From Dysgonomonadaceae bacterium PH5-43 (GTDB lineage: Bacteria > Bacteroidota > Bacteroidia > Bacteroidales > Azobacteroidaceae), in contig JARXWK010000012.1 of the NCBI GenBank assembly GCA_029916745.1, positions 1 through 64,000 of the forward strand: 64,000 bases of DNA. Direction: 5' to 3'. Within the stretch, counting starts at the first letter, position 1; every line of letters begins with the position of its first letter. Positions 1 through 64,000 of the stretch are shown piece after piece. A model generated the notes under the pieces. That model was not told where the DNA came from, ran no database searches, and saw nothing but the letters and a program-made list of their open reading frames with translations. Position numbers and translations under genes: made by a program.

Positions 1-103
1 GATTAATTGTTTGTAATTCAGTACCATAAATATAATCAATCTTTAGCTGTTATGCTAATTTTTTATCGAATTTCTTATATCGAACTCACGTTAAATTAAT
101 ACC

Positions 104-1630
104 ATGAACAAACTTTATTTATCATTACTAATCCTTTGTCTGTTTTGGAGTGCTTGTGTAAAAACAGATAAGACATCTTCGGAAGAAAATAGCACTGACT
201 TTAACAAGTTGGATTCTATAGTAGTAAAAGCACTTGTTATTCCTGAAAAAGGATTTATGAAAACTCTTAATAAATGCGATGACAGAGATGCTTTTTTTTA
301 TTCCGATTCATCTTATACTTTCATTAACGAAGGAGCGTACATAGAAGTACAAGAAACTTCTTTTTCCGATGCTTTCTACTGTCGTCTCTCTGCTAAATAT
401 TGGCTGAGGAATGGTAATAAATACAACATTACAGATTTTATACCGCAACCTCTCATAAAGAGTGAAAATGCAGATATAACGACAGATGCAGAGGCTATGT
501 TTTTCAAAGAGCTTATTGAAACCGTTTATGCCAATTTGGAGTATAAAAAGGATGAAGAATATGGAGTACGAGCAATACTACTTACAGTTCCAGAAAAAAC
601 AGATCCTGATTATGAAGAGTATCTTAGTCACGAGAAACAAAAAGCGGCAGCTAAAAGATTTTATGAAGAAGAGATATTTCACTTAAAATATAAAGAAACT
701 TACGACAAGCAATTAAAGTTCTTGGAAGAAAGAAAAGAAACGGTATCTCCAGAGTTTTACGAACTATGTAAAAGCTTTTTCTTTTGCGATTATATATTTT
801 CTTTAACACGTTGTTATCTAAGTTACAAGACTGAAGATTTGAAAGAACAACTAAAGGAACAATTATTGGCTGCAAAAGCAGATTTTCAGAATGATAAATT
901 AGTGTTTTCGCCTCGTTACCGTGTCAAAGCAACTTTGTATAATGTTTTCTTTGCTATTGGAGAATATTTCGACCCAAGCAATGTGGAAAATATGGCAAAA
1001 TGTTACGATGCGGCAAAAGAACACTTTTCAGGAAAAACAAGAGAATTCCTTATGTTTTATTGGGCTAAGAAATTTATAAAACAAGAAAATATCGCACTTG
1101 CCAAGCAATATTTAGAAGAGGCATCAGATGAAGACTACAAAGCATATATAGCCACAAAATTACAATTATTAGAAATTAATCAGGCTATTGATAATGGCGA
1201 ACTACCATCAGATATTCTTATGAGTATGAACGACTCACAGATAACTCTTGCTGATATGTTCAACGAGTATAAAGGTAAGTATATTTATCTTGATTTCTGG
1301 GCAAGTTGGTGTGGACCCTGTAGATCATTAATGCCGAAATCGCACGAACTAAAAGCGAAGTATAAAGATGATGTTCGTTTTGTTTATGTCTCTATAGATA
1401 AAGATGCTCCGGCATGGAAAATGGCTGTAAAGCAAGAAAACTTATCACCAGAAGATTCTTATTTAATTTCAGACAAATCGGAGTTTATCAAGAATAAACA
1501 AGTGAAAACCATCCCTCGCTATATGATTATCGACCGAGAAGGAAAGATTATTAATGATAATGCTTTCCGTCCTGACGACCCAGAGTTTGACGAGAAGATG
1601 AGTAAGATAATAAAAAAAGTGAAGAACTAA
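104..1630 (+). CDS. TlpA-like thioredoxin-domain lipoprotein, copy 1
   Basis: Predicted envelope thiol-disulfide protein of 508 residues. A lipoprotein signal ends in a lipobox with Cys18 (WSAC). A long middle region of about 350 residues, alpha-helical and charged, has no motif I recognise. The C-terminal thioredoxin/TlpA domain carries the active site WCGPC at residues 402-406, followed by the usual cis-Pro segment (TIPRY). The ATG lies in the context taccATG, shared with its neighbour. The next gene is a paralogue in tandem; the first about 48 residues and the last about 190 are nearly identical, while the middle differs. Bacteroidota have many such lipoproteins; the substrate is unknown. 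Confidence 0.85.
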   Translation: MNKLYLSLLILCLFWSACVKTDKTSSEENSTDFNKLDSIVVKALVIPEKGFMKTLNKCDDRDAFFYSDSSYTFINEGAYIEVQETSFSDAFYCRLSAKYWLRNGNKYNITDFIPQPLIKSENADITTDAEAMFFKELIETVYANLEYKKDEEYGVRAILLTVPEKTDPDYEEYLSHEKQKAAAKRFYEEEIFHLKYKETYDKQLKFLEERKETVSPEFYELCKSFFFCDYIFSLTRCYLSYKTEDLKEQLKEQLLAAKADFQNDKLVFSPRYRVKATLYNVFFAIGEYFDPSNVENMAKCYDAAKEHFSGKTREFLMFYWAKKFIKQENIALAKQYLEEASDEDYKAYIATKLQLLEINQAIDNGELPSDILMSMNDSQITLADMFNEYKGKYIYLDFWASWCGPCRSLMPKSHELKAKYKDDVRFVYVSIDKDAPAWKMAVKQENLSPEDSYLISDKSEFIKNKQVKTIPRYMIIDREGKIINDNAFRPDDPEFDEKMSKIIKKVKN

Positions 1631-1747
1631 GAGTGAAGATCTAAGAGTTTACGCAAAGCGTAAGCGAGTAAGCTTGCTGTTAAAAACTAAAAGATAACAG
1701 TTGGTGCTGTCTAATAGCAACTATAACAAATTTAATAAATTAATACC

Positions 1748-3277
1748 ATGAACAAAATTTATTTATCATTACTAATCCTTTGTCTGTTGGGGAGTGCCTG
1801 TGTAAAAACAGATAAGACATCTTCGGAAGAAAATAGCACAGACTTTAACAAGTTAGATTCTATTGTTGTGAAAGCTCTTGTTATCCCTGAAAATGGTATT
1901 CTGAAAACTTTAAATAAATGCTATGATCAGGAGACTTTTTATTATTCCGATTCATCTTATGTTTTTATTAACGAAGGTGCATATATAGAAATACAAGAAG
2001 ATTTGTTTTCTACTGCTTATTACAAGCGCATTTCTGCTCGATATTGGCTTAGAAATAGCAATAAATACAATGTTGCAAACTTTGTACCACAACCTCTTAT
2101 AAAGAGCGAGAATGCAGACCTCCAAACGGATGCAGAAGCTATGTTTTTCAAAGAACTTATAGAGACTGTTTATGCCGATTTGGAATATAAAAAGAATGAA
2201 GAGTATAATGGAGTTTGTTTAATATCGTTTGCTACACCAGATAAAACAGATTCTGATTATGAAGAGTGGCTTATTCATGAGAAACAACAAGCGGCAGTTA
2301 AAAGATTTTTTGAAGAAGAAATTTTTCACTTGAAATGCAAAGAAACTTACGACAAACAATTAAAGTTTTTGGAGGAAAGAAAAGAAACGGTATCGTCAGA
2401 GTTTTACGAACTATGTAAAAGCTTTTTCTTTTGCGATTATATATCTTCTTTAACAGATTGTTATCAAAGCTACAAGACTGAAGATTTGAAAGAGCAATTG
2501 AAGGAACAATTATTGGCTGCAAAAGCAGATTTTCAGAATGACAAATTAATATTTTCTCCTCATTATCGTGCTAAGACAATTATATATAATGCTGTTTTAG
2601 CAAATGTAGAGCGTTCAAATAGAGAAGATGTGGAAGGTTTGAGAAAACAATATAATGCATCAAAGGAAAACTTCACTGGCAAGACAAGAGAGTTTCTTAT
2701 GTTTTATTTTACAAAGGAACTTATAAAAACAGAAAACATCGCACTTGCCAAGCAATATTTAGAAGAGGCATCAGATGAAGATTACAAAGCATACATAGCC
2801 GCTAAATTACAATTATTAGAAATGAATCAGGCTATCGACAATGGCGAACTACCATCAGATATTCTTATGGGTATGAACGACTCACAGATAACCTTAACTG
2901 ATATGTTCAACGAGTATAAAGGTAAGTATATCTATCTTGATTTCTGGGCAAGTTGGTGTGGTCCTTGTAGAGCATTAATGCCAAAGTCTCACGAACTAAA
3001 AGCAAAGTATAAAGATGATGTTCATTTTGTTTATATCTCTACAGATAAAGATGCTCCGGCATGGAAAATGGCTGTAAAGCAAGAAAACTTATCACCCGAA
3101 GATTCTTATTTAATTTCAGACAAATCGGAGTTTATCAAGAATAAACAAGTGAAAACCATCCCTCGCTATATGATTATCGACCGAGAAGGAAAGATTATTA
3201 ATGATAATGCTTTCCGTCCTGACGACCCAGAGTTTGACGAGAAGATGATGAGGATAATAAAAAACGTGAAGGACTAA
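1748..3277 (+). CDS. TlpA-like thioredoxin-domain lipoprotein, copy 2
   Basis: Tandem paralogue of the preceding gene, 509 residues. The lipobox Cys is at residue 18 and the thioredoxin active site WCGPC at 403-407. The DNA of the last roughly 160 bases of the two genes is almost identical, whereas the middle (about residues 50-330) has many substitutions. The duplicated unit is about 1.64 kb and includes the short stretch after each stop codon (around 1650-1695 and 3280-3325). The role is presumably as in copy 1: an envelope-anchored disulfide reductase or resistance protein, by family inference only. Confidence 0.85.
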   Translation: MNKIYLSLLILCLLGSACVKTDKTSSEENSTDFNKLDSIVVKALVIPENGILKTLNKCYDQETFYYSDSSYVFINEGAYIEIQEDLFSTAYYKRISARYWLRNSNKYNVANFVPQPLIKSENADLQTDAEAMFFKELIETVYADLEYKKNEEYNGVCLISFATPDKTDSDYEEWLIHEKQQAAVKRFFEEEIFHLKCKETYDKQLKFLEERKETVSSEFYELCKSFFFCDYISSLTDCYQSYKTEDLKEQLKEQLLAAKADFQNDKLIFSPHYRAKTIIYNAVLANVERSNREDVEGLRKQYNASKENFTGKTREFLMFYFTKELIKTENIALAKQYLEEASDEDYKAYIAAKLQLLEMNQAIDNGELPSDILMGMNDSQITLTDMFNEYKGKYIYLDFWASWCGPCRALMPKSHELKAKYKDDVHFVYISTDKDAPAWKMAVKQENLSPEDSYLISDKSEFIKNKQVKTIPRYMIIDREGKIINDNAFRPDDPEFDEKMMRIIKNVKD

Positions 3278-3359
3278 GAACTGACGCTAAGCGTAAGCGA
3301 GCAAGCTTGCTGTTAAAAACTAAAATTAGAGATACCAAAGGATAAAATTTGCGATTTCT

Positions 3360-3560
3360 GTAGAGGCGTGGCGTGCCTACTGGGATAAGATGTAAAGCGT
3401 TGCTGAAGTCAAGGCTGAAAGCCTTTCAGACCTTAGCGTAGGGTAAGTGCGAAGCACGCCACCCTACGTAAAAGATGATTATTTCTATCCTTCTTGCCAA
3501 TCCTGGAGGGATTGGTGATGTTGCGATGTTTGTTTGCGGTATCAACCCTTGTAGGGTTGG
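3360..3560. repeat. Cluster of REP-like palindromes
   Basis: This gene-free stretch holds several short hairpins in a row: AAGGCT/AGCCTT at 3411-3425; an imperfect stem at 3437-3468 (CGTAGGGT, inner GTGC-GAA-GCAC, ACCCTACG); CCAATCC/GGGATTGG at 3497-3515; and CAACCC/GGGTTG at 3543-3559. It resembles intergenic repetitive palindromes of Bacteroidota. A short open frame at 3494-3709 overlaps the hairpins and looks fortuitous. The rest of the gap, 3560-3855, shows nothing I can name. Confidence 0.55.
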
Positions 3561-3855
3561 TATGGAATGGGGGTATTGTAAGCAATAAGATAATCAAAAA
3601 CCACTGGCATGGAAGTGCTTTTAAATGTTTCCCGATAGTTTCGGCTGTTTGTTCAATAAATATAGAAAAGGGTTTGATTTTGATGAGAAGTTTCGTATTT
3701 TTGTTTTAAAGACTGAAAGTAGTATTTGTGAAACAAAGCATTAGAATCCTCCTTATTCTAACAGGTTAGATTCTGCCCATTGGATAAAAGATTGCAGATG
3801 GTTTTGGAAAAATAAGAAAGATTATAAAGAGTACAAGAAAAATAAATAATTTACA

Positions 3856-4458
3856 ATGGAGACTTATACCAAATGTTTGCGCCCAGTGAGGATAACTACA
3901 AATATATTCGTTCTATTAGTCGTTAGTTATGTGTTTTTTATTGCGTGTTCATCAGATACTAAGATTGAAACTGAGGAAAGATGTTGCGATGAAATGATAA
4001 ACAAATCTTTATTGGAGCACAAAATAAAAAATGAAACTCTCAAAGAGTTTATTGCTCGATATGATAGTTTATATAACGAAGGGGAGAAAGGAATAGTGGT
4101 GTGGTGTGAAATGTCTAACTACACTACAAGGTACACTATTGGATATTACGATCCATCCACTCTGCCTACGGCTCCTATGATAAAATGTGAGCCTATCAAT
4201 GGTCGAGAAATTATAATTGTTTTCTGTGACTTTATGAGTGATATTGAATTAGTAGCAGATAAAGCCTTGGAGTTCAGTAGAGAAGCTGTATCAGAAAAAG
4301 CTTATAAGGAGTTTAAGAAGATTGTTACAGCTAATAAAAAATCTGACTACGAAGAACATATAATATCGATAAATGACAAAATAAGTCTTACTCTTAATTT
4401 CGATAAAGATAATAATCTAATTCGTGTAGATACTTTGGGGCTTTGGCATAACGAGTAA
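3856..4458 (+). CDS. Unknown lipoprotein
   Basis: Protein of 200 residues that I do not recognise. The N-terminus has a rather long polar lead (about 15 residues), then a hydrophobic stretch ending in a lipobox-like FIAC with Cys31, which suggests an anchored lipoprotein. The remainder is hydrophilic, mixed alpha/beta, without repeats. The following gene also encodes a small exported protein 43 bases downstream, so the two may be co-transcribed. No domain assignment is offered. Confidence 0.6.
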   Translation: METYTKCLRPVRITTNIFVLLVVSYVFFIACSSDTKIETEERCCDEMINKSLLEHKIKNETLKEFIARYDSLYNEGEKGIVVWCEMSNYTTRYTIGYYDPSTLPTAPMIKCEPINGREIIIVFCDFMSDIELVADKALEFSREAVSEKAYKEFKKIVTANKKSDYEEHIISINDKISLTLNFDKDNNLIRVDTLGLWHNE

Positions 4459-4501
4459 CGATCATTACTACGCATTCATCCTTAAAATAGAGTATTGTGT
4501 T

Positions 4502-5212
4502 ATGAGAAGAAAAATATTTTTATTATCAGTAGCATTGCATTTTACAATGTTAATACAGTCGCAACAAATATTTACAGATATAAGTAAATATGACTTGAAA
4601 AAGATAGAAAATCATGCAATAAAAGAACATCGCAAATTGTTGGAGACAGATAAGAAGCGAAATCTTACGGCGGTGGTTTATTATGCAATAAGAATATCTA
4701 ATTCTTTTTCTCCTGAACATAGAACAGTTGATGATTTTCTTAGCAGTATATCATTGTTTGATAAATACAGGTGTTATGTCTATGATGATTCCATCAGTAC
4801 ATTATCGATTACTGTAGAGAAACCGTTATCATTGTTATTGATACCAACGCATATAACTAAGATGTATATTGAATGTATAACAGCATTAAATCCTGATTAT
4901 ATATTTGAATGTATGAATAGTTTTATAGATAGTTCTATGTTTTTTTGCTATAAGGACGGTTGTGTTACGGTTGTTCATTTAGATGATGGTGATAATATAG
5001 TTTCCTATCCTTTATCTGAATTGAAAATTTGGAAATGGAATACCGGAACAAGAACGAAACGCTATCAATTTGGTTTGATTTACAATCAGAAAAACCTTTT
5101 AAAGGTCAGAAGTAACGGTATTGACTTTGCCTTCAAATTTTATTACTTGCAAAGAGAAATCTATTATAACCGACATGGTACGGATACAATTAAAAAATTA
5201 GTAACAACCTAA
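4502..5212 (+). CDS. Unknown exported protein
   Basis: Protein of 236 residues of unknown function. The first about 20 residues form a classical signal peptide (MRRK, then a hydrophobic core, then QSQQ), without a lipobox Cys. The mature part is rich in Tyr, Ile and Lys. It lies just after an unknown lipoprotein gene and just before a decayed gene, in a small block of lineage-specific genes between the TlpA pair and the polysaccharide operon. Confidence 0.6.
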   Translation: MRRKIFLLSVALHFTMLIQSQQIFTDISKYDLKKIENHAIKEHRKLLETDKKRNLTAVVYYAIRISNSFSPEHRTVDDFLSSISLFDKYRCYVYDDSISTLSITVEKPLSLLLIPTHITKMYIECITALNPDYIFECMNSFIDSSMFFCYKDGCVTVVHLDDGDNIVSYPLSELKIWKWNTGTRTKRYQFGLIYNQKNLLKVRSNGIDFAFKFYYLQREIYYNRHGTDTIKKLVTT

Positions 5213-5234
5213 TAAAAATGCAAAAGCAATAATT

Positions 5235-5537
5235 ATGAATTGTATTGACAAGTATAAAAGCGAAGAAATTAATTCTTTTATCAAGTCAATGGATAAGTAT
5301 ATTGCAGAAGATAATTAAATAGGTGATAAGAGTTTATCTCATTATCGACAAAAGTATATGTCAACAGTAGCATTCACTATGTCTATAGATACTTATCCTG
5401 AATATGAAAGTTTTATGGCGTATGAATTTAGATCTGAAAAAATGAATAATAAGATTAAGTTGAAAGTGATTGAGTGCACATATCATAGTTTTACATAACC
5501 ATTCTAATCTGAATTTGTGCAAATTATAGAAGATAAA
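5235..5537 (+). pseudogene. Decayed small gene with in-frame stops
   Basis: From the ATG at 5235 a 27-codon frame ends at TAA 5316-5318. The same frame continues with ordinary-looking coding sequence to TAA 5496-5498, has another TAA at 5505-5507, and stays open until it runs into the 3' end of the convergent glycosyltransferase gene. The steady frame across isolated stops suggests a gene inactivated by point mutations. I recognise no homologue in the window. It could also be non-coding AT-rich DNA. Confidence 0.4.
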
Positions 5538-6341
5538 TTATATTTTTATAGACGTAATCCTTTTGATGTTTTTCAGAGTCATTCTGCGGTTGTAATACCA
5601 TTTAACAAGAAAACACGGCATAAAGGGAATAATATACTTAGCTATTCCGTCTTTGATGTACATATCACGAGCAAAGAATCTGCGAGAACAATAATCTACT
5701 ATTGATTTATTTACAGAATGTTTTTTGTCTGTCCACGATCCCATATAATTATGATAGCAAATATTGTTTCCATCGTATATGTTAATTGTGAAAAAAGTAT
5801 CATTGTAAATGGTTAGGTTGTCAAACTCTAATGGAGTGCCATCGAAAGAAGCTATTTTGCCCTTGTAGTTATATTCTTGCATAAACAACTTTGTCATTAT
5901 ACGAGGAATAGTTAGCTCGTCATTTTTACCATCAACAATAAAATGTCGGTCGTTGTAATATTCTAAACATTTAGATATAAAAGGGTGTCCTTTTTCAGCT
6001 CCAATGGCGTGAGGACCTAATTGTTCGGTAAATTCGGTACTAATAAACATTTTATGATGTAGGAAGGCATCAAAGTTGTTGCGTACAACAATATCGGCAT
6101 CTAAATATATTCCACCATAATTCTTTAATACCCATAACCTAAAGAAGTCGGTTACGAAAGCCCATTTCTGAACAGATAAAGCTTCTCTTGTCCAAATAAA
6201 GTCGTTGTATGGAAAGTTTGTTTTATTCCATTCTATTATTTCGTAATCTTTAAGATGCTCTTTCCAGGTTTGTAGACCATCAATGATGTTCTGAGGTTTT
6301 TCCTCCGAAAGCCATAAATAATGTATCTTCTTAGGTATCAT
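5538..6341 (-). CDS. GT32-like glycosyltransferase
   Basis: Cytoplasmic glycosyltransferase of 267 residues, of the DXD-containing sugar transferase family (GT32, Och1/capsular type). It starts MIPKKIHYLWLSEE, typical of this family, and carries the metal/nucleotide-sugar motif D81-A-D83 within GGIYLDAD. It is the last gene of the minus-strand exopolysaccharide operon, 11 bases after the GT4 gene. It probably adds one sugar to the lipid-linked repeat unit; donor and linkage cannot be read from the sequence. Confidence 0.85.
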   Translation of the reverse strand: MIPKKIHYLWLSEEKPQNIIDGLQTWKEHLKDYEIIEWNKTNFPYNDFIWTREALSVQKWAFVTDFFRLWVLKNYGGIYLDADIVVRNNFDAFLHHKMFISTEFTEQLGPHAIGAEKGHPFISKCLEYYNDRHFIVDGKNDELTIPRIMTKLFMQEYNYKGKIASFDGTPLEFDNLTIYNDTFFTINIYDGNNICYHNYMGSWTDKKHSVNKSIVDYCSRRFFARDMYIKDGIAKYIIPFMPCFLVKWYYNRRMTLKNIKRITSIKI

Positions 6342-6352
6342 AGTAATAACTA

Positions 6353-7405
6353 TTAGTAATTTTCAATATATTTGTCAGCTGTATTTGTTTTATCAAAGAT
6401 ATATAATTTTTCTCTGTTTCTTACTATGTAATTAGAGTTATTTATATTCTGATGTTTATAACAGTCGTATATTTCATATATTTTGTTTGCCAGTTCATTG
6501 TGATTTTCTACTTCAAATACTTCGCCGGCATCAAGATTGTTTTTTATTTCGGGAAGACCTCCAACGTTACTCATAACAACTGGAAGTCCGCAGGTGAGTC
6601 CTTCTAATACTGATAAGCCGAAAGTCTCCATCAGTGATGGTTGTATTAATAGCATAAAGTCTTTAAGATTGTCTTTTATCCACTGTTTGCTTTTGGCACC
6701 CATAACAACTATATTGTCGTAAACATTGTATGTTTTGGCAAGTTCTTTCATCTTATCCATATTTTCGCCATCTCCTATAAAATATAATTTTACATTAATA
6801 TCGGGGTGGGTTTGCAGTAAAGAACTTAAAGCTTTTATGGCAACTTCTTGACCTTTGTTTTTAGTGAAACGACTTATTTGCACTATCTTAAATTCATCTG
6901 TATTGTAATCGAAGTTGTAGTTGGTTTTGTATTTATAATCATCTATTGCTATTCCGTTCCAAATTACATTAGAGTCGATATTAAGCTTTTCTTTCGTGCA
7001 TTTTTTCATAAAATGCGAGATAGAAAATATCTTCTTAAAAAGTCGTATATCAAACGTTAGGTCGCTAATAAGATGAAGAGATGCATAAGCTTTTTTTCTG
7101 TGGAATATAAAAAATCGGATAAGAGTTATGTCGTGGCAATGTATAACGTTGGGCTTTATATCTCTTATTGTTTTATTAATTTTCTGAAAAGCTTTTAAGA
7201 AGGTAATCTTCCCAGACCCTTTTTTTCTGATATATATAATGTTTACTCTTTTGTCTATTTCTTCAATTAGAGTGTTATCTATTTGATCATCAACAATCAT
7301 TAGGTGAATGGTATGTTCTTGACATTGTTTGTTTACAATATCAATCAACATAGATTCTCGTCCGCCTCTTTTGTTAAAGGTGTAAGTTGAGTGTAATATA
7401 TTCAT
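6353..7405 (-). CDS. GT4 family glycosyltransferase
   Basis: GT-B fold retaining glycosyltransferase, 350 residues. The N-terminal acceptor half opens MNILHSTYTF and has a glycine-rich loop (KRGGRE). The C-terminal half has the nucleotide-sugar site with the EX7E pair E260 and E268 (ETFGLSVLE) and the following GLPVV segment. It lies inside the exopolysaccharide operon between GT2 and GT32 genes, 20 bases after the GT2 gene. It builds the repeat unit on the lipid carrier at the inner face of the membrane; specificity is unknown. Confidence 0.88.
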   Translation of the reverse strand: MNILHSTYTFNKRGGRESMLIDIVNKQCQEHTIHLMIVDDQIDNTLIEEIDKRVNIIYIRKKGSGKITFLKAFQKINKTIRDIKPNVIHCHDITLIRFFIFHRKKAYASLHLISDLTFDIRLFKKIFSISHFMKKCTKEKLNIDSNVIWNGIAIDDYKYKTNYNFDYNTDEFKIVQISRFTKNKGQEVAIKALSSLLQTHPDINVKLYFIGDGENMDKMKELAKTYNVYDNIVVMGAKSKQWIKDNLKDFMLLIQPSLMETFGLSVLEGLTCGLPVVMSNVGGLPEIKNNLDAGEVFEVENHNELANKIYEIYDCYKHQNINNSNYIVRNREKLYIFDKTNTADKYIENY

Positions 7406-7425
7406 ACGGCTTTAGACTTGATTAA

Positions 7426-8196
7426 TTATTTACGTTTAAAAAGCCAAGGCGCATAAAACTTCAAGCTTTCTTTGTATGTTTTTAATACCGATTTATCCCA
7501 GATGTTAGCTCCGTGTTTAAGCAGTGTTTTTCTTATATCTGTTAAGAATTTTACATTGCCAGTATTCGATTTTGTTTCTTCCCAATCGCGTAATGCTCCT
7601 AAAGCAGTATTGCCCACCTCTATTATTGGTTTGTACTCTAACAGGCGTAACCATAGGTCTAAATCCATACAATAATATAAATCTTCATCTAAGTAGTTTA
7701 TTTTATCTAAGATTTCTTTACTGTAAAAAGACGTAGGTTGAATTACAAAATAGTGAGTTTTTAATAGATGCTTTCGGCTGGGTATCTTAAAATTCCAAGT
7801 TTTTAGGTAGTTGCCTTTACTGTCGATAAAATCTAACTTTGAATTATAGTAAACCGCACCATCGGGTTCGGCATTATATTTTTCAACTAACTTTTCAACA
7901 CAATCAGGATATAAAACATCATCGGAGTTTATCCAACCTAATAAAGTGCCAGTTGCTAATTTGAAACCTTTGTTGATAGCATCACTTTGTCCTTTGTCTT
8001 TCTCGTGTATAACGATGTCGATTTTATCTCTGTACCTATCTACAATCTCCATAGTATTGTCGGTCGAGCCTCCGTCTACTACAATGTATTCTATGTTTTT
8101 ATAAGTTTGATTGAGTACCGATTTAATTGTATGTTCAATAAACTGTCCTTGGTTATAAGACGGTGTTATTATCGATACTTTTATGTTCTTGTTCAT
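7426..8196 (-). CDS. GT2 family glycosyltransferase
   Basis: Inverting GT-A glycosyltransferase, 256 residues. N-terminal VSIITPSYNQ, then the nucleotide-binding DGGSTD at 41-46 and the metal-binding S91-D92-D93 (NSDD). It has no transmembrane segment, so it is cytoplasmic. Its start lies 44 bases inside the 3' end of the polymerase gene in another frame, suggesting translational coupling. With two other transferases it accounts for three of the sugars of the repeat unit. Confidence 0.9.
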   Translation of the reverse strand: MNKNIKVSIITPSYNQGQFIEHTIKSVLNQTYKNIEYIVVDGGSTDNTMEIVDRYRDKIDIVIHEKDKGQSDAINKGFKLATGTLLGWINSDDVLYPDCVEKLVEKYNAEPDGAVYYNSKLDFIDSKGNYLKTWNFKIPSRKHLLKTHYFVIQPTSFYSKEILDKINYLDEDLYYCMDLDLWLRLLEYKPIIEVGNTALGALRDWEETKSNTGNVKFLTDIRKTLLKHGANIWDKSVLKTYKESLKFYAPWLFKRK

Positions 8197-9505
8197 AATT
8201 TATCTTTTTTATTGTTGTGTACGCCAAAACAGGCAGTACAAAAGTCATTGCTTGCACTAAGTTTTCGGAGAAAAAAGAAGTCCCGAAAGACAATACTAAA
8301 TAGGCGAAACTTGCTAATGCGTATTTTGTTTTTCTGTGTTTATAGAAGAAAACTGCAAGATAGGCATATATTAATAGTAGAGTTAACGAACCTACATATC
8401 CGAAATGCAAAAGCATAGAAGAGTAGGAGATGTCGGGCGAGTGTATTTGCTCAATCTCGTTAGTTATTTTCCCTATTAATCCTAACCTAAACTCTAAACT
8501 TCGGGCACAAGGGGAGTAGTCCGAAAATAATCCTATTCCTAAAACAGCATACATAGGTTTTTGGGATACATATAAATGCCTTTCTCCTAAATGAGCAACC
8601 CGATAAGCAAAGGTTGACTCTCCATCGAAACTGAAATCGCCAGACATAACCATTTCAGCTATATCTTCTGAAAGTACTATTTGTATGTCGTTGTATGTTT
8701 TTGATTTCATAAATTTACCACCAAAGTATATAGAACCAAAAAATACTAAAAAGCAAGCAAGCGTCAGTATTTGTATTTGTCTTAATCTTGGAAGAGTTAC
8801 AATAAAGCTAACTATTAGAGCTACGGCAAAAGAAGAAAGTAAACTTCTATGAAATGCACCAATTAATGCGGCTACTAAAATAACTGTAGATACAAACTTA
8901 AACCAGCCTTTGTAGGGGTTGTTAAAGATTGCAATAAAGGTTAAGAAATACAACATAGATGGCTGGTTGTAGTATCTCATAATCTTTGTTCCTAAAATAT
9001 AGGTAGATGTTTTTACGTCTCCAGCAAGAATAAAAGTATCGGTAAATATCTGCATCAGATAAAGTGTAGAGGTAGCTACTGTAATGGTAAATAGATACTT
9101 TATTAATTCTTCAATCTGACTTAGTTTGAGTGTTCTGAATAGGAAATGTAAAGGTAAAAACAAGAAAGGTCGACATACTTTTAGTATTTCAAAAAAAGAA
9201 GCTCCTATGATGAATTTGCTATAAATAACTGCTATTGCTATAAAGCCTCCGAAAACCATCATACACTTTACTAAATTGTCTATCTTGAAAAAGTTTTTAG
9301 TAAATATTGTTTCTATAGCCAGTATAGCATAAAGAATTATAAGAGCATAGTCGGTGCCAACAGCTATAAAATTGAATTCGAAAGTTTCGAGTTGTATTAA
9401 TTCAAAGCCGTTTGTGAGGAAAAAGAAAAATATCACTAAAGATATTACTTTGTATCCCCAAACATATAAGAAAATAGCAGTTGCAACTAATAGAATAAAT
9501 ACCAT
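8153..9505 (-). CDS. Wzy-like polysaccharide polymerase
   Basis: Polytopic membrane protein of 450 residues with about ten hydrophobic segments and one larger extracytoplasmic loop (around residues 260-350), the layout of Wzy O-antigen polymerases and O-antigen ligases. These families share little sequence; the call rests on topology plus position between the flippase and transferase genes. It would polymerise lipid-linked repeats at the periplasmic face. Its 3' end overlaps the GT2 start by 44 bases. Confidence 0.75.
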   Translation of the reverse strand: MVFILLVATAIFLYVWGYKVISLVIFFFFLTNGFELIQLETFEFNFIAVGTDYALIILYAILAIETIFTKNFFKIDNLVKCMMVFGGFIAIAVIYSKFIIGASFFEILKVCRPFLFLPLHFLFRTLKLSQIEELIKYLFTITVATSTLYLMQIFTDTFILAGDVKTSTYILGTKIMRYYNQPSMLYFLTFIAIFNNPYKGWFKFVSTVILVAALIGAFHRSLLSSFAVALIVSFIVTLPRLRQIQILTLACFLVFFGSIYFGGKFMKSKTYNDIQIVLSEDIAEMVMSGDFSFDGESTFAYRVAHLGERHLYVSQKPMYAVLGIGLFSDYSPCARSLEFRLGLIGKITNEIEQIHSPDISYSSMLLHFGYVGSLTLLLIYAYLAVFFYKHRKTKYALASFAYLVLSFGTSFFSENLVQAMTFVLPVLAYTTIKKINYEQEHKSIDNNTVL

Positions 9506-9533
9506 ATTGTTTTTCCTTTAATATTATAGTGAA

Positions 9534-10913
9534 TTATTTATTCCAAATACCTTTACCTTTATTGTTTATTAACTTCCGTAGTTGTATAGGTGCCCAAATC
9601 ATTCTTGGTATATACACTAATATTGGGGCTATTACTATTCCTATGGTTCCGTATAAATCTCCAAGGAAAATGGCTACAGGGATAAACAATATAATTTCTA
9701 ATACAGAACTATAAACTTGTAACTTAACCTTTCCTATGCCATTAAGGGGGTAAATGTTCATATTAAGCCAACATAACACGCAAGTATATACACATACACA
9801 AGCCGATAGAGAGAATGATATTTCAAGTACATTGTCGCTCTCCATCCAGTTATTAATCCAAATATGATACAGTATGGGAGATAAAAACAGAATAATTACC
9901 TCTAAGATAACATAAGCAATAAAGAGTTTATACATTGCTTTTACTGTTTTTGTCATCCAAACGCTATCTTGTTTGGCGTATGCATCGGTAAATGAAGCCC
10001 AAGTGGGGAATATAATTATATTCATTATGTTGTACAGTATGGCAAATAAGCGGAAAGTTGTGTTGAAGTAGGTAACTTCTGTAGGTCCTACGGCTCTTTG
10101 TATGAAAAAGGGTAGGGTGTAAGTTATTAGAAGTGCGGCTATTGACGCTATGAAGAATTTTATTCCTAAATTCATCATACTTTTTCCTACTCCTAAGTTT
10201 ACGTATCTGAAAGATGGTCGCCACTGTTTGTATCTTGTTGCAAACATATAAATAGTAAATCCAAGACTTACAGCTATAGGACAAAAAAGAGTTACCAACC
10301 CTAAAGAAATCAAAGAGGGAGGAGTTGTTTTAGATAAAATAAAGATACCGATGAGTACGAATATCTGTCCGACTAAATCCATAACAGAACCAATAGCTGG
10401 TCTTTGGTCGGCAGCAGCAACCGATTTTAGTATGTTTAGAACGAAGTTCAGGCAAAAGAAAACAATAAATATTTTCACTAACCCAGATACTTCATCGGCA
10501 TATATATCAGGTATTGCTCCTAATATTTTCATCCAATCGAGATGAGGGTTTATTAGTAAAAATAAAGCGAAAACAACAAGGCATATAATGCTTACTATGG
10601 CATACGTAGAACTAATGTATTTGCGAGCAAGTTCGTTATTGCCTGCGGCTTTAGCTTCGGCTACCTTGTTTTTCATACCATTGCCTAAGCCGATGTCGAA
10701 CAGATACAGCCAAGTAACCAAAGAGTGAATAGTTAACCATATCCCATTACGTTCAGGATTGGCATATCCTATTGTAAGAGGAACAAGTATAACCGAGATA
10801 AGTATGGTTCCTCCCTTAATAATAAAGGATATGGCAATGTTCTTTTTCGCTAATATAGTTCGCTCGTTCCCTTTGCCAAAAAATGTATTTATCTTTTCTT
10901 TTATAAAAGACAT
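9534..10913 (-). CDS. Wzx-like flippase
   Basis: Membrane protein of 459 residues with about 12 hydrophobic segments, of the MATE-like polysaccharide exporter superfamily. The typical first segment pair (GGTILISVILVPLTIGY) and the ERNGIWLTIHSLVTWL region are seen near the N-terminus. It would flip undecaprenyl-linked repeat units to the periplasm. Its start codon overlaps the stop of the Wzz-like gene by one base (TAATG), so the two are translationally coupled. The next gene is the Wzy-like polymerase. Confidence 0.85.
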   Translation of the reverse strand: MSFIKEKINTFFGKGNERTILAKKNIAISFIIKGGTILISVILVPLTIGYANPERNGIWLTIHSLVTWLYLFDIGLGNGMKNKVAEAKAAGNNELARKYISSTYAIVSIICLVVFALFLLINPHLDWMKILGAIPDIYADEVSGLVKIFIVFFCLNFVLNILKSVAAADQRPAIGSVMDLVGQIFVLIGIFILSKTTPPSLISLGLVTLFCPIAVSLGFTIYMFATRYKQWRPSFRYVNLGVGKSMMNLGIKFFIASIAALLITYTLPFFIQRAVGPTEVTYFNTTFRLFAILYNIMNIIIFPTWASFTDAYAKQDSVWMTKTVKAMYKLFIAYVILEVIILFLSPILYHIWINNWMESDNVLEISFSLSACVCVYTCVLCWLNMNIYPLNGIGKVKLQVYSSVLEIILFIPVAIFLGDLYGTIGIVIAPILVYIPRMIWAPIQLRKLINNKGKGIWNK

Positions 10914-12502
10914 TACTGCTTATTTTTCTTCTTTTTTATAAAAGACACTAAGTAAATAAGGACGATAGGAATAACACCACCTCCAAAAAATACTATCATT
11001 AAAGCAGTTGTCTTTAACGATGGCGATACTCTTTTGTTTACAATGTATGGTTCGTTTATTATTTTTAGTTTAGGCAAAATGTTAACGCCTTTTATAGCCG
11101 ATTGTTCTCTCATTTCTAAAAGGAAAACATAAAGGTTTTGTTGAAGTCGTTGTTCTCTTTTAAGATTGATATAATCTTTTTCTATCTTAGGAACGTTTTT
11201 TAGTTTATCATTAAACTCGCTATCTTTTTTCTTAATGCTGGCTAAAGATATTTCAAGTCCTTCTTGAATATTTTTGACCGACTTAATAAGGTTGTTCCTT
11301 AACAGGTCAATCTGATTAGTTATCGAACCAATTACCGCACTTTGCCCGTTACTTTCTTTAAGCATATCGCTTCTTCTTATTAAGTGATTGTTGTAGTTTG
11401 TTATTGCAGAAGCTATACTTGCATCGTTTAGCACTAAGTTGAAAGGAATAAGAGAGTATTTATTGCTCTCGTTTTCTATATGATTTATTAATATGTTCGC
11501 AACGTCTAACTGTGTTTGAGCCTCTATTAATTTAGATTGTAATTCTCCTGATGAAGTTAAATAGTATTGAACGTCGGCTTCTATTTCGGTTAAGTTATAG
11601 CTTTCTTTGAATTGCTCTATACCTGTGTCGGCATTAAGGAGTAGACGTTCAACTTCGTTTAGTCTGTATTCGATGTATTCGGTTGTTTTGCGTGTAACCA
11701 AACTTTTGTCTTTTATCCATTCTGTGTTGTAAATGTTGATTAATTCTCTTAATAGTTTTTTTGCGAATACAGTGTTTTCTTCCGAATATTCTAAGTTTAT
11801 TAAGTCAGAAGTTTTCTTCATAAAGTCGATGTTCATAGCTTCTTGGAAGAACTGAGCTACAACATCGTAGTTGTAATAAGAAATGATAAAATTAGAAGGG
11901 TAGCTATAGTTATCATAAAGAGGAGTTTTCTCAAAAGTATAATTACCCCATATTGTTTCTATTGTAGCAGGAAGTGATGCTACTTCAAAAGTACCCACTT
12001 TCTTTTTGCCTGCTTTCATCTTTATCTTTATTTTATCATCTTTTATATTTAACTTAAACTGTATCTTGGCGGTAATGGTATCATTCATCAAAGGGTCTAC
12101 AACTAAGGCAATAGGTGAATGGTCGTATAGTTTAGTCTTTTTTATTCCTAAGAATGAAGATTCTTCATATATTTTATTTAGCTCGAAATTTTCAACGAGT
12201 TGTTTCATATTACCATGAGACCTTAACTTTATCGACTCGTCTTCTATGTTTTGAGAACCTCCACCAAATCCGAAAGAACTTAACAATGATGAGTTGCTTG
12301 AAATATTACCTCCAGTAAGCGATTCGTCGTCTCTTAAACTAACCTGAGCTTTTACACTCCAAACACGAGGTGCTGTTTTTAAGTAGATAATTCCTAAAAC
12401 ACCACATACGCCTAAGCTTATTACGAAATAAATCCAGTGTTTAAGAGCGTATTGTATCGCATCTATAATTTGTTCTTTTGTGCTTTTATTTTGAGTATCC
12501 AT
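10913..12502 (-). CDS. Wzz-like chain-length/co-polymerase protein
   Basis: Inner-membrane polysaccharide co-polymerase, 529 residues. One transmembrane helix near residues 20-40, a long periplasmic region with strong coiled-coil character (about 250-460), and a second helix at about 495-520 followed by a Lys-rich tail. There is no C-terminal BY-kinase domain, so any tyrosine kinase partner must be encoded elsewhere. It lies directly after the Wza-like gene, with which it would form the envelope-spanning export complex, and controls chain length. Confidence 0.85.
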   Translation of the reverse strand: MDTQNKSTKEQIIDAIQYALKHWIYFVISLGVCGVLGIIYLKTAPRVWSVKAQVSLRDDESLTGGNISSNSSLLSSFGFGGGSQNIEDESIKLRSHGNMKQLVENFELNKIYEESSFLGIKKTKLYDHSPIALVVDPLMNDTITAKIQFKLNIKDDKIKIKMKAGKKKVGTFEVASLPATIETIWGNYTFEKTPLYDNYSYPSNFIISYYNYDVVAQFFQEAMNIDFMKKTSDLINLEYSEENTVFAKKLLRELINIYNTEWIKDKSLVTRKTTEYIEYRLNEVERLLLNADTGIEQFKESYNLTEIEADVQYYLTSSGELQSKLIEAQTQLDVANILINHIENESNKYSLIPFNLVLNDASIASAITNYNNHLIRRSDMLKESNGQSAVIGSITNQIDLLRNNLIKSVKNIQEGLEISLASIKKKDSEFNDKLKNVPKIEKDYINLKREQRLQQNLYVFLLEMREQSAIKGVNILPKLKIINEPYIVNKRVSPSLKTTALMIVFFGGGVIPIVLIYLVSFIKKKKNKQ

Positions 12503-12529
12503 ATTTATTATCCTTGTTTTATCTTGTTT

Positions 12530-13327
12530 TTATTTAGTGGCGATACTTATTACTGTTGCAATAACAGATACGGCAGAGAATATAACAGAAGCTAAAGATA
12601 TGCTGAAGTTTTCGGCAGCTCCAAAGCGGCTGGCTTTCTTTTTAGTATCGTTAGGTTCTATATAAATTACGTCGTTTTGTTGAAGATAGAAGTAAGGAGA
12701 AGTGATGAAGTCAGACTTAGTTAGGTCGTAAGTATGAAATTCTTTCTCTCCATTATTATCACGTATTAATAAAATATTTTCTCTTTTACCATATATAGTA
12801 AGGTCACCAGCTGCTCCAATGGCATCTAATATCGAAAGGCGTTCATCGCCAGTGCTTATGGGTCCAGGTCTGTTTACTTCTCCTAATACAGAAACCTTGA
12901 ATGATGCTATCTGAAGATTTATGATAGGATTGGCTATCTGAGTCGATATTTTTGCTTTTAATAAGTCGGTAGCCTCCGAACGTGTTAAGCCTTCTAATTT
13001 TACTAAGCCCAAAACAGGGAAGTCTATATATCCGTCTTTGTTTACTCTGTAGGTTTGCATGCCTGCCGATTGAACATTACCTCCGTCGGATAAGTAGTTT
13101 GTCATAGGTAGGTTAAACTGAGCCACCAGAGTTTGATCGAGTATTGGAGATGAAACAGTTATTCTTAACCTGTCGTTTGCTTTAATAGTGGGTTCGTAAG
13201 CGAAGTAAGCGTCATCTACACTTGTGATTTTTTCGTAATCTTGAAAGTAAGAAACGTTTTTAGGGGCAGATTTACAAGAGAGTAGTAAAATGCCAACCGA
13301 CATTATTAAAATTAGTTTTAATTTCAT
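12530..13327 (-). CDS. Wza-like polysaccharide export lipoprotein
   Basis: Outer-membrane polysaccharide export protein, 265 residues. Signal peptide with lipobox Cys18 (LLLSC), the Poly_export domain (about residues 45-145, with YEPTIKANDRLRI), then an SLBB domain (about 148-230, with VLGEVNRPGPI), and a hydrophobic C-terminal helix (about 240-262) like the outer-membrane helix of Wza. It is the first gene of the operon, with a TAnnTTTG promoter just upstream at 13360-13367. Confidence 0.9.
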   Translation of the reverse strand: MKLKLILIMSVGILLLSCKSAPKNVSYFQDYEKITSVDDAYFAYEPTIKANDRLRITVSSPILDQTLVAQFNLPMTNYLSDGGNVQSAGMQTYRVNKDGYIDFPVLGLVKLEGLTRSEATDLLKAKISTQIANPIINLQIASFKVSVLGEVNRPGPISTGDERLSILDAIGAAGDLTIYGKRENILLIRDNNGEKEFHTYDLTKSDFITSPYFYLQQNDVIYIEPNDTKKKASRFGAAENFSISLASVIFSAVSVIATVISIATK

Positions 13328-13359
13328 ATTGTTATATTAAGTAAGTTATATTCAAATTG

Positions 13360-13367
13360 CAAAGATA
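13360..13367 (-). promoter_or_regulatory. -7 element, exopolysaccharide operon
   Basis: TATCTTTG on the minus strand, the Bacteroidota TAnnTTTG element, 33 bases before the Wza-like gene. It is the only promoter candidate I see for the seven-gene operon and is divergent from the one at 13430. Confidence 0.65.
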
Positions 13368-13429
13368 TTCTTTTCTATAAAAAGAAACGAATAATACTGA
13401 AAAATAGTATAAGGGATTTCTTTTTTTTA

Positions 13430-13437
13430 TACATTTG
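13430..13437 (+). promoter_or_regulatory. -7 element, HU-SPOR gene
   Basis: TACATTTG only four bases before the ATG at 13442. Transcription would begin at or next to the start codon, giving a leaderless or nearly leaderless mRNA. Confidence 0.55.
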
Positions 13438-13441
13438 CAGA

Positions 13442-14404
13442 ATGATTGACGTTTCTATATACATAACTTATTTATTAACAGAACACGAATGTGTGATTCT
13501 GCCTGATTTTGGTGCGTTTATAGTATCTGACAAAAAGAAGATATATAATTTGCAAGCAGAGCCTACAACTCCACCTGCCAAAGTGGTAAGCTTTAATTCG
13601 GATATAAATCATAACGATGGTTTGCTTATCACAACTATATCTAAATTGGAAAGAATAACATACAATGAAGCGTCTGATATAGTTAAGGGATATATATCAA
13701 ACCTTATGTTGCAGATAGAACAATATAATAAGGTGACAATATCGTGGCTTGGTAAACTATCTTTATCCGAAGATAATAAAATTACATTTTCTCCATATGT
13801 ACAGTTAAGTTGTAATGTTACAAACTTTGGGTTGAACGAATTCCATTTTCCTACTTTATCTGAAAAAAGAGAGGCAGAAAGTGCTGCTCTACTTGAAGAG
13901 ATAAGCAATGATTTTGAATATCAACCCGAGCCAACGAGCCTGTTTAGGCGAGCGATTTCGGTAGTAGCCGTTGTTGTGGTGTTGTTTTTGGCAGCAATGC
14001 CATTAAATAAAACAATTAATGCCGATTCGCAATCGGCGAGCTTAATCAGTTTTAGTAATAGGATAGAGGCTATCGCCGAAAAACCTGTGGTTGAAGATGC
14101 GGTTGAGGCTGAAGAAGTAATGCCGATAGCCTCTGTTGTTGAGGTAGAAGAGCTGCCTAAACAAAATTTACGTTCTTACCATATAATAGTGTCGAGTTTA
14201 CCTTCGCTTCAAGCAGCACAAAATAGTTTGAACGAATACAAAGAGTTAGGTTTTAATGAAGCAACAGTGGTAAGTTCAGGAGATAAAAATAGAATTTCGG
14301 TTAAAATGTTTAACAACAAGCAAGAAGCTGAAATTTATCTCGAACAATTCAGAGCCGACAATCCGAAATGTTCTAAAGCATGGCTGTTAAGTCAGAGAAA
14401 CTAA
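13442..14404 (+). CDS. HU-like domain membrane protein with SPOR domain
   Basis: Protein of 320 residues. Residues 1-130 resemble the paired HU-like DNA-binding domains seen in Bacteroidota (opening MIDVSIYITYLLTEHECVIL, then PDFGAF). A single transmembrane helix follows at about 177-193, then a Glu/Val-rich linker, and a SPOR domain at about 243-320 which in other proteins binds denuded peptidoglycan. The layout suggests a membrane protein joining DNA or a protein partner in the cytoplasm to the septal wall; that is inference. The start is supported by the family N-terminus although the promoter is almost on top of it. Confidence 0.8.
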   Translation: MIDVSIYITYLLTEHECVILPDFGAFIVSDKKKIYNLQAEPTTPPAKVVSFNSDINHNDGLLITTISKLERITYNEASDIVKGYISNLMLQIEQYNKVTISWLGKLSLSEDNKITFSPYVQLSCNVTNFGLNEFHFPTLSEKREAESAALLEEISNDFEYQPEPTSLFRRAISVVAVVVVLFLAAMPLNKTINADSQSASLISFSNRIEAIAEKPVVEDAVEAEEVMPIASVVEVEELPKQNLRSYHIIVSSLPSLQAAQNSLNEYKELGFNEATVVSSGDKNRISVKMFNNKQEAEIYLEQFRADNPKCSKAWLLSQRN

Positions 14405-14445
14405 AATAAATTCTTGTTAAGGCTTGCGATACAAAAACTTTATTG

Positions 14446-14453
14446 TACCTTTG
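14446..14453 (+). promoter_or_regulatory. -7 element, rpsP
   Basis: TACCTTTG, a full match to TAnnTTTG, 40 bases before rpsP. Confidence 0.7.
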
Positions 14454-14493
14454 CAGCCGCTAATACATTTTTTTAATTTAATAAATATTACAG

Positions 14494-15072
14494 ATGGCAA
14501 CTAAAATTAGATTGCAAAGACATGGTCGCAAAGGGTACGCGTTTTACCACATCGTGATCGCAGATAGCAGAGCTCCACGTGATGGAAGGTTTATTGAAAG
14601 GATTGGAACATACAATCCAAACACTAATCCTGCTACAGTAGATTTAAAATTTGATAGAGCTTTGTATTGGATACAAGTAGGGGCTCAACCTACAGACACA
14701 ACAAGAAATATTCTTTCTGGCGAAGGAGTACTATTGAAAAAACACCTATTAGGTGGTGTTGCAAAAGGTGCTTTCACAGAAGCAGAAGCAGAAGTTAAAT
14801 TCGAAGCTTGGAAGAAAGAAAAAACAAATGCTACAACAGCAACAGTAAGCAAACTTGCTGACGAAAAGACTAAAGAAGCTAAAGCTCGTTTAGAGGCAGA
14901 AAAAGCTGTAAACAAAGCTAAGGCAGATGCTTTGGCTGCAAAAAGAGCAGATGCTAAACTTCAAGAAGAAGAGGCAGCAGCCGCTGCGGCAGCAGAAGCA
15001 GCAGCAACTGTTGAAGAAGCTCCTGCAACGGAAGAAGCTCCAGCAGAAGAAACTCCTGCAACTGAAGCTTAA
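14494..15072 (+). CDS. rpsP: 30S ribosomal protein S16
   Basis: Small-subunit ribosomal protein, 192 residues. Residues 1 to about 80 are the S16 fold ([40 protein letters not shown]). The remaining about 110 residues are a Lys/Glu/Ala-rich, probably helical tail ending in repeated APAEE-type segments; E. coli S16 has about 82 residues, so the tail more than doubles the length, as is usual in Bacteroidota. It has its own promoter and a terminator and is not linked here to rimM or trmD. Confidence 0.97.
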
Positions 15073-15093
15073 TAGTTTTTTGTTAAAAGATAG

Positions 15094-15126
15094 AAAAGAC
15101 AGTCCTAAAGGGCTGTCTTTTTTTGT
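15094..15126 (+). terminator. Terminator of rpsP
   Basis: AAAAGACAG pairs with CTGTCTTTT across a short loop, followed by a run of T. Confidence 0.85.
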
Positions 15127-15428
15127 CTCGCTATGTGAAAAACACTTTGATTATGTCTTTTTTCTTAAGATTATTAATTGTAGCAAAACTGATTTGAGAA
15201 ATTTTACGGTGAAGGCAGGTGAAAAAGCTTGCCTTCACACTTTTCCTTTACTGCTCAATGAGTTGCAAAATGTGAAGGGTGAAAAATAAAACTCCCTGTA
15301 GAGCGTGCTAAAGCGCAAGTTAAATGATAAAAAAACAGACTGTATTTTTTGAAAAAGACACCGAGGTTTGAGGAGAAACACAGTCAGATTTTTTTGAAAC
15401 AAAGTGAGATTATTTCTCCTTTTATATT
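15127..15428. other. Gene-free region after rpsP
   Basis: No gene is apparent. A 9-bp perfect hairpin (GTGAAGGCA/TGCCTTCAC) lies at 15209-15238. Around 15330-15400 an ACACCGAG motif and an AAACAGACTG/CAGTCAGA pair recall the intergenic elements at 30.8 and 58.0 kb, but the match is short. Confidence 0.4.
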
Positions 15429-16655
15429 TCATTTCATTATAAGTTGCGTAAGATTTTCTTCGTCGAATATTTCATTTGCAATATCAAATAGCAAGTCGGC
15501 ATTAAGTAGGTCTAACTTGCGGTAAGTTTCGGATAAACTATCGTATTTGTTGAAATGAAGAAAGCTTTTACCCATATTTAGGGCTAAGTTTTCTTTGTTG
15601 TCGCGAGAAATGCCTAACTGACCTTTTAGTTGTTTTAGTGCAGCATTAAACTGAGATGATGTGAGTTTTGTGTCTCTTAGTCTTTTTAATTCCTTATGTA
15701 TTAACGATAAGCAACGGTCTACGTTGTTGTGGTCGGAGCCGAAGTAAATGCTAAAAACACCAGAGTCGCTATATGAAGTAATACTTGATTCTACGGTGTA
15801 AACCAAGCCGTTCTTTTCTCTTAACTGTATATTTAAGCGACTATTCATACCAGGTCCTCCAAGTATGTTGTTTAGTAAGTATAAGCCAAGTCGTTTCTTG
15901 TCGTAGAAATCGTAACCACGACCACCTATCATTACGTGAGATTGATAAAGGTTATTGTTTACGAGTTTGTTTTCCGCTTTATTTATTTCAGGGGTAACTC
16001 TTTGTCTGTATGAGTTGCAAGTTGAGGTCTTGTTGGAAAAGTATTTGTTAGCCAAACGAATTATTTTGTTCAATGGAGTTTTACCGTGAAAGAAAAACAC
16101 CATATTGTCGGGGCGATAAAATTCATTTACAAACTTAAGGCACTCAGTAGAGTTTATTTTATTTAAGCTTTCTTCTTCCCCTAATATATTGTGTCCGATT
16201 TCGTTGTTGGCGAATAATATATTTTCAAACTCGTCGTATATAAGCTCCGATGGATTGTCTTTATATGAATTTATTTCGTCGATTATAACTTCTCGTTCTT
16301 TGTCTACTTCTACTTGTGGAAACTGAGAGTTGAAAATAAGGTCTGATAGCAATTCTATAGCTCTTTCGGTATCTTCGTTAAGAGCTACTGCATAAAGAAA
16401 AGTTTCTTCTTTGGTGGTGTAGGCGTTTAGTTCTCCGCCAACATTTTCCATACGATTTATTATGTGCCACGATTTACGTTTCTCCGTTCCTTTAAATAAA
16501 GTATGTTCAACGAAGTGAGCTAACCCAAATTCTGATGGGGTTTTCTCGTCTCGGGTACCAGCATTAACAGCAAAGCCGCAATAAGCAACAGCCGATTGCG
16601 ATGGTAGATATATTATTTTTAAGCCGTTGGATAAAGAAAAAGATTCGTATTCCAT
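15429..16655 (-). CDS. M16 family zinc peptidase
   Basis: Processing-peptidase-like metalloprotease of 408 residues. The inverted zinc motif H47-F-V-E50-H51 is present and the third ligand E127 lies exactly 76 residues after H51 (HxxEH-x75-E), so the active half is intact. The length corresponds to a single-chain M16B type (about 400-430 residues). No signal peptide is visible, suggesting cytoplasmic action on peptides. A strong hairpin separates it from the upstream HIT gene, so it is probably transcribed on its own. Confidence 0.9.
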   Translation of the reverse strand: MEYESFSLSNGLKIIYLPSQSAVAYCGFAVNAGTRDEKTPSEFGLAHFVEHTLFKGTEKRKSWHIINRMENVGGELNAYTTKEETFLYAVALNEDTERAIELLSDLIFNSQFPQVEVDKEREVIIDEINSYKDNPSELIYDEFENILFANNEIGHNILGEEESLNKINSTECLKFVNEFYRPDNMVFFFHGKTPLNKIIRLANKYFSNKTSTCNSYRQRVTPEINKAENKLVNNNLYQSHVMIGGRGYDFYDKKRLGLYLLNNILGGPGMNSRLNIQLREKNGLVYTVESSITSYSDSGVFSIYFGSDHNNVDRCLSLIHKELKRLRDTKLTSSQFNAALKQLKGQLGISRDNKENLALNMGKSFLHFNKYDSLSETYRKLDLLNADLLFDIANEIFDEENLTQLIMK

Positions 16656-16667
16656 TGTTGAAAGATT

Positions 16668-16705
16668 AAAGGTGAAAAATAATTGTTATTTTATTTTTCA
16701 CCTTT
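16668..16705 (-). terminator. Hairpin between HIT and M16 genes
   Basis: A perfect 15-bp stem, 16668-16682 with 16691-16705 (AAAGGTGAAAAATAA and its complement), 13 bases after the HIT stop. It probably ends the greA-HIT transcript. Confidence 0.65.
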
Positions 16706-16717
16706 TCTGTTTTGTTG

Positions 16718-17107
16718 TTAAAACATAGAGTTTATATTTGTTGCTATTGAGGCAAATTCTTCGGGAGTGAACTTTTTTCTCGGATTAGAAAACGACATAT
16801 CTGACTCGTTTGTTATAGGTATTAAATGAATATGGGCGTGGGGAACTTCCAGACCTATTACTGTAATGCCTATACGTTTGCAATCAATAGCTTTCTCCAT
16901 TGCTTTAGCTACTTTTTTTGCAAATAGCATCATACCGGATAGAGAGTCGTTGTCTAAGTCGAAGATATAGTCTACTTCTTGCTTCGGAATTACTAATGTA
17001 TGTCCTTCTGTTACGGGATTAATATCTAAGAATGCGTAAAAGTTTTCGTCTTCTGCAATCTTGTAGGAAGGTATCTCTCCTGCTATTATCTTACTGAATA
17101 TTGTCAT
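16718..17107 (-). CDS. HIT family nucleotide hydrolase
   Basis: Histidine-triad protein of 129 residues. The catalytic triad H90-A-H92-I-H94 is followed by LIP, and the substrate-binding part DINPVTEGHTLVIPK is present. Members hydrolyse dinucleoside polyphosphates or nucleoside phosphoramidates (Hint type). The start overlaps the greA stop by four bases (ATGA), so it is translated together with greA. Confidence 0.92.
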   Translation of the reverse strand: MTIFSKIIAGEIPSYKIAEDENFYAFLDINPVTEGHTLVIPKQEVDYIFDLDNDSLSGMMLFAKKVAKAMEKAIDCKRIGITVIGLEVPHAHIHLIPITNESDMSFSNPRKKFTPEEFASIATNINSMF

Positions 17108-17574
17108 ATAGATATATCCATTATTTCGAAACTTAGAACTCCAGAGGGAACAGTTATTTCGGCTACATCACCAACTTTTTTACCCATTAAACCTTTGCCT
17201 ATTGGGGTGTTGATAGATATTTTACCAGCTTTAAGGTCTGCTTCAGATTCAGATACTAAAGTGTAGGTAACTGTTTGGTTGTTTTTAGTGTTGCGTATAG
17301 TAACCTTGTTTAATATCTGTACGCTGTCGGTTGAAATCTGACTTTCGTCTATCAGACGGGCTGTTGCTAATACGCTTTTAAGTTGAGCTATTTTAGCTTC
17401 TAAAATTCCTTGAGCTTCTTTTGCTGCATCATATTCAGCATTTTCAGAAAGGTCTCCTTTGTCTCGAGCTTCGGCTATTTGCTTAGTTATCGCAGGGCGT
17501 TGCTCTGATTCCAAAAAATTGATTTCTTCCAATAATTTTTCGTAACCTTCTTTAGTCATATAACTTACTGCCAT
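17104..17574 (-). CDS. greA: Transcription elongation factor GreA
   Basis: Protein of 156 residues, typical GreA length. The N-terminal coiled coil (about 1-75) holds the acidic tip (DKGDLSENAEYDAAKE), which enters the RNA polymerase secondary channel and stimulates cleavage of backtracked transcripts. The C-terminal FKBP-like domain ends with the usual GxKVGDxxEI segment. It is cotranscribed with the HIT gene. Its leader contains a terminator-like hairpin at 17613-17639. Confidence 0.95.
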   Translation of the reverse strand: MAVSYMTKEGYEKLLEEINFLESEQRPAITKQIAEARDKGDLSENAEYDAAKEAQGILEAKIAQLKSVLATARLIDESQISTDSVQILNKVTIRNTKNNQTVTYTLVSESEADLKAGKISINTPIGKGLMGKKVGDVAEITVPSGVLSFEIMDISI

Positions 17575-17612
17575 AATCGTAATTTTTTAATTGTTATTAT
17601 TGTATATAAAAA

Positions 17613-17639
17613 GAATTCCGGCCGTTCTGACCGGAACTC
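17613..17639 (-). terminator. Hairpin in greA leader / after 17746 gene
   Basis: Read on the minus strand, GAGTTCCGG pairs with CCGGAATTC, followed by TTTTT. It lies between the greA promoter at 17677-17684 and the greA start, and also after the stop of the 17746-18918 gene. It may terminate that gene or attenuate greA. Confidence 0.65.
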
Positions 17640-17676
17640 TGATGTTTCAAAAAGTTTTATTATTTTTCGTTCAATG

Positions 17677-17684
17677 CAAAAGTA
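17677..17684 (-). promoter_or_regulatory. -7 element, greA-HIT
   Basis: TACTTTTG on the minus strand, matching TAnnTTTG, about 100 bases before greA. A terminator-like hairpin lies between them. Confidence 0.5.
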
Positions 17685-17745
17685 GTGCTCTTTAAAGTAA
17701 TAATCAAATTAAAAACGATGTTTTATAACATACATTTAACTATTA

Positions 17746-18918
17746 TTATTCTTTGAGGTGTTTTTTCAATTCTGTTTCTAATTCGTGATAGTTTTCTATT
17801 CGACAAACAATGTCTCCTTTTTTGTTCATTATAAAAGAGGTTGGCAAATTAGATATGTTGTATGTTAACGCAATTTGAGAGTATACAGTATTGGGGTCGT
17901 GTACGCAAATCCAAGGAAGATTAACTGCTCCATTTTTCCATTTATGTCTATCTACGTCAAAAGATACTTGATATATTTCAATCCCTTTCTGTTTGTATTT
18001 GTCGTAAACGTTAGCTAATAACATATTGTGAGCAGGAGAAATATCTAATGAGTAAGCTGTGAAATCTATAATTGTAACTTTATTATCACAAACTTCTGAC
18101 AAACGAATTTCTTTGTCGTTAATGCCATAAAGAGATATATCGTATAGGGTTTTGCTGCTTGTTCCTTCTACAATGCTTGGTTCTATAGTTTTAACTTCTC
18201 TTGAACTTGGTCTTGTAGTGAAGTATAGGTTTTTAAGTTGAGCAGCTCTTGGCGATTCGGGGTAATAAAGATTCCATACGTTGGCTATAGCGGCAAATAG
18301 TTTATTGTCGTTTTTATCGTAAGGATTAAATATTAAGAAATTATTTACTTGTTGAAACAATGCAAAGTAGGCGACCAGCGATTCAAAATCAGCATCTATG
18401 TATTCTTTGGCGGTCTCTTTGTAGTAGTTTATAACCTTGTAAGCCTTATCTTTGAAATCGTCGGGAGATATTTCTTTGTTGCTAAACTGTTCTGATAATA
18501 TATTGTATTGTTTCTTAGTTTCTATCTGTAATAAAACAAGCTCTTTGATTTTGTTATTCTTATTGCCAGAATCTCCCTCTACATTATAGTTTGTAGCGAA
18601 AGAATTTGCATTGGCTGATATTTTAATTGTTTCTATACTGTCTACGGCGATGTTTATAATATGGTTACCTAAGCGTAAACGGTAAAAATCGGGGTAGGAA
18701 GGACGAGCAACCTTAAATCTAAAGTTGTCAGATTTAATTAAAACAGAGTCTATGATACTAATATTGGAAAGTCCTATGTGTTCGAGATATAAAGTGTCAT
18801 TATCTTTTGAGCCTTCGACAGTACCCCAAATAGTGAATTCTTGTTTCTTATCGCAGGCATTAAAAATAAAAACCAAGGCGAATAAACATAAAAAAGGATA
18901 TAAAATATTTGTCTTCAT
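17746..18918 (-). CDS. TlpA/DUF4369-like lipoprotein without redox cysteines
   Basis: Lipoprotein of 390 residues; lipobox with Cys22 (FNAC). The N-terminal part (about 25-130) looks like the DUF4369 beta domain common before Bacteroidota TlpA domains. The C-terminal 140 residues have the TlpA fold (VTIIDFTAYS at the active-site strand, later LPTSFIMNKKGDIV with the cis-Pro), but the CxxC position reads SLDISP, so no active-site cysteine pair is present. It probably binds rather than reduces a partner. Its promoter (18942-18949) is divergent from that of pnp. Confidence 0.8.
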   Translation of the reverse strand: MKTNILYPFLCLFALVFIFNACDKKQEFTIWGTVEGSKDNDTLYLEHIGLSNISIIDSVLIKSDNFRFKVARPSYPDFYRLRLGNHIINIAVDSIETIKISANANSFATNYNVEGDSGNKNNKIKELVLLQIETKKQYNILSEQFSNKEISPDDFKDKAYKVINYYKETAKEYIDADFESLVAYFALFQQVNNFLIFNPYDKNDNKLFAAIANVWNLYYPESPRAAQLKNLYFTTRPSSREVKTIEPSIVEGTSSKTLYDISLYGINDKEIRLSEVCDNKVTIIDFTAYSLDISPAHNMLLANVYDKYKQKGIEIYQVSFDVDRHKWKNGAVNLPWICVHDPNTVYSQIALTYNISNLPTSFIMNKKGDIVCRIENYHELETELKKHLKE

Positions 18919-18941
18919 ACATAAATACTTAAATAGAAGCG

Positions 18942-18949
18942 CAAAGATA
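18942..18949 (-). promoter_or_regulatory. -7 element, TlpA-like gene
   Basis: TATCTTTG on the minus strand, 24 bases before the 17746-18918 gene. Confidence 0.6.
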
Positions 18950-18972
18950 ATCTATTTCATTATTTTTTTCAT

Positions 18973-18980
18973 TACCTTTG
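18973..18980 (+). promoter_or_regulatory. -7 element, pnp
   Basis: TACCTTTG, 39 bases before the pnp start. Confidence 0.65.
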
Positions 18981-19019
18981 CTCGATTTTAAAAGGTAAAA
19001 AAATTTAGAAAGATTATTT

Positions 19020-21275
19020 ATGATTAATCCAATTGTAAAAACAATTACATTAAGTGATGGACGTGCTATCACTTTAGAAACTGGAAAGTTGGCAAAACAA
19101 GCCGACGGTTCGGTTGTGTTAAGAATGAACAACACAATGATGTTAGCTACAGTTTGTGCAGCTAAAGATGCAAATCCAGGAGTGGACTTTATGCCACTAT
19201 CTGTAGATTACAAAGAGAAATTTTCTGCTTTCGGACGCTTCCCTGGTGGTTTTATGAAAAGAGAAGGACGCGCTTCTGATTATGAAATACTAACTTCACG
19301 TCTTATAGACCGTGCTTTACGTCCTCTTTTCCCAGACGACTATCACGCTGAAGTTTTCGTTAATGTAACATTATTCTCTACTGATGGAGAAGATATTCCT
19401 GATGCTTTAGCAGGTTTGGCGGCTTCGGCAGCTTTGGCTGTTTCTGATATTCCTTTCAATGGACCAATCTCTGAGGTTAGAGTTGCTCGTATTAATGGCG
19501 AATTTGTAGTTAATCCTACTTTTGCTCAACTCGAAACTGCAGATATGGATATTATGGTTGCTGCTACATTAGATAATATAATGATGGTGGAAGGTGAGAT
19601 GAATGAAGTTTCGGAAGATGATTTATTGAATGCAATAAAGTTTGCTCACGAAGCTATAATTCCTCACTGTCAAGCTCAATTAGAATTAATGGAAGCTGTA
19701 GGTACAACTACTAAGAGAGAATATTGCCACGAAACTAATGATGAAGATCTTCGTGCTGATGTAAAAGCTAAACTATACGACAAAGTATATGAAGTTGCTG
19801 TAGCAGGACTTAGCAAACACGAACGTGGAGATAAATTCTCTGAAATTAAAGCTGAATATAAAGCGACTTTCACTGAGGAAGAATTAGCTGAGAAAGCTGC
19901 ACTGATAGATAAATATTATCACGATGTGGAAAAAGAAGCTATGCGTAGAGCTATTCTTGATGAAGGCAAACGTTTAGATGGACGTAAAACAACAGAAATC
20001 AGACCTATATGGTCGGAGGTTGATTATATACCCGGACCTCACGGTTCTGCAGTATTCACAAGAGGAGAAACTCAAGCTTTAGCAACTGTTACATTAGGTA
20101 CAAAACTTGACGAGAAAATTGTTGATGACGTGCTTAATAATAATAAAGAACGTTTCTTATTGCACTATAACTTCCCTCCATTCTCAACAGGAGAGGCTCG
20201 TCCACAAAGAGGTGTTGGTCGTCGTGAAGTAGGTCACGGTAATTTAGCACACCGAGCTTTGAAACCTATGATTCCTACAAACTATCCTTATGTTATACGT
20301 ATAGTTTCTGACATATTAGAATCTAATGGGTCTTCATCTATGGCTACTGTTTGTGCTGGTACGTTGTCGTTGATGGACGCAGGTGTTAATATCACAAGAC
20401 CAGTATCGGGTATTGCTATGGGGCTTATCTCAGAAAATAAGGGAACAAACTATGCTGTTCTTTCAGATATTTTAGGAGATGAAGACCATTTAGGTGATAT
20501 GGACTTCAAAGTAACAGGAACTGAAAAAGGTATCACTGCTACTCAGATGGATATTAAAGTAGACGGACTGTCTTATGAAATACTTGAAAACGCTTTAGCA
20601 CAAGCAAAACAAGGTCGTCAGCATATACTTGGTAAAATACTAGAAACACTTTCAGCTCCTCGTACTGATTTGAAAGACCACGCTCCAAGAATTGAGGTTG
20701 TAATTATACCTAAAGAGTTTATTGGTGCTGTAATCGGGCCTGGAGGAAAAATCATTCAAGGTATTCAAGAAGAGACAGGGGCAACTGTTACTATCGAAGA
20801 AGTAGATGGTGTTGGAGGTAGAGTAGAAATCTCTTCTAATAATAAAAAGTCTATCGATGCGGCTATTGCCAAGGTAAAAGGAATTACCGCTGTGCCTGAA
20901 GTAGGAGAAGTGTACAAAGGAAAGATTAGTTCAATTATGCCTTATGGTGCTTTTGTTGAGTTCTTGCCAGGTAAAGATGGCTTACTTCATATTTCAGAAA
21001 TAGATTGGCAACGCTTAGACAGTGTAGAGCAAGTTGGTCTTAAAGAAGGAGATGAAATAGAAATAAAACTTATTGATGTAGATCCTAAAACAGGTAAATT
21101 CAAACTTTCACGTAAGGTATTGCTTGAAAAACCTGAAGGATATATCGAAAGACCTCCAAGAGAAAGACAAGAAAGAAGTGATCGTCCAGAACGTGGAGAC
21201 AGAAATGGCGACAGAGGTAATAGAGAGTTTCGTCCAAGAAACAATAATGGCTTCAATTCAAGAAGAGAAGACTAA
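19020..21275 (+). CDS. pnp: Polynucleotide phosphorylase
   Basis: Phosphorolytic 3'-5' exoribonuclease of the RNA degradosome type, 751 residues. Two RNase PH domains (about 10-230 and 315-545) are joined by the helical domain. A KH domain follows with the loop [12 protein letters not shown], then an S1 domain (about 620-690, [20 protein letters not shown]). The tail of about 45 residues is Arg/Gly/Asp-rich (RG and RP repeats) and disordered, a likely RNA- or protein-binding extension. Single gene with its own promoter and terminator. Confidence 0.97.
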
Positions 21276-21299
21276 TATTTAGTTGTTAAATATATAAAA

Positions 21300-21335
21300 G
21301 AGTGTTAATAAGTAATTTATTAGCACTCTTTTTTT
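21300..21335 (+). terminator. Terminator of pnp
   Basis: GAGTGTTAATAA pairs with TTATTAGCACTC with one wobble, followed by a run of T. Confidence 0.85.
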
Positions 21336-21355
21336 GTTAATAGTAAAAATGTTTT

Positions 21356-21363
21356 TACCTTTG
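21356..21363 (+). promoter_or_regulatory. -7 element, rplS
   Basis: TACCTTTG, 84 bases before rplS. The leader between has short self-complementary stretches (CTCTGAAGAG, GAGAGACTCTTGA) that could fold. Confidence 0.65.
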
Positions 21364-21447
21364 TGCTCGCTTTACGTAACCTCTGAAGAGAAAAGAGAGA
21401 CTCTTGAATGTTGCGTTTTGTTATTAAACTAAAAAGCTAAATAAATT

Positions 21448-21804
21448 ATGGACTTAATTAAAGTTGCAGAACAGGCGTTCGCAAGTACAGAGGAAAAAAA
21501 CTTTCCTACATTTAAGAGTGGAGATACTATTACAGTAGCTTATCGTATTAAAGAAGGAAATAAAGAACGTATTCAGCAATATCGTGGTGTTGTTATTAAA
21601 ATAGCAGGACACGGTGATGCTAAAAGATTTACAGTAAGAAAAATGTCAGAAAACGTAGGTGTAGAGCGTATATTCCCTCTAAACTCTCCGTTTATTGAAA
21701 GTATAATTCTTAATAAGGTTGGTAAAGTTCGTCGTGCTAAATTGTACTACATCAGAGCTCTAACTGGTAAGAAAGCAAGAATTAAAGAAAAAAGAGTGAA
21801 ATAA
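21448..21804 (+). CDS. rplS: 50S ribosomal protein L19
   Basis: Large-subunit ribosomal protein at the 30S-50S interface, 118 residues, the usual length. The signature [20 protein letters not shown], the [11 protein letters not shown]-like segment and the [12 protein letters not shown]-terminal region are present. It is a single-gene unit between its own promoter and a strong terminator. Confidence 0.97.
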
Positions 21805-21836
21805 AAACACTCAATTAAGGGTTTGGTAAAATGGGT

Positions 21837-21871
21837 ATAGTGCGTATCGTGAAGGTACGCACTATTTTTTT
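21837..21871 (+). terminator. Terminator of rplS
   Basis: ATAGTGCGTA pairs perfectly with TACGCACTAT, followed by seven T. Confidence 0.9.
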
Positions 21872-21885
21872 GTTCTATTTTTAAT

Positions 21886-21893
21886 TACCTTTG
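21886..21893 (+). promoter_or_regulatory. -7 element, M60 peptidase gene
   Basis: TACCTTTG. It overlaps an upstream in-frame GTG at 21893, which therefore cannot be the translation start and decides for the ATG at 21917. Confidence 0.65.
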
Positions 21894-21916
21894 TGAAAAC
21901 ATTAATAAATAATACC

Positions 21917-24900
21917 ATGAATAAATTATCCTATCTTCTTTGTTTCTGTGTCTTCTTGCTTACAAGTTGTTTTAGCGTAGCTAACGAAATTAAATTGAAT
22001 GTTAATAATTTTTATAATGATATTCATAATAATAGCGCTATTGCTACAGTTGTATTTACTCCTGGAGAGTATGTCGTAAAAATGGATATTACAAATCCTA
22101 ACGATACTGCAACGGTTGAATTTGCTGTGGAAAGTTTGTATGGAGATATTGATTATGTTCCAGTTAAAAAACTTGTAGAAGTAAAAGGGGTAACCAATAT
22201 TTCTATGGATTTTAAGATAGAAAAAGAATCTACATATAAGATTGTTCTTAAGTTTGTAGAAGGAACAGGATTAGGTGCAATTCCTTATGTTGAGGTTATA
22301 GAAGGTAATGCAAAACCATTAGAAGCTACCAACTCAACAGAATTAAGATTAGATTACATTAATGATAATGTAACTGGCAAAGAATACGAATGGATTTATG
22401 GCGAATTGCATATTCCAGAATACTCAGAGCCTATTTATTCTGGGTATATTATGCTTGGCTATAAGAATGCAGAGTTAAGCTTTAGCAGATATTGGGATTC
22501 ATCTCAATTTTCTTTTGTTTTATCTGATAAAACAAAGCGTAACACTATTGATATTCCTATACTTAAGGCTAAGGGAGATGATGTTGAATATGGGGAAGTA
22601 AGCAATGAAGAACAAAATAAAAACCTAACTTTTGTTACTCTACAATCTAATAATCCCGAATTGTTAGCTAAAACTGATCTTAACTTATGTTACCTTATTA
22701 ATAGAAGACCATTGCCTAATAATCAAATTTTATTGTCGGCGTGGTTTAAAATGAAAGAAGATAAAGATTGGACATACTTGGCTACATTTGAAACTAACGC
22801 ATTAAGAAGTTCAAGAGATTTGTTCTCAAGAATTTACAGTCACGAAAAGTATAAGGGAATGACTTTGAGAAGAGGGGAATTTTCTAATATATATTATAAG
22901 GTATCGGATGGAGATTGGGCGGAAATTAATAAAGCAAAACCTTCAATACTGGAAACTAATGGCAGAATAGATTACACTGCGGGAGTTACAGAGTCAACTC
23001 CTCAGAGGTTTTATTTAGCAACAGGAGGATTTAAACCAATGCCTGCGGTTAAAGAAGAATTAACAACAAATAAAACTAATACACCTCCGGTTATTAATAC
23101 CGATGCTTTGAGTAAATCGATTGATAAAGCTATGGAAGTTATTAAGCCTTCAAGCTGGGGATATTACCCTGATGATAAAGTGGCGGTAATTTCTGGTAAA
23201 GCTTCAGACTATCAGAATGGGGAAGGAATAGAAAAAAGTTTTGATGGAGATACACGTACTATATACCATTCTCGTTGGTCGGGGACTAAATTCCCTGTTA
23301 AACTCACATATAAATTTGATGGCAAAGAAGATATTGATTACATAATTTATTATCCTCGTACTGATGGAAGTAATGGTAATATTATAGAGTTCGACCTCTT
23401 TGTTAAGTCGCAAGGCGATTTTGCTTATTCTGAAGTTGGTAGTTATAATTTTGAAGGAAGTGGTTTAGCCTCAAGAATTGATTTGCCTACAACATTGAAA
23501 AAACCAGAGTCGATACAGTTTATAGTTAAATCAGGGATAGGAGATTCAGGGACTAATGGTTTTGTTAGTTGTGCTGAAATGGAATTTTACAAGAAGACAG
23601 GCAAAACAATTATACCAGATGTGTTTACCGATATTACTTGTTCTGCTCTTAAACCAAGTATTACCGAGAAAGATATAGATAATTTGGAAAGTGAAAGTTA
23701 CAGAAATTTAGCAAAAGCTCTTTGCAATAAAACTTATGATGCTGAATATAGAGTTCAAGAGTATAAACCTTATCCCGATCCTGATATTTATGCTAAAGAA
23801 GTAACAAGAACGAGTCCTTATAGCTTAATGGATAATCCTACAGGTATTTATGTAGATAAAAATGAAAACATTGTAGTGTTTGTTGGTAATACTAACGGAC
23901 AAAGGATAGCACTGAGAAGTCTTAACCTCGATAAAGATTATTCGTGTTCCGACTACTCTCTACAAGAAGGATTGAATGTTTTTAAGGCTCAAGATAAAGG
24001 TCTTTTATATATAATGTATCATACTTCTGAAGACAATGCAAAACCAGTGAAAATACATATAGCTACAGGTAGGGTTAATGGTTATTACGATGTAGCTAAA
24101 AATCCTGATGCCGATTGGAAAGCATTGCTCAATGCAACAGTTACAAAATATATAGATGTTCTTGGTAAATACACTCATTTGGCTTTTACCGTAGATGATT
24201 TCAAAAGATACACTCCAGATGTTAAAGAATTGATACAAGTGTGGGATTCAATTGCTTTTATGGAGCAGCAGTTTATAGGATTGGAGAAATATAACAAAAT
24301 GAATCCTAATAGAATGTTTTGTGCCGTGTCTAATATGGGGTATTTTATGTTTGCAACTTCAAACCGAACTGGCTATAGCCAAGGCTCTTTGGGAGAGATT
24401 TGTAATCCTCAAAAGTTGAGAACTTCTGCTATATGGGGACCTGCTCACGAGATTGGTCATATGAATCAGACTATAGGATTTAAATGGGTTGGAATGACTG
24501 AAATTTCTAATAATGTTTATTCGCAATTTATTCAGCAACAGTTTGGTAATGAATCTCGCTTAGGAACAGAAAAACTAAATTCCGACTTTGATGGAGTTTG
24601 GTTTAATCGTTACGAAAAAGGATTTACAGAAATGATAGCAGGAGGAATATCTCAACTTCGCCACACTGATGTGTTTTGTAAACTTATACCTTATTGGCAA
24701 CTGCAACTTTACAATGCCGATGTTTTAGGAAATAAAGATTTCTATGCAGATGTGCACGAACAAATACGTATTCGTCCGATACCAAAAACTGACGGAGATG
24801 CAGTTGTTCAGTTTATGACTATTTGTTGCGATGTGGCAAAGCTCGACCTTACCGACTTCTTTAAGAAATGGGGATTATTAATCGCGGTTGACGAAACTCT

Positions 24901-25261
24901 TACCGACCATAGTTCTATACAAAATGCAGTTTATTCGCGTAGAGGCTTTGTGATGACACAAAACCAAGTTGATAATCTTATTAAGTATGCAAAGAAATAC
25001 ACAAAACCAAAGCATAATATTCATTATATTCACGATACAGAAAAGGATAAGAGCGTGAATATATTTAAGGAAGATGCAAAAATAAAGAAAGGTGAAACTA
25101 AGATTACCAACAATAAAGTGGAAATGATTGGTTGGGAAAATGTTGTAGTTTTTGAAGTCTATGATAAAGGCAAGTTAGTGTTTGTAACTCCTGCTCATAC
25201 GTTTACGCTACCGGAAGGAGTAACTAAACCAGAGATAAAGGCAGTAGGAGCGAAGTCGTAA
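21917..25261 (+). CDS. M60 (enhancin-like) metallopeptidase lipoprotein
   Basis: Surface or periplasmic lipoprotein of 1114 residues, lipobox Cys18 (LLTSC). In order: a beta-rich N-terminal region and a DUF3472-like domain (about 30-385); an F5/8 type C (discoidin-like) carbohydrate-binding domain (about 390-560); then the M60 peptidase domain with the zinc motif H844-E-I-G-H848 and a downstream Glu-rich helix; and a small beta C-terminus. M60 peptidases of gut and host-associated bacteria cleave mucin-type glycoproteins, so host glycoprotein degradation is likely. The start is the ATG in the context taccATG; the earlier GTG is excluded by the promoter. Confidence 0.88.
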   Translation: MNKLSYLLCFCVFLLTSCFSVANEIKLNVNNFYNDIHNNSAIATVVFTPGEYVVKMDITNPNDTATVEFAVESLYGDIDYVPVKKLVEVKGVTNISMDFKIEKESTYKIVLKFVEGTGLGAIPYVEVIEGNAKPLEATNSTELRLDYINDNVTGKEYEWIYGELHIPEYSEPIYSGYIMLGYKNAELSFSRYWDSSQFSFVLSDKTKRNTIDIPILKAKGDDVEYGEVSNEEQNKNLTFVTLQSNNPELLAKTDLNLCYLINRRPLPNNQILLSAWFKMKEDKDWTYLATFETNALRSSRDLFSRIYSHEKYKGMTLRRGEFSNIYYKVSDGDWAEINKAKPSILETNGRIDYTAGVTESTPQRFYLATGGFKPMPAVKEELTTNKTNTPPVINTDALSKSIDKAMEVIKPSSWGYYPDDKVAVISGKASDYQNGEGIEKSFDGDTRTIYHSRWSGTKFPVKLTYKFDGKEDIDYIIYYPRTDGSNGNIIEFDLFVKSQGDFAYSEVGSYNFEGSGLASRIDLPTTLKKPESIQFIVKSGIGDSGTNGFVSCAEMEFYKKTGKTIIPDVFTDITCSALKPSITEKDIDNLESESYRNLAKALCNKTYDAEYRVQEYKPYPDPDIYAKEVTRTSPYSLMDNPTGIYVDKNENIVVFVGNTNGQRIALRSLNLDKDYSCSDYSLQEGLNVFKAQDKGLLYIMYHTSEDNAKPVKIHIATGRVNGYYDVAKNPDADWKALLNATVTKYIDVLGKYTHLAFTVDDFKRYTPDVKELIQVWDSIAFMEQQFIGLEKYNKMNPNRMFCAVSNMGYFMFATSNRTGYSQGSLGEICNPQKLRTSAIWGPAHEIGHMNQTIGFKWVGMTEISNNVYSQFIQQQFGNESRLGTEKLNSDFDGVWFNRYEKGFTEMIAGGISQLRHTDVFCKLIPYWQLQLYNADVLGNKDFYADVHEQIRIRPIPKTDGDAVVQFMTICCDVAKLDLTDFFKKWGLLIAVDETLTDHSSIQNAVYSRRGFVMTQNQVDNLIKYAKKYTKPKHNIHYIHDTEKDKSVNIFKEDAKIKKGETKITNNKVEMIGWENVVVFEVYDKGKLVFVTPAHTFTLPEGVTKPEIKAVGAKS

Positions 25262-25304
25262 CATAAATAATAATGCTATAGAGTGTGGTTTCGATGATAT
25301 TTAG

Positions 25305-25312
25305 TATTTTTG
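25305..25312 (+). promoter_or_regulatory. -7 element before ncRNA candidate
   Basis: TATTTTTG, matching TAnnTTTG. Transcription would start near 25319 and run into the long hairpin at 25382-25556. Confidence 0.5.
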
Positions 25313-25319
25313 TAGTCAA

Positions 25320-25557
25320 AAATAATGTAAATATTTGCCTATGATATAGAGTTGCGTAACATACGCATATTTTAAATGTTGAAAAAAGCGTCAAGCTTTT
25401 ATTCTGGTTCTTGAAACTTCGACACTTTCAAAAGGACAGCCAAGAGTAAAGCGATGATGCTCACGTCAATCGGCGTGGGCTTTACTCGTTAAATTTGGTT
25501 GTCAGGTAGTCGAAGACCTCAAGAACAGATGAAACAGTAATTGTCCGCGCTTTTTTT
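25320..25557 (+). ncRNA. Rod-like structured RNA candidate, 6S-like in shape
   Basis: Between the promoter at 25305 and a T-run at 25550-25557 the sequence folds into one long rod of nested stems: AAAAAAGCG (25382-25390) with CGCTTTTTT (25548-25556); GTTCTTGA with TCAAGAAC (25519-25526); CTTCGAC with GTCGAAG (25509-25515); GACAGCCAA with TTGGTTGTC (25495-25503, one wobble); GAGTAAAGC (25444-25452) with GCTTTACTC (25479-25487); and an apical CTCACG/CGTGGG. Overall length and the end-pairing rod recall 6S RNA, but I cannot confirm the family. It could instead be a leader of the zinc-ribbon gene. Confidence 0.55.
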
Positions 25558-25632
25558 ATGTATATTAGGCGGCAATGACATCAGTTGCACAAAAAAATAG
25601 AATTCAAGATACATAAGATTAAATCTATAGAT

Positions 25633-25962
25633 ATGATACAATTAGCAATATTACAAGTAACAGCAGAAGCTGGGTTTGCAGAAGGAAGCACCATTTTATT
25701 TTTGCTTGCCTTGGTATTTTTTATTTTTCTTAATGGAATAATTGCACAATGGAAAGGTTATCCTTTTTGGATCGGAAGTGTTTCAGGGATTGTTCTGTTT
25801 TTGGGAACGATTCTGTTTCTAATTATGCCTTTCAATAAAAAAACAAGAACGAAATGCCCTTATTGTATTGAGCATATAGCTAAAGACGCTAAGAAATGTA
25901 AACACTGCGGAGAATGGTTAGGTAAAGATGGCTTAGAGGACAATGCAAGATCGAAGCCTTAA
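25633..25962 (+). CDS. Zinc-ribbon small membrane protein
   Basis: Protein of 109 residues from the ATG at 25633; a TTG further upstream is possible but lies next to the ncRNA end. Two hydrophobic segments (about residues 15-35 and 45-65) are followed by a C-terminal zinc ribbon with two pairs, CPYC and CKHC (CPYC-x10-CKHC). Such double-helix plus zinc-ribbon proteins are widespread and unassigned. It lies 76 bases after the structured RNA candidate and convergent with the next gene. Confidence 0.7.
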   Translation: MIQLAILQVTAEAGFAEGSTILFLLALVFFIFLNGIIAQWKGYPFWIGSVSGIVLFLGTILFLIMPFNKKTRTKCPYCIEHIAKDAKKCKHCGEWLGKDGLEDNARSKP

Positions 25963-25991
25963 TTTTTTATTTTCTGCTAAGCACAAGAACT

Positions 25992-27212
25992 CTATTTTGA
26001 TAGTTTGTCAAAATCAATATTTTCTTTCAATTTGTAGAATAACAGTATTTCATTTACATTCATTTCTCCATCTTCCTGTAATAACAAAGGTTGAACCTCA
26101 GGAGGCATTTGTTCTCTTATTCTTTTAATATCATCTTCTTTATTATCCGAGATAATCTGTGATAAATCTAAATAGTTGCAAATGCTAAAAAATTCTTCAT
26201 TTTCAACATCGTATCCCTTGGTATAACCAAAAGAAAAATCAATTAAATCATCTCTATCCTGAATTATATTTTTTATAAAAACTGATTTATTGTTTCTTAA
26301 GTCAATAAACAATACAGCTTTTCTTCCTAAACCAGCATAAAAATCTTGTAATAAATACTTTTCATTATGAAATGGAGCATTCGCAGTAAAATACAATCCT
26401 TGATCAACTGCTTCGTTAAGACCGTCCATTCGCTTATCTGAGTTAAAATACTTTCCGTCGAAGTCCAAATAATATTTCATAAAAAAGGAACTATCTCTTT
26501 TCTCATAAATTCCATTCCCGTACGAATGATATATAAAAGTTGAATTTCTTTGATTCTCAAAATCAACACCAATAGAAACACCTTCAATATATTCTAAAAA
26601 ATATGTGATTGGCTCTATCTGTTGATTTGTGTATGCAACTACATACGGATTTTTATCATTATTTATTGCGAATGGAGCCAACTGGAAAAGATAACTTTTG
26701 TCGGGTAGACACTTGAATTTATGAGCTCTAAATGGTAATCGTTCTTTTTTTACGTAGTTCCCATTATGATCAAATATCTGAATTGCATTTTTTGTATAAT
26801 CAAGCACATATACATAGTCTTCATCTACATCAAAATCGACTAAACGACCAACTTCTTCAGGACCTCCTCCTTTTTCACAAACATCTCTAATGAAATTCCC
26901 TTGACGATCAAAGCATTTTAATTGTTCATTCAAATCAAAAACATAAATAAGTTCTTTTGTTACCTTAATGTCCCGAATAAGCCCAAGTAAAGCTTCGTCA
27001 GAATTTTCCAACGCAACATACCTAACAGAGTCGATTAGTTCACTAATTGAACACTCTTTAATTGTACTCTTTGAGATGTTTATAGTGATAGTACTATCTG
27101 TTACTAAATCTAATTCTTGTTGTACTTTTTTGTAATTTTCAGATGTATGAGAACAACTAAAAGTAAAAAACAATAACAACATCAATGATATTTGAGGAAT
27201 GTTTACTTTCAT
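25992..27212 (-). CDS. 6-bladed beta-propeller lipoprotein
   Basis: Lipoprotein of 406 residues, lipobox Cys20 (FSC). The body has the repeated pattern of Bacteroidota 6-bladed propeller lipoproteins: LIRDIKVTKELIYVFDLNEQ, then blades such as QIFDHNGNYVK. These proteins are exported and of unknown ligand. The gene stands alone; no TAnnTTTG element is visible just upstream. The 200 bases beyond its start (27213-27416) hold nothing recognisable before the repeat array. Confidence 0.8.
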   Translation of the reverse strand: MKVNIPQISLMLLLFFTFSCSHTSENYKKVQQELDLVTDSTITINISKSTIKECSISELIDSVRYVALENSDEALLGLIRDIKVTKELIYVFDLNEQLKCFDRQGNFIRDVCEKGGGPEEVGRLVDFDVDEDYVYVLDYTKNAIQIFDHNGNYVKKERLPFRAHKFKCLPDKSYLFQLAPFAINNDKNPYVVAYTNQQIEPITYFLEYIEGVSIGVDFENQRNSTFIYHSYGNGIYEKRDSSFFMKYYLDFDGKYFNSDKRMDGLNEAVDQGLYFTANAPFHNEKYLLQDFYAGLGRKAVLFIDLRNNKSVFIKNIIQDRDDLIDFSFGYTKGYDVENEEFFSICNYLDLSQIISDNKEDDIKRIREQMPPEVQPLLLQEDGEMNVNEILLFYKLKENIDFDKLSK

Positions 27213-27416
27213 AATCCGCTAAAGTAATAACAATAATGTTAACCTCAAATTTATTTTGAGAAAATAAACTATTATAGTCTGGTAAAAACTAAAAAAAACA
27301 GTTTAAGACATAGTTGTAAGTGAGTTCTAAAATGTTTTCTCAAAGTAAGCCACGTAATCAAATAAGAACAGTTATTTGCTGGTAGATTATCTCTTTTTTG
27401 CGAGTATTTTCATCTT

Positions 27417-27661
27417 AAAAATGCAAAGCTTCACTTAGGGTCGTCTCTCTACTAAGAGACCCCTTCTCTCTCTTATTAGATAGGCGAGGTGTCTCTACTA
27501 AGAGCGGCGGGGTGCTTTAAGTATTAAGGCGAGGTCGTTCTACTAAGAGCGGCATCGGGTCTCTACCAAGAACGGCAAGGGGTATCTACTAAGAAGCAAC
27601 TCGCCTATCTAATAACAACGACAAGGGGTATGTAATAAGAAAGGCAAGGGAGTTCTACTAA
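27417..27661 (-). repeat. 23-bp periodic array, copy A
   Basis: Ten cores of the form TACTAA (with variants TTATTA, TATTAA, TACCAA, TAATAA) start at 27450, 27473, 27496, 27522, 27541, 27564, 27587, 27610, 27633 and 27656, i.e. a 23-base step with one disturbed unit. Between cores lie 17-bp segments that mostly begin GA and end TC but differ inside. At the low-coordinate end is a 44-bp block (27417-27460) that is the exact reverse complement of 51479-51522. There is no open frame through the array and no cas gene. It fills the gap between the metY 3' end and the propeller gene start. Confidence 0.9.
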
Positions 27662-27677
27662 CATCCTTGCCTTCTTT
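27643..27677. terminator. Hairpin after metY
   Basis: GGCAAGG (27643-27649) pairs with CCTTGCC (27665-27671), flanked by T-rich DNA on one side and A/T on the other. It overlaps the last array unit and could end the metY transcript. Confidence 0.45.
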
Positions 27678-27708
27678 TAATGAGAGTGTTTTGTTGGTAA
27701 GCCGCTTC

Positions 27709-28977
27709 TTACTTCAAAGCTTGTTTTATATCTTCAATCAGATCGTCTACATTTTCTATACCTACCGACAAGCGGATTAAGTCGGGAGCTACACCTGCTG
27801 CAATAAGTTGTTCGTCGCTTAGTTGGCGGTGAGTATGACTTGCAGGGTGAAGCACACAAGTGCGAGCATCGGCAACGTGAGTTACAATAGCAATAAGTTT
27901 TAAGCTGTCAATAAAGTCGATAGATGCCTCTCTGCCTCCTTTAAGTCCGAAAGCAATAACGCCACAAGAACCGTTAGGAAGGTATTTTTGTCCTAAGTCA
28001 TAGTATTTGTCATTCTTCAAGCCGCAATAGTTAACCCACGCTATTTTCTCGTTGCTTTCTAAAAACTCAGCTATTTTCTGAGCATTGTAGCAATGACGCT
28101 CCATACGAAGGTGAAGAGTTTCTAAACCGATGTTAGTAAGAAATGCATTCATAGGAGCTTGAATAGAACCTAAGTCTCTCATTAACTGAACAACAGACTT
28201 GTAGATATATGCCGCTTTGCCAAAAGCTTCTGTATATATCAATCCGTGATAAGAATCGTCGGGAGTTGTAAGTCCAGGAAACTTATCGGCGTTTGCATTC
28301 CAGTCGAAGTTACCACTGTCAACAACAACGCCGCCTACGCTTGTAGCGTGTCCGTCCATATATTTAGTTGTAGAGTGAATAACAATATCGGCTCCCCACT
28401 TTATCGGATTACAGTTAATAGGTGTAGCAAAAGTGTTGTCGACAATAAGAGGCACACCTTGCGAGTGAGCTATGCGAGCAAACTTTTCTATATCTAAAAC
28501 TTTAAGACCCGGATTGGCAACTGTTTCTCCGAACAAAGCTTTTGTGTTAGGACGAAAAGCTTTAGCTATTTCTTCTTCGCTTGCGTCTTGATCAACAAAA
28601 GTAACTTCAATGCCTAAGCGAGCCATTGTTACAGCAAATAAGTTGAATGTGCCTCCGTATATAGTAGATGCACTAACAAAGTGATCGCCCGAAGAACATA
28701 TATTAAACAGAGCGTAGAAAGATGCCGCTTGTCCTGAAGAGGTAAGCATTGCACCAACACCGCCCTCTAAGTTGCAAATCTTAGCAGCTACAGCATCGTT
28801 GGTTGGGTTTTGTAGGCGAGTGTAGAAATATCCCGACTCTTCTAAGTCGAACAATTTAGCCATTTGTTCGCTTGTTTCGTATTTAAATGTAGTACTTTGG
28901 TAAATAGGCAAAACTCTTGGCTCGCCTTTCTTTGGCGACCAACCCCCTTGTACGCATATTGTCTCTTTTTTATACAT
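27709..28977 (-). CDS. metY: O-acetylhomoserine sulfhydrylase
   Basis: PLP-dependent enzyme of the Cys/Met metabolism family, 422 residues, converting O-acetyl-homoserine and sulfide to homocysteine. The PLP lysine is K205 in HSTTKYMDGH; the opening TICVQGGWSPKKGEPRVLPI and the length of about 420 favour the MetY type over the shorter MetB/MetC enzymes. It lies 34 bases after argF' on the same strand, so the two may share a transcript. A cystathionine gamma-synthase activity cannot be excluded. Confidence 0.9.
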   Translation of the reverse strand: MYKKETICVQGGWSPKKGEPRVLPIYQSTTFKYETSEQMAKLFDLEESGYFYTRLQNPTNDAVAAKICNLEGGVGAMLTSSGQAASFYALFNICSSGDHFVSASTIYGGTFNLFAVTMARLGIEVTFVDQDASEEEIAKAFRPNTKALFGETVANPGLKVLDIEKFARIAHSQGVPLIVDNTFATPINCNPIKWGADIVIHSTTKYMDGHATSVGGVVVDSGNFDWNANADKFPGLTTPDDSYHGLIYTEAFGKAAYIYKSVVQLMRDLGSIQAPMNAFLTNIGLETLHLRMERHCYNAQKIAEFLESNEKIAWVNYCGLKNDKYYDLGQKYLPNGSCGVIAFGLKGGREASIDFIDSLKLIAIVTHVADARTCVLHPASHTHRQLSDEQLIAAGVAPDLIRLSVGIENVDDLIEDIKQALK

Positions 28978-29011
28978 TGTATTATCTATTTGTAGATTAT
29001 ATAATTATTAT

Positions 29012-29965
29012 TTATAAACTCTCAAGCATTCTTTTTAATACCACTTGGCAAGAAATTTCTCTGTTTGCCGCTTCTTGAATAACTATAGACTGAGGACTTT
29101 CAATTACATCGTCGGTAACTATCATATTGCGTCTTACAGGCAAGCAGTGCATAAACTTAGCATTGTTGGTAAGATTCATTTTTGCAGTATCTACAGTCCA
29201 AGCTCTATCGGTACTAAGTATTTTTCCGTAGTTTTCATCAGCAAAAGCCGACCAATTCTTAGCGTATATAAAGTCTGCCCCTTCGAAAGCTTTCTCTTGA
29301 TTGTATTCTATTTTAGCACCTCTAACAAACTTAGGATCGAGTTCGTATCCCTTTGGGTGAGTTATTACAAAATCAACATCGGCTTCGTTCATAAAGTCGG
29401 CAAACGAATTAGGAACTGCCTGAGGTAAAGCTTTAGGGTGAGGAGCCCAAGTGAGAACAACCTTAGGACGAGCCTTTGTTTTATGTTCTTCTATTGTAAT
29501 TAAGTCGGCAAAACCTTGAAGAGGGTGGGTTGTAGCCCCTTCCATACTAAAAACAGGCTTACCCGAATGTTTGATAAACATCTGTAAAATATTTTCGCTA
29601 TAATCTTCATCTTTATTTTCAAAACGGGCAAAAGAACGAACTCCTATAATGTCGCAGTAACAGCCCATCACAGGAATAGCTTCAAGCATATGTTCGGGTT
29701 TGTCGCCGTCCATAATAACACCTCTTTCGGTCTCTAACTTCCACGCACCCTGATTAACATCTAAAACCATAGTATTCATACCAAGATTCATAGCTGCCTT
29801 TTGAGTACTAAGTCTTGTGCGAAGACTCGAATTGAAGAAAACCATCAAAAGAGTTTTGTTGGTTCCTAAAGATTTATAACCAAATCTATTCTTTTTTATC
29901 TCTAAAGCTTCCTTAAGCGCAACCTTTATATCGCCTAAATCGTTTACATTGGTGAATGTTTTCAT
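29012..29965 (-). CDS. argF': N-succinylornithine carbamoyltransferase
   Basis: Transcarbamylase of the Bacteroidota arginine pathway, 317 residues. The carbamoyl-phosphate loop reads SSLRTR (about 46-51) and the C-terminal HCLP motif is present (MHCLPVRRN). Residue 90 is Pro in the loop GDKPEH; in the characterised Bacteroides fragilis enzyme Pro90 selects N-succinyl-ornithine, whereas Glu marks N-acetylornithine enzymes. It therefore makes N-succinylcitrulline. It precedes metY on the same strand. Confidence 0.92.
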   Translation of the reverse strand: MKTFTNVNDLGDIKVALKEALEIKKNRFGYKSLGTNKTLLMVFFNSSLRTRLSTQKAAMNLGMNTMVLDVNQGAWKLETERGVIMDGDKPEHMLEAIPVMGCYCDIIGVRSFARFENKDEDYSENILQMFIKHSGKPVFSMEGATTHPLQGFADLITIEEHKTKARPKVVLTWAPHPKALPQAVPNSFADFMNEADVDFVITHPKGYELDPKFVRGAKIEYNQEKAFEGADFIYAKNWSAFADENYGKILSTDRAWTVDTAKMNLTNNAKFMHCLPVRRNMIVTDDVIESPQSIVIQEAANREISCQVVLKRMLESL

Positions 29966-30045
29966 TTGTAATGTTGAATTATTCTTTATCGATTACAAAA
30001 TTACATTATTTTAATGTAATGTTTTCGGTTTTGAAATAAATAATC

Positions 30046-30053
30046 TATTTTTG
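30046..30053 (+). promoter_or_regulatory. -7 element, DUF3332 gene
   Basis: TATTTTTG, 60 bases before the DUF3332 lipoprotein gene. Confidence 0.55.
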
Positions 30054-30113
30054 CCGATTAATATTAAAGACAAAGAGATTATACTATCAATTATTAATTA
30101 AAAAAATTGTGTT

Positions 30114-30668
30114 ATGAAAAGAAAATTCACGGTTCTTGCAACTGTAGCTCTATTGAGTTCATCAATCCTATTCAGTTCTTGTATAGGTTCGTTCGGTTTG
30201 TTTAACAAACTTCTATCTTGGAATAAAAGTGTTGACAGCGAAAAGTGGGTAAATGAATTAGTGTTTTTTGCATTAGCAGCAGTTCAGGTTTATACTATTG
30301 CTTATGCTGTAGATGCTTTAGTGTTAAACTCAATTGAGTTCTGGACTGGCGAAAATCCTATTGCAGAGGCAAAAGTTCAAACTGTAGAAGTGGAAGATGC
30401 TTTGTACACTATCACAACTGACGAAAACGGTCATAAAATTCAAAAAGAAGATAGCGACGAAGTTATTGGTTTTATCTTTAATAAAGAAGATAATAGTTGG
30501 TCGTTAGATGCAATGGATCAAACAACTCCTTTGTTGAAATTTGTTGGAGAAGACCACGCTATGGTTTATCTTAACGACGGTTCTACAATGACTGTTAGTG
30601 TAGATCAAGCAGGTGTTTATGCGCTAAAACAAGTAGTTGAAAACAAATCTTACTTCGCAACAAAATAA
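30114..30668 (+). CDS. DUF3332 family lipoprotein
   Basis: Lipoprotein of 184 residues with lipobox Cys23 (LFSSC). Just after the anchor comes the family pattern IGSFGLFNKLLSWNKSV, a hydrophobic helix (about 48-70) and NSIEFWTGENPI, as in DUF3332 proteins; the C-terminal half is beta-rich. The function of the family is not known. It is a single-gene unit; 20 bases after it begins a dispersed intergenic repeat. Confidence 0.8.
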   Translation: MKRKFTVLATVALLSSSILFSSCIGSFGLFNKLLSWNKSVDSEKWVNELVFFALAAVQVYTIAYAVDALVLNSIEFWTGENPIAEAKVQTVEVEDALYTITTDENGHKIQKEDSDEVIGFIFNKEDNSWSLDAMDQTTPLLKFVGEDHAMVYLNDGSTMTVSVDQAGVYALKQVVENKSYFATK

Positions 30669-30680
30669 ATAAATGTTAAT

Positions 30681-30970
30681 GAGTGCTTGACAAGGTATCT
30701 TTAATTTTGTATCTTTGTGTAACGAAGAAGTATAAAGCTCTCGAGATATGTCTCGGGGGCTTTTTTTATGCTATAACTCAGGGAAATCAAAGTGTTTTAA
30801 ATGCAAAACTCGGTGTTTTTCGATACAAAACTCACTGAGTTTTAAGGTGAAAGATACTATGCTTTTTTAGAAGCTTACTGTGTCGATGCAAAAAAGTCTT
30901 TGTTTGTCAGAAAAACTATAGTTTGTAAGGAAATAGGAGTGGTTAAAGATTGTAAAATGAGGTTAAAGTT
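30681..30970 (+). repeat. Dispersed intergenic element, copy 1
   Basis: This stretch and 57887-58176 share the same order of parts: TTGACAA, 23 bases later a TAnnTTTG element, a short transcribed part with a terminator hairpin, an ACTCAC/ACTCGG-rich middle, AAAAAAGTCTTTG, and a 31-bp tail starting TGGTTAAAGATTG that is identical in 30 of 31 positions (30940-30970 and 58146-58176). The rest has diverged. From 30971 to the Fic gene I see only AT-rich DNA. Confidence 0.75.
30723..30767 (+). ncRNA. Mini-transcript of the dispersed element, copy 1
   Basis: Predicted from TTGACAA (30687-30693), TATCTTTG (30710-30717) and an intrinsic terminator at 30734-30767 (AAAGCTCTCGAGA paired with TCTCGGGGGCTTT through G-T wobbles, then seven T). 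The product would be about 45 nt and non-coding. A copy with the same spacing lies at 57929-57973. Confidence 0.45.
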
Positions 30971-31149
30971 AAAATTACTAAGATTGCTATTTTATTCATT
31001 TATTTATTAACTTTGTATGTTATAGATTCGAGAAAATAACTAAGACTTATCTTTTACAAAAAAGAAGAATTAGAAGATTCAAAAAAGAAATAAAATACTG
31101 TTTTGAGATAATTATAAGTGAAAGCTTTTATAAAGATAAATAATTGTGT

Positions 31150-32268
31150 ATGTATGATTTTGATGAATATATTAGGCAAGGCGAATTAGATAAAAAAGAG
31201 AAAAGCCAAATTTGGCAAACGGCTATTGGCTTGCAACAGGTTGATGGATTGAAACCGTCGTCTTATCTAATAGAAACAGCAAAACAGAATATAGAGGGTA
31301 GTATTACGATTGATGAAGTACAGCAACTTATTAAAAGCTATTATCAGTCGAAAGATAGTCGTATGCAAAGTGCCGAAGAAACAGAAGAGGCAGATAAAAC
31401 GTCGGTTAATATTGCCAAATTGTTGAACGAGCAAACTTTTGCATTTACATTAGTTGGTTTTATAGCTGTGCATAGGCGAATATTTGAAGGAGTTTTTAAG
31501 TTTGCTGGTAAAATAAGAGATTACAATATTACTAAAAAAGAGTGGGTGTTAAGAGGTGATACAGTATTGTATGTATCAGCTCCAGATATTAGAAATGCAA
31601 TAGAACACGATTTAGAACAAGAAAAAGCTTTCGACTACATAGGGTTAAATATGGACCAAATAACAAATCATATTGCAAAATTTGTATCTGGTTTATGGCA
31701 AATACACCCATTTGGAGAAGGAAATACACGTACGGTTGCTGTTTTTACCATTCAATATTTGCGTTCTATGGGCTTTAGTGTCGAGAACGACTTTTTTGCA
31801 AATTATTCGTGGTATTTTCGTAATGCTTTGGTAAGGGCTAATTATCAAAATATACAAAAAGGCGTAAAGCGTAATACTGAATACTTGGAGCTTTTTTTTC
31901 GTAATTTATTAATGGGCGAAAAGAATGAACTAATAAATAGGAATATGTTAATACAGGCTCCTCAAGAAATTTTGAAGAACGACAGTAAAAAGCTTGACCG
32001 AACAAGTACCGAACAACTTACCGAACAACTTAGTGAAAAAGAAAAAAGTGTAATTGCGGCAATTGCGCACGAGCAAATTTCTCTTAAAGAATTAATGGAT
32101 ATAATAGGTATAAAGCATCGCCCCACTTTTTTAGAGAATTATATAAATCCCGCTCTGGAACGTGGTTTAATCCGAACTTTATATACTCAAACCCCCAATC
32201 ACCCTCGTCAAAAATATTTACTAACACCGAAAGGACTGAATTACTACGAACTAACAAATAAAGCATAG
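31150..32268 (+). CDS. Fic domain protein with winged-helix C-terminus
   Basis: Protein of 372 residues, predicted AMP transferase of the Fic/DOC superfamily. The active-site motif begins at H186 and reads HPFGEGNTRT, where the usual Gly-Arg after Asn is Thr-Arg. An IEG motif near residue 50 (KQNIEGSI) sits where class II Fic proteins have an inhibitory helix, though its Ser/Thr is replaced by Lys. The last about 75 residues resemble a winged-helix domain (SEKEKSVIAAIAHEQI). The ATG at 31150 is preferred over a TTG two codons upstream. It is isolated, downstream of the dispersed element, suggesting an accessory gene. Confidence 0.85.
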   Translation: MYDFDEYIRQGELDKKEKSQIWQTAIGLQQVDGLKPSSYLIETAKQNIEGSITIDEVQQLIKSYYQSKDSRMQSAEETEEADKTSVNIAKLLNEQTFAFTLVGFIAVHRRIFEGVFKFAGKIRDYNITKKEWVLRGDTVLYVSAPDIRNAIEHDLEQEKAFDYIGLNMDQITNHIAKFVSGLWQIHPFGEGNTRTVAVFTIQYLRSMGFSVENDFFANYSWYFRNALVRANYQNIQKGVKRNTEYLELFFRNLLMGEKNELINRNMLIQAPQEILKNDSKKLDRTSTEQLTEQLSEKEKSVIAAIAHEQISLKELMDIIGIKHRPTFLENYINPALERGLIRTLYTQTPNHPRQKYLLTPKGLNYYELTNKA

Positions 32269-32315
32269 TATAACAAAAAAACATTGTATTTTTTTGTATT
32301 TACAAAAAAGAGTTC

Positions 32316-32323
32316 TACATTTG
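32316..32323 (+). promoter_or_regulatory. -7 element, ABC/GntR operon
   Basis: TACATTTG, 45 bases before the ATPase gene and directly before an inverted repeat that may be the GntR operator. Confidence 0.65.
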
Positions 32324-32324
32324 C

Positions 32325-32348
32325 AGTGTACTAATAAACTATTACACT
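32325..32348 (+). promoter_or_regulatory. Candidate GntR operator
   Basis: AGTGTA (32325-32330) and TACACT (32343-32348) form an inverted repeat at the expected transcription start; ACTAATAAA also occurs twice. The GntR-type repressor encoded at the end of the operon is the natural candidate ligand. Confidence 0.45.
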
Positions 32349-32368
32349 AATAAATAAAAAATGTTCTT

Positions 32369-33202
32369 ATGATTCAACTCGAAAATGTGAGCTTTAAGTA
32401 CAAGAAGAAGCAAGTGTTTGACAACTTCTCTCTTAGTTTTGAACAAGGAAAAATCTACGGACTGCTTGGCAAAAACGGAGCCGGCAAGTCTACCTTGCTC
32501 TATTTAATGACTGGTTTGCTTATTCCTCAAAAGGGGAAAGTGCTGTTTAATTACTACAATGTGTCGAAACGTACACCGGCGGCTCTTCAGGAAATCTTTA
32601 TAGTGCCCGAAGAATTTGATTTGCCTAAAATCAGCCTTAAAAGGTATGTAGCTATCAATAAACCTTTCTATCCTAATTTTAGTGAACAAGAGCTGGAAGA
32701 AAATCTAAGGTATTTCGACCTTGATATGACTGTTAATCTGGGCGAATTATCTCTCGGACAAAAAAAGAAAGTGTATATGTGCTTTGCTCTTGCTGCAAAT
32801 ACTTCACTTTTAATAATGGACGAGCCTACTAACGGATTAGATATTCCGGGTAAAAGCCAGTTTAAGAAGTTTATAGCTTCAAGATGTAGCGAAGATCGTA
32901 CTATTATTATCTCTACTCACCAAGTTCAAGATGTTGAAAAACTTATCGACCACGTGTTGATAGTTGAAGATAATACTGTTTATATTGATGCTTCGGTTGA
33001 TGATATTTGTAAGAAATTAAAGTTTGTAGAAGGCGAAACTTTGGTAGATCAAGAGCGCGCTATTTATGTGCTTCCTACCATTAAGGGTTGTAGTGCTTTA
33101 TATCCTAATGATAATGAAGAAGAATCAGAACTTAATTTAGAAATCCTATTTAATGCTCTGCTTAACAATCGCGAGGGAATTAATAAATTGTTTAACCTGT
33201 AA
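32369..33202 (+). CDS. ABC transporter ATP-binding protein
   Basis: ABC ATPase of 277 residues. Walker A GKNGAGKST at about 36-44, signature LSLGQKKKV at about 129-137, Walker B LLIMDEP and the switch His (STHQVQD) are present. It is of the drug/bacitracin export (YtrB-like) class, with a C-terminal extension of about 70 residues. It forms an operon with a membrane protein and a GntR-type regulator, the layout of YtrA-regulated exporters. Confidence 0.88.
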   Translation: MIQLENVSFKYKKKQVFDNFSLSFEQGKIYGLLGKNGAGKSTLLYLMTGLLIPQKGKVLFNYYNVSKRTPAALQEIFIVPEEFDLPKISLKRYVAINKPFYPNFSEQELEENLRYFDLDMTVNLGELSLGQKKKVYMCFALAANTSLLIMDEPTNGLDIPGKSQFKKFIASRCSEDRTIIISTHQVQDVEKLIDHVLIVEDNTVYIDASVDDICKKLKFVEGETLVDQERAIYVLPTIKGCSALYPNDNEEESELNLEILFNALLNNREGINKLFNL

Positions 33203-33214
33203 ATTTAATCTGTA

Positions 33215-34069
33215 ATGAATAATTTTTTTGATATAAAACGTTTCGGACTTGTATTGAGTAAGGATTTGCAAGAGAATGCAAAAAATTACCTAATGACTTT
33301 TCTTACTTTATTTGGTATGCTAACGCTGATATTAACTTTAATGTCGTGGTCGTATTACCAAACATTATCGTATGTGCCTTACGAACCTACTCTTCATAAT
33401 AACTGGTTATTGGGAGTGGCATCGTTTTTCTTCTTGGTTTTTGGAGTGTATTATGCCTCTACAACTATGAATGTAACAAATAATAAAACGAAGTGTATCT
33501 CTTATTTATCTTTCCCTGCATCTAACTTCGAGAAATTCTTTTCTCGTTGGCTTATAGTAACGGTAGGGTTTATAATAGCTTTCTTTGTTGCTTTGTTTTT
33601 GGCAGATATAGTAAGAATGTTTATCTGTTCGATGCGTTATCCAGATGTAGACATTAAGATGATAAGTCTTAAAACTTTGGTTAATCCTTCAAATGAATGG
33701 AAGGGGACGGAGCATTATACATTTCCTCAAATACAGTTCTTTATTCTTAGTTTGTGTTGGTATTTTTCATCGCAAGCAGTGTTTTTACTGGGTTCTACGT
33801 TCTGGAATAAAAACTCTTTCATAAAAACATTCGCTACAATGTTTGTTATTGCTCAACTGTTCGGACTGACTGCAACCATAACAGCAAGTCTTGCATTTGG
33901 AAGTGTAGATAAATATGTAAATGCTATGGAAACTATTAGACCGATGTTTGACGTATTTGATAACTTCGAAACTTGGTTTATGATTATACCATCTATAATC
34001 AATATTCTCTTTTGCTGGGTTCTTGCTTACTTTAGATTTACGGAATCGGAAATTGTTAAACGTTGGTAA
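33215..34069 (+). CDS. ABC transporter permease-like membrane protein
   Basis: Membrane protein of 284 residues with six hydrophobic segments (about 28-48, 68-85, 110-130, 180-205, 212-235, 250-270). It opens MNNFFDIKRFGLVLSKDL, typical of Bacteroidota ABC permease subunits next to GntR genes. It starts 12 bases after the ATPase gene and overlaps the regulator region, so it very likely forms the channel of that exporter. The substrate is unknown. Confidence 0.75.
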   Translation: MNNFFDIKRFGLVLSKDLQENAKNYLMTFLTLFGMLTLILTLMSWSYYQTLSYVPYEPTLHNNWLLGVASFFFLVFGVYYASTTMNVTNNKTKCISYLSFPASNFEKFFSRWLIVTVGFIIAFFVALFLADIVRMFICSMRYPDVDIKMISLKTLVNPSNEWKGTEHYTFPQIQFFILSLCWYFSSQAVFLLGSTFWNKNSFIKTFATMFVIAQLFGLTATITASLAFGSVDKYVNAMETIRPMFDVFDNFETWFMIIPSIINILFCWVLAYFRFTESEIVKRW

Positions 34070-34071
34070 TT

Positions 34072-34464
34072 ATGGACTTTAAACAACAGAAGGCAATATA
34101 TTTACAAATAGCCGAACGTATTTGCGATGAAATACTTACAGGGAAGTATCCAGAAGACGGACGCATACCTTCTGTAAGAGAATACGCGGCAATGGTAGAG
34201 GTAAACTTTAATACGGTAATGCGCTCTTTCGAGTATTTACAACTAAAGAAAATTATCTACAACAAAAGAGGTGTTGGTTACTTTGTAGCCGAAGGTGCGA
34301 AGGATATTGTATTGTCTACACGTAGAGATAAATTCCTTGAAAATGAACTCAATGACTTCTTTAGAAATATTTATGTGCTTAATATTTCTATGGAAGAGAT
34401 AACAGAGATGTATAGTAATTATGTAAAACTTAAAAATAATAATAGTAATGAGACCAACAACTAA
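34072..34464 (+). CDS. GntR family (YtrA-type) regulator
   Basis: Short GntR regulator of 130 residues. The winged helix-turn-helix is at about 10-75 (QIAERICDEILTGKYPEDGRIPSVREYAA, then VNFNTVMRSFEYL), followed by a short dimerisation helix region, the YtrA-type layout. The ATG at 34072 follows the permease stop by two bases; a TTG at 34063 inside the permease gene is less likely. It probably represses its own operon from the site at 32325-32348. Confidence 0.85.
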   Translation: MDFKQQKAIYLQIAERICDEILTGKYPEDGRIPSVREYAAMVEVNFNTVMRSFEYLQLKKIIYNKRGVGYFVAEGAKDIVLSTRRDKFLENELNDFFRNIYVLNISMEEITEMYSNYVKLKNNNSNETNN

Positions 34465-34540
34465 AATAATATTAGGACTTATAGCGGCTTCATACGTTCT
34501 TATGATATTATCAATGATAGTGTTGTCGATGATGGTTTAG
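34448..34540 (+). CDS. 30-residue membrane peptide
   Basis: The ATG lies inside the end of the regulator gene (17-base overlap) and opens a 30-codon frame ending TAG. The product starts MRPTTK and is otherwise one hydrophobic helix rich in Ile, Leu and Met. The overlap suggests translation coupled to the GntR gene. It may be a small subunit or the stub of a longer membrane protein. A terminator follows. Confidence 0.45.
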   Translation: MRPTTKIILGLIAASYVLMILSMIVLSMMV

Positions 34541-34575
34541 AGAAGGATTCATCATTAACTGTTCTGTGTAAAACG

Positions 34576-34617
34576 AAAGAGAGTGTGTCGAAATTCAGAA
34601 ATTGACACACTCTCTTT
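34576..34617. terminator. Bidirectional terminator
   Basis: AAAGAGAGTGTGTC pairs perfectly with GACACACTCTCTTT. It lies between the convergent ABC/GntR operon and mutS2 and can serve both. Confidence 0.85.
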
Positions 34618-34675
34618 GTTTTTGTAGAATTGTTAACCAATATGTAAATCTTATTCAGTAAACAACACTGATATT

Positions 34676-37117
34676 TTAGAACTCAACAACTGTTATTCCA
34701 GCACCTCCAAACTGAACGTGCTCGTCTTGATACCTCTTTACACCAACCACACTCCTTAAATAATCGCGTATTATTTGTCGCAATGCACCTGTTCCTGTTC
34801 CGTGAAGAATACGCACACGCTCCACTCCACACTGGATAGCATCATCAATATAGTATATAACCGCTTGAAGAGCCTCATCTCCACGCATACCACGAACATC
34901 TATTTCCATCTTAAAATTTAGTTTGGTATTGTTGATGTGTTCCGAAGTATTTGATATAGTAATCCGAGAGTTCTCTTTTTTTATTGCATTATTGCTTACC
35001 TTTTCAAGTTGTTCGAGTTTTGTTGTTGTTTTTATAGCTCCGAAAGCAACAACAACATTCTTTCCTTTAATCTCAAGAACTTCACCAGGAGTTCTTTGTC
35101 CTTTTATTTTAACAAAATTCCCAACTTCTATTATCTCTGGCAAAAATGTAGTAGACGGCTGTTTCTTTTTCTTCTTACGAGCTTCACGCTCTTTCATCTT
35201 GTCTATTTTGCGAGTAATCTTATTGTCGCTCGTTTCGTTATTGTTCAACGATTGCTTAAAACCATCTAATTCTTTACGTATTTCTTTGGTTTTTTCTTTT
35301 TCAGCCTGAGCTTCTCGTATCTGTTTTATTACATTTTCTATCTTAGCATTAGTTTCCGATAGAAGTTTTTCGGCTTCTATTTTAGCTTGAGCTAATATTT
35401 CTTTGCGCTGAGCCTCTACCTTTTCCAAATCGGTAGTGTAACGAGCTGTGAGTTCTTCAAGTCGTTTCTCTTGCGAACGTATGTTTTGTCGTTTTGACTC
35501 CCAATAACGCTTATCGCGAACAATATCCTGAAGATATTTGTCCATATCTATATAGTCTTGCCCTACTTTTTCAGAAGCTTCAGCAATTACATCTTCAGGT
35601 AAACCAATCTTACGAGCGATTTCAACAGCAAACGAACTCCCCGGATTACCGATGGATAACTTAAACAATGGCTGCATCTGATTTCTATCGTACAACATTG
35701 CCCCGTTTACTACACCTTCGTTTTCTTCGGCATAAGTTTTTAGGTTTTGATAGTGAGTTGTTATAATGCCATAACTTCCCTTATCATTAAAACGATGAAG
35801 AAGAGCTTCAGCTATAGCTCCTCCTATCTGAGGTTCGGTTCCTCCCCCAAACTCATCAATAAGTATTAGCGATTTATCGTTAGCGTTCTTTACTATATAC
35901 TTCATATTGGTAAGATGAGAACTATATGTCGAAAGATCGTTCTCGATAGATTGTTCGTCGCCAATATCTATAAATATATTGTTAAAAATACCTGTAGTAG
36001 AACGTTCACTTAAAGGTATAAGCATTCCACACTGGAGCATATATTGAAGTAGTCCTACTGCCTTTAATAACACTGATTTACCACCAGCGTTTGGTCCTGA
36101 TATTATTAGTATTCTATCGTTTTCGCGAGTAAGTTCTATATCTAAAGGAACAACTTGTTTGTTTTGCTTACGATGAGATAAAAGTAATAAAGGGTGAATT
36201 GCGCGTATCCAATCGAGATATGGTTTATTCACCATATTAGGGAGTATTGCTTCTATATCTATTGCAAAAAGAGCTTTAGCTCTTATAAAATCTATCTCTC
36301 CCAAAAACAAGTAAGAGTTTAGTATGTCTGGTATTTCGGGGCGAATACTATCTGTGAAATTGGTAAGTATGCGAACTATCTCTCGTTTTTCTTCGCTTTC
36401 AAGTTCTCGTATTCTGTTATTAGCATCAACCACTTCGGCAGGTTCGATAAATACAGTTTTGCCTGTCGCCGATTCGTCGTGTACTATTCCCTTTAGCTTA
36501 CGTTTATAAGCTGGAGATATAGGAATAACCAATCGTCCGTCTCGCATAGTTGGCGATACGTCTTTATCGACAAACCCTTCCGATTGTGCCGAACGCAATA
36601 TAATGTTTAAGGTTTTTGAAATCCCATTAACCGTTTGGTTTAGTTGCCGACGAATATTGCTAAGTTCGGGAGTAGCATTATCTTTTATCTTTCCAAACTT
36701 ATCAAGAATAGCATCAATGTTTCTTATTAATTGAGGAAAAGAAGATACATCTTCGGCCAATTCTTTGAGAAAAGGGTAGGAGTCGTTATCTTCTTTATTA
36801 AAGAAATGCACTATCTCATTGATAGTTTCGAGCGAACGCCGAATGTCGAACAGTTCGCGCTCAACAAGATAAGTGCCTTCTACTCGAATTTTTTTAAGAG
36901 AAGGTCGTACATCGAAGAAGTAATTTACCGGGAATGCATCTTCTTCTCTTATTATGCGTACAAATTCATCGGTTTGTTTTAGCTGCTTTTGTACATAATC
37001 GTATGTTTTGGAGAAAACCATTTCTTCTACTCTATCTTTTCCTAAAGTAGATAAACATCGATTAACTACTAAAAGTCTTATTTTATCAAATCCAAGTTTA
37101 TTTTCAAGTGAGTTCAT
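34676..37117 (-). CDS. mutS2: Endonuclease MutS2
   Basis: MutS-family ATPase, 813 residues, last gene of the pheS operon. The clamp/lever region is followed by the ATPase with Walker A GPNAGGKS (341-348) and the DEFGGGTEP segment, a long coiled coil (about 520-640), and a C-terminal Smr nuclease domain (about 735-813) with DVRG and HGTGTGALR. It lacks the mismatch-recognition domain of MutS. Members suppress recombination or rescue stalled ribosomes, depending on species. Confidence 0.95.
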   Translation of the reverse strand: MNSLENKLGFDKIRLLVVNRCLSTLGKDRVEEMVFSKTYDYVQKQLKQTDEFVRIIREEDAFPVNYFFDVRPSLKKIRVEGTYLVERELFDIRRSLETINEIVHFFNKEDNDSYPFLKELAEDVSSFPQLIRNIDAILDKFGKIKDNATPELSNIRRQLNQTVNGISKTLNIILRSAQSEGFVDKDVSPTMRDGRLVIPISPAYKRKLKGIVHDESATGKTVFIEPAEVVDANNRIRELESEEKREIVRILTNFTDSIRPEIPDILNSYLFLGEIDFIRAKALFAIDIEAILPNMVNKPYLDWIRAIHPLLLLSHRKQNKQVVPLDIELTRENDRILIISGPNAGGKSVLLKAVGLLQYMLQCGMLIPLSERSTTGIFNNIFIDIGDEQSIENDLSTYSSHLTNMKYIVKNANDKSLILIDEFGGGTEPQIGGAIAEALLHRFNDKGSYGIITTHYQNLKTYAEENEGVVNGAMLYDRNQMQPLFKLSIGNPGSSFAVEIARKIGLPEDVIAEASEKVGQDYIDMDKYLQDIVRDKRYWESKRQNIRSQEKRLEELTARYTTDLEKVEAQRKEILAQAKIEAEKLLSETNAKIENVIKQIREAQAEKEKTKEIRKELDGFKQSLNNNETSDNKITRKIDKMKEREARKKKKKQPSTTFLPEIIEVGNFVKIKGQRTPGEVLEIKGKNVVVAFGAIKTTTKLEQLEKVSNNAIKKENSRITISNTSEHINNTKLNFKMEIDVRGMRGDEALQAVIYYIDDAIQCGVERVRILHGTGTGALRQIIRDYLRSVVGVKRYQDEHVQFGGAGITVVEF

Positions 37118-37125
37118 AAATTTAA

Positions 37126-37689
37126 TTAGCCTCGTCCTGCTCTCAAAGCTGCGAGATTAGCCTCGACTACAGCTTCGCCTTTACGACTAAAAATATCTCT
37201 TATGCCATTTTCAAGCTTTTCAAAAGCGATATTAATATAAGGCGATGCAGCACCAAGCAATACTATATTGCTCGAACGAGCCGAACCTAAATCTTTGGCT
37301 ATTTTATCTACATCTATTATTATTTTATTAGGAAGCGCATTGTAAGCTTCCATTAATTTATCAAAATCTGGATAGTTAGGAATATTCTCAAACGGTGTTG
37401 AATTAGTTACCACCCAACCATCTTTCTTTAAGTATTGTAAGTAACGCAAAGCTTCCATTGGTTCTAAAGAGATAATAATATCTACACAACCAAGAGGTAT
37501 AAGATCAGAAGCTATTGGCTTGTCGCTGATACGTAGATGCGATTGCACATCTCCGCCTCTTTGACTCATACCGTGTACTTCTGCCTGTTTCATATAAAGA
37601 CCATCTTCAAGAGCTGCCTCTCCTATAACTGCGGCAACAGAAAGTATTCCTTGTCCGCCTACACCTGCTAATATTATGTCTGTTTTCAT
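37126..37689 (-). CDS. iorB: Indolepyruvate oxidoreductase, beta subunit
   Basis: Gamma-domain type 2-oxoacid oxidoreductase subunit, 187 residues. It opens TDIILAGVGGQGIL, the typical glycine-rich motif, and contains the HGMSQRGGDVQSHLR segment. With IorA it oxidatively decarboxylates aryl pyruvates from aromatic amino acids to acyl-CoA, or works in reverse. It overlaps iorA by four bases. Confidence 0.92.
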   Translation of the reverse strand: MKTDIILAGVGGQGILSVAAVIGEAALEDGLYMKQAEVHGMSQRGGDVQSHLRISDKPIASDLIPLGCVDIIISLEPMEALRYLQYLKKDGWVVTNSTPFENIPNYPDFDKLMEAYNALPNKIIIDVDKIAKDLGSARSSNIVLLGAASPYINIAFEKLENGIRDIFSRKGEAVVEANLAALRAGRG

Positions 37690-39278
37690 TTCTTTTTTGC
37701 TTTACGTTTTAGGGTTTGAATACATTCTCTACAAGGAACTATTACCGACACACCTTTGTATTCTATTTCTTCTCTAATAATTTGTTTCATCTCTTCAAAG
37801 TTTTTCTTAAGAGGAACAAACGCACGAAGATGCTCTGGTGCTACGCCTATACCTTTGCAGATATTGTGAATGCGACCAGTAGCAGCCGAATCCTGACCTC
37901 CTGTCATTGCTGTTGTTTCATTGTCGGAAATAATTATTACTACATTTGCATTTGAGTTTACACAATCAAGTAAACCAGTCATACCCGAGTGAGTGAATGT
38001 AGAATCTCCTATTACTGCTATTGCAGGATATATACCTGCCTCAGAAGCTCCCTTTGCCATAGTTATCGAAGCTCCCATATCTATACAAGACTCAATAGCA
38101 CGGAAAGGAGGAAGTGCTCCAAGTGTGTAGCATCCTATATCACTAAAAACTTTAGAGGTAGGGTATTCTTTAACCACTTCGTTAAGTGCTTCGTAAACAT
38201 CACGGTGTCCGCAACCTGCGCATAGAGCAGGTGGACGATTTTCTACTACAGTAGGAATTTCGTAATGAGTAATAACATCTAAACCAAGAGCCTTACGAAC
38301 TTTATCAGGATTGAGTTCTCCATCACGATTAAGCGTACCATCAAGACGACCACGTATTTTAAGCCCTTTACCAAGATAACCTTTCAACTGCTCTTCAACA
38401 ACAGGGAAACCATCTTCAAGAACTAATATCTCATCACACTCTTCAGTCATCTTTAACAATTGCTTTTTAGGCAGTGGATATTGACTTATCTTTAATACAG
38501 GATTTTTAAACCCGTCAGGATAGTTTTCTTGCAAATAATTGAAAGCAATACCACACGCTACTATACCAAGTTTTTTGTCAGGAGCATCGAAGTATTTATT
38601 ATAAGGTGAAGCCTCTGATTCGGCAAGAAACACATCTTGCATCTCAAGAAGTTTTTTATATTGTCGGCGAGCATTTACTGGCAATAATATATATTTAAGA
38701 TGAGCATTCTCCTCAAGACTTATAGATTTTTGAGCCTTTACCTCGCGTCTTACAACTCCAGCACGAGAGTGTGCCATACGAGTAGTGATACGAAACAGAA
38801 TAGGATAACCAAGTTTTTCCGACAGTTCGTAACCATCGTATATCATATCGTAAGCCTCTTGCTGGTTCGAAGGTTCAAAAATAGGAATCATTGCAAAATT
38901 ACCATACACACGGTTGTCTTGTTCATTCTGAGATGAGTGCATAGAAGGGTCGTCGGCAGAAACTATAATCATACCTCCATTAATACCCGACATGGCAATA
39001 TTCATAAAAGCATCGGCAGCCACATTAAGTCCAACGTGTTTCATACACGATAAAGTTCTTTTACCTGCATACGACATACCTAATGCGGTTTCTAATGCGG
39101 TTTTTTCATTTGCACACCAACGCGAGAAGATGTTTCTCTCTTTAGCTAAAGGTGAAGTTTGTATAAACTCAGTAATTTCAGTCGAGGGAGTACCTGGATA
39201 AGAATACACGCCTGATAAACCTGCATCTATAGCAGCCTGAGCAACAGCTTCATCTCCTAAAAATAATTGTTTCTTCAT
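37686..39278 (-). CDS. iorA: Indolepyruvate oxidoreductase, alpha subunit
   Basis: ThDP-dependent subunit, 530 residues. N-terminal pyrimidine-binding part (SGVYSYPGTPSTEITEF) and C-terminal ThDP-binding part with the motif GDSTFTHSGMTG...N; a CAGC pair is at about 353-356. Archaeal IorA is longer because it ends in a ferredoxin domain with two [4Fe-4S] clusters; here the chain ends shortly after CRECIQ, so this domain is absent and electrons must leave by another route. It is coupled to iorB. Confidence 0.92.
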   Translation of the reverse strand: MKKQLFLGDEAVAQAAIDAGLSGVYSYPGTPSTEITEFIQTSPLAKERNIFSRWCANEKTALETALGMSYAGKRTLSCMKHVGLNVAADAFMNIAMSGINGGMIIVSADDPSMHSSQNEQDNRVYGNFAMIPIFEPSNQQEAYDMIYDGYELSEKLGYPILFRITTRMAHSRAGVVRREVKAQKSISLEENAHLKYILLPVNARRQYKKLLEMQDVFLAESEASPYNKYFDAPDKKLGIVACGIAFNYLQENYPDGFKNPVLKISQYPLPKKQLLKMTEECDEILVLEDGFPVVEEQLKGYLGKGLKIRGRLDGTLNRDGELNPDKVRKALGLDVITHYEIPTVVENRPPALCAGCGHRDVYEALNEVVKEYPTSKVFSDIGCYTLGALPPFRAIESCIDMGASITMAKGASEAGIYPAIAVIGDSTFTHSGMTGLLDCVNSNANVVIIISDNETTAMTGGQDSAATGRIHNICKGIGVAPEHLRAFVPLKKNFEEMKQIIREEIEYKGVSVIVPCRECIQTLKRKAKKK

Positions 39279-39279
39279 T

Positions 39280-39918
39280 TTATTTATTTTGTTTATATTC
39301 TTTACAATAGTTACTTAATCCACAAGATTCGCATTTAGGTCTTTTAGCTACACAAACATAACGCCCGTGTAAGATAAGCCAATGATGAGCTATAGCCCAT
39401 AGATGCTTGGGGATATTCTTTGTTAATTCTTTTTCGGTTGCCGCTGGAGTTTTAGAGTTATTGGTAAGCCCTATTCTATTAGACACTCTAAACACGTGTG
39501 TGTCTACTGCTATAGCAGGAATGTCAAATACTATAGAGGCAATAACATTAGCCGTTTTCTGTCCTACTCCAGGCAATCGCATTAAATCCTTTATGTTAGA
39601 TGGTAGCTGTCCATTAAATTCTTCCATTAACATCTTAGACATACCTACCAAATGTTTTGTCTTATTGTTTGGATAAGACACACTCTTTATATATTCATAA
39701 ATAGCTTCGGGAGTTGCTGCTGCCATAACTTCGGGAGAAGGATAGGCTTCGAATAGAGCAGGAGTGACCAAATTTACTCTCTTATCGGTGCATTGTGCTG
39801 AAAGGATTACAGCCACCAATAACTGAAAAGGAGAGTTATAGTGTAACTCTGTTTCTGCAATAGGCATATTCGCCTGAAACCATTCTATTACCTTACTATA
39901 TCTCTCCTTTTTAGTCAT
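39280..39918 (-). CDS. nth: Endonuclease III
   Basis: Base-excision-repair DNA glycosylase/AP lyase, 212 residues. The helix-hairpin-helix LPGVGQKTANV with the catalytic Lys, the catalytic Asp in VDTHVFRVSNRI, and the [4Fe-4S] ligands C-x6-C-x2-C-x5-C near the C-terminus are present. The ATG at 39918 (MTKKERY) gives the family N-terminus; an ATG ten codons earlier is possible. It lies between pheS and iorA, with only one base to the next gene. Confidence 0.93.
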   Translation of the reverse strand: MTKKERYSKVIEWFQANMPIAETELHYNSPFQLLVAVILSAQCTDKRVNLVTPALFEAYPSPEVMAAATPEAIYEYIKSVSYPNNKTKHLVGMSKMLMEEFNGQLPSNIKDLMRLPGVGQKTANVIASIVFDIPAIAVDTHVFRVSNRIGLTNNSKTPAATEKELTKNIPKHLWAIAHHWLILHGRYVCVAKRPKCESCGLSNYCKEYKQNK

Positions 39919-39948
39919 AAAAACATTACCCACTACAAGGGTAAACAA

Positions 39949-40968
39949 TTATGTTGCCGACTCAAATTGTTTGAGGAAGCGAACATCGTTCTCGAAGAAC
40001 ATTCTTATATCTTTCACCTGATATCTTAGATTTGAGATACGTTCTATACCCATACCTAAAGCATATCCTGTGTACACTTTACTATCTATACCGCAATTTT
40101 CTAATACGTTAGGGTCTACCATACCGCAACCCATAATCTCTACCCAACCTGTGTGCTTACAGAAAGGACAGCCCTTGCCTCCACAAAGATTACAGCTAAT
40201 ATCCATCTCGGCACTTGGCTCAGTAAATGGGAAATAAGAAGGACGTAAACGTATCTTTGTTTCTGCCCCAAACATTTCCTTTGCAAAATACATCAATACT
40301 TTCTTCAAGTCAGTAAACGATACATTCTTATCAATATATAAAGCTTCTAATTGGTGGAATGCAGACAGCGTTCTGTACGACACAGCTTCATTTCTGTAAA
40401 CTCTTCCCGGACACATAATACGAATTGGAGGTTCTGTAGTCTCCATTACTCGAGTTTGCACCGAAGATGTGTGAGTTCTAAGTAGTATATCAGCTCCGTG
40501 TTGCACAAAGAAAGTGTCTTGCATATCACGAGCTGGGTGGTCATCGGCAAAGTTAAGAGAAGAGAACACGTGCCAATCGTCTTCGATTTCAGGACCTTCG
40601 GCTATTGAGAAACCTAAGCGAGAGAATATATCTACTATTTGCTTTTGTACTACTGCCAATGGGTGACGAGTTCCTACATTATAAGGATAAGACGTACGAG
40701 TTAAATCAATATTATCGTCTGAAGTTTCTTTATTTTCCAACGATTCTTTCAATTCGTTTATCTTCTCTTGTGCTTGAGTTTTAAGAACATTAAGTTTCTG
40801 TCCTAATTCTTTTTTCTGTTCAGCAGCTACTTCTCTGAAGTCGTTCATCAAAGAAGACACAACACCTTTCTTGCTTAAATATTTAATTCTTAAAGCTTCT
40901 AACTCTTCTTGGCTATTTGCCTTCAAGTCTTTTACCTCAGCTAAAAGCGTTTCTATTCTATTTATCAT
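39949..40968 (-). CDS. pheS: Phenylalanyl-tRNA synthetase alpha subunit
   Basis: Class II aminoacyl-tRNA synthetase alpha chain, 339 residues. N-terminal coiled coil (about 1-90), then motif 2 (RVYRNEAVSYRTLSAFHQLE) and motif 3 (GYALGMGIERI). A small Cys cluster (CNLCGGKGCPFC) in the catalytic domain could bind zinc. It is the first gene of the operon pheS-nth-iorA-iorB-mutS2, with a promoter at 40995-41002. pheT is not adjacent. Confidence 0.96.
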   Translation of the reverse strand: MINRIETLLAEVKDLKANSQEELEALRIKYLSKKGVVSSLMNDFREVAAEQKKELGQKLNVLKTQAQEKINELKESLENKETSDDNIDLTRTSYPYNVGTRHPLAVVQKQIVDIFSRLGFSIAEGPEIEDDWHVFSSLNFADDHPARDMQDTFFVQHGADILLRTHTSSVQTRVMETTEPPIRIMCPGRVYRNEAVSYRTLSAFHQLEALYIDKNVSFTDLKKVLMYFAKEMFGAETKIRLRPSYFPFTEPSAEMDISCNLCGGKGCPFCKHTGWVEIMGCGMVDPNVLENCGIDSKVYTGYALGMGIERISNLRYQVKDIRMFFENDVRFLKQFESAT

Positions 40969-40994
40969 AAGTCATTCTCTTTTTTTTGACCCAC

Positions 40995-41002
40995 AAAGGT
41001 AT
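40995..41002 (-). promoter_or_regulatory. -7 element, pheS operon
   Basis: TACCTTTG on the minus strand, 27 bases before pheS. Confidence 0.65.
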
Positions 41003-41089
41003 AAAATATCTATAAGACTAATTGTTTCTTATTGAAAAAAATCTACTTTTGAAGTCCAAATTACGAAAGAACTGCATTACTGCAACATA

Positions 41090-42490
41090 TTATATACTAA
41101 ATTCTTGATGTCTTTCTGGTATCTCAATATCAAGGAAGCCCTTCTTCATAAGTTTTTTCTTAAATTCTTTTTGTACTTCATACTCTCCGTGAACAATAAA
41201 AAGGCGTTTAACTTTGCTCGGGTCTTGACAAGCTAAGTATTGACTTAAATCGTTGTAATCGGCGTGAGCACTCATAGAATCTATCTCCTTTATTTCGGCT
41301 TTAACATCGAATTGCTTTCCAAATATATTAACCGTTTCAGGACGATGTTTCAATCTTCCGCCTAAAGATTGAGGCTCGCAATAACCTATTAGCAGTATGG
41401 TGTTGCGCCAGTTTTCTATTCCGTTAGCGATATGATGCTTCACGCGACCAGCCTCAGCCATTCCCGAAGCCGAGATTATTACCATAGGCGAATAATTTGT
41501 GTTAAGAGCCTGCGACTCTCGCTTATCAGATATATACTCCAACCCCTTGAAATCAAAAGGATCACTATCTGTAAGCATTATCTTTTGAACGGTTTTATTG
41601 AAAGTTTCGGGGTGCTTCTTTACAATATGAGTAACCTTAGTAGACATCGGACTATCCAAATAATACTTTATATCGGGTAGTTTGTTTTTAAGTTCCAGTT
41701 CGTTAAGAGCGAAAAGTATTTCTTGAGTTCTGCCTACGCTAAAGGCAGGAATAATAAGCTTACCCTTCTTCTTAACGCAAGTCTCGTTAATATTTTTAAG
41801 TAAATCTTCGGCATAAGTATCCATCGGCGAATGCACTTTGTCGCCATAGGTCGACTCAATAACTACGTAATCGGCCTGTGGAAATTCTTTAGGCGACTGA
41901 AGAATCGGATCACTATAACGACCCACATCGCCACTGAAAGCGATTGTCGTTTTCTTGTTGTCTTCTTTAAGCGTAACGTATATAGTTGCACTTCCCAATA
42001 TGTGACCAACATTAAAGAACTGGAAACTAATATTTTCGTCGTGCAATGTTTTCGTTTCGTAAGCTACGGGAACAAAAAGCTCAATAGTTTTCTCAACATC
42101 TTCTTCAGTATAGAGAGGTTCCAACAGTTCCTTGCCCTGCTCTAACCGTCTCTTGTTAAGAAAGTATATATCCTGCTTCTGTATATACGCCGAGTCTTTA
42201 AGAAGTACCTTGGCAACATCTATAGTTGGCTGCGTTGCATATATTTTACCCGTAAAGCCATCTTTTACCAGTCGGGGTAACAACCCAGAATGATCGACGT
42301 GGGCGTGCGAAAGTAAAACACAAGTAACGTCTTGAGCGTTAAAGCCAAAATCTTTATTCAAGGCTGGAGTTTGAGGTCCCATACCCTGATACATACCACA
42401 ATCTAAAAGAACTTTCTTACCATTACTCAACGAGATAAGATGTTTACTACCTGTAACAGTTCTTGCTGCTCCGTGAAAAGATATCTTCAT
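41090..42490 (-). CDS. Beta-CASP metallo-beta-lactamase fold nuclease-like protein
   Basis: Protein of 466 residues with the metal motif HAHVDH (about 60-65), further His/Asp ligands (GHILGSATIYV; FSGDVGRYSDP), a beta-CASP insert, and the C-terminal RMMBL-type end (SMSAHADYNDL; FIVHGEYEVQ). Proteins of this layout (RNA-specificity group, CPSF-73-like) are usually RNA endo- or exonucleases. It is a single gene, divergent from pepP. Confidence 0.88.
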   Translation of the reverse strand: MKISFHGAARTVTGSKHLISLSNGKKVLLDCGMYQGMGPQTPALNKDFGFNAQDVTCVLLSHAHVDHSGLLPRLVKDGFTGKIYATQPTIDVAKVLLKDSAYIQKQDIYFLNKRRLEQGKELLEPLYTEEDVEKTIELFVPVAYETKTLHDENISFQFFNVGHILGSATIYVTLKEDNKKTTIAFSGDVGRYSDPILQSPKEFPQADYVVIESTYGDKVHSPMDTYAEDLLKNINETCVKKKGKLIIPAFSVGRTQEILFALNELELKNKLPDIKYYLDSPMSTKVTHIVKKHPETFNKTVQKIMLTDSDPFDFKGLEYISDKRESQALNTNYSPMVIISASGMAEAGRVKHHIANGIENWRNTILLIGYCEPQSLGGRLKHRPETVNIFGKQFDVKAEIKEIDSMSAHADYNDLSQYLACQDPSKVKRLFIVHGEYEVQKEFKKKLMKKGFLDIEIPERHQEFSI

Positions 42491-42590
42491 ATTAGTGTAT
42501 ATTTAATTCATTGATGTAACAAAGTTAATAAACTAAAAGTTAAAACCTAAAAAGCAAAAGTTAAATTATTTCTTTTCAGATTAATTTCTC

Positions 42591-42598
42591 TACCTTTG
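42591..42598 (+). promoter_or_regulatory. -7 element, aminopeptidase P gene
   Basis: TACCTTTG, 34 bases before the gene. Confidence 0.65.
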
Positions 42599-42632
42599 CG
42601 AGTATATAAAAACAATTAAAGCAAAGATACCT

Positions 42633-44012
42633 ATGTTTAACAAAGACGTTTATATTAAAAGACGAGAAGAATTAAAAAAATCTCTAGGCAGCGGATTAGT
42701 ATTATTACTCGGTAACGGCGAAGCAGCCCTCAACTACCCAGGCAACACATATGCGTTCCGGCAAGACAGTAGCTTCACCTATTACGTAGGGCTAAACAGT
42801 CCCGACCTCGCCTACCTAATGGATATCGACAACAACACCGAATACCTATTTGGAGACGAACTAACAATCGACGACATTATATGGATGGGAAATCTCCCCT
42901 CGCTAAAAGAACGCGCAAGCCAAGTAGGCATACAAACCATTTGCAAATCAGGAGATTTAGCCACATACGTAAACAAAAATAAAAACATCCACTACCTAAA
43001 GCCTTACCGCTATCGCAACCAAATAATACTCAGCGAGATGCTAAACAAAAGCATTCCCGAAATAATGAACAACTACTCCGTAGAACTAACTAAGGCAGTA
43101 ATAAAAATGCGCCTAATCAAATCGGAAGAAGAAATACAAGAGCTCGAAAAAGCCGGCAAACTAGGATACGCAATGCACATCACAGCAATGAAAATGTGTC
43201 AGCCAGGCGTAAAAGAACAAGAGATAGCCGGAATGATAGAAGGCATAGCAATATCGAAAGGAAACAGAGTATCGTTCACCACAATTTTATCTATGAACGG
43301 ACAAACCCTACACAATCACGACCATAGCGGTACGCTTGCCCAAGGACGACTTATGCTATGCGACGCCGGAGCCGAAGCCAATAGCGGATACGCCTCCGAC
43401 TTCACCCGCACAACACCCGTAGGCGGAATCTACACACAACAACAAGCCGACGTACACAACATAGTGCTACAAGCATTAAACGAATCAATAGAGATGGCAA
43501 AACCCGGAATAACATACAAAAGCGTTCACCGAAACGCATACAAAGTTATATTCGAAGGACTAAAATCTCTGGGCTTAACAAAAGGAAACACCGACGACGC
43601 ACTAAACGCCGGAGCACCAGCCCTATTTATGCCGCACGGACTCGGACACGCAATGGGTTTAGACGTACACGATATGGAAGACCTCGGAGAAACTCTTGTA
43701 GGATACGACGACGAAGTTCAGCGCGACACAATGTTTGGATACAAAAGCCTCCGATTTGGCAAACGCCTTGAAGAAGGACACGTATTAACCGTAGAACCAG
43801 GCATTTACTTCGTTCCCCAACTAATAGAAAAATGGGAAAACGAAAAAATAAACGCCGACTACATCAACTTCTCCGAAGTAAAAAAATATCTCAACTTTGG
43901 CGGAATCCGTCTCGAAGACGACATACTAATAACCCCCAACGGCTGCCGATTGGTTTACAACAAACGCCTACCCGTAACCACCGAAGAGATAACAAACGCC
44001 GTTTTAGGATAA
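42633..44012 (+). CDS. pepP: Xaa-Pro aminopeptidase
   Basis: M24B metallopeptidase, 459 residues, removing an N-terminal residue before proline. An AMP_N domain (about 1-150) precedes the pita-bread catalytic domain with the five metal ligands: Asp in LCDAGAEA, Asp in ASDFTRT, His in HGLGHAMGLDVHD, Glu in TVEPGIYF and Glu in GGIRLEDD. The base composition differs from its neighbours: codons end mostly in C or A and the coding strand is clearly richer in C than in G. Confidence 0.93.
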   Translation: MFNKDVYIKRREELKKSLGSGLVLLLGNGEAALNYPGNTYAFRQDSSFTYYVGLNSPDLAYLMDIDNNTEYLFGDELTIDDIIWMGNLPSLKERASQVGIQTICKSGDLATYVNKNKNIHYLKPYRYRNQIILSEMLNKSIPEIMNNYSVELTKAVIKMRLIKSEEEIQELEKAGKLGYAMHITAMKMCQPGVKEQEIAGMIEGIAISKGNRVSFTTILSMNGQTLHNHDHSGTLAQGRLMLCDAGAEANSGYASDFTRTTPVGGIYTQQQADVHNIVLQALNESIEMAKPGITYKSVHRNAYKVIFEGLKSLGLTKGNTDDALNAGAPALFMPHGLGHAMGLDVHDMEDLGETLVGYDDEVQRDTMFGYKSLRFGKRLEEGHVLTVEPGIYFVPQLIEKWENEKINADYINFSEVKKYLNFGGIRLEDDILITPNGCRLVYNKRLPVTTEEITNAVLG

Positions 44013-44013
44013 C

Positions 44014-44128
44014 AAAATTTTCGCACGTCTGAAAATAAATTTTCGCACGTCTGGAAATAAATTTACGTACGTATGAAAATAAATTTACGTCCGCATGAAA
44101 ATATATTTACATACGCATGAAAATAAAA
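44014..44128 (+). repeat. 22-bp degenerate tandem repeat
   Basis: Units start at 44032, 44054, 44076 and 44098 with a partial unit before (44014) and after (44120). The consensus is AAAATAAATTT, then an ACG-rich segment of about 8 bases such as ACGTACGT or CGCACGTC, then TG. Inner parts are near-palindromic (ACGTACGT). It directly follows the pepP stop and precedes a terminator. Confidence 0.85.
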
Positions 44129-44170
44129 GCCTCCCCAAGTCGCGATATACAGCCACGGGGAGGCTTATTT
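44129..44170 (+). terminator. Terminator after pepP repeat
   Basis: GCCTCCCC (44129-44136) pairs perfectly with GGGGAGGC (44157-44164), followed by TTATTTAT. Confidence 0.8.
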
Positions 44171-44232
44171 ATGCCGTGCAGAATCTACGATATTTTTTTT
44201 CTTTCAAATAAAAATATTATACCAAAATAACG

Positions 44233-44240
44233 TATCTTTG
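44233..44240 (+). promoter_or_regulatory. -7 element, ABC/TPM pair
   Basis: TATCTTTG, 22 bases before the ABC ATPase gene. Confidence 0.65.
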
Positions 44241-44262
44241 CACCCAATATAACGAAAATACT

Positions 44263-44955
44263 ATGATTCTTGAAATAAAAGACATAACTAAATCTTACGG
44301 ACATACGAAAGCTGCAAATAACGTTTCCTTCAACATACAGAAGGGAGAGATAGTCGGCTTTTTAGGTCCCAACGGAGCAGGAAAATCTACCACTATGAAA
44401 ATTATTTCGGGATGCACTAACTACAATAAGGGCGAGGTGATTATAAACAACATCAACCTAAAAGAAAACCCAATACAAGCCAAAGAACAAATAGGTTTCC
44501 TACCAGAAAGCAATCCTCTTTACGAGGATATGTATATATATGAATACCTCGATTATGTAGCCGGATTATATCCCACAATCAAGAACCGAAGGGAAAGAAT
44601 AGAGCAGGTGATACAGCAAACGGGGATTACGCCGCAACGAAATAAACGTATAAACCAACTCTCGAAAGGCTACAAACAAAGGGTTGGTATTGCGCAGGCT
44701 ATAATTCACGACCCACACCTTATTATATTAGACGAACCTACGTCGGGCTTAGACCCCAATCAGACCGAAGAGATACACAAGCTGCTATTGTCGCTGAAAG
44801 AAAACAAGGGTATTTTATTTTCCTCCCATACCCTCTCGGAAGTGGCAACCATCTGCACGAGAATTGTGTTTATTAACAAAGGTGAAATTAAAGCCGATTT
44901 ACAGAAAAACGAGATAGAAGATTTAGATTACTTATTTAAAAAACTTACAAAATGA
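44263..44955 (+). CDS. ABC transporter ATP-binding protein
   Basis: ABC ATPase of 230 residues, with Walker A GPNGAGKST (about 36-44), a variant signature LSKGYKQRVG, Walker B LIILDEPTSGLDPNQ and the switch His in SSHTLSE. The sequence resembles the GldA/NatA class, but those are mostly about 300 residues, so this one lacks the C-terminal extension. No permease is adjacent; instead its stop overlaps the TPM gene by four bases. The transported substrate is unknown. Confidence 0.85.
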   Translation: MILEIKDITKSYGHTKAANNVSFNIQKGEIVGFLGPNGAGKSTTMKIISGCTNYNKGEVIINNINLKENPIQAKEQIGFLPESNPLYEDMYIYEYLDYVAGLYPTIKNRRERIEQVIQQTGITPQRNKRINQLSKGYKQRVGIAQAIIHDPHLIILDEPTSGLDPNQTEEIHKLLLSLKENKGILFSSHTLSEVATICTRIVFINKGEIKADLQKNEIEDLDYLFKKLTK

Positions 44956-46226
44956 AAACTAAAAAACTTTGCAAAACCATTTCTCTTACCTTAATCTTAT
45001 TACTATTTTTTACGTACCACATTACTGCACAAGTCTACAACACGGAAACCGTTCCGAACGACAACCTCAAAAATCGTTACGACTTCGTGTCCAACCCCAA
45101 CTCCATCATATCTCCGAAAGCCGAGCAGGAGTTAAACAATATTATTATACAAATACAAGATTCTACTTCGGCAGAAGTTGCAGTAGTGTTGCTTAAGTCG
45201 ATAGGAAATGCCAACATCGGCAACTTTGCCACTTCGCTATTCACAAAATGGGGAATTGGCAAGAGCGCAAACGACAACGGTCTCTTATTCTTACTTGTTG
45301 AAGATCAGAGGCAAATGGTTTTCCGAACGGGCTACGGATTAGAGGGTGTGTTGCCCGACATTATTTTATCACGCATTATAAGAAACGACATAACGCCTTA
45401 TTTAAAACAGGGCAACTACAATCAGGCGATTATAAACGGTATAAGCGAAATTAAAGCTCTTCTACTTAATCCCGACTCCGTTGACGAGATTATTGCTAAC
45501 GAACGGGCGGCTCAAGATGCACAGTATCAGGGAATAATAAACTTCTTCAAAACATTATTAATAATGTATCTGATATTATCGGTGTTTGTTACACTTTCTT
45601 TTGTGTTCAGAGCGGCATCTAAACTTAAAATGTGGGATAAAGTGCCCGACAAGTACAACGATTTGGCGAATATGAAGTCGTCGGTAATCTTATGCTCAGT
45701 ATTTTTCCCTATACCGATGTTGTTATTTGCGGTTTACTATTTCTATAAATTAAACTGGCTGAGAAATAATCCTATAGACTGTCCGGTTTGCCACAGCAAG
45801 ATGATAAAAGAAGATGACGACGAAGTCTTAAATTTATTAAACAACTCTCAACTTACAGAAGAAAGCATACGCTCGGTTGATTATGATGTGTGGCATTGCA
45901 ACAACTGTAAGCACAATGAAATATTAGGCTTCGACAATCCAAATTCTTCATACACCGAATGTCCTAACTGTAAAGCTAAGACGTATAACTTGCAACGCGA
46001 CCATATAGTTAAAAACGCTACTCCGCTATCGAAGGGTGAGGGAGAAAAAATATACGAATGCAAAAACTGTAAGTTTAAGAAAGCTATACCATATATTATA
46101 CCTATGATAATAGTAACCTCAATTAATAGCGGACGAAGAAGTAGAGGTGGATTTGGCGGAGGCAGTATTGGCGGAGGTTTCGGTGGTGGTCGCACGGGAG
46201 GCGGCGGAGCAAGAGGAGGCTGGTGA
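44952..46226 (+). CDS. TPM-domain membrane protein with zinc ribbons and Gly-rich tail
   Basis: Protein of 424 residues. Signal-like N-terminal helix, then a TPM (YgcG/PsbP-like) domain at about 35-170 (SNPNSIISPKAEQELNNII; LFLLVEDQRQMVFRTGYGLE). Two transmembrane helices follow (about 198-220 and 240-265), then a cytoplasmic part with four CxxC pairs (CPVC, CNNC, CPNC, CKNC) that likely bind zinc, a third hydrophobic stretch, and a tail of about 30 residues almost wholly Gly with Arg and Phe. TPM proteins are linked to photosystem repair in plants; the bacterial role is unclear. Confidence 0.85.
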   Translation: MKTKKLCKTISLTLILLLFFTYHITAQVYNTETVPNDNLKNRYDFVSNPNSIISPKAEQELNNIIIQIQDSTSAEVAVVLLKSIGNANIGNFATSLFTKWGIGKSANDNGLLFLLVEDQRQMVFRTGYGLEGVLPDIILSRIIRNDITPYLKQGNYNQAIINGISEIKALLLNPDSVDEIIANERAAQDAQYQGIINFFKTLLIMYLILSVFVTLSFVFRAASKLKMWDKVPDKYNDLANMKSSVILCSVFFPIPMLLFAVYYFYKLNWLRNNPIDCPVCHSKMIKEDDDEVLNLLNNSQLTEESIRSVDYDVWHCNNCKHNEILGFDNPNSSYTECPNCKAKTYNLQRDHIVKNATPLSKGEGEKIYECKNCKFKKAIPYIIPMIIVTSINSGRRSRGGFGGGSIGGGFGGGRTGGGGARGGW

Positions 46227-46274
46227 AACATAACAATCTCTGTCTGTTTTTGAATCTTTTCAAAATAAAAATTT

Positions 46275-46292
46275 ATTCGTAATCTTGCGAAT
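46275..46292 (+). promoter_or_regulatory. ArsR operator candidate O1
   Basis: ATTCGTAATCTTGCGAAT, an 18-bp palindrome with ATTCG/CGAAT arms, 27 bases upstream of O2. Confidence 0.6.
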
Positions 46293-46301
46293 TAAAAAAC
46301 T

Positions 46302-46319
46302 ATTCGTATATTTGCGAAC
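46302..46319 (+). promoter_or_regulatory. ArsR operator candidate O2 over the promoter
   Basis: ATTCGTATATTTGCGAAC. It contains the -7 element TATATTTG (46307-46314), so a bound repressor would block the promoter. The mRNA would start just before the ATG at 46336. Confidence 0.65.
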
Positions 46320-46335
46320 TGAAAATAATAAAGCA

Positions 46336-46656
46336 ATGCAAAAGCAAAAACTTACAAAGGAACAGGAACAGATAGCACGTTTTGCTAAAGCAATGGGGCA
46401 TCCCATACGGATTGCGATACTCCAGATGCTTGCCAGCCAAACGTGTTGTTTTCACGGAGATATGTCGGAATTACTACCTATCGCCAAAAGCACCTTGTCT
46501 CAGCATTTGAATGAATTGAAAGATGCGGAATTGATACAAGGAGAAATCACACCTCCAACGGTTAAGTATTGTATCAATAAAGAAAATTGGACTTTTGTAA
46601 AAGAGCTGTTAGGCGGATTTATAGAAAGTGTGGCAACATCGAAAGGTGGCTGTTAA
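46336..46656 (+). CDS. arsR: ArsR-type repressor
   Basis: Winged helix-turn-helix metalloregulator of 106 residues (GHPIRIAILQMLASQ, then SELLPIAKSTLSQHLNELKDAELI). Neighbouring cysteines C37-C38 sit in the recognition region, and further Cys lie near residue 79 and at the C-terminal end; these could bind As(III). The ATG at 46336 is chosen because the promoter lies at 46307-46314, inside the longer upstream frame. It heads the organoarsenical-type operon and presumably binds the three palindromes around it. Confidence 0.88.
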   Translation: MQKQKLTKEQEQIARFAKAMGHPIRIAILQMLASQTCCFHGDMSELLPIAKSTLSQHLNELKDAELIQGEITPPTVKYCINKENWTFVKELLGGFIESVATSKGGC

Positions 46657-46678
46657 TAGCTGTTTTTTTGTCTGGAGT

Positions 46679-46696
46679 ATTCGTTGAATTACGAAC
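46679..46696 (+). promoter_or_regulatory. ArsR operator candidate O3
   Basis: ATTCGTTGAATTACGAAC, same 18-bp form as O1 and O2, in the gap between arsR and the next gene. A second repression point or internal promoter is possible. Confidence 0.5.
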
Positions 46697-46743
46697 TGCG
46701 AACAGAGGATATAAAGTTAAACGATAATTAAAAAACAATCAAC

Positions 46744-47175
46744 ATGAAAAAAAGTATTCTATTTGGATTACTGGTCTTATTACTGACCGCTTGTGGTGGT
46801 AATACACAAAAAAACAATCAAGAATCATCTGGTGTAACGGAAGTCAAAACGCAACTTGCTGATACTTCCACGGTAAATGTTTACTATTTCCACGGTAAAC
46901 AGCGTTGTAAAACGTGCATTGCGGTAGGTGATGTTACAGAAAAAACGATAAAGGAACTTTATACGGATAATCCTTATGTGAAATTCATTGAAGTAAAGAC
47001 CGATGAAGAGCAAAATGCTTCGCTTGTAGAAGAATACGAAGTAACATGGAACGCCCTCATCATTGCTAAAGGCGATAACCATGTTGAAATAACCAAAGAG
47101 GCATTTGCCAATGCTTTGAACAGTCCTGAAAACCTTGCCAACCTTATCAAAACCGAAGTCGATAAAAGGTTATGA
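46744..47175 (+). CDS. ArsF-like CxxC lipoprotein
   Basis: Lipoprotein of 143 residues, lipobox Cys17 (LLTAC), with a thioredoxin-like fold and the pair C55-K-T-C58 (FHGKQRCKTC). It resembles the protein called ArsF in Bacteroides arsenic operons, annotated there as a subunit of a nitrophenyl compound nitroreductase. It probably passes electrons outside the membrane. Its stop overlaps the start of the next gene by four bases. Confidence 0.75.
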   Translation: MKKSILFGLLVLLLTACGGNTQKNNQESSGVTEVKTQLADTSTVNVYYFHGKQRCKTCIAVGDVTEKTIKELYTDNPYVKFIEVKTDEEQNASLVEEYEVTWNALIIAKGDNHVEITKEAFANALNSPENLANLIKTEVDKRL

Positions 47176-47873
47176 TGGAGTATTTACAAAACCTTGCCGA
47201 CGGATCAAATTGGCCGATACTAACAACGTTTGTATTAGGCTTAATGACTGCTATCAGTCCTTGTCCGTTGGCAACGAACATTACAGCAACCGCCTATTTG
47301 AGCAAAGATATAGGCGTGAAACACCGTGTGTTACTCAACGGATTGTTTTATACGCTTGGACGGATGTTCACTTATACAGCACTCGGACTTATATTTTATT
47401 TCGGTGCAAGCCAGTTTCAGGTAGCACGGCTATTACAGAACATCGGTGGTGTGTGGTTGGGTATAGCGCTTATCGTTATCGGAATTTTAATGCTCGACAT
47501 TATTAAATGGAATATTCCGGGAATGGGAAAGTTCAGATTCAAACTCGAAAAGAAAAAAGGCAGGAAAAGTTACCTTGATGCCTTTATTCTCGGATTATTA
47601 TTCGCACTTGCCTTTTGCCCATACAGCGGGGTACTTTATTTCGGCGGTCTGATTCCTATAACTATCGCCAGTCCGTCAGGGCTGTTACTCCCTCCTGTAT
47701 TTGCCATAGCAACAGGACTTCCCGTAATCGTTATAGCGTGGCTTTTAGCATACAGTGTCGGCAATGTCGGTAAGTTCTACAACAAAATGAACGTCTTTCA
47801 AAAATGGTTTAAGCGTATAGTTGCAGCCCTATTTATTATGGTTGGGATTTATTATGTCATCATAAGTGTTTAG
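47172..47873 (+). CDS. ArsG-like DsbD-family permease
   Basis: Membrane protein of 233 residues with six hydrophobic segments, of the cytochrome c biogenesis/DsbD transmembrane family. Conserved Cys lie in helices 1 and 4 (ISPCPLATN and FCPYSGVLYFGG), positions used for electron transfer in this family. ArsG-like members are described as aminobenzylarsenical efflux permeases in Bacteroides ars operons. Both roles fit: it lies between a CxxC lipoprotein and a small thioredoxin, the natural outer and inner partners. Confidence 0.78.
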   Translation: MMEYLQNLADGSNWPILTTFVLGLMTAISPCPLATNITATAYLSKDIGVKHRVLLNGLFYTLGRMFTYTALGLIFYFGASQFQVARLLQNIGGVWLGIALIVIGILMLDIIKWNIPGMGKFRFKLEKKKGRKSYLDAFILGLLFALAFCPYSGVLYFGGLIPITIASPSGLLLPPVFAIATGLPVIVIAWLLAYSVGNVGKFYNKMNVFQKWFKRIVAALFIMVGIYYVIISV

Positions 47874-47896
47874 AAACAAATTTAATATAACAAGGT

Positions 47897-48133
47897 ATGG
47901 AAATTATTGTATTGGGTACAGGTTGCACCAAATGTAAAACAACCTATGAAATTGTAAAGAAAGTAATCACAGAAAACAATCTGGATGTAAATCTCTCCAA
48001 ACAAGAAGATATTATGGAAATTATGAAATATAATGTGATGACTTTGCCGGGCATAGTTGTAGACGGTGAAGTAAAAATCAAAGGCTATGTTCCTTCCGAA
48101 AGTGAAATTCTGAAGATAATTCGTAACTTTTAA
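47897..48133 (+). CDS. Small thioredoxin-like redox protein
   Basis: Glutaredoxin/thioredoxin-fold protein of 78 residues with the active site C-T-K-C (GTGCTKCKTTYEIV, Cys about 10 and 13) and the cis-Pro segment MTLPGIVVDGEV. The family (MTH895-like) is typically found beside DsbD-like or DUF318 permeases. It is cytoplasmic and probably supplies electrons to the ArsG-like permease; 24 bases separate the two genes. Confidence 0.85.
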   Translation: MEIIVLGTGCTKCKTTYEIVKKVITENNLDVNLSKQEDIMEIMKYNVMTLPGIVVDGEVKIKGYVPSESEILKIIRNF

Positions 48134-48145
48134 TTCGTAATTGAT

Positions 48146-49480
48146 ATGAAAGAGTTAAAAATCCTACTTTGGATGATCGTTATTTTTGCTGCGGTATTTT
48201 TCCTGCCGTTAGAAAGTGAACGGTTTATGACTGCGATTGATGCTACACTCGACCTATCGAAATGGTACGCACAAGAGCACGTTATTATGTGCCTTCTGCC
48301 TGCCTTTTTCATTGCAGGCGTGATAGCAGTTTTTATCAGTCAGGGTGCAGTATTGAAATATTTCGGAGCCAATGCAAAGAAATGGCTTTCCTATACTGTT
48401 GCTGCTGTTTCGGGTGCTATCTTGGCGGTATGTTCCTGTACGATATTACCCTTGTTTACCAGTATTTATAAACGTGGAGCCGGATTAGGGCCTGCTATTG
48501 CATTCCTGTATTCAGGACCGGCAATCAGCATACTGTCTATTATTCTCACATGGCGTATTCTTGGAGTGGAAATGGGTGTCGCCCGTATGATTGGGGCAGT
48601 TACATTTTCTGTTATTATCGGACTGATGATGTCGTTTATCTATCGCAAAGAGGAAAAAGCGAAAAAAGAAGAACAGATGAACATTACTGTTCCTCCAGCT
48701 AAACGCCCGATGTCGAAAACTATGTTTCATTTCTTCACTTTGGTGTTGATACTTGTCTTTGCTAATTGGGGCGCACCTGCTGCCGATGATACTTCGAGTA
48801 TCTGGTTCTACATATTTACTTATAAATGGTATATTACAGGGGTATTGGCTCTTATGCTTGCCTATTCTCTGATAGCCATATTAAAGATTAAATGGCAATG
48901 GGTTATAACCGGAGTTATTGCTACGGCAAGTTCGGCGGTATTGGCAAACCTGCTTATACCAAATCCGAAACTGGTTCCGCTTGTTCCGATGATTGTCGGT
49001 ATTACTGCCCTATCCCTTATTACCTTGTTGGATAAACGTGATCCAGAAAATAAAGAATGGACACTCTCAGCATGGGGATTCGCCAAACAGATTATGCCGT
49101 TGCTCGCTATCGGAGTGGTTACAGCAGGCTTTCTACTCGGCTCTACGCACGATAATACTGCGATTGCGGGTGTGATACCCAACGAATGGATTGAATGGGC
49201 AGTAGGTGGAAACTCACTTTTATCTAATTTTTTTGCCAGTTTTACAGGAGCGTTTATGTACTTTGCCACACTAACCGAAGTGCCTATAATTCAAGGATTA
49301 CTTGCTTCTGGTATGGGAAAAGGTCCAGCATTAGCTTTGCTACTGGCGGGTCCTTCACTATCCCTGCCTAATATGCTTGTTATACGTGGAGTTATGGGCA
49401 CGCAAAAAACTATTGTTTATGTAACGTTGGTTATCATTATGGCAACAATCTCGGGTCTCGTTTACGGAGCATTTTTTTAA
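48146..49480 (+). CDS. ArsP-like permease (DUF318)
   Basis: Polytopic membrane protein of 444 residues with about ten helices, of the permease family that includes the trivalent organoarsenical exporter ArsP. Conserved features are AVCSCTILPLF near residue 95 and its repeat half LAGPSLSLPNMLVIRGV near the C-terminus. It ends the operon. With no ArsB, ArsA, Acr3 or ArsC here, organic rather than inorganic arsenic is the likely target. Confidence 0.85.
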   Translation: MKELKILLWMIVIFAAVFFLPLESERFMTAIDATLDLSKWYAQEHVIMCLLPAFFIAGVIAVFISQGAVLKYFGANAKKWLSYTVAAVSGAILAVCSCTILPLFTSIYKRGAGLGPAIAFLYSGPAISILSIILTWRILGVEMGVARMIGAVTFSVIIGLMMSFIYRKEEKAKKEEQMNITVPPAKRPMSKTMFHFFTLVLILVFANWGAPAADDTSSIWFYIFTYKWYITGVLALMLAYSLIAILKIKWQWVITGVIATASSAVLANLLIPNPKLVPLVPMIVGITALSLITLLDKRDPENKEWTLSAWGFAKQIMPLLAIGVVTAGFLLGSTHDNTAIAGVIPNEWIEWAVGGNSLLSNFFASFTGAFMYFATLTEVPIIQGLLASGMGKGPALALLLAGPSLSLPNMLVIRGVMGTQKTIVYVTLVIIMATISGLVYGAFF

Positions 49481-49560
49481 TAATACAACTGTTATACTTA
49501 CTTATTAGAAACTTTCAGGTAATTAATATTTCTTTTCTTTGTTAAACAAAATATTATTTT

Positions 49561-49568
49561 TACATTTG
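49561..49568 (+). promoter_or_regulatory. -7 element, OmpA gene
   Basis: TACATTTG, 42 bases before the OmpA-like gene. Confidence 0.65.
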
Positions 49569-49610
49569 TTGCCAAATTAAGGATATAATATTCTATTAAA
49601 TAAATTATTT

Positions 49611-51134
49611 ATGAAAAATTTCAATTTACTATTGATTGCTGTATTGTTGGGTTTCGCAACAACATTGGTAGCTCAAAACAAAGAACGCCCTTGGGCTGTG
49701 AGTCTTTATGGTGTAAAGACTGAGTATTTGGGAGATATGAGAACCTATTCACACATAGGATCAACCTCAAATTGGTTTAACTACACAAAAAACACTATTT
49801 TTAATTTCGATCAATTTTATGGAGGCGGAGGTCTTTCTGTAGACAGATACCTAAGTCGCTTTTTTGATTTAGGGATTTATGGTTCGTACGGAACTATTGG
49901 ATACGACTTATACGACGATGGTTCTTTTACTCACAGAAACTTTGATGCAAATGTAGCCAGTGCAAAACTTCAAACAAGAATTAAGTTTTTAGGAATGGAC
50001 GATTGCGCTGTAGTTCCTTACATCTCAATAGGTGTTGGTGGTTTAGCTTACTTCGATGTGTCGAGTAAGGTTAACGCAAACGGCAACTACTTCACAGGTT
50101 ACCAAGGAGAGAACCTACCTTTCTCTAAACAAGAATATAGTGGCGATAACCCTGGTTTCGCAGGTATCGTAACAGGAGGTTTAGGTCTTGAAGTTAGATT
50201 ATCTAAAGTTGTAAGCTTAAGATATCAAGCTGACTTTGGTTGGACAACTTCAGACAAATACGATATGTTTAAGAACGGCAACGGTAAAGATATGCAACTA
50301 CAACATAACGTAGGTATATCGTTTGCTTTCGGAAAAGGAAAACGTGATAGAGATAAAGACGGTGTTTATGATGATGTAGACAGATGTCTTGGAACTCCTT
50401 TCGGCGTAACAGTTGACGAGTTTGGTTGTCCTGTAGATTCTGACGGTGATGGCGTAGCTGATTATCTTGATAAATGTCCTGATACTCCTCGTGGAGCAAA
50501 AGTTGATGCTAACGGTTGTCCTGTAGATTCTGACGGCGACGGTGTTGCAGACTACCTTGACAAATGTCCTAACACTCCTGCTGGTGTGAAAGTTGACGCT
50601 AACGGTTGTCCAGTTGACTCTGACGGTGACGGTGTTGCAGACTATCTTGACAAATGTCCTAACACTCCTGCTGGTGTGAAAGTTGACGCTAACGGTTGTC
50701 CAGTTGACTCTGACGGTGACGGTGTTGCAGACTATCTTGACAAATGTCCTAACACTCCTGCTGGTGTGAAAGTTGATGCTAACGGTTGTCCGCTTATTCC
50801 TGAATTAGACGAGAAAGTTCTTTTCGATACAGGTAAATCAGTTATCAAATCAGAAGCTAACCCAACACTTGACAAAGTTGTTGAATTGCTAAACGCTAAT
50901 TCTGAACTTAAGATTAAGATTAATGGTCATACCGACAATACAGGTAGCGAAAGATTGAATAGTAAACTTTCTATAAACAGAGCTAAAGCTGTTGAAAAAT
51001 ACTTAGTAGATAAAGGCATTAGCCAAGATAGAATTTCTACTGAAGGTTTTGGATATAGCAAACCAATCTCTGATAATTCAACAACAGAAGGACGTTCTCA
51101 AAACAGACGTGTGGAAATTGTTTGGAACAATTAA
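49611..51134 (+). CDS. OmpA family outer membrane protein
   Basis: Outer-membrane protein of 507 residues. Signal peptide (MKNFNLLLIAVLL...), an N-terminal beta-barrel (about 25-240), then five thrombospondin type-3-like calcium-binding repeats of 30 residues (DSDGDGVADYLDKCPNTPAG type, about 246-395), and the C-terminal OmpA peptidoglycan-binding domain (NGHTDNTGSERLN; RISTEGFGYSKPISDN). It anchors the outer membrane to the wall. The repeats are very similar at DNA level. Single-gene unit with promoter and terminator. Confidence 0.94.
   Translation: MKNFNLLLIAVLLGFATTLVAQNKERPWAVSLYGVKTEYLGDMRTYSHIGSTSNWFNYTKNTIFNFDQFYGGGGLSVDRYLSRFFDLGIYGSYGTIGYDLYDDGSFTHRNFDANVASAKLQTRIKFLGMDDCAVVPYISIGVGGLAYFDVSSKVNANGNYFTGYQGENLPFSKQEYSGDNPGFAGIVTGGLGLEVRLSKVVSLRYQADFGWTTSDKYDMFKNGNGKDMQLQHNVGISFAFGKGKRDRDKDGVYDDVDRCLGTPFGVTVDEFGCPVDSDGDGVADYLDKCPDTPRGAKVDANGCPVDSDGDGVADYLDKCPNTPAGVKVDANGCPVDSDGDGVADYLDKCPNTPAGVKVDANGCPVDSDGDGVADYLDKCPNTPAGVKVDANGCPLIPELDEKVLFDTGKSVIKSEANPTLDKVVELLNANSELKIKINGHTDNTGSERLNSKLSINRAKAVEKYLVDKGISQDRISTEGFGYSKPISDNSTTEGRSQNRRVEIVWNN
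50346..50795 (+). repeat. 90-bp in-frame tandem repeat
   Basis: Five copies of a 90-bp unit encode the calcium-binding repeats. Copies three to five are almost identical in bases, the first is most diverged. Replication slippage could change the copy number without shifting the frame. Confidence 0.9.
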
Positions 51135-51156
51135 GAAACGTTTTTAAGTAAAACAT

Positions 51157-51193
51157 AAAAAAGCTCTGTCAATTATTTGGCAGAGCTTTTTTT
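51157..51193 (+). terminator. Terminator of the OmpA gene
   Basis: AAAAAGCTCTG pairs with CAGAGCTTTTT across an inner CAA/TTG pair, followed by T. Confidence 0.9.
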
Positions 51194-51252
51194 GTGTTCG
51201 TTTTATTATTGAGCAGTAAAACAATCTTAGTAAAAGGACTACTAAGGGGAGG

Positions 51253-51522
51253 TTAGTAGGTAACCCCATTTCTTTCTTATAAGAGACCCCATTTCTTTCT
51301 TAGTAGATAGGCGAGGTGCTTCTTAGTAGAGACCCCTCCTCTCTCTTAGTAGATAGGGGAGCTGCTTCTTAGTAGAGACCCGATGCCTCTCTTTATAGAA
51401 CCGCCTAATCTCTCTTAGTAGAACCACCCCGTCGTTCTTAGTAGAGAGACATCGCCTCTCTTAGTAGAGACACGAGGTGTCTCTTAGTAGAGAGACGACC
51501 CTAAGTGAAGCTTTGCATTTTT
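51253..51522 (+). repeat. 23-bp periodic array, copy B
   Basis: Eleven TTAGTA-type cores start at 51253, 51277, 51300, 51323, 51346, 51369, 51392, 51415, 51438, 51461 and 51484: a step of 23 bases after one of 24. The 17-bp segments between begin GA (with few exceptions) and end TC, with a variable 13-base middle, some self-palindromic (GAGACAC GAG GTGTCTC). The array ends with a 44-bp block (51479-51522) whose reverse complement occurs at 27417-27460 and which contains the last six codons and stop of prmA. It lies between the convergent OmpA gene and prmA. Confidence 0.92.
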
Positions 51523-52361
51523 TGAACTGAGAAATGCACAGCGCACCAGTTGTTTTTCTCTTTAAAAGAGACAAATTTTAGACCGTATTCTTGGCATTTT
51601 TTCATTATAATGTCTATGTCTTCTTGGTAAAAGCCACTCATATATAACGAAGAACCCTGCTTCATACATTTAGCATAAGTAGGTATGTCTTCTAATAAAA
51701 TATTGCGATTAATGTTTGCGAAGATAAAATCATATTTGTCATCTCCAAGTAGCGAGGCGTCACCTAAAGCTACCGCTATGTCGGGGGTATTGTTTAATCG
51801 TATATTTTCTAATGAATTTTCGTAAGCCCACTGATCTATATCTATAGCCATAACGGGATTTGCTCCTTTCATACTGGCAAGGATTGCCAGAACGGCAGTG
51901 CCACACCCCATATCTAATAACGATTTGTTTGTTAAATCTAAATCAAGCATATATGATACCATAAGACTTGTGGTGGAATGGTGTCCTGTGCCAAAAGCCA
52001 TCTTTGGGTCGATGGTAATATCGTAATCTAAAGAAGGAATATCTTTGTGAAACGAACTGTGTATAACAACTCTATCGTCTATTATTATAGGTTGAAAGAA
52101 ATTCTTTTCCCATTCTTCATTCCAGTCTTTACTTTTAATAAATTCAATATGATATTTGACATTGGTGTCTATTAAAGGTAGATTTTCTAATGTTTCGGCA
52201 AGATTTTCTTCCGAATAAAGATTTTCGGGCACATAAGCATCTAAGCCTTTATCCGATTCAACAAAGCTTTCGAAACCTATATCCGACAATAATGCCGAAA
52301 TTATATCCCTATTTGTCTCCGTGTTAGGAGTAAGTGTTAATTTTAATTCGTAATAATCCAT
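51501..52361 (-). CDS. prmA: Ribosomal protein L11 methyltransferase
   Basis: SAM-dependent methyltransferase of 286 residues, methylating L11 lysines. N-terminal substrate-binding domain, then the Rossmann domain with DPKMAFGTGHHSTT and the SAM loop LDMGCGTAVLAILASMKGA. The last six codons and the stop lie within the conserved end block of the repeat array, so the C-terminus (after about FSVQ) seems to be supplied by that element. Otherwise the gene is intact. Confidence 0.93.
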   Translation of the reverse strand: MDYYELKLTLTPNTETNRDIISALLSDIGFESFVESDKGLDAYVPENLYSEENLAETLENLPLIDTNVKYHIEFIKSKDWNEEWEKNFFQPIIIDDRVVIHSSFHKDIPSLDYDITIDPKMAFGTGHHSTTSLMVSYMLDLDLTNKSLLDMGCGTAVLAILASMKGANPVMAIDIDQWAYENSLENIRLNNTPDIAVALGDASLLGDDKYDFIFANINRNILLEDIPTYAKCMKQGSSLYMSGFYQEDIDIIMKKCQEYGLKFVSFKEKNNWCAVHFSVQKMQSFT

Positions 52362-52513
52362 ATATAAAAATAATGATTGCGTTCTTTTCTTTACAAAAGT
52401 ATATTTTTTTATTAATATAGTTTCATATAAGAAGAAAAATGACGAAATTTGTCGCTCTTTAATCGCATCATATAATATTGATATAGTATAAACTCAAAAT
52501 AACTAAAAGGAAA

Positions 52514-54163
52514 ATGACAAAAAGTGCTTTACAAATTGCTCGTTCAGCTTACGAGCCTAAAGTTCCTAAAACACTAAAAGGAAATGTGAAAATTCAAGAG
52601 GGCGAAGCTACTCAATCGGTTTCAGACCAAGAAGACGTTAAAATGCTTTTCCCAAATACTTACGGTATGCCTATCGTGAAATTTGTGGAAGGTACAGAGA
52701 AACAAAATAATGCTCCTATCAATGTAGGTGTAATATTGTCGGGCGGACAAGCTCCAGGCGGACATAATGTTATTGCTGGTATCTTCGATGGTATTAAGAA
52801 TATGAACTCAGATAGTCGTCTTTATGGATTTATTTTAGGTCCTGGCGGTTTAGTTGATCATAAATATATGGAACTAACTTCTGATATTATAGATGAATAT
52901 CGTAATACTGGTGGTTTTGATATGATTGGCTCTGGAAGAACTAAATTAGAAACAAAAGAGCAATTTGATAAAGGTCTTGAAATTCTTAAAAAACTAAACA
53001 TCTCAGCTTTAGTTATTATTGGAGGAGATGATTCGAACACTAACGCTTGTGTGTTGGCTGAATATTATGCTCAAATAGGTGCTGGTGTTCAGGTTATTGG
53101 TTGTCCTAAAACTATTGATGGAGACTTGAAAAACGAAATGATTGAAACTTCTTTCGGTTTTGATACAGCGTGTAAAGTTTATTCAGAAGTAATAGGTAAC
53201 ATACAACGCGACTGTAATTCGGCTCGTAAATATTGGCACTTTATTAAACTTATGGGTCGTTCGGCTTCTCATATCGCTTTAGAGTGCGCTTTACAAGTTC
53301 AACCTAACGTATGTATTGTATCAGAAGAAGTAGAAGCAAAAAATCTATCTTTAGATGATGTTGTACAATATGTAGCTGACATTGTAGCAAAAAGAGCTGA
53401 AAATGGAAACAACTTCGGAACTGTTCTTATTCCCGAAGGGTTAATAGAGTTTATTCCAGCAATGAAAGTTCTTATCGCAGAGCTTAACGACTATCTTGCT
53501 TGTTATGAAGAAGAGTTCAAACGCATCAAACGTTCGCACAGAAGAGCTCATATTATAGATAAGTTGAGCCCAGCAAACTCTAAAATATATGCAAGCCTTC
53601 CTGAAAACGTAGCTCTTCAGTTAACAATGGATAGAGACCCACACGGAAACGTACAAGTGTCTTTAATTGAAACAGAAAAGTTATTAGCAGAAATGGTAGG
53701 TAACCGTTTAGCAGAAATGGCTAAAGAAGGTAAGTTTAATGGTAAGTTTGCAACACAAGTTCACTTCTTCGGTTACGAAGGACGTTGTGCTGCGCCATCT
53801 AACTACGATGCCGACTATTGTTATTCATTAGGATATACAGCTTCAACATTAATAGGAGCAGGTAAAACAGGTTATATGTCGTCGGTAAGAAACACAACAG
53901 CACCTGCTGCCGAATGGATTGCTGGAGGTGTGCCTATTACTATGATGATGAATATGGAACGTCGTCACGGAGAAATGAAACCAGTTATCCAAAAAGCATT
54001 AGTTAAGTTAGATGGAGCACCATTCAAAACATTTGCTTCACAAAGAGATGCTTGGGCAGTAAACACAGACTATGTGTATCCTGGTCCAATTCAATATTTT
54101 GGTCCTACAGAAGTTTGCGACCAGCCAACAAAAACATTAACTATTGAGCAAGCTCAAAAATAA
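52514..54163 (+). CDS. pfp: PPi-dependent phosphofructokinase
   Basis: Pyrophosphate:fructose-6-phosphate 1-phosphotransferase of the long type, 549 residues. GGDD at 170-173 has Asp where ATP enzymes have Gly, and PKTIDGD (198-204) has the Lys typical of PPi-dependent enzymes. GGQAPGGHN near residue 78 binds the phosphoryl donor. It makes the upper glycolytic step reversible and saves ATP. Single-gene unit; I see no TAnnTTTG close to the start. Confidence 0.95.
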
Positions 54164-54179
54164 TGTTTGAGAAATGAAT

Positions 54180-54209
54180 AGAAGAGATGTGGCTTGCCGC
54201 ATCTCTTCT
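54180..54209 (+). terminator. Hairpin after pfp
   Basis: AGAAGAGATG pairs with CATCTCTTCT with an inner GGC/GCC pair. No T-run follows, so termination may be partial. Confidence 0.6.
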
Positions 54210-54268
54210 GCATTATTGGGTTTAACTTATTGATTATTTCAATTCAGTATTAATTATTAATTAAAAAC

Positions 54269-55672
54269 ATGGGTGGTTTTTTCGGAACGATTTCAAAAGG
54301 TGAGTGTGTAGATGATTTGTATTACGGTACAGACTATAATTCTCACATGGGTACTAAGCGAGGTGGCTTATGTACGTGGACAGGTGAAGGCTTGCAACGC
54401 TCTATTCATAATTTAGAAAATTCTTATTTTAGAACTAAGTTTGAAGGCGACTTAAATAAATTTACAGGAAAGTCGGGAATAGGCGTAATAAGTGATACTG
54501 ACCCTCAGCCTATAGTAATGAATTCGCATCTCGGTAAGTATGCGGTGGTTACTGTGGCTAAGATTAATAATCTCGATGAATTGGAAGCGAGATTAATAGA
54601 TAGAGGACAGCATTTCTCTGAATTAAGTTCTGGGCAAACTAATCCAACCGAATTGGTAGCCTTGCTTATCGAAGAAGGTAAAACATTTGAAGAAGGTATA
54701 GAAAATGTTTTTAATTCTGTAGTAGGTTCGTGTACCTTATTAGTATTAACAGAAAACGGAATTATTGCAGCTCGAGACAAACTCGGAAGAATACCAGTTA
54801 TATTAGGTAAGAAAGAAGGGGCAATGTGTGTTTCTAACGAGCCTTGTGGTTATTCTAATCTTGGTTATGAGGTAGAATACGATTTAGGGCCGGCAGAAAT
54901 TGTTCGTCTAACGGCTGATGGTTTCGAACAACTAAGAAAACCTAATAAGAAGAAGCAGATTTGTTCTTTCTTATGGGTTTATTATGGTTATCCTGTTTCT
55001 AATTATGAAGGGATAAACGTAGACCAGGTTCGCTATGCGGGCGGTACGGCTATGGCTAAAGACGATAAACAAGATGTAGACTTTGTGGCGGGTATCCCAG
55101 ATTCTGGTGTAGGACACGCTTTAGGTTATGCAATAGGTAAAGGAGTTCCTTATAAAAGAGCTTTTATTAAGTACACTCCAACTTGGCCCCGAAGTTTTAC
55201 TCCTGCACGTCAAGAGCAAAGAGCTTTTATTGCTAAAATGAAATTGATTCCTAACAAATCGTTATTAAAGAATAATAGAATAATATTCTGTGATGATTCG
55301 ATAGTTCGTGGAACTCAATTAAAAGATAATGTAAATATATTGTACGATTATGGAGCGAAAGAAGTACATATGCGTATAGCTTGTCCTCCGTTGTTGTATG
55401 CTTGTCCTTTCCTTAATTTCACAGCTTCTAAATCAACATTAGAATTGATAACTCGAAGAATAATAAAAGACATAGAAGGAGAAGACGACAAGAATTTAGA
55501 ACTATATCAAAAGACCGACTCTCCTCAGTATAATAAGTTGGTTGATGAAATAAGAAAAAACTTAAACATAACAACTCTGAAGTTTAATTCGTTAGAAAAT
55601 CTTGTGGCATCTATTGGATTGCCTAAAGAGCAACTGTGTACTCACTGTTGGGACGGAACAAGCTACTTCTAA
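54269..55672 (+). CDS. PurF-like amidophosphoribosyltransferase without Cys2
   Basis: Protein of 467 residues with the PurF layout: Ntn glutaminase-like N-terminal half and phosphoribosyltransferase C-terminal half with the PRPP loop FCDDSIVRGTQ (about 345-355). Cys residues like the Fe-S ligands of the Bacillus type are visible (KQICSF, ACPF, CTHC). But the chain begins MGGFFG, so the catalytic N-terminal Cys2 of PurF is Gly; no propeptide Cys is in place. Thus glutamine hydrolysis is unlikely, and the protein may use ammonia or serve another function. A standard purF is presumably elsewhere. Confidence 0.82.
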   Translation: MGGFFGTISKGECVDDLYYGTDYNSHMGTKRGGLCTWTGEGLQRSIHNLENSYFRTKFEGDLNKFTGKSGIGVISDTDPQPIVMNSHLGKYAVVTVAKINNLDELEARLIDRGQHFSELSSGQTNPTELVALLIEEGKTFEEGIENVFNSVVGSCTLLVLTENGIIAARDKLGRIPVILGKKEGAMCVSNEPCGYSNLGYEVEYDLGPAEIVRLTADGFEQLRKPNKKKQICSFLWVYYGYPVSNYEGINVDQVRYAGGTAMAKDDKQDVDFVAGIPDSGVGHALGYAIGKGVPYKRAFIKYTPTWPRSFTPARQEQRAFIAKMKLIPNKSLLKNNRIIFCDDSIVRGTQLKDNVNILYDYGAKEVHMRIACPPLLYACPFLNFTASKSTLELITRRIIKDIEGEDDKNLELYQKTDSPQYNKLVDEIRKNLNITTLKFNSLENLVASIGLPKEQLCTHCWDGTSYF

Positions 55673-55683
55673 TTAAAGTATAT

Positions 55684-55723
55684 AGGGATTAGTATTACTA
55701 TGTATAGAGTAATATTAATCCCT
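55684..55723 (+). terminator. Hairpin after PurF-like gene
   Basis: AGGGATTA pairs with TAATCCCT, extended by TATTACT/AGTAATA with a small bulge. Confidence 0.65.
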
Positions 55724-55811
55724 AATTCTATTCAGACCCTTGAGTTTTCATTTCGGCGCTTAAAATAATCACTTCGGTATGCTTGTGGTAGTAGGCTATA
55801 ATAATATACCG

Positions 55812-55819
55812 TAACTTTG
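55812..55819 (+). promoter_or_regulatory. -7 element, LytS/LytR pair
   Basis: TAACTTTG, about 180 bases before the sensor gene, so the leader is long. Confidence 0.5.
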
Positions 55820-55825
55820 TATCAT

Positions 55826-55998
55826 CAAACAAGAGATAAAGTTAGATTGTGAGATATAGGAAAAGTGGTTATCCCGACGAAATGTTTATGTTATATTAGA
55901 GTTACACCGGGTCTTTAATATTTAGTAGTTCATAAAGCAAGAGAGAGTTAGTTTATAAGTAGTTGGGATAACCTCCTCTATCTAAAATCATAAATGAA
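55826..55998 (+). promoter_or_regulatory. Long leader of the LytS/LytR pair
   Basis: A 9-bp inverted repeat, GGTTATCCC at 55867-55875 and GGGATAACC at 55965-55973, encloses about 90 bases and ends 25 bases before the start codon. It could hold the leader in a closed form. No known riboswitch is recognised. The rest of the gap (55724-55811) shows nothing. Confidence 0.4.
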
Positions 55999-57129
55999 AT
56001 GCACCCTAATTCTTATTCAAAATTCGATGGTTACGGAAAAAAGGCAGCTTTGCACTTATCCCTTATAATAGGTATTATTCTTACTATAATAATGCTTATT
56101 GCTTTTTTATATGCTCGGTCGAGAGATTTGGGTGTAGAACATTCCTTGTCAGATTTCTTTTCAGTTAAATCAGCATTTACATTTATAACAAACACCCTGA
56201 TGCTGTATGTACTCTTCTTGTTTCAATTTTCAATTATAAGAAGATCTCATAAGCAAGGGAAGAAAAATGTTTTTATTATTATAGCCGGGTCTTTGTTGTT
56301 ATTGTTTATATTGAGTCCTTTCTTGTCGGCTCTTCAATGGCGTTTGTTTGTAGAACGTATAGAGCGTGTACCGCAAGATGCTTATATTGTTCTAAATCTT
56401 ATAAAGGATATGATATTGTTAGTTATAGCCTTCTTGTTTACAGCACTTATGTATACGTGGAATCAACACAGAAAAGTTTTAATAGAAAACCAAGAACTAA
56501 CAGTTGTAAGTCTTCAGAATAGATACGATGCTCTTAAAAATCAAATAGATCCTCATTTTCTTTTTAACTCTCTGAATACACTTAATGGCTTGATTGGTTA
56601 CGAAGACGATAAAGCACACGAATATTTAGCTCAGCTTTCGTCGGTATTCAGATATACAATGCAGAATAAGAATATTATGCAGCTTGTAGACGAACTAAAA
56701 TTCATTTGTTCTTATTCGTCGATGTTGGAGATTCGGTATCACGATGGATTAAATATAAAAGTAGATATAGAAGATAAGTATCTCGAATACTTTATTTTGC
56801 CGTTCGGTTTGCAAGTTTTGGTAGAAAATGCAGTTAAACACAATGTTATAAGCAGTAAATATCCTTTACAGATTACAATAGAAACAACCGACGACGCTAT
56901 AATAAGAGTAACAAACAATATTCGACTAAAACCTTCGTCTCCGACAGGAGGAGGTATTGGTTTGGCTAATCTTAACGAAAGGTATATGCTTATATTCAAC
57001 AAAGAAATAAATATTAATCAAGAAGACGATTGTTTTATAGTAGAAATTCCTCTAATAAAGAAGTTAGAAAAACAATTTAATGAAATAGAAGTAACATCTA
57101 ATGGTAAAGGCTGTAATTGTAGAAGATGA
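55999..57129 (+). CDS. LytS-type sensor histidine kinase
   Basis: Membrane histidine kinase of 376 residues. Four transmembrane helices (about 18-40, 58-80, 92-112, 133-153) without a clear sensor domain, then the HisKA_7TM/YehU-type kinase domain with the phosphoryl site H186 in PHFLFNSLN, the N-box VLVENAVKHN and the G-box GGGIGLANLNERY. It overlaps the response regulator gene by 29 bases. The signal is unknown. Confidence 0.92.
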   Translation: MHPNSYSKFDGYGKKAALHLSLIIGIILTIIMLIAFLYARSRDLGVEHSLSDFFSVKSAFTFITNTLMLYVLFLFQFSIIRRSHKQGKKNVFIIIAGSLLLLFILSPFLSALQWRLFVERIERVPQDAYIVLNLIKDMILLVIAFLFTALMYTWNQHRKVLIENQELTVVSLQNRYDALKNQIDPHFLFNSLNTLNGLIGYEDDKAHEYLAQLSSVFRYTMQNKNIMQLVDELKFICSYSSMLEIRYHDGLNIKVDIEDKYLEYFILPFGLQVLVENAVKHNVISSKYPLQITIETTDDAIIRVTNNIRLKPSSPTGGGIGLANLNERYMLIFNKEININQEDDCFIVEIPLIKKLEKQFNEIEVTSNGKGCNCRR

Positions 57130-57874
57130 GTTTGTGGCTGCGCAAAGCTTAAAACGCTTGATAAATTCGGTAGACGAAAATATTCAAGTGGTTGCAGTGT
57201 TGCAGAGTGTAGAAGAAAGCATAGAATGGTTCTCTCTAAACTCTCACCCAGAATTGGTGTTTATGGATATACACTTAGCCGATGGCTCTTCTTTTTCTAT
57301 CTTTGAAAAGATAAAGATAGAGTCTCCTATAATATTTACTACAGCCTACGACGAATACTCACTGAAAGCCTTCGAAGTAAATAGTATTGATTATTTATTA
57401 AAGCCAATAAGCAAACAAAATTTAGAACGAAGCCTTAATAAACTGAAAAGTTTATCGCACAATCAACCCGATAATGAAAAATTAATATCTAATCTTCTTG
57501 AAACTATCAATATGGGGAAAGAGAGTTATAAGTCTCATTTTCTTATTCCGCATAAAGATAAGTTAATACCATTGTCGACCGATCAGATTGCGTTTATTTA
57601 TTCTGAATACAAGATGGCTAAACTTGTAACTTTCAAACAGCAAACTTATACGTTGGATATGTCGTTAGACGAAATATATAGGCAACTAAACCCAGATGTG
57701 TTTTTCCGAGCAAACCGACAATATATCTTGTCGCATACATCTATCGACGATATAACAATATGGTTTGGAGGTAAACTGTCGGTAAACCTTATTTTGCCTG
57801 TAGCTGAAAAGATAATAGTTAGCAGAGCAAGAGTTGCCGAATTTAAGAACTGGTTTACGAATAAAGGAACGTAA
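57101..57874 (+). CDS. LytTR response regulator
   Basis: Response regulator of 257 residues: receiver domain with VEDE (7-10), phosphorylation site D56 (VFMDIHLAD), the Thr/Ala and Lys (LLKPISK), then a LytTR DNA-binding domain (about 150-250). It is the partner of the overlapping kinase. LytTR regulators bind paired short direct repeats; targets are not visible in the window. Confidence 0.93.
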   Translation: MVKAVIVEDEFVAAQSLKRLINSVDENIQVVAVLQSVEESIEWFSLNSHPELVFMDIHLADGSSFSIFEKIKIESPIIFTTAYDEYSLKAFEVNSIDYLLKPISKQNLERSLNKLKSLSHNQPDNEKLISNLLETINMGKESYKSHFLIPHKDKLIPLSTDQIAFIYSEYKMAKLVTFKQQTYTLDMSLDEIYRQLNPDVFFRANRQYILSHTSIDDITIWFGGKLSVNLILPVAEKIIVSRARVAEFKNWFTNKGT

Positions 57875-57886
57875 ACTAATGTTAAC

Positions 57887-58176
57887 TCGCACTTGACAAG
57901 AGCCTTTTTATTTTGTATATTTGCATAAGCAAAAGTGTAAAGCCTCCGAGAGATTAGCTCTTGGGGGCTTTTTATTGTGTGCGTTGGTGAAAATTACAGT
58001 ACGTTTTAGCAGAAAAACACCGAGTTTTAGTTAGGGAGACACCGAGTTGAAAAATAAACTCACTGAGATATTTTTGTGATGTACTGAGTTTGTCGAAAAA
58101 AGTCTTTGTGTGGTCGGTAAAGCAAAGTTTGAGTCTTTGCGTTTATGGTTAAAGATTGCAAAATGAGGTTAAAGTT
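57887..58176 (+). repeat. Dispersed intergenic element, copy 2
   Basis: Second copy of the element at 30681-30970, with the same order of parts and the same spacing between TTGACAA (57893-57899) and TATATTTG (57916-57923). It lies between the response regulator gene and tRNA-Lys. The rest of the gap to 58259 holds only AT-rich DNA. Confidence 0.75.
57929..57973 (+). ncRNA. Mini-transcript of the dispersed element, copy 2
   Basis: Predicted between TATATTTG (57916-57923) and the terminator at 57939-57973 (AAAGCC/GGCTTT plus CCGAGAG/CTCTTGG). Compared with copy 1 the stem sequence has changed but pairing is kept, which supports selection for the structure. Confidence 0.45.
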
Positions 58177-58259
58177 AGTACCGTAAGACTTTAAGATCTA
58201 CCTATAAATGTGTCGTATATAAAAAATCCTCAACTCTTGCGAACTGAGGATTTTGTTAG

Positions 58260-58332
58260 TGATCCGCCTGGGGCTCGAACCCAGGACCCCATCCTTAAAA
58301 GGGATGTGCTCTACCTGCTGAGCTAGCGAATC
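58260..58332 (-). tRNA. tRNA-Lys (anticodon TTT)
   Basis: A 73-base cloverleaf on the minus strand. The acceptor GATTCGC pairs with GCGGATC (one G-T), the D arm contains AGCTCAGCAGGTAGAGC, the anticodon loop reads CTTTTAA with TTT, and the T arm is CCTGGGTTCGAGCCCCAGG. The discriminator base is A; CCA is not encoded. A near-consensus TACCTTCG lies upstream at 58356-58363, divergent from the ettA promoter. Confidence 0.96.
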
Positions 58333-58375
58333 TCCTATTTGACTAAAAACGAGTGCGAAGGTAAAATAAATTTTC

Positions 58376-58383
58376 TATCTTTG
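58376..58383 (+). promoter_or_regulatory. -7 element, ettA operon
   Basis: TATCTTTG, 31 bases before ettA. Confidence 0.65.
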
Positions 58384-58414
58384 CAAAATAAATTAGAAAT
58401 TTGATGTAAAAAAT

Positions 58415-60100
58415 ATGGCTGACGACAAAAAAATTATTTTTTCAATGGTGGGAGTAAGCAAAACTTTCCCTCCTCATAAGCAAGTGCTGAAAGATATTTA
58501 TCTTTCTTTTTATTATGGTGCAAAAATCGGAATTATAGGATTGAATGGTTCTGGGAAATCAACTTTATTGAAGATAATAGCAGGTGTTGAAAAAGAATAT
58601 CAAGGCGATGTTGTGTTTTCTTCTGGCTATTCGGTGGGTTTGCTCGAACAAGAACCACAATTAGATGACGCTAAAACCGTTAAGGAAATAGTACAAGAAG
58701 GTGTTCAGGAAACAATGAACATACTGAAAGAATACGAAGCGATAAATGAAAAATTTGGATTGCCCGAGTATTACGAAGATGCAGATAAGATGGATCAGTT
58801 ATTTGCACGTCAGGCAGAGCTTCAAGATAAGATAGATGCTTCAGATGCTTGGAACATAGATAGTAAATTAGAGCGTGCTATGGACGCATTGCGCTGTCCG
58901 CCCGAAGATCAAATTGTAGGAACTCTTTCTGGAGGAGAAAGACGTAGGGTGGCTCTTTGTCGTTTATTGCTACAACAACCAGATATTTTATTGTTAGATG
59001 AGCCTACCAACCACTTAGATGCAGAGTCGATAGATTGGTTAGAGCAACATTTACAACAATATGCAGGAACTGTAATCTGTATAACTCACGATAGATATTT
59101 CTTAGATCACGTAGCGGGTTGGATACTTGAGTTGGATAGGGGAGAAGGTATACCTTGGAAAGGTAATTATACATCTTGGTTGGATCAGAAAACAACTCGA
59201 ATGGCTCAAGAGGAAAAGCAAGCAAGCAAAAGACGCAAAACTTTAGAACGAGAACTTGAGTGGTCGAAGATGGCTCCTAAGGCTCGTCAGGCTAAGGGTA
59301 AAGCTCGTCTTAATTCTTACGAACAACTACTTAATCAGGATACTAAAGAAAGAGAAGAAAAACTTGAAATATTTATTCCTAACGGACCTCGTTTGGGTAA
59401 CAAAGTAATTGAAGCCGTTAATGTTGCTAAAGCTTTTGGCGATAAACTGTTGTACGACAAGCTAAATTTTATGCTGCCTCCTAATGGAATAGTAGGAATT
59501 ATAGGACCTAATGGTGCTGGTAAAACAACCTTGTTCCGTTTAATTATGGGCTTAGATACGCCCGATGGAGGAACTTTTGAGGTTGGAGAAACTGTAAAAA
59601 TAGGGTATGTAGACCAGTCGCACGCTGATATCGACCCTGATAAAACTGTTTATGAAGTAGTTTCGGGAGGAACAGAATTTATAAGAGTGGCTGGCAAAGA
59701 AATAAATTCAAGAGCTTATTTAGGTAGGTTTAACTTTAATGGAGCAGATCAAGAAAAGAAATGTGGTGTGTTGTCTGGAGGAGAGCGTAATCGCTTACAT
59801 CTTGCGCTTACTCTTAAATCGGAAGCTAATGTGCTTTTGTTAGATGAACCAACAAACGATATAGACGTAAACACTCTAAGAGCTTTGGAAGAAGGTTTGG
59901 AGAATTTTGCAGGTTGTGCAGTTGTTATTTCTCACGATAGATGGTTCTTAGATAGAATTTGTACTCATATTCTTGCATTTGAAGGCGACTCTGAAGTATT
60001 CTACTTCGAGGGTTCGTATTCAGAATACGAAGAAAACAAAAAGAAACGCTTAGGTAACGTAGAACCTAAGAGAGTAAGATACCGTAAGTTAATGGAATGA
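58415..60100 (+). CDS. ettA: Energy-dependent translational throttle protein EttA
   Basis: ABC-F ATPase of 561 residues, acting at the ribosomal E site. Two ABC domains: Walker A GLNGSGKST (42-50) with signature LSGGERRRV, and Walker A GPNGAGKTT (about 355-363) with signature LSGGERNRL; between them is the linker with the Arg/Lys-rich segment and LNQDTKEREEKLEIFIPNGP typical of EttA. No transmembrane part. Its stop overlaps coaX by four bases, heading a five-gene operon. Confidence 0.95.
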   Translation: MADDKKIIFSMVGVSKTFPPHKQVLKDIYLSFYYGAKIGIIGLNGSGKSTLLKIIAGVEKEYQGDVVFSSGYSVGLLEQEPQLDDAKTVKEIVQEGVQETMNILKEYEAINEKFGLPEYYEDADKMDQLFARQAELQDKIDASDAWNIDSKLERAMDALRCPPEDQIVGTLSGGERRRVALCRLLLQQPDILLLDEPTNHLDAESIDWLEQHLQQYAGTVICITHDRYFLDHVAGWILELDRGEGIPWKGNYTSWLDQKTTRMAQEEKQASKRRKTLERELEWSKMAPKARQAKGKARLNSYEQLLNQDTKEREEKLEIFIPNGPRLGNKVIEAVNVAKAFGDKLLYDKLNFMLPPNGIVGIIGPNGAGKTTLFRLIMGLDTPDGGTFEVGETVKIGYVDQSHADIDPDKTVYEVVSGGTEFIRVAGKEINSRAYLGRFNFNGADQEKKCGVLSGGERNRLHLALTLKSEANVLLLDEPTNDIDVNTLRALEEGLENFAGCAVVISHDRWFLDRICTHILAFEGDSEVFYFEGSYSEYEENKKKRLGNVEPKRVRYRKLME

Positions 60101-60822
60101 GTAATCTGGTGATTGATAGAGGGAACTCTTCTTTTAAGGTGGCCGTATTTAAAGACGATGAGTTGATAAAACTATTTGTCTCGGATAGCTTAACGGAAGA
60201 GTTTCTTAGTGAAATTATTGATGCATATTCTATTAAAGCAGGGATTTTATCGACTGTAGTTAGTATTAATCCTTCGGTAATAGAGTTTTTGCACAATAAA
60301 TTGTTGTCGTTTTACGAACTTACTAATAAGTTAACTACTCCTTTAATAATAGATTACAAAACTCCCGAAAGCTTAGGAATGGATAGGCTTGCGGCAGCGG
60401 TAGGAGCTTACAGTTTGCGTAAAGGACAAGATTTATTAATTATAGACGCAGGAACAGCCATTACCATAGATTATGTTTCGGCAGGAGGTGTATATAAAGG
60501 AGGAAATATTTCGCCTGGAGTGGATTTGCGATTTAAGGCTTTGAATAGTTATACAGATAAATTGCCTTTAGTAACAGAAGATGGAGATATTCCTTGTTTT
60601 GGTTATAATACGGAAACAGCAATAAGGTCGGGTGTAATAGGCGGAATTGTTAGAGAATTAGATTCTTATATTGACGAATATAAAAAAAATAAAAATGTTT
60701 TCGCTTTTTTAACAGGAGGTTGCTCTTTTTACTTTGATAGTAAATTAAAAAACCGCATCTTTGCAGACGGAAATTTAGTTCTTAAGGGATTAAATGAAAT
60801 TTTGAATTATCAATATGATTAA
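60097..60822 (+). CDS. coaX: Type III pantothenate kinase
   Basis: First enzyme of CoA synthesis, 241 residues, ASKHA fold. The phosphate-binding motif DRGNSS (6-11) is a variant of the usual DxGNT; GMDRLAAAVGAY and IIDAGTAITIDYV mark the substrate and metal sites. Type III enzymes are usually insensitive to CoA feedback and need a monovalent cation. It overlaps both neighbours, ettA by four and the next gene by eight bases. Confidence 0.93.
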   Translation: MSNLVIDRGNSSFKVAVFKDDELIKLFVSDSLTEEFLSEIIDAYSIKAGILSTVVSINPSVIEFLHNKLLSFYELTNKLTTPLIIDYKTPESLGMDRLAAAVGAYSLRKGQDLLIIDAGTAITIDYVSAGGVYKGGNISPGVDLRFKALNSYTDKLPLVTEDGDIPCFGYNTETAIRSGVIGGIVRELDSYIDEYKKNKNVFAFLTGGCSFYFDSKLKNRIFADGNLVLKGLNEILNYQYD

Positions 60823-62092
60823 AACGAAATCAGTTTTACTATTATTTTTACTGGCATTATTGCCCGTAACTATATATTCTCAAAATGTAAACACAGTATC
60901 GCCATACACTCAGTATGGTTACGGACAATTAGCAGACCCAAGTTTTGGCTCGCAAAGAGGTATGGGTGGTATAGGATACGGGCTTAGAAACTCTGAGAAG
61001 ATTAATCCTTTGAACCCAGCTTCGTATTCAGCGGTAGATTCAATGACCTTTATGCTCGATTTTGCAGTTAAAGGGCAAACAGCGTGGTTGAAAGATGGTT
61101 CGACATCAAACACTAAAAACACTGCGGGTATAGAATATATAGCAATGCAATTCCCTTTGTCGCAGAAGTTAGGAATGGGCGTAGGCTTGTCTCCTGTGTC
61201 TCACGTGGGATATGAATACAGATTAAATCAATATGTTCCTGAATTAGACACCTACGCAGCATCTACATACAAAGGAAAGGGAGGTTTCAATAAGGCGTAT
61301 GCAACAGTTTCGTACAACTTTTTAGACCGTTTGTCTGTCGGAGTTAACCTTGGGTATATGTTTGGGAATATATATAAAACAGGTTATACAATGCCTGTTA
61401 CATCGGGGCATCAAATAAGTTGGAACGATACAATCAATACTTCTACTTTAACGTATGAACTTGGACTTCAATATACTTTCCCATTAGAAAATAAAGATGT
61501 TGTAACAATAGGAGCGGTATTCTCTCCTAAAATTAAAATGTCTAATAAAACAAAGAAAGGAATATTAAGAACTCAGAGTGGTTCAATAATCTCTGATAGC
61601 ATAGTTTCTGTGGGAAAAACTTCTTATCAGATGCCTGAAACATACTCTATAGGTTTCACTTATAATAAACCCAGAAAATTTACTCTTGGAGCCGACTTCC
61701 AATATCAACGTTGGGGCGATGCCGATTATTATGATATTACCAACTCGCAATTAACATTAACTGATAGAATGAAAATTAATGTAGGAGCGGAGTATATACC
61801 AAACTATACAGCAGGTAATGTTTTTAAGAAAATGAGATATAGAGCTGGTGCTTATTACTCTAACTCGTATGTTGAGGTTGATAATAAATATGGTTATAAA
61901 GATATGGGACTTACATTGGGATTTGGCATCCCGATGGTAGATAAACGTTCCTTTATCAATTTAGCTTTTGAATATAATATTATTAGTCCAGACAAGCGTC
62001 CTAACGCTAATATGATAGACGAAAAATATTTTAGATTTACACTTAGTTATACTTTCAACGAATTGTGGTTCTTCAAACGAAAACTTCAGTAA
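60815..62092 (+). CDS. Outer-membrane beta-barrel protein
   Basis: Outer-membrane protein of 425 residues. Signal peptide (MIKTKSVLLLFLLALLPVTIYS), then alternating hydrophobic strands typical of a large barrel, opening NTVSPYTQYGYGQLADPSFGSQRGMGG, similar in style to FadL/OmpP1-like proteins of Bacteroidota; the C-terminus ends in an aromatic-rich strand. Its place between coaX and lptC is likely conserved in the order. The cargo is unknown. Confidence 0.75.
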   Translation: MIKTKSVLLLFLLALLPVTIYSQNVNTVSPYTQYGYGQLADPSFGSQRGMGGIGYGLRNSEKINPLNPASYSAVDSMTFMLDFAVKGQTAWLKDGSTSNTKNTAGIEYIAMQFPLSQKLGMGVGLSPVSHVGYEYRLNQYVPELDTYAASTYKGKGGFNKAYATVSYNFLDRLSVGVNLGYMFGNIYKTGYTMPVTSGHQISWNDTINTSTLTYELGLQYTFPLENKDVVTIGAVFSPKIKMSNKTKKGILRTQSGSIISDSIVSVGKTSYQMPETYSIGFTYNKPRKFTLGADFQYQRWGDADYYDITNSQLTLTDRMKINVGAEYIPNYTAGNVFKKMRYRAGAYYSNSYVEVDNKYGYKDMGLTLGFGIPMVDKRSFINLAFEYNIISPDKRPNANMIDEKYFRFTLSYTFNELWFFKRKLQ

Positions 62093-62733
62093 TAGTTATT
62101 TTATTATTATGTATATGTACGATGTCCTGTAAGAAAGATAATAAAGGGATGTCTACTGTTGTTGTGGAAGCAGCCTTAATGCCGCGAATGCATACCGAAG
62201 ATGTTACAACCTTAATCTCAGATTCGGGAGTTGCTCGCTATAGAATCAGCGCAAAAACTTGGGATATGTATGAAAACGACACAACTTCGTATTGGCTTTT
62301 ACCAGATGGAGTTTATGCGGAACAACTAAGTAAAGAGTTAAAAGCCGATAGTTTACCAAATATAGAAGCTTCTCTAAAAGCTGATACAGCATATTATTAT
62401 AGTAAAAGATCTTTAATGCACCTTATTGGTAATGTATATATAAGCAATACAGATGGAATGGTGTTTGAAACTTCTGAGTTGTTTTACGATGAAAAGCCTC
62501 AATCTCCTTCTAATGCAATTTATACAGATAAGTTTGTGAAAGTAACTTCTCCCGATGGAACGGTATTTACTGGTATTGGTATGAAATCAGACGCCTCTAT
62601 GAAAGAACCTATATTCTATAAAACCACAGCCGAAATAGAAATTAAAGAAGAGATTATGGCTGATTCAACAACTGTAGACAACGATAGTGTTGCTGTAAAT
62701 AACAATATGGAAACAGAAAATAAAAATGAGTAA
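62065..62733 (+). CDS. lptC: LptC-like LPS export protein
   Basis: Periplasmic component of LPS transport, 222 residues, with a lipobox-like CTMSC (Cys22) at the end of the first helix. The LptC beta-jellyroll pattern is seen (SDSGVARYRISAKTWDMYEND; LPDGVYAEQL; GNVYISNTDGMVFETSELFYDEK). The only suitable start is GTG at 62065, 28 bases inside the preceding gene. It would pass LPS from LptBFG to LptA. Confidence 0.85.
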   Translation: MVLQTKTSVIVILLLCICTMSCKKDNKGMSTVVVEAALMPRMHTEDVTTLISDSGVARYRISAKTWDMYENDTTSYWLLPDGVYAEQLSKELKADSLPNIEASLKADTAYYYSKRSLMHLIGNVYISNTDGMVFETSELFYDEKPQSPSNAIYTDKFVKVTSPDGTVFTGIGMKSDASMKEPIFYKTTAEIEIKEEIMADSTTVDNDSVAVNNNMETENKNE

Positions 62734-63985
62734 TACGTGTATTATAATACTGATTATATTGTTGTTTTCATTCTTTTTGTCTACGGCAAAATACGCATTC
62801 CAATTATCAAATAAGCTGATTTTAGAATTAGAAAAGAATAAGAAAAACTTAACTTTTAAGATATTAAATATATTCTATAAATATTCCGACCGTTACTTTT
62901 ATACTATAATCATAGGTAAAAGTTTATCTGTTCTAATATATGCATATTTAAGTATAGAAATTCTCATTAGTGGTTTACAAAATAATATAACCAATTATAC
63001 TTTACTCTTTATAACAAGTGTTGTGATAGCTGTGTTGATATGGTTGTTTGTTGTAGAGCTTCTTCCAAAGATATTGATAAGATTAAATCCAAATCTGTTT
63101 TTGATAATTATTGCTATACCTTTTTATATAGTATACTTACTTATTTATCCTATTTCGGCTCTAATATCAATAATAGGAACACTCTCCTTAAAGTTGTTAG
63201 GGATTAATCACCTGAATATAAATTCCGAATCAAAAGCCTTAGGTAAAGAGGAGTTAGACCAGTTTATTCAAGATACTTTAGATAATACACCTGAAAATAC
63301 AGAACTAAACAAGGAAGTTCAGCTATTTCAGAATGCTCTTGAGTTTTCTAATGTAAAAATAAAAGACTGTATAGTGCCTCGCACAGAAATAGCAGCAATT
63401 GAAAAGGGTGCTGATCTAAAAGATTTAATAAATCTGTTTGTTAAAACAGGATTTTCTAAGATTATTGTTTACGAAGATGATTTGGATAATATAATAGGGT
63501 ATATCCACTCGTCAGAACTTTTCTCCCAACCCAACGACTGGACAAAGTCGATATATCCTATCCCTTTTGTTCCTGAAAATATGTTAGGAAGTAAGCTTAT
63601 GAAGAATATGCTTGCAGAGAATAAAAGCATAGTTGTTGTTATAGATGAATTTGGCGGAACAGTGGGGATTATTACCTTAGAAGATTTGGTAGAAGAGATA
63701 TTTGGAGAGATAGAAGATGAACACGATACTCAAATGTTGGTATCCAGAAAAGTTAATGATACAGAATATATATTGTCGGGACGATTAGAGATAGATAATA
63801 TTAATGACGAATTTGACTTAGATATTCCAAAGTCTGACGAATATATGACTCTTGCAGGCTTTATATTGCATAATTTCCAAGACTTCCCTAAAGTAAACGA
63901 AACAATTACAATAGATAAATATGAGATTAAAATATTGCGAGTTACGCAAACTAAAATAGAATTAGTAAAGCTTAAATGCATATAG
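62726..63985 (+). CDS. CNNM/CorC family protein (DUF21-CBS)
   Basis: Membrane protein of 419 residues. A DUF21/CNNM transmembrane domain (about 1-155, with several long helices), then paired CBS domains (about 205-325, from VKIKDCIVPRTEIAAIE to DEFGGTVGIITLEDLVEEIFGEIEDE), then a CorC_HlyC domain (about 340-419). Such proteins act in magnesium export or tolerance; related GldE proteins act in gliding in other Bacteroidota. It overlaps lptC by eight bases and ends just before the window end. Confidence 0.9.
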   Translation: MSNTCIIILIILLFSFFLSTAKYAFQLSNKLILELEKNKKNLTFKILNIFYKYSDRYFYTIIIGKSLSVLIYAYLSIEILISGLQNNITNYTLLFITSVVIAVLIWLFVVELLPKILIRLNPNLFLIIIAIPFYIVYLLIYPISALISIIGTLSLKLLGINHLNINSESKALGKEELDQFIQDTLDNTPENTELNKEVQLFQNALEFSNVKIKDCIVPRTEIAAIEKGADLKDLINLFVKTGFSKIIVYEDDLDNIIGYIHSSELFSQPNDWTKSIYPIPFVPENMLGSKLMKNMLAENKSIVVVIDEFGGTVGIITLEDLVEEIFGEIEDEHDTQMLVSRKVNDTEYILSGRLEIDNINDEFDLDIPKSDEYMTLAGFILHNFQDFPKVNETITIDKYEIKILRVTQTKIELVKLKCI

Positions 63986-64000
63986 TGCTTAAATTTTATT

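Follow-up and report, generated by a model that had tools for sequence, protein, structure and literature searches.

A 44-bp block at the 3′ end of prmA in Dysgonomonadaceae bacterium PH5-43 is very probably the right end of a dispersed, BOX-organised intergenic repeat

The window, by which we mean the whole 64,000-nucleotide stretch of PH5-43 DNA analysed here, carries an OmpA-family gene (49611-51134, plus strand) and, to its right, prmA (51501-52361, minus strand), which encodes a 286 aa ribosomal protein L11 methyltransferase (Pfam PF06325, E 1.6e-48). A terminator scan placed an intrinsic-terminator-like hairpin 3′ of the OmpA-family gene (51157-51192, plus strand), and just to the right of it, between the two genes, lies the first copy of a repeat element (51208-51522, plus strand, left edge approximate), recognised by a left-end motif, TAAAACAATCTTAGTAAAAGGA, common to copies of what we call subfamily A and by its matching array and block. 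It consists of a degenerate left-end module, ATTGAGCAGTAAAACAATCTTAGTAAAAGGA (51208-51238, plus strand), aligned manually with left ends of the ATTGCTGTCCGATAAAAC type in other copies, some ten hairpin units of 23 bp with the core TCTTAGTAGA (51274-51499, plus strand), delimited by a tandem repeat finder and by composition, and a 44-bp block (51479-51522, plus strand) made of the last hairpin unit and a right terminal module, CCCTAAGTGAAGCTTTGCATTTTT, found 60 times genome-wide. The second copy, also of subfamily A by its block, array and left-end matches, lies on the minus strand at 27417-27698 (left edge approximate), with its array and left hairpin, AAGGCAAGGATGTTAGTAGAACTCCCTTGCCTT, at 27461-27690 (minus strand; tandem repeat, folding and left-end comparison) and, past the block, an R1-type tail beginning TAAGATGAAAATACTCGC at 27335-27416 (minus strand, right end approximate), which follows the block in many other A copies and which the first copy lacks. 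A Cys/Met-metabolism gene (27709-28977, minus strand) has its stop codon ~10 bp from the left end of this second copy, whose block precedes a gene start by 205 bp. GC content is 46-47% in the arrays (46% in the first copy) compared with 35% for the window.

The block at 51479-51522 is the exact reverse complement of 27417-27460 (44 of 44 bases, where simple arithmetic gives about 1e-17 random matches of a 44-mer in 64 kb), and identity drops abruptly beyond both edges. As the preliminary description had noted, it contains the stop codon of prmA and the six codons before it (KMQSFT*), read on the minus strand at 51501-51521 as AAA ATG CAA AGC TTC ACT TAG, and the 27.4-kb site, with its different tail past the block, holds no further prmA sequence. 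The same description predicted that PrmA of array-free relatives would end differently, and this is what we found: the closest such relative, with 79% identity in PrmA, has a protein ending in ...AVYFSKQ*, which lines up with AVHFSVQ here, and in other relatives too the protein stops at about residues 277-284 of the PH5-43 numbering, without KMQSFT. As the relatives' PrmA stops at the FSVQ position, KMQSFT* derives from the repeat. Among named relatives, the closest by PrmA are MAGs of Dysgonamonadaceae and Candidatus Symbiothrix, termite-gut-type Bacteroidales. Of the two origins offered in the preliminary description, insertion into the prmA 3′ end or copying from it, the foreignness of the block to prmA stands and the copying is rejected, because no array-free relative examined showed the same prmA 3′ end. 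The block was also described as a leader or boundary of the array; the sequence comparisons support a boundary that is not native prmA sequence, and a CRISPR-style leader is not supported.

A genome-wide search extended the block well beyond the two sites in the window. A 22-mer from its right part, CCTAAGTGAAGCTTTGCATTTT, occurs 60 times with up to 2 mismatches in the 2.54-Mb genome, and a 39-mer joining the block to its adjoining hairpin gave 41 matches with up to 3 mismatches, against 0 for a reversed-pattern control. A covariance model trained on 57 copies returned at least ~85 full array ends as strong matches in this genome; since the scoring covered 150 of 1143 candidate places, this number is a lower bound. 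The 22-mer core was absent from all 37 other genomes of the genus, a search of 44 further genomes of the family with array DNA gave no match, and the exact block was found neither in genome_contigs (85,000 species) nor in viral_contigs, collections which may omit the source genome itself. The repeat is many-copy, intergenic and species-restricted in the manner of BOX-like repeats; a literature search returned no report of it, and it appears to represent a BOX-like family outside the streptococci that has so far gone undescribed.

Compared over the stretches of genome around them, the copies follow one order of modules: a left end, hairpin units of 23 bp in varying number (from a few to about a dozen in tandem), the right block CCCTAAGTGAAGCTTT, then one of several tails. 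The units, each a 23-bp variant from a limited set, adjoin one another and recur in the same order across copies. Subfamily A has the short left end TAAAACAATCTTAGTAAAAGGA and mostly an R1 tail, while in subfamily B a left region of ~300 bp is conserved and the tail is R2, R3 or R4; left type and tail go together (23 R1 and 8 R2-R4 among A copies, 2 R1 and 32 R2-R4 among B copies), as expected if the subfamilies were copied as units. R1 is found almost exclusively with the block, and R2 is a separate dispersed repeat present away from the arrays too. The distance from the left anchor to the block rises in steps of ~23 bp, with values of 229, 251, 276, 296 and 318 bp in A and 328, 373, 396, 420 and 443 bp in B, so that fixed end modules enclose a variable number of internal units, as in BOX elements; the minimal copy, at C3:125.3 kb, is ~120 bp long.

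Several other repeats came to light in the window and around the arrays. At L239 a short second array element of about three units, in inverse orientation, lies to the right of the block of a B-type copy. A second dispersed repeat, AACTAAGAACTAAGAGTGAAGAACTAAG (seen at L120-L149), has 46 genome matches, often beside T-runs, forms an inverted pair at some places and has about half of its copies away from the arrays; the tandem repeat AGTGAAGAACTAAG at 1618-1648 of the window looks like a fragment of it. Five 22-bp tandem copies of AAATTTACGTACGTATGAAAAT occupy 44015-44127 of the window, and similar sequence adjoins arrays at L088 and L093, so this is probably a further dispersed repeat. The OmpA-family gene contains four 90-bp tandem repeats (50424-50791) encoding thrombospondin type 3 repeats, and an L19-Flavobacteria ribosomal protein leader at 21377-21413 scored just above the Rfam threshold.

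The copy number, the intergenic location, the two subfamilies, the stepwise array length and the absence from relatives are direct observations, and with them the 44-bp block very probably forms the conserved right terminus of a non-coding, dispersed, MITE-like repeat of BOX organisation with at least ~85 intergenic copies. That it is instead native prmA 3′ sequence, of which copies were later made at 27.4 kb and other sites, is almost certainly wrong: the block is in frame with prmA and terminates it, yet this reading is already refuted by the relatives' PrmA, which stops before the block, and some 60-85 other copies carry no prmA sequence, with a wholly different flank past the block. We also hold it to be highly improbable that an integrating element or CRISPR-type array attaches at gene 3′ ends, with the block as its leader or att site. 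The block does touch the prmA stop, at L014 the recX stop codon coincides with the block's last bases, and A copies lie downstream of the left-hand gene in 25 of 34 cases (a post hoc count), but the remaining copies sit free between genes, B shows no such orientation preference and has 13 of its 35 copies between divergent genes, and the element itself contains no genes and arranges near-identical hairpins with no unique spacers in between. Of the 87 copies examined, not one is located within a gene, and only the prmA copy shares coding bases with one; the 75 copies with both neighbours known divide into 23 convergent, 19 divergent and 33 tandem settings, over which targeting of gene 3′ ends as a rule was not borne out. 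Contact with a coding end being so rare (prmA, recX), the analogy that the preliminary description drew with integrating elements using gene 3′ ends is unsupported, and prmA simply happens to adjoin one of at least ~85 copies of the repeat.

Two further readings concern what the hairpins are for or what moves them. Palindromic intergenic units in both orientations and in mosaic order are also seen in BIMEs (PMC2817692, PMC3733652), and the copies might accordingly be REP/BIME-type elements mobilised by a RAYT (Y1) transposase, but we consider this very unlikely, as the PH5-43 genome has no Y1_Tnp (PF01797) match although 5 of 14 control genomes do, and the 23-bp units run head to tail between fixed, unlike end modules; a Y1/RAYT-driven REP was on this ground rejected. 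Likewise, retro-mobilisation was rejected, as the genome has no reverse transcriptase (PF00078) match. A structured RNA or transcription-terminating element under selection at gene ends is quite unlikely too. The 27.4-kb copy has clear predicted folding above shuffled sequences (z -4.6), A copies lean to gene 3′ ends and arrays often come after terminators; against this, the predicted folding of the 51.5-kb copy is only somewhat above shuffles (RNA z -2.7, DNA z -1.9) and the element is absent from all relatives searched. Across copies, 0 of 19 pairs in the consensus fold show compensatory changes, so a conserved RNA fold is not demonstrated, and with no Rfam family matching the element, conserved RNA structure was discarded as a candidate; the sub-threshold Rfam matches centre on the terminator of the OmpA gene and not on the array.

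Under the dispersed-repeat reading, one copy would have come to abut the prmA 3′ end, having inserted at the stop codon itself or else close by, with a small deletion afterwards, and prmA would then have read into the element, gaining KMQSFT before an internal stop. The two edges of the element carry TTCAA and CTCAA, and a hypothetical join at the shared TCAA restores a 280-aa PrmA ending FSVQ*; as a target duplication at prmA this pair is only suggestive, the left motif overlapping the degenerate left end of the element itself. The R1 tail present in 23 A copies is missing from the prmA copy, so the junction may stem from a deletion and not from a clean insertion.

For the spread of the repeat, the resident DDE_Tnp_1 genes offer a lead. 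One 1.4-kb DDE_Tnp_1 element (L260:1011-2426, on contig C26 of genome G000) is bounded by inverted repeats, TATTACTGTCCGATAAAA, with GTTGAGAAT its likely target duplication, and small MITEs elsewhere in the genome are bounded by the same terminal repeat, one of them only 56 bp long (C23:46639-46694). The left ends of array copies at C2:82305, C2:131507, C26:2169 and C8:47746 match this terminal repeat, ATTRCTGTCCGATAAAA, with up to 2 mismatches. No right-end partner of the repeat was found in most array copies, so transposition by the C26 enzyme is a lead and not proof. We would tentatively propose, with rather less than even confidence, that the family spread by DDE transposition in trans and that array length and unit orientation changed later by replication slippage and hairpin-templated exchange.

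The hairpins themselves vary in orientation. In 57 copies the last hairpin has the sequence CTCTTAGTAGAG and in 30 the exact reverse complement of it, CTCTACTAAGAG (near matches counted), and both orientations occur in like surroundings and in both subfamilies; in the two window copies its loop is at 51482-51493 and 27446-27457. Inversion within the palindrome, or exchange between units, would produce the two orientations. That the hairpin units are sites of active inversion or exchange is unlikely, but if it were true, intergenic arrays across the whole genome would be undergoing rewriting by a recombinase or by hairpin flipping coupled to replication, and the 3′ ends of transcripts might be affected. 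The flipped loops and stepwise lengths in any case provide at least ~85 natural replicates for studying change in palindromic arrays, and the prmA copy is an example of an interspersed repeat lengthening a conserved housekeeping protein through the codons and stop that it supplies, here in an uncultured Bacteroidales lineage.

In design, the closest known kind is the Streptococcus pneumoniae BOX element, boxA-boxB(n)-boxC, to which we liken the repeat by architecture without claiming membership. BOX elements have fixed ends, variable internal units and about a hundred intergenic copies nearly confined to one species, and have been interpreted as parasitic elements able to alter nearby genes (PMC3049150). 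The present repeat is likewise modular and intergenic, with fixed end modules, a variable count of stem-loop-forming internal units and roughly a hundred copies restricted almost entirely to a single species, and it too adjoins and inserts into other repeat families and can alter genes at its site. It differs from BOX in its 23-bp internal unit (46-bp super-repeat) in place of boxB, in a hairpin loop found in both orientations and in a host of a different phylum. With BIME/REP elements, which are tied to Y1 transposases (PMC2817692, PMC3733652), it shares palindromic intergenic units, mosaic arrays and both unit orientations, but not the transposase, and its head-to-tail 23-bp series ends in unlike modules. 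Adjoining near-identical 23-bp variants, with no unique spacers of constant length, set it apart from CRISPR arrays. As in the MITEs of DDE insertion sequences, the copies are short, non-coding and numerous, and some left ends equal the resident DDE_Tnp_1 terminal repeat, although no matching right terminal repeat is seen in most copies; in its overall plan, fixed ends around a variable run of internal units, the family most closely resembles BOX.
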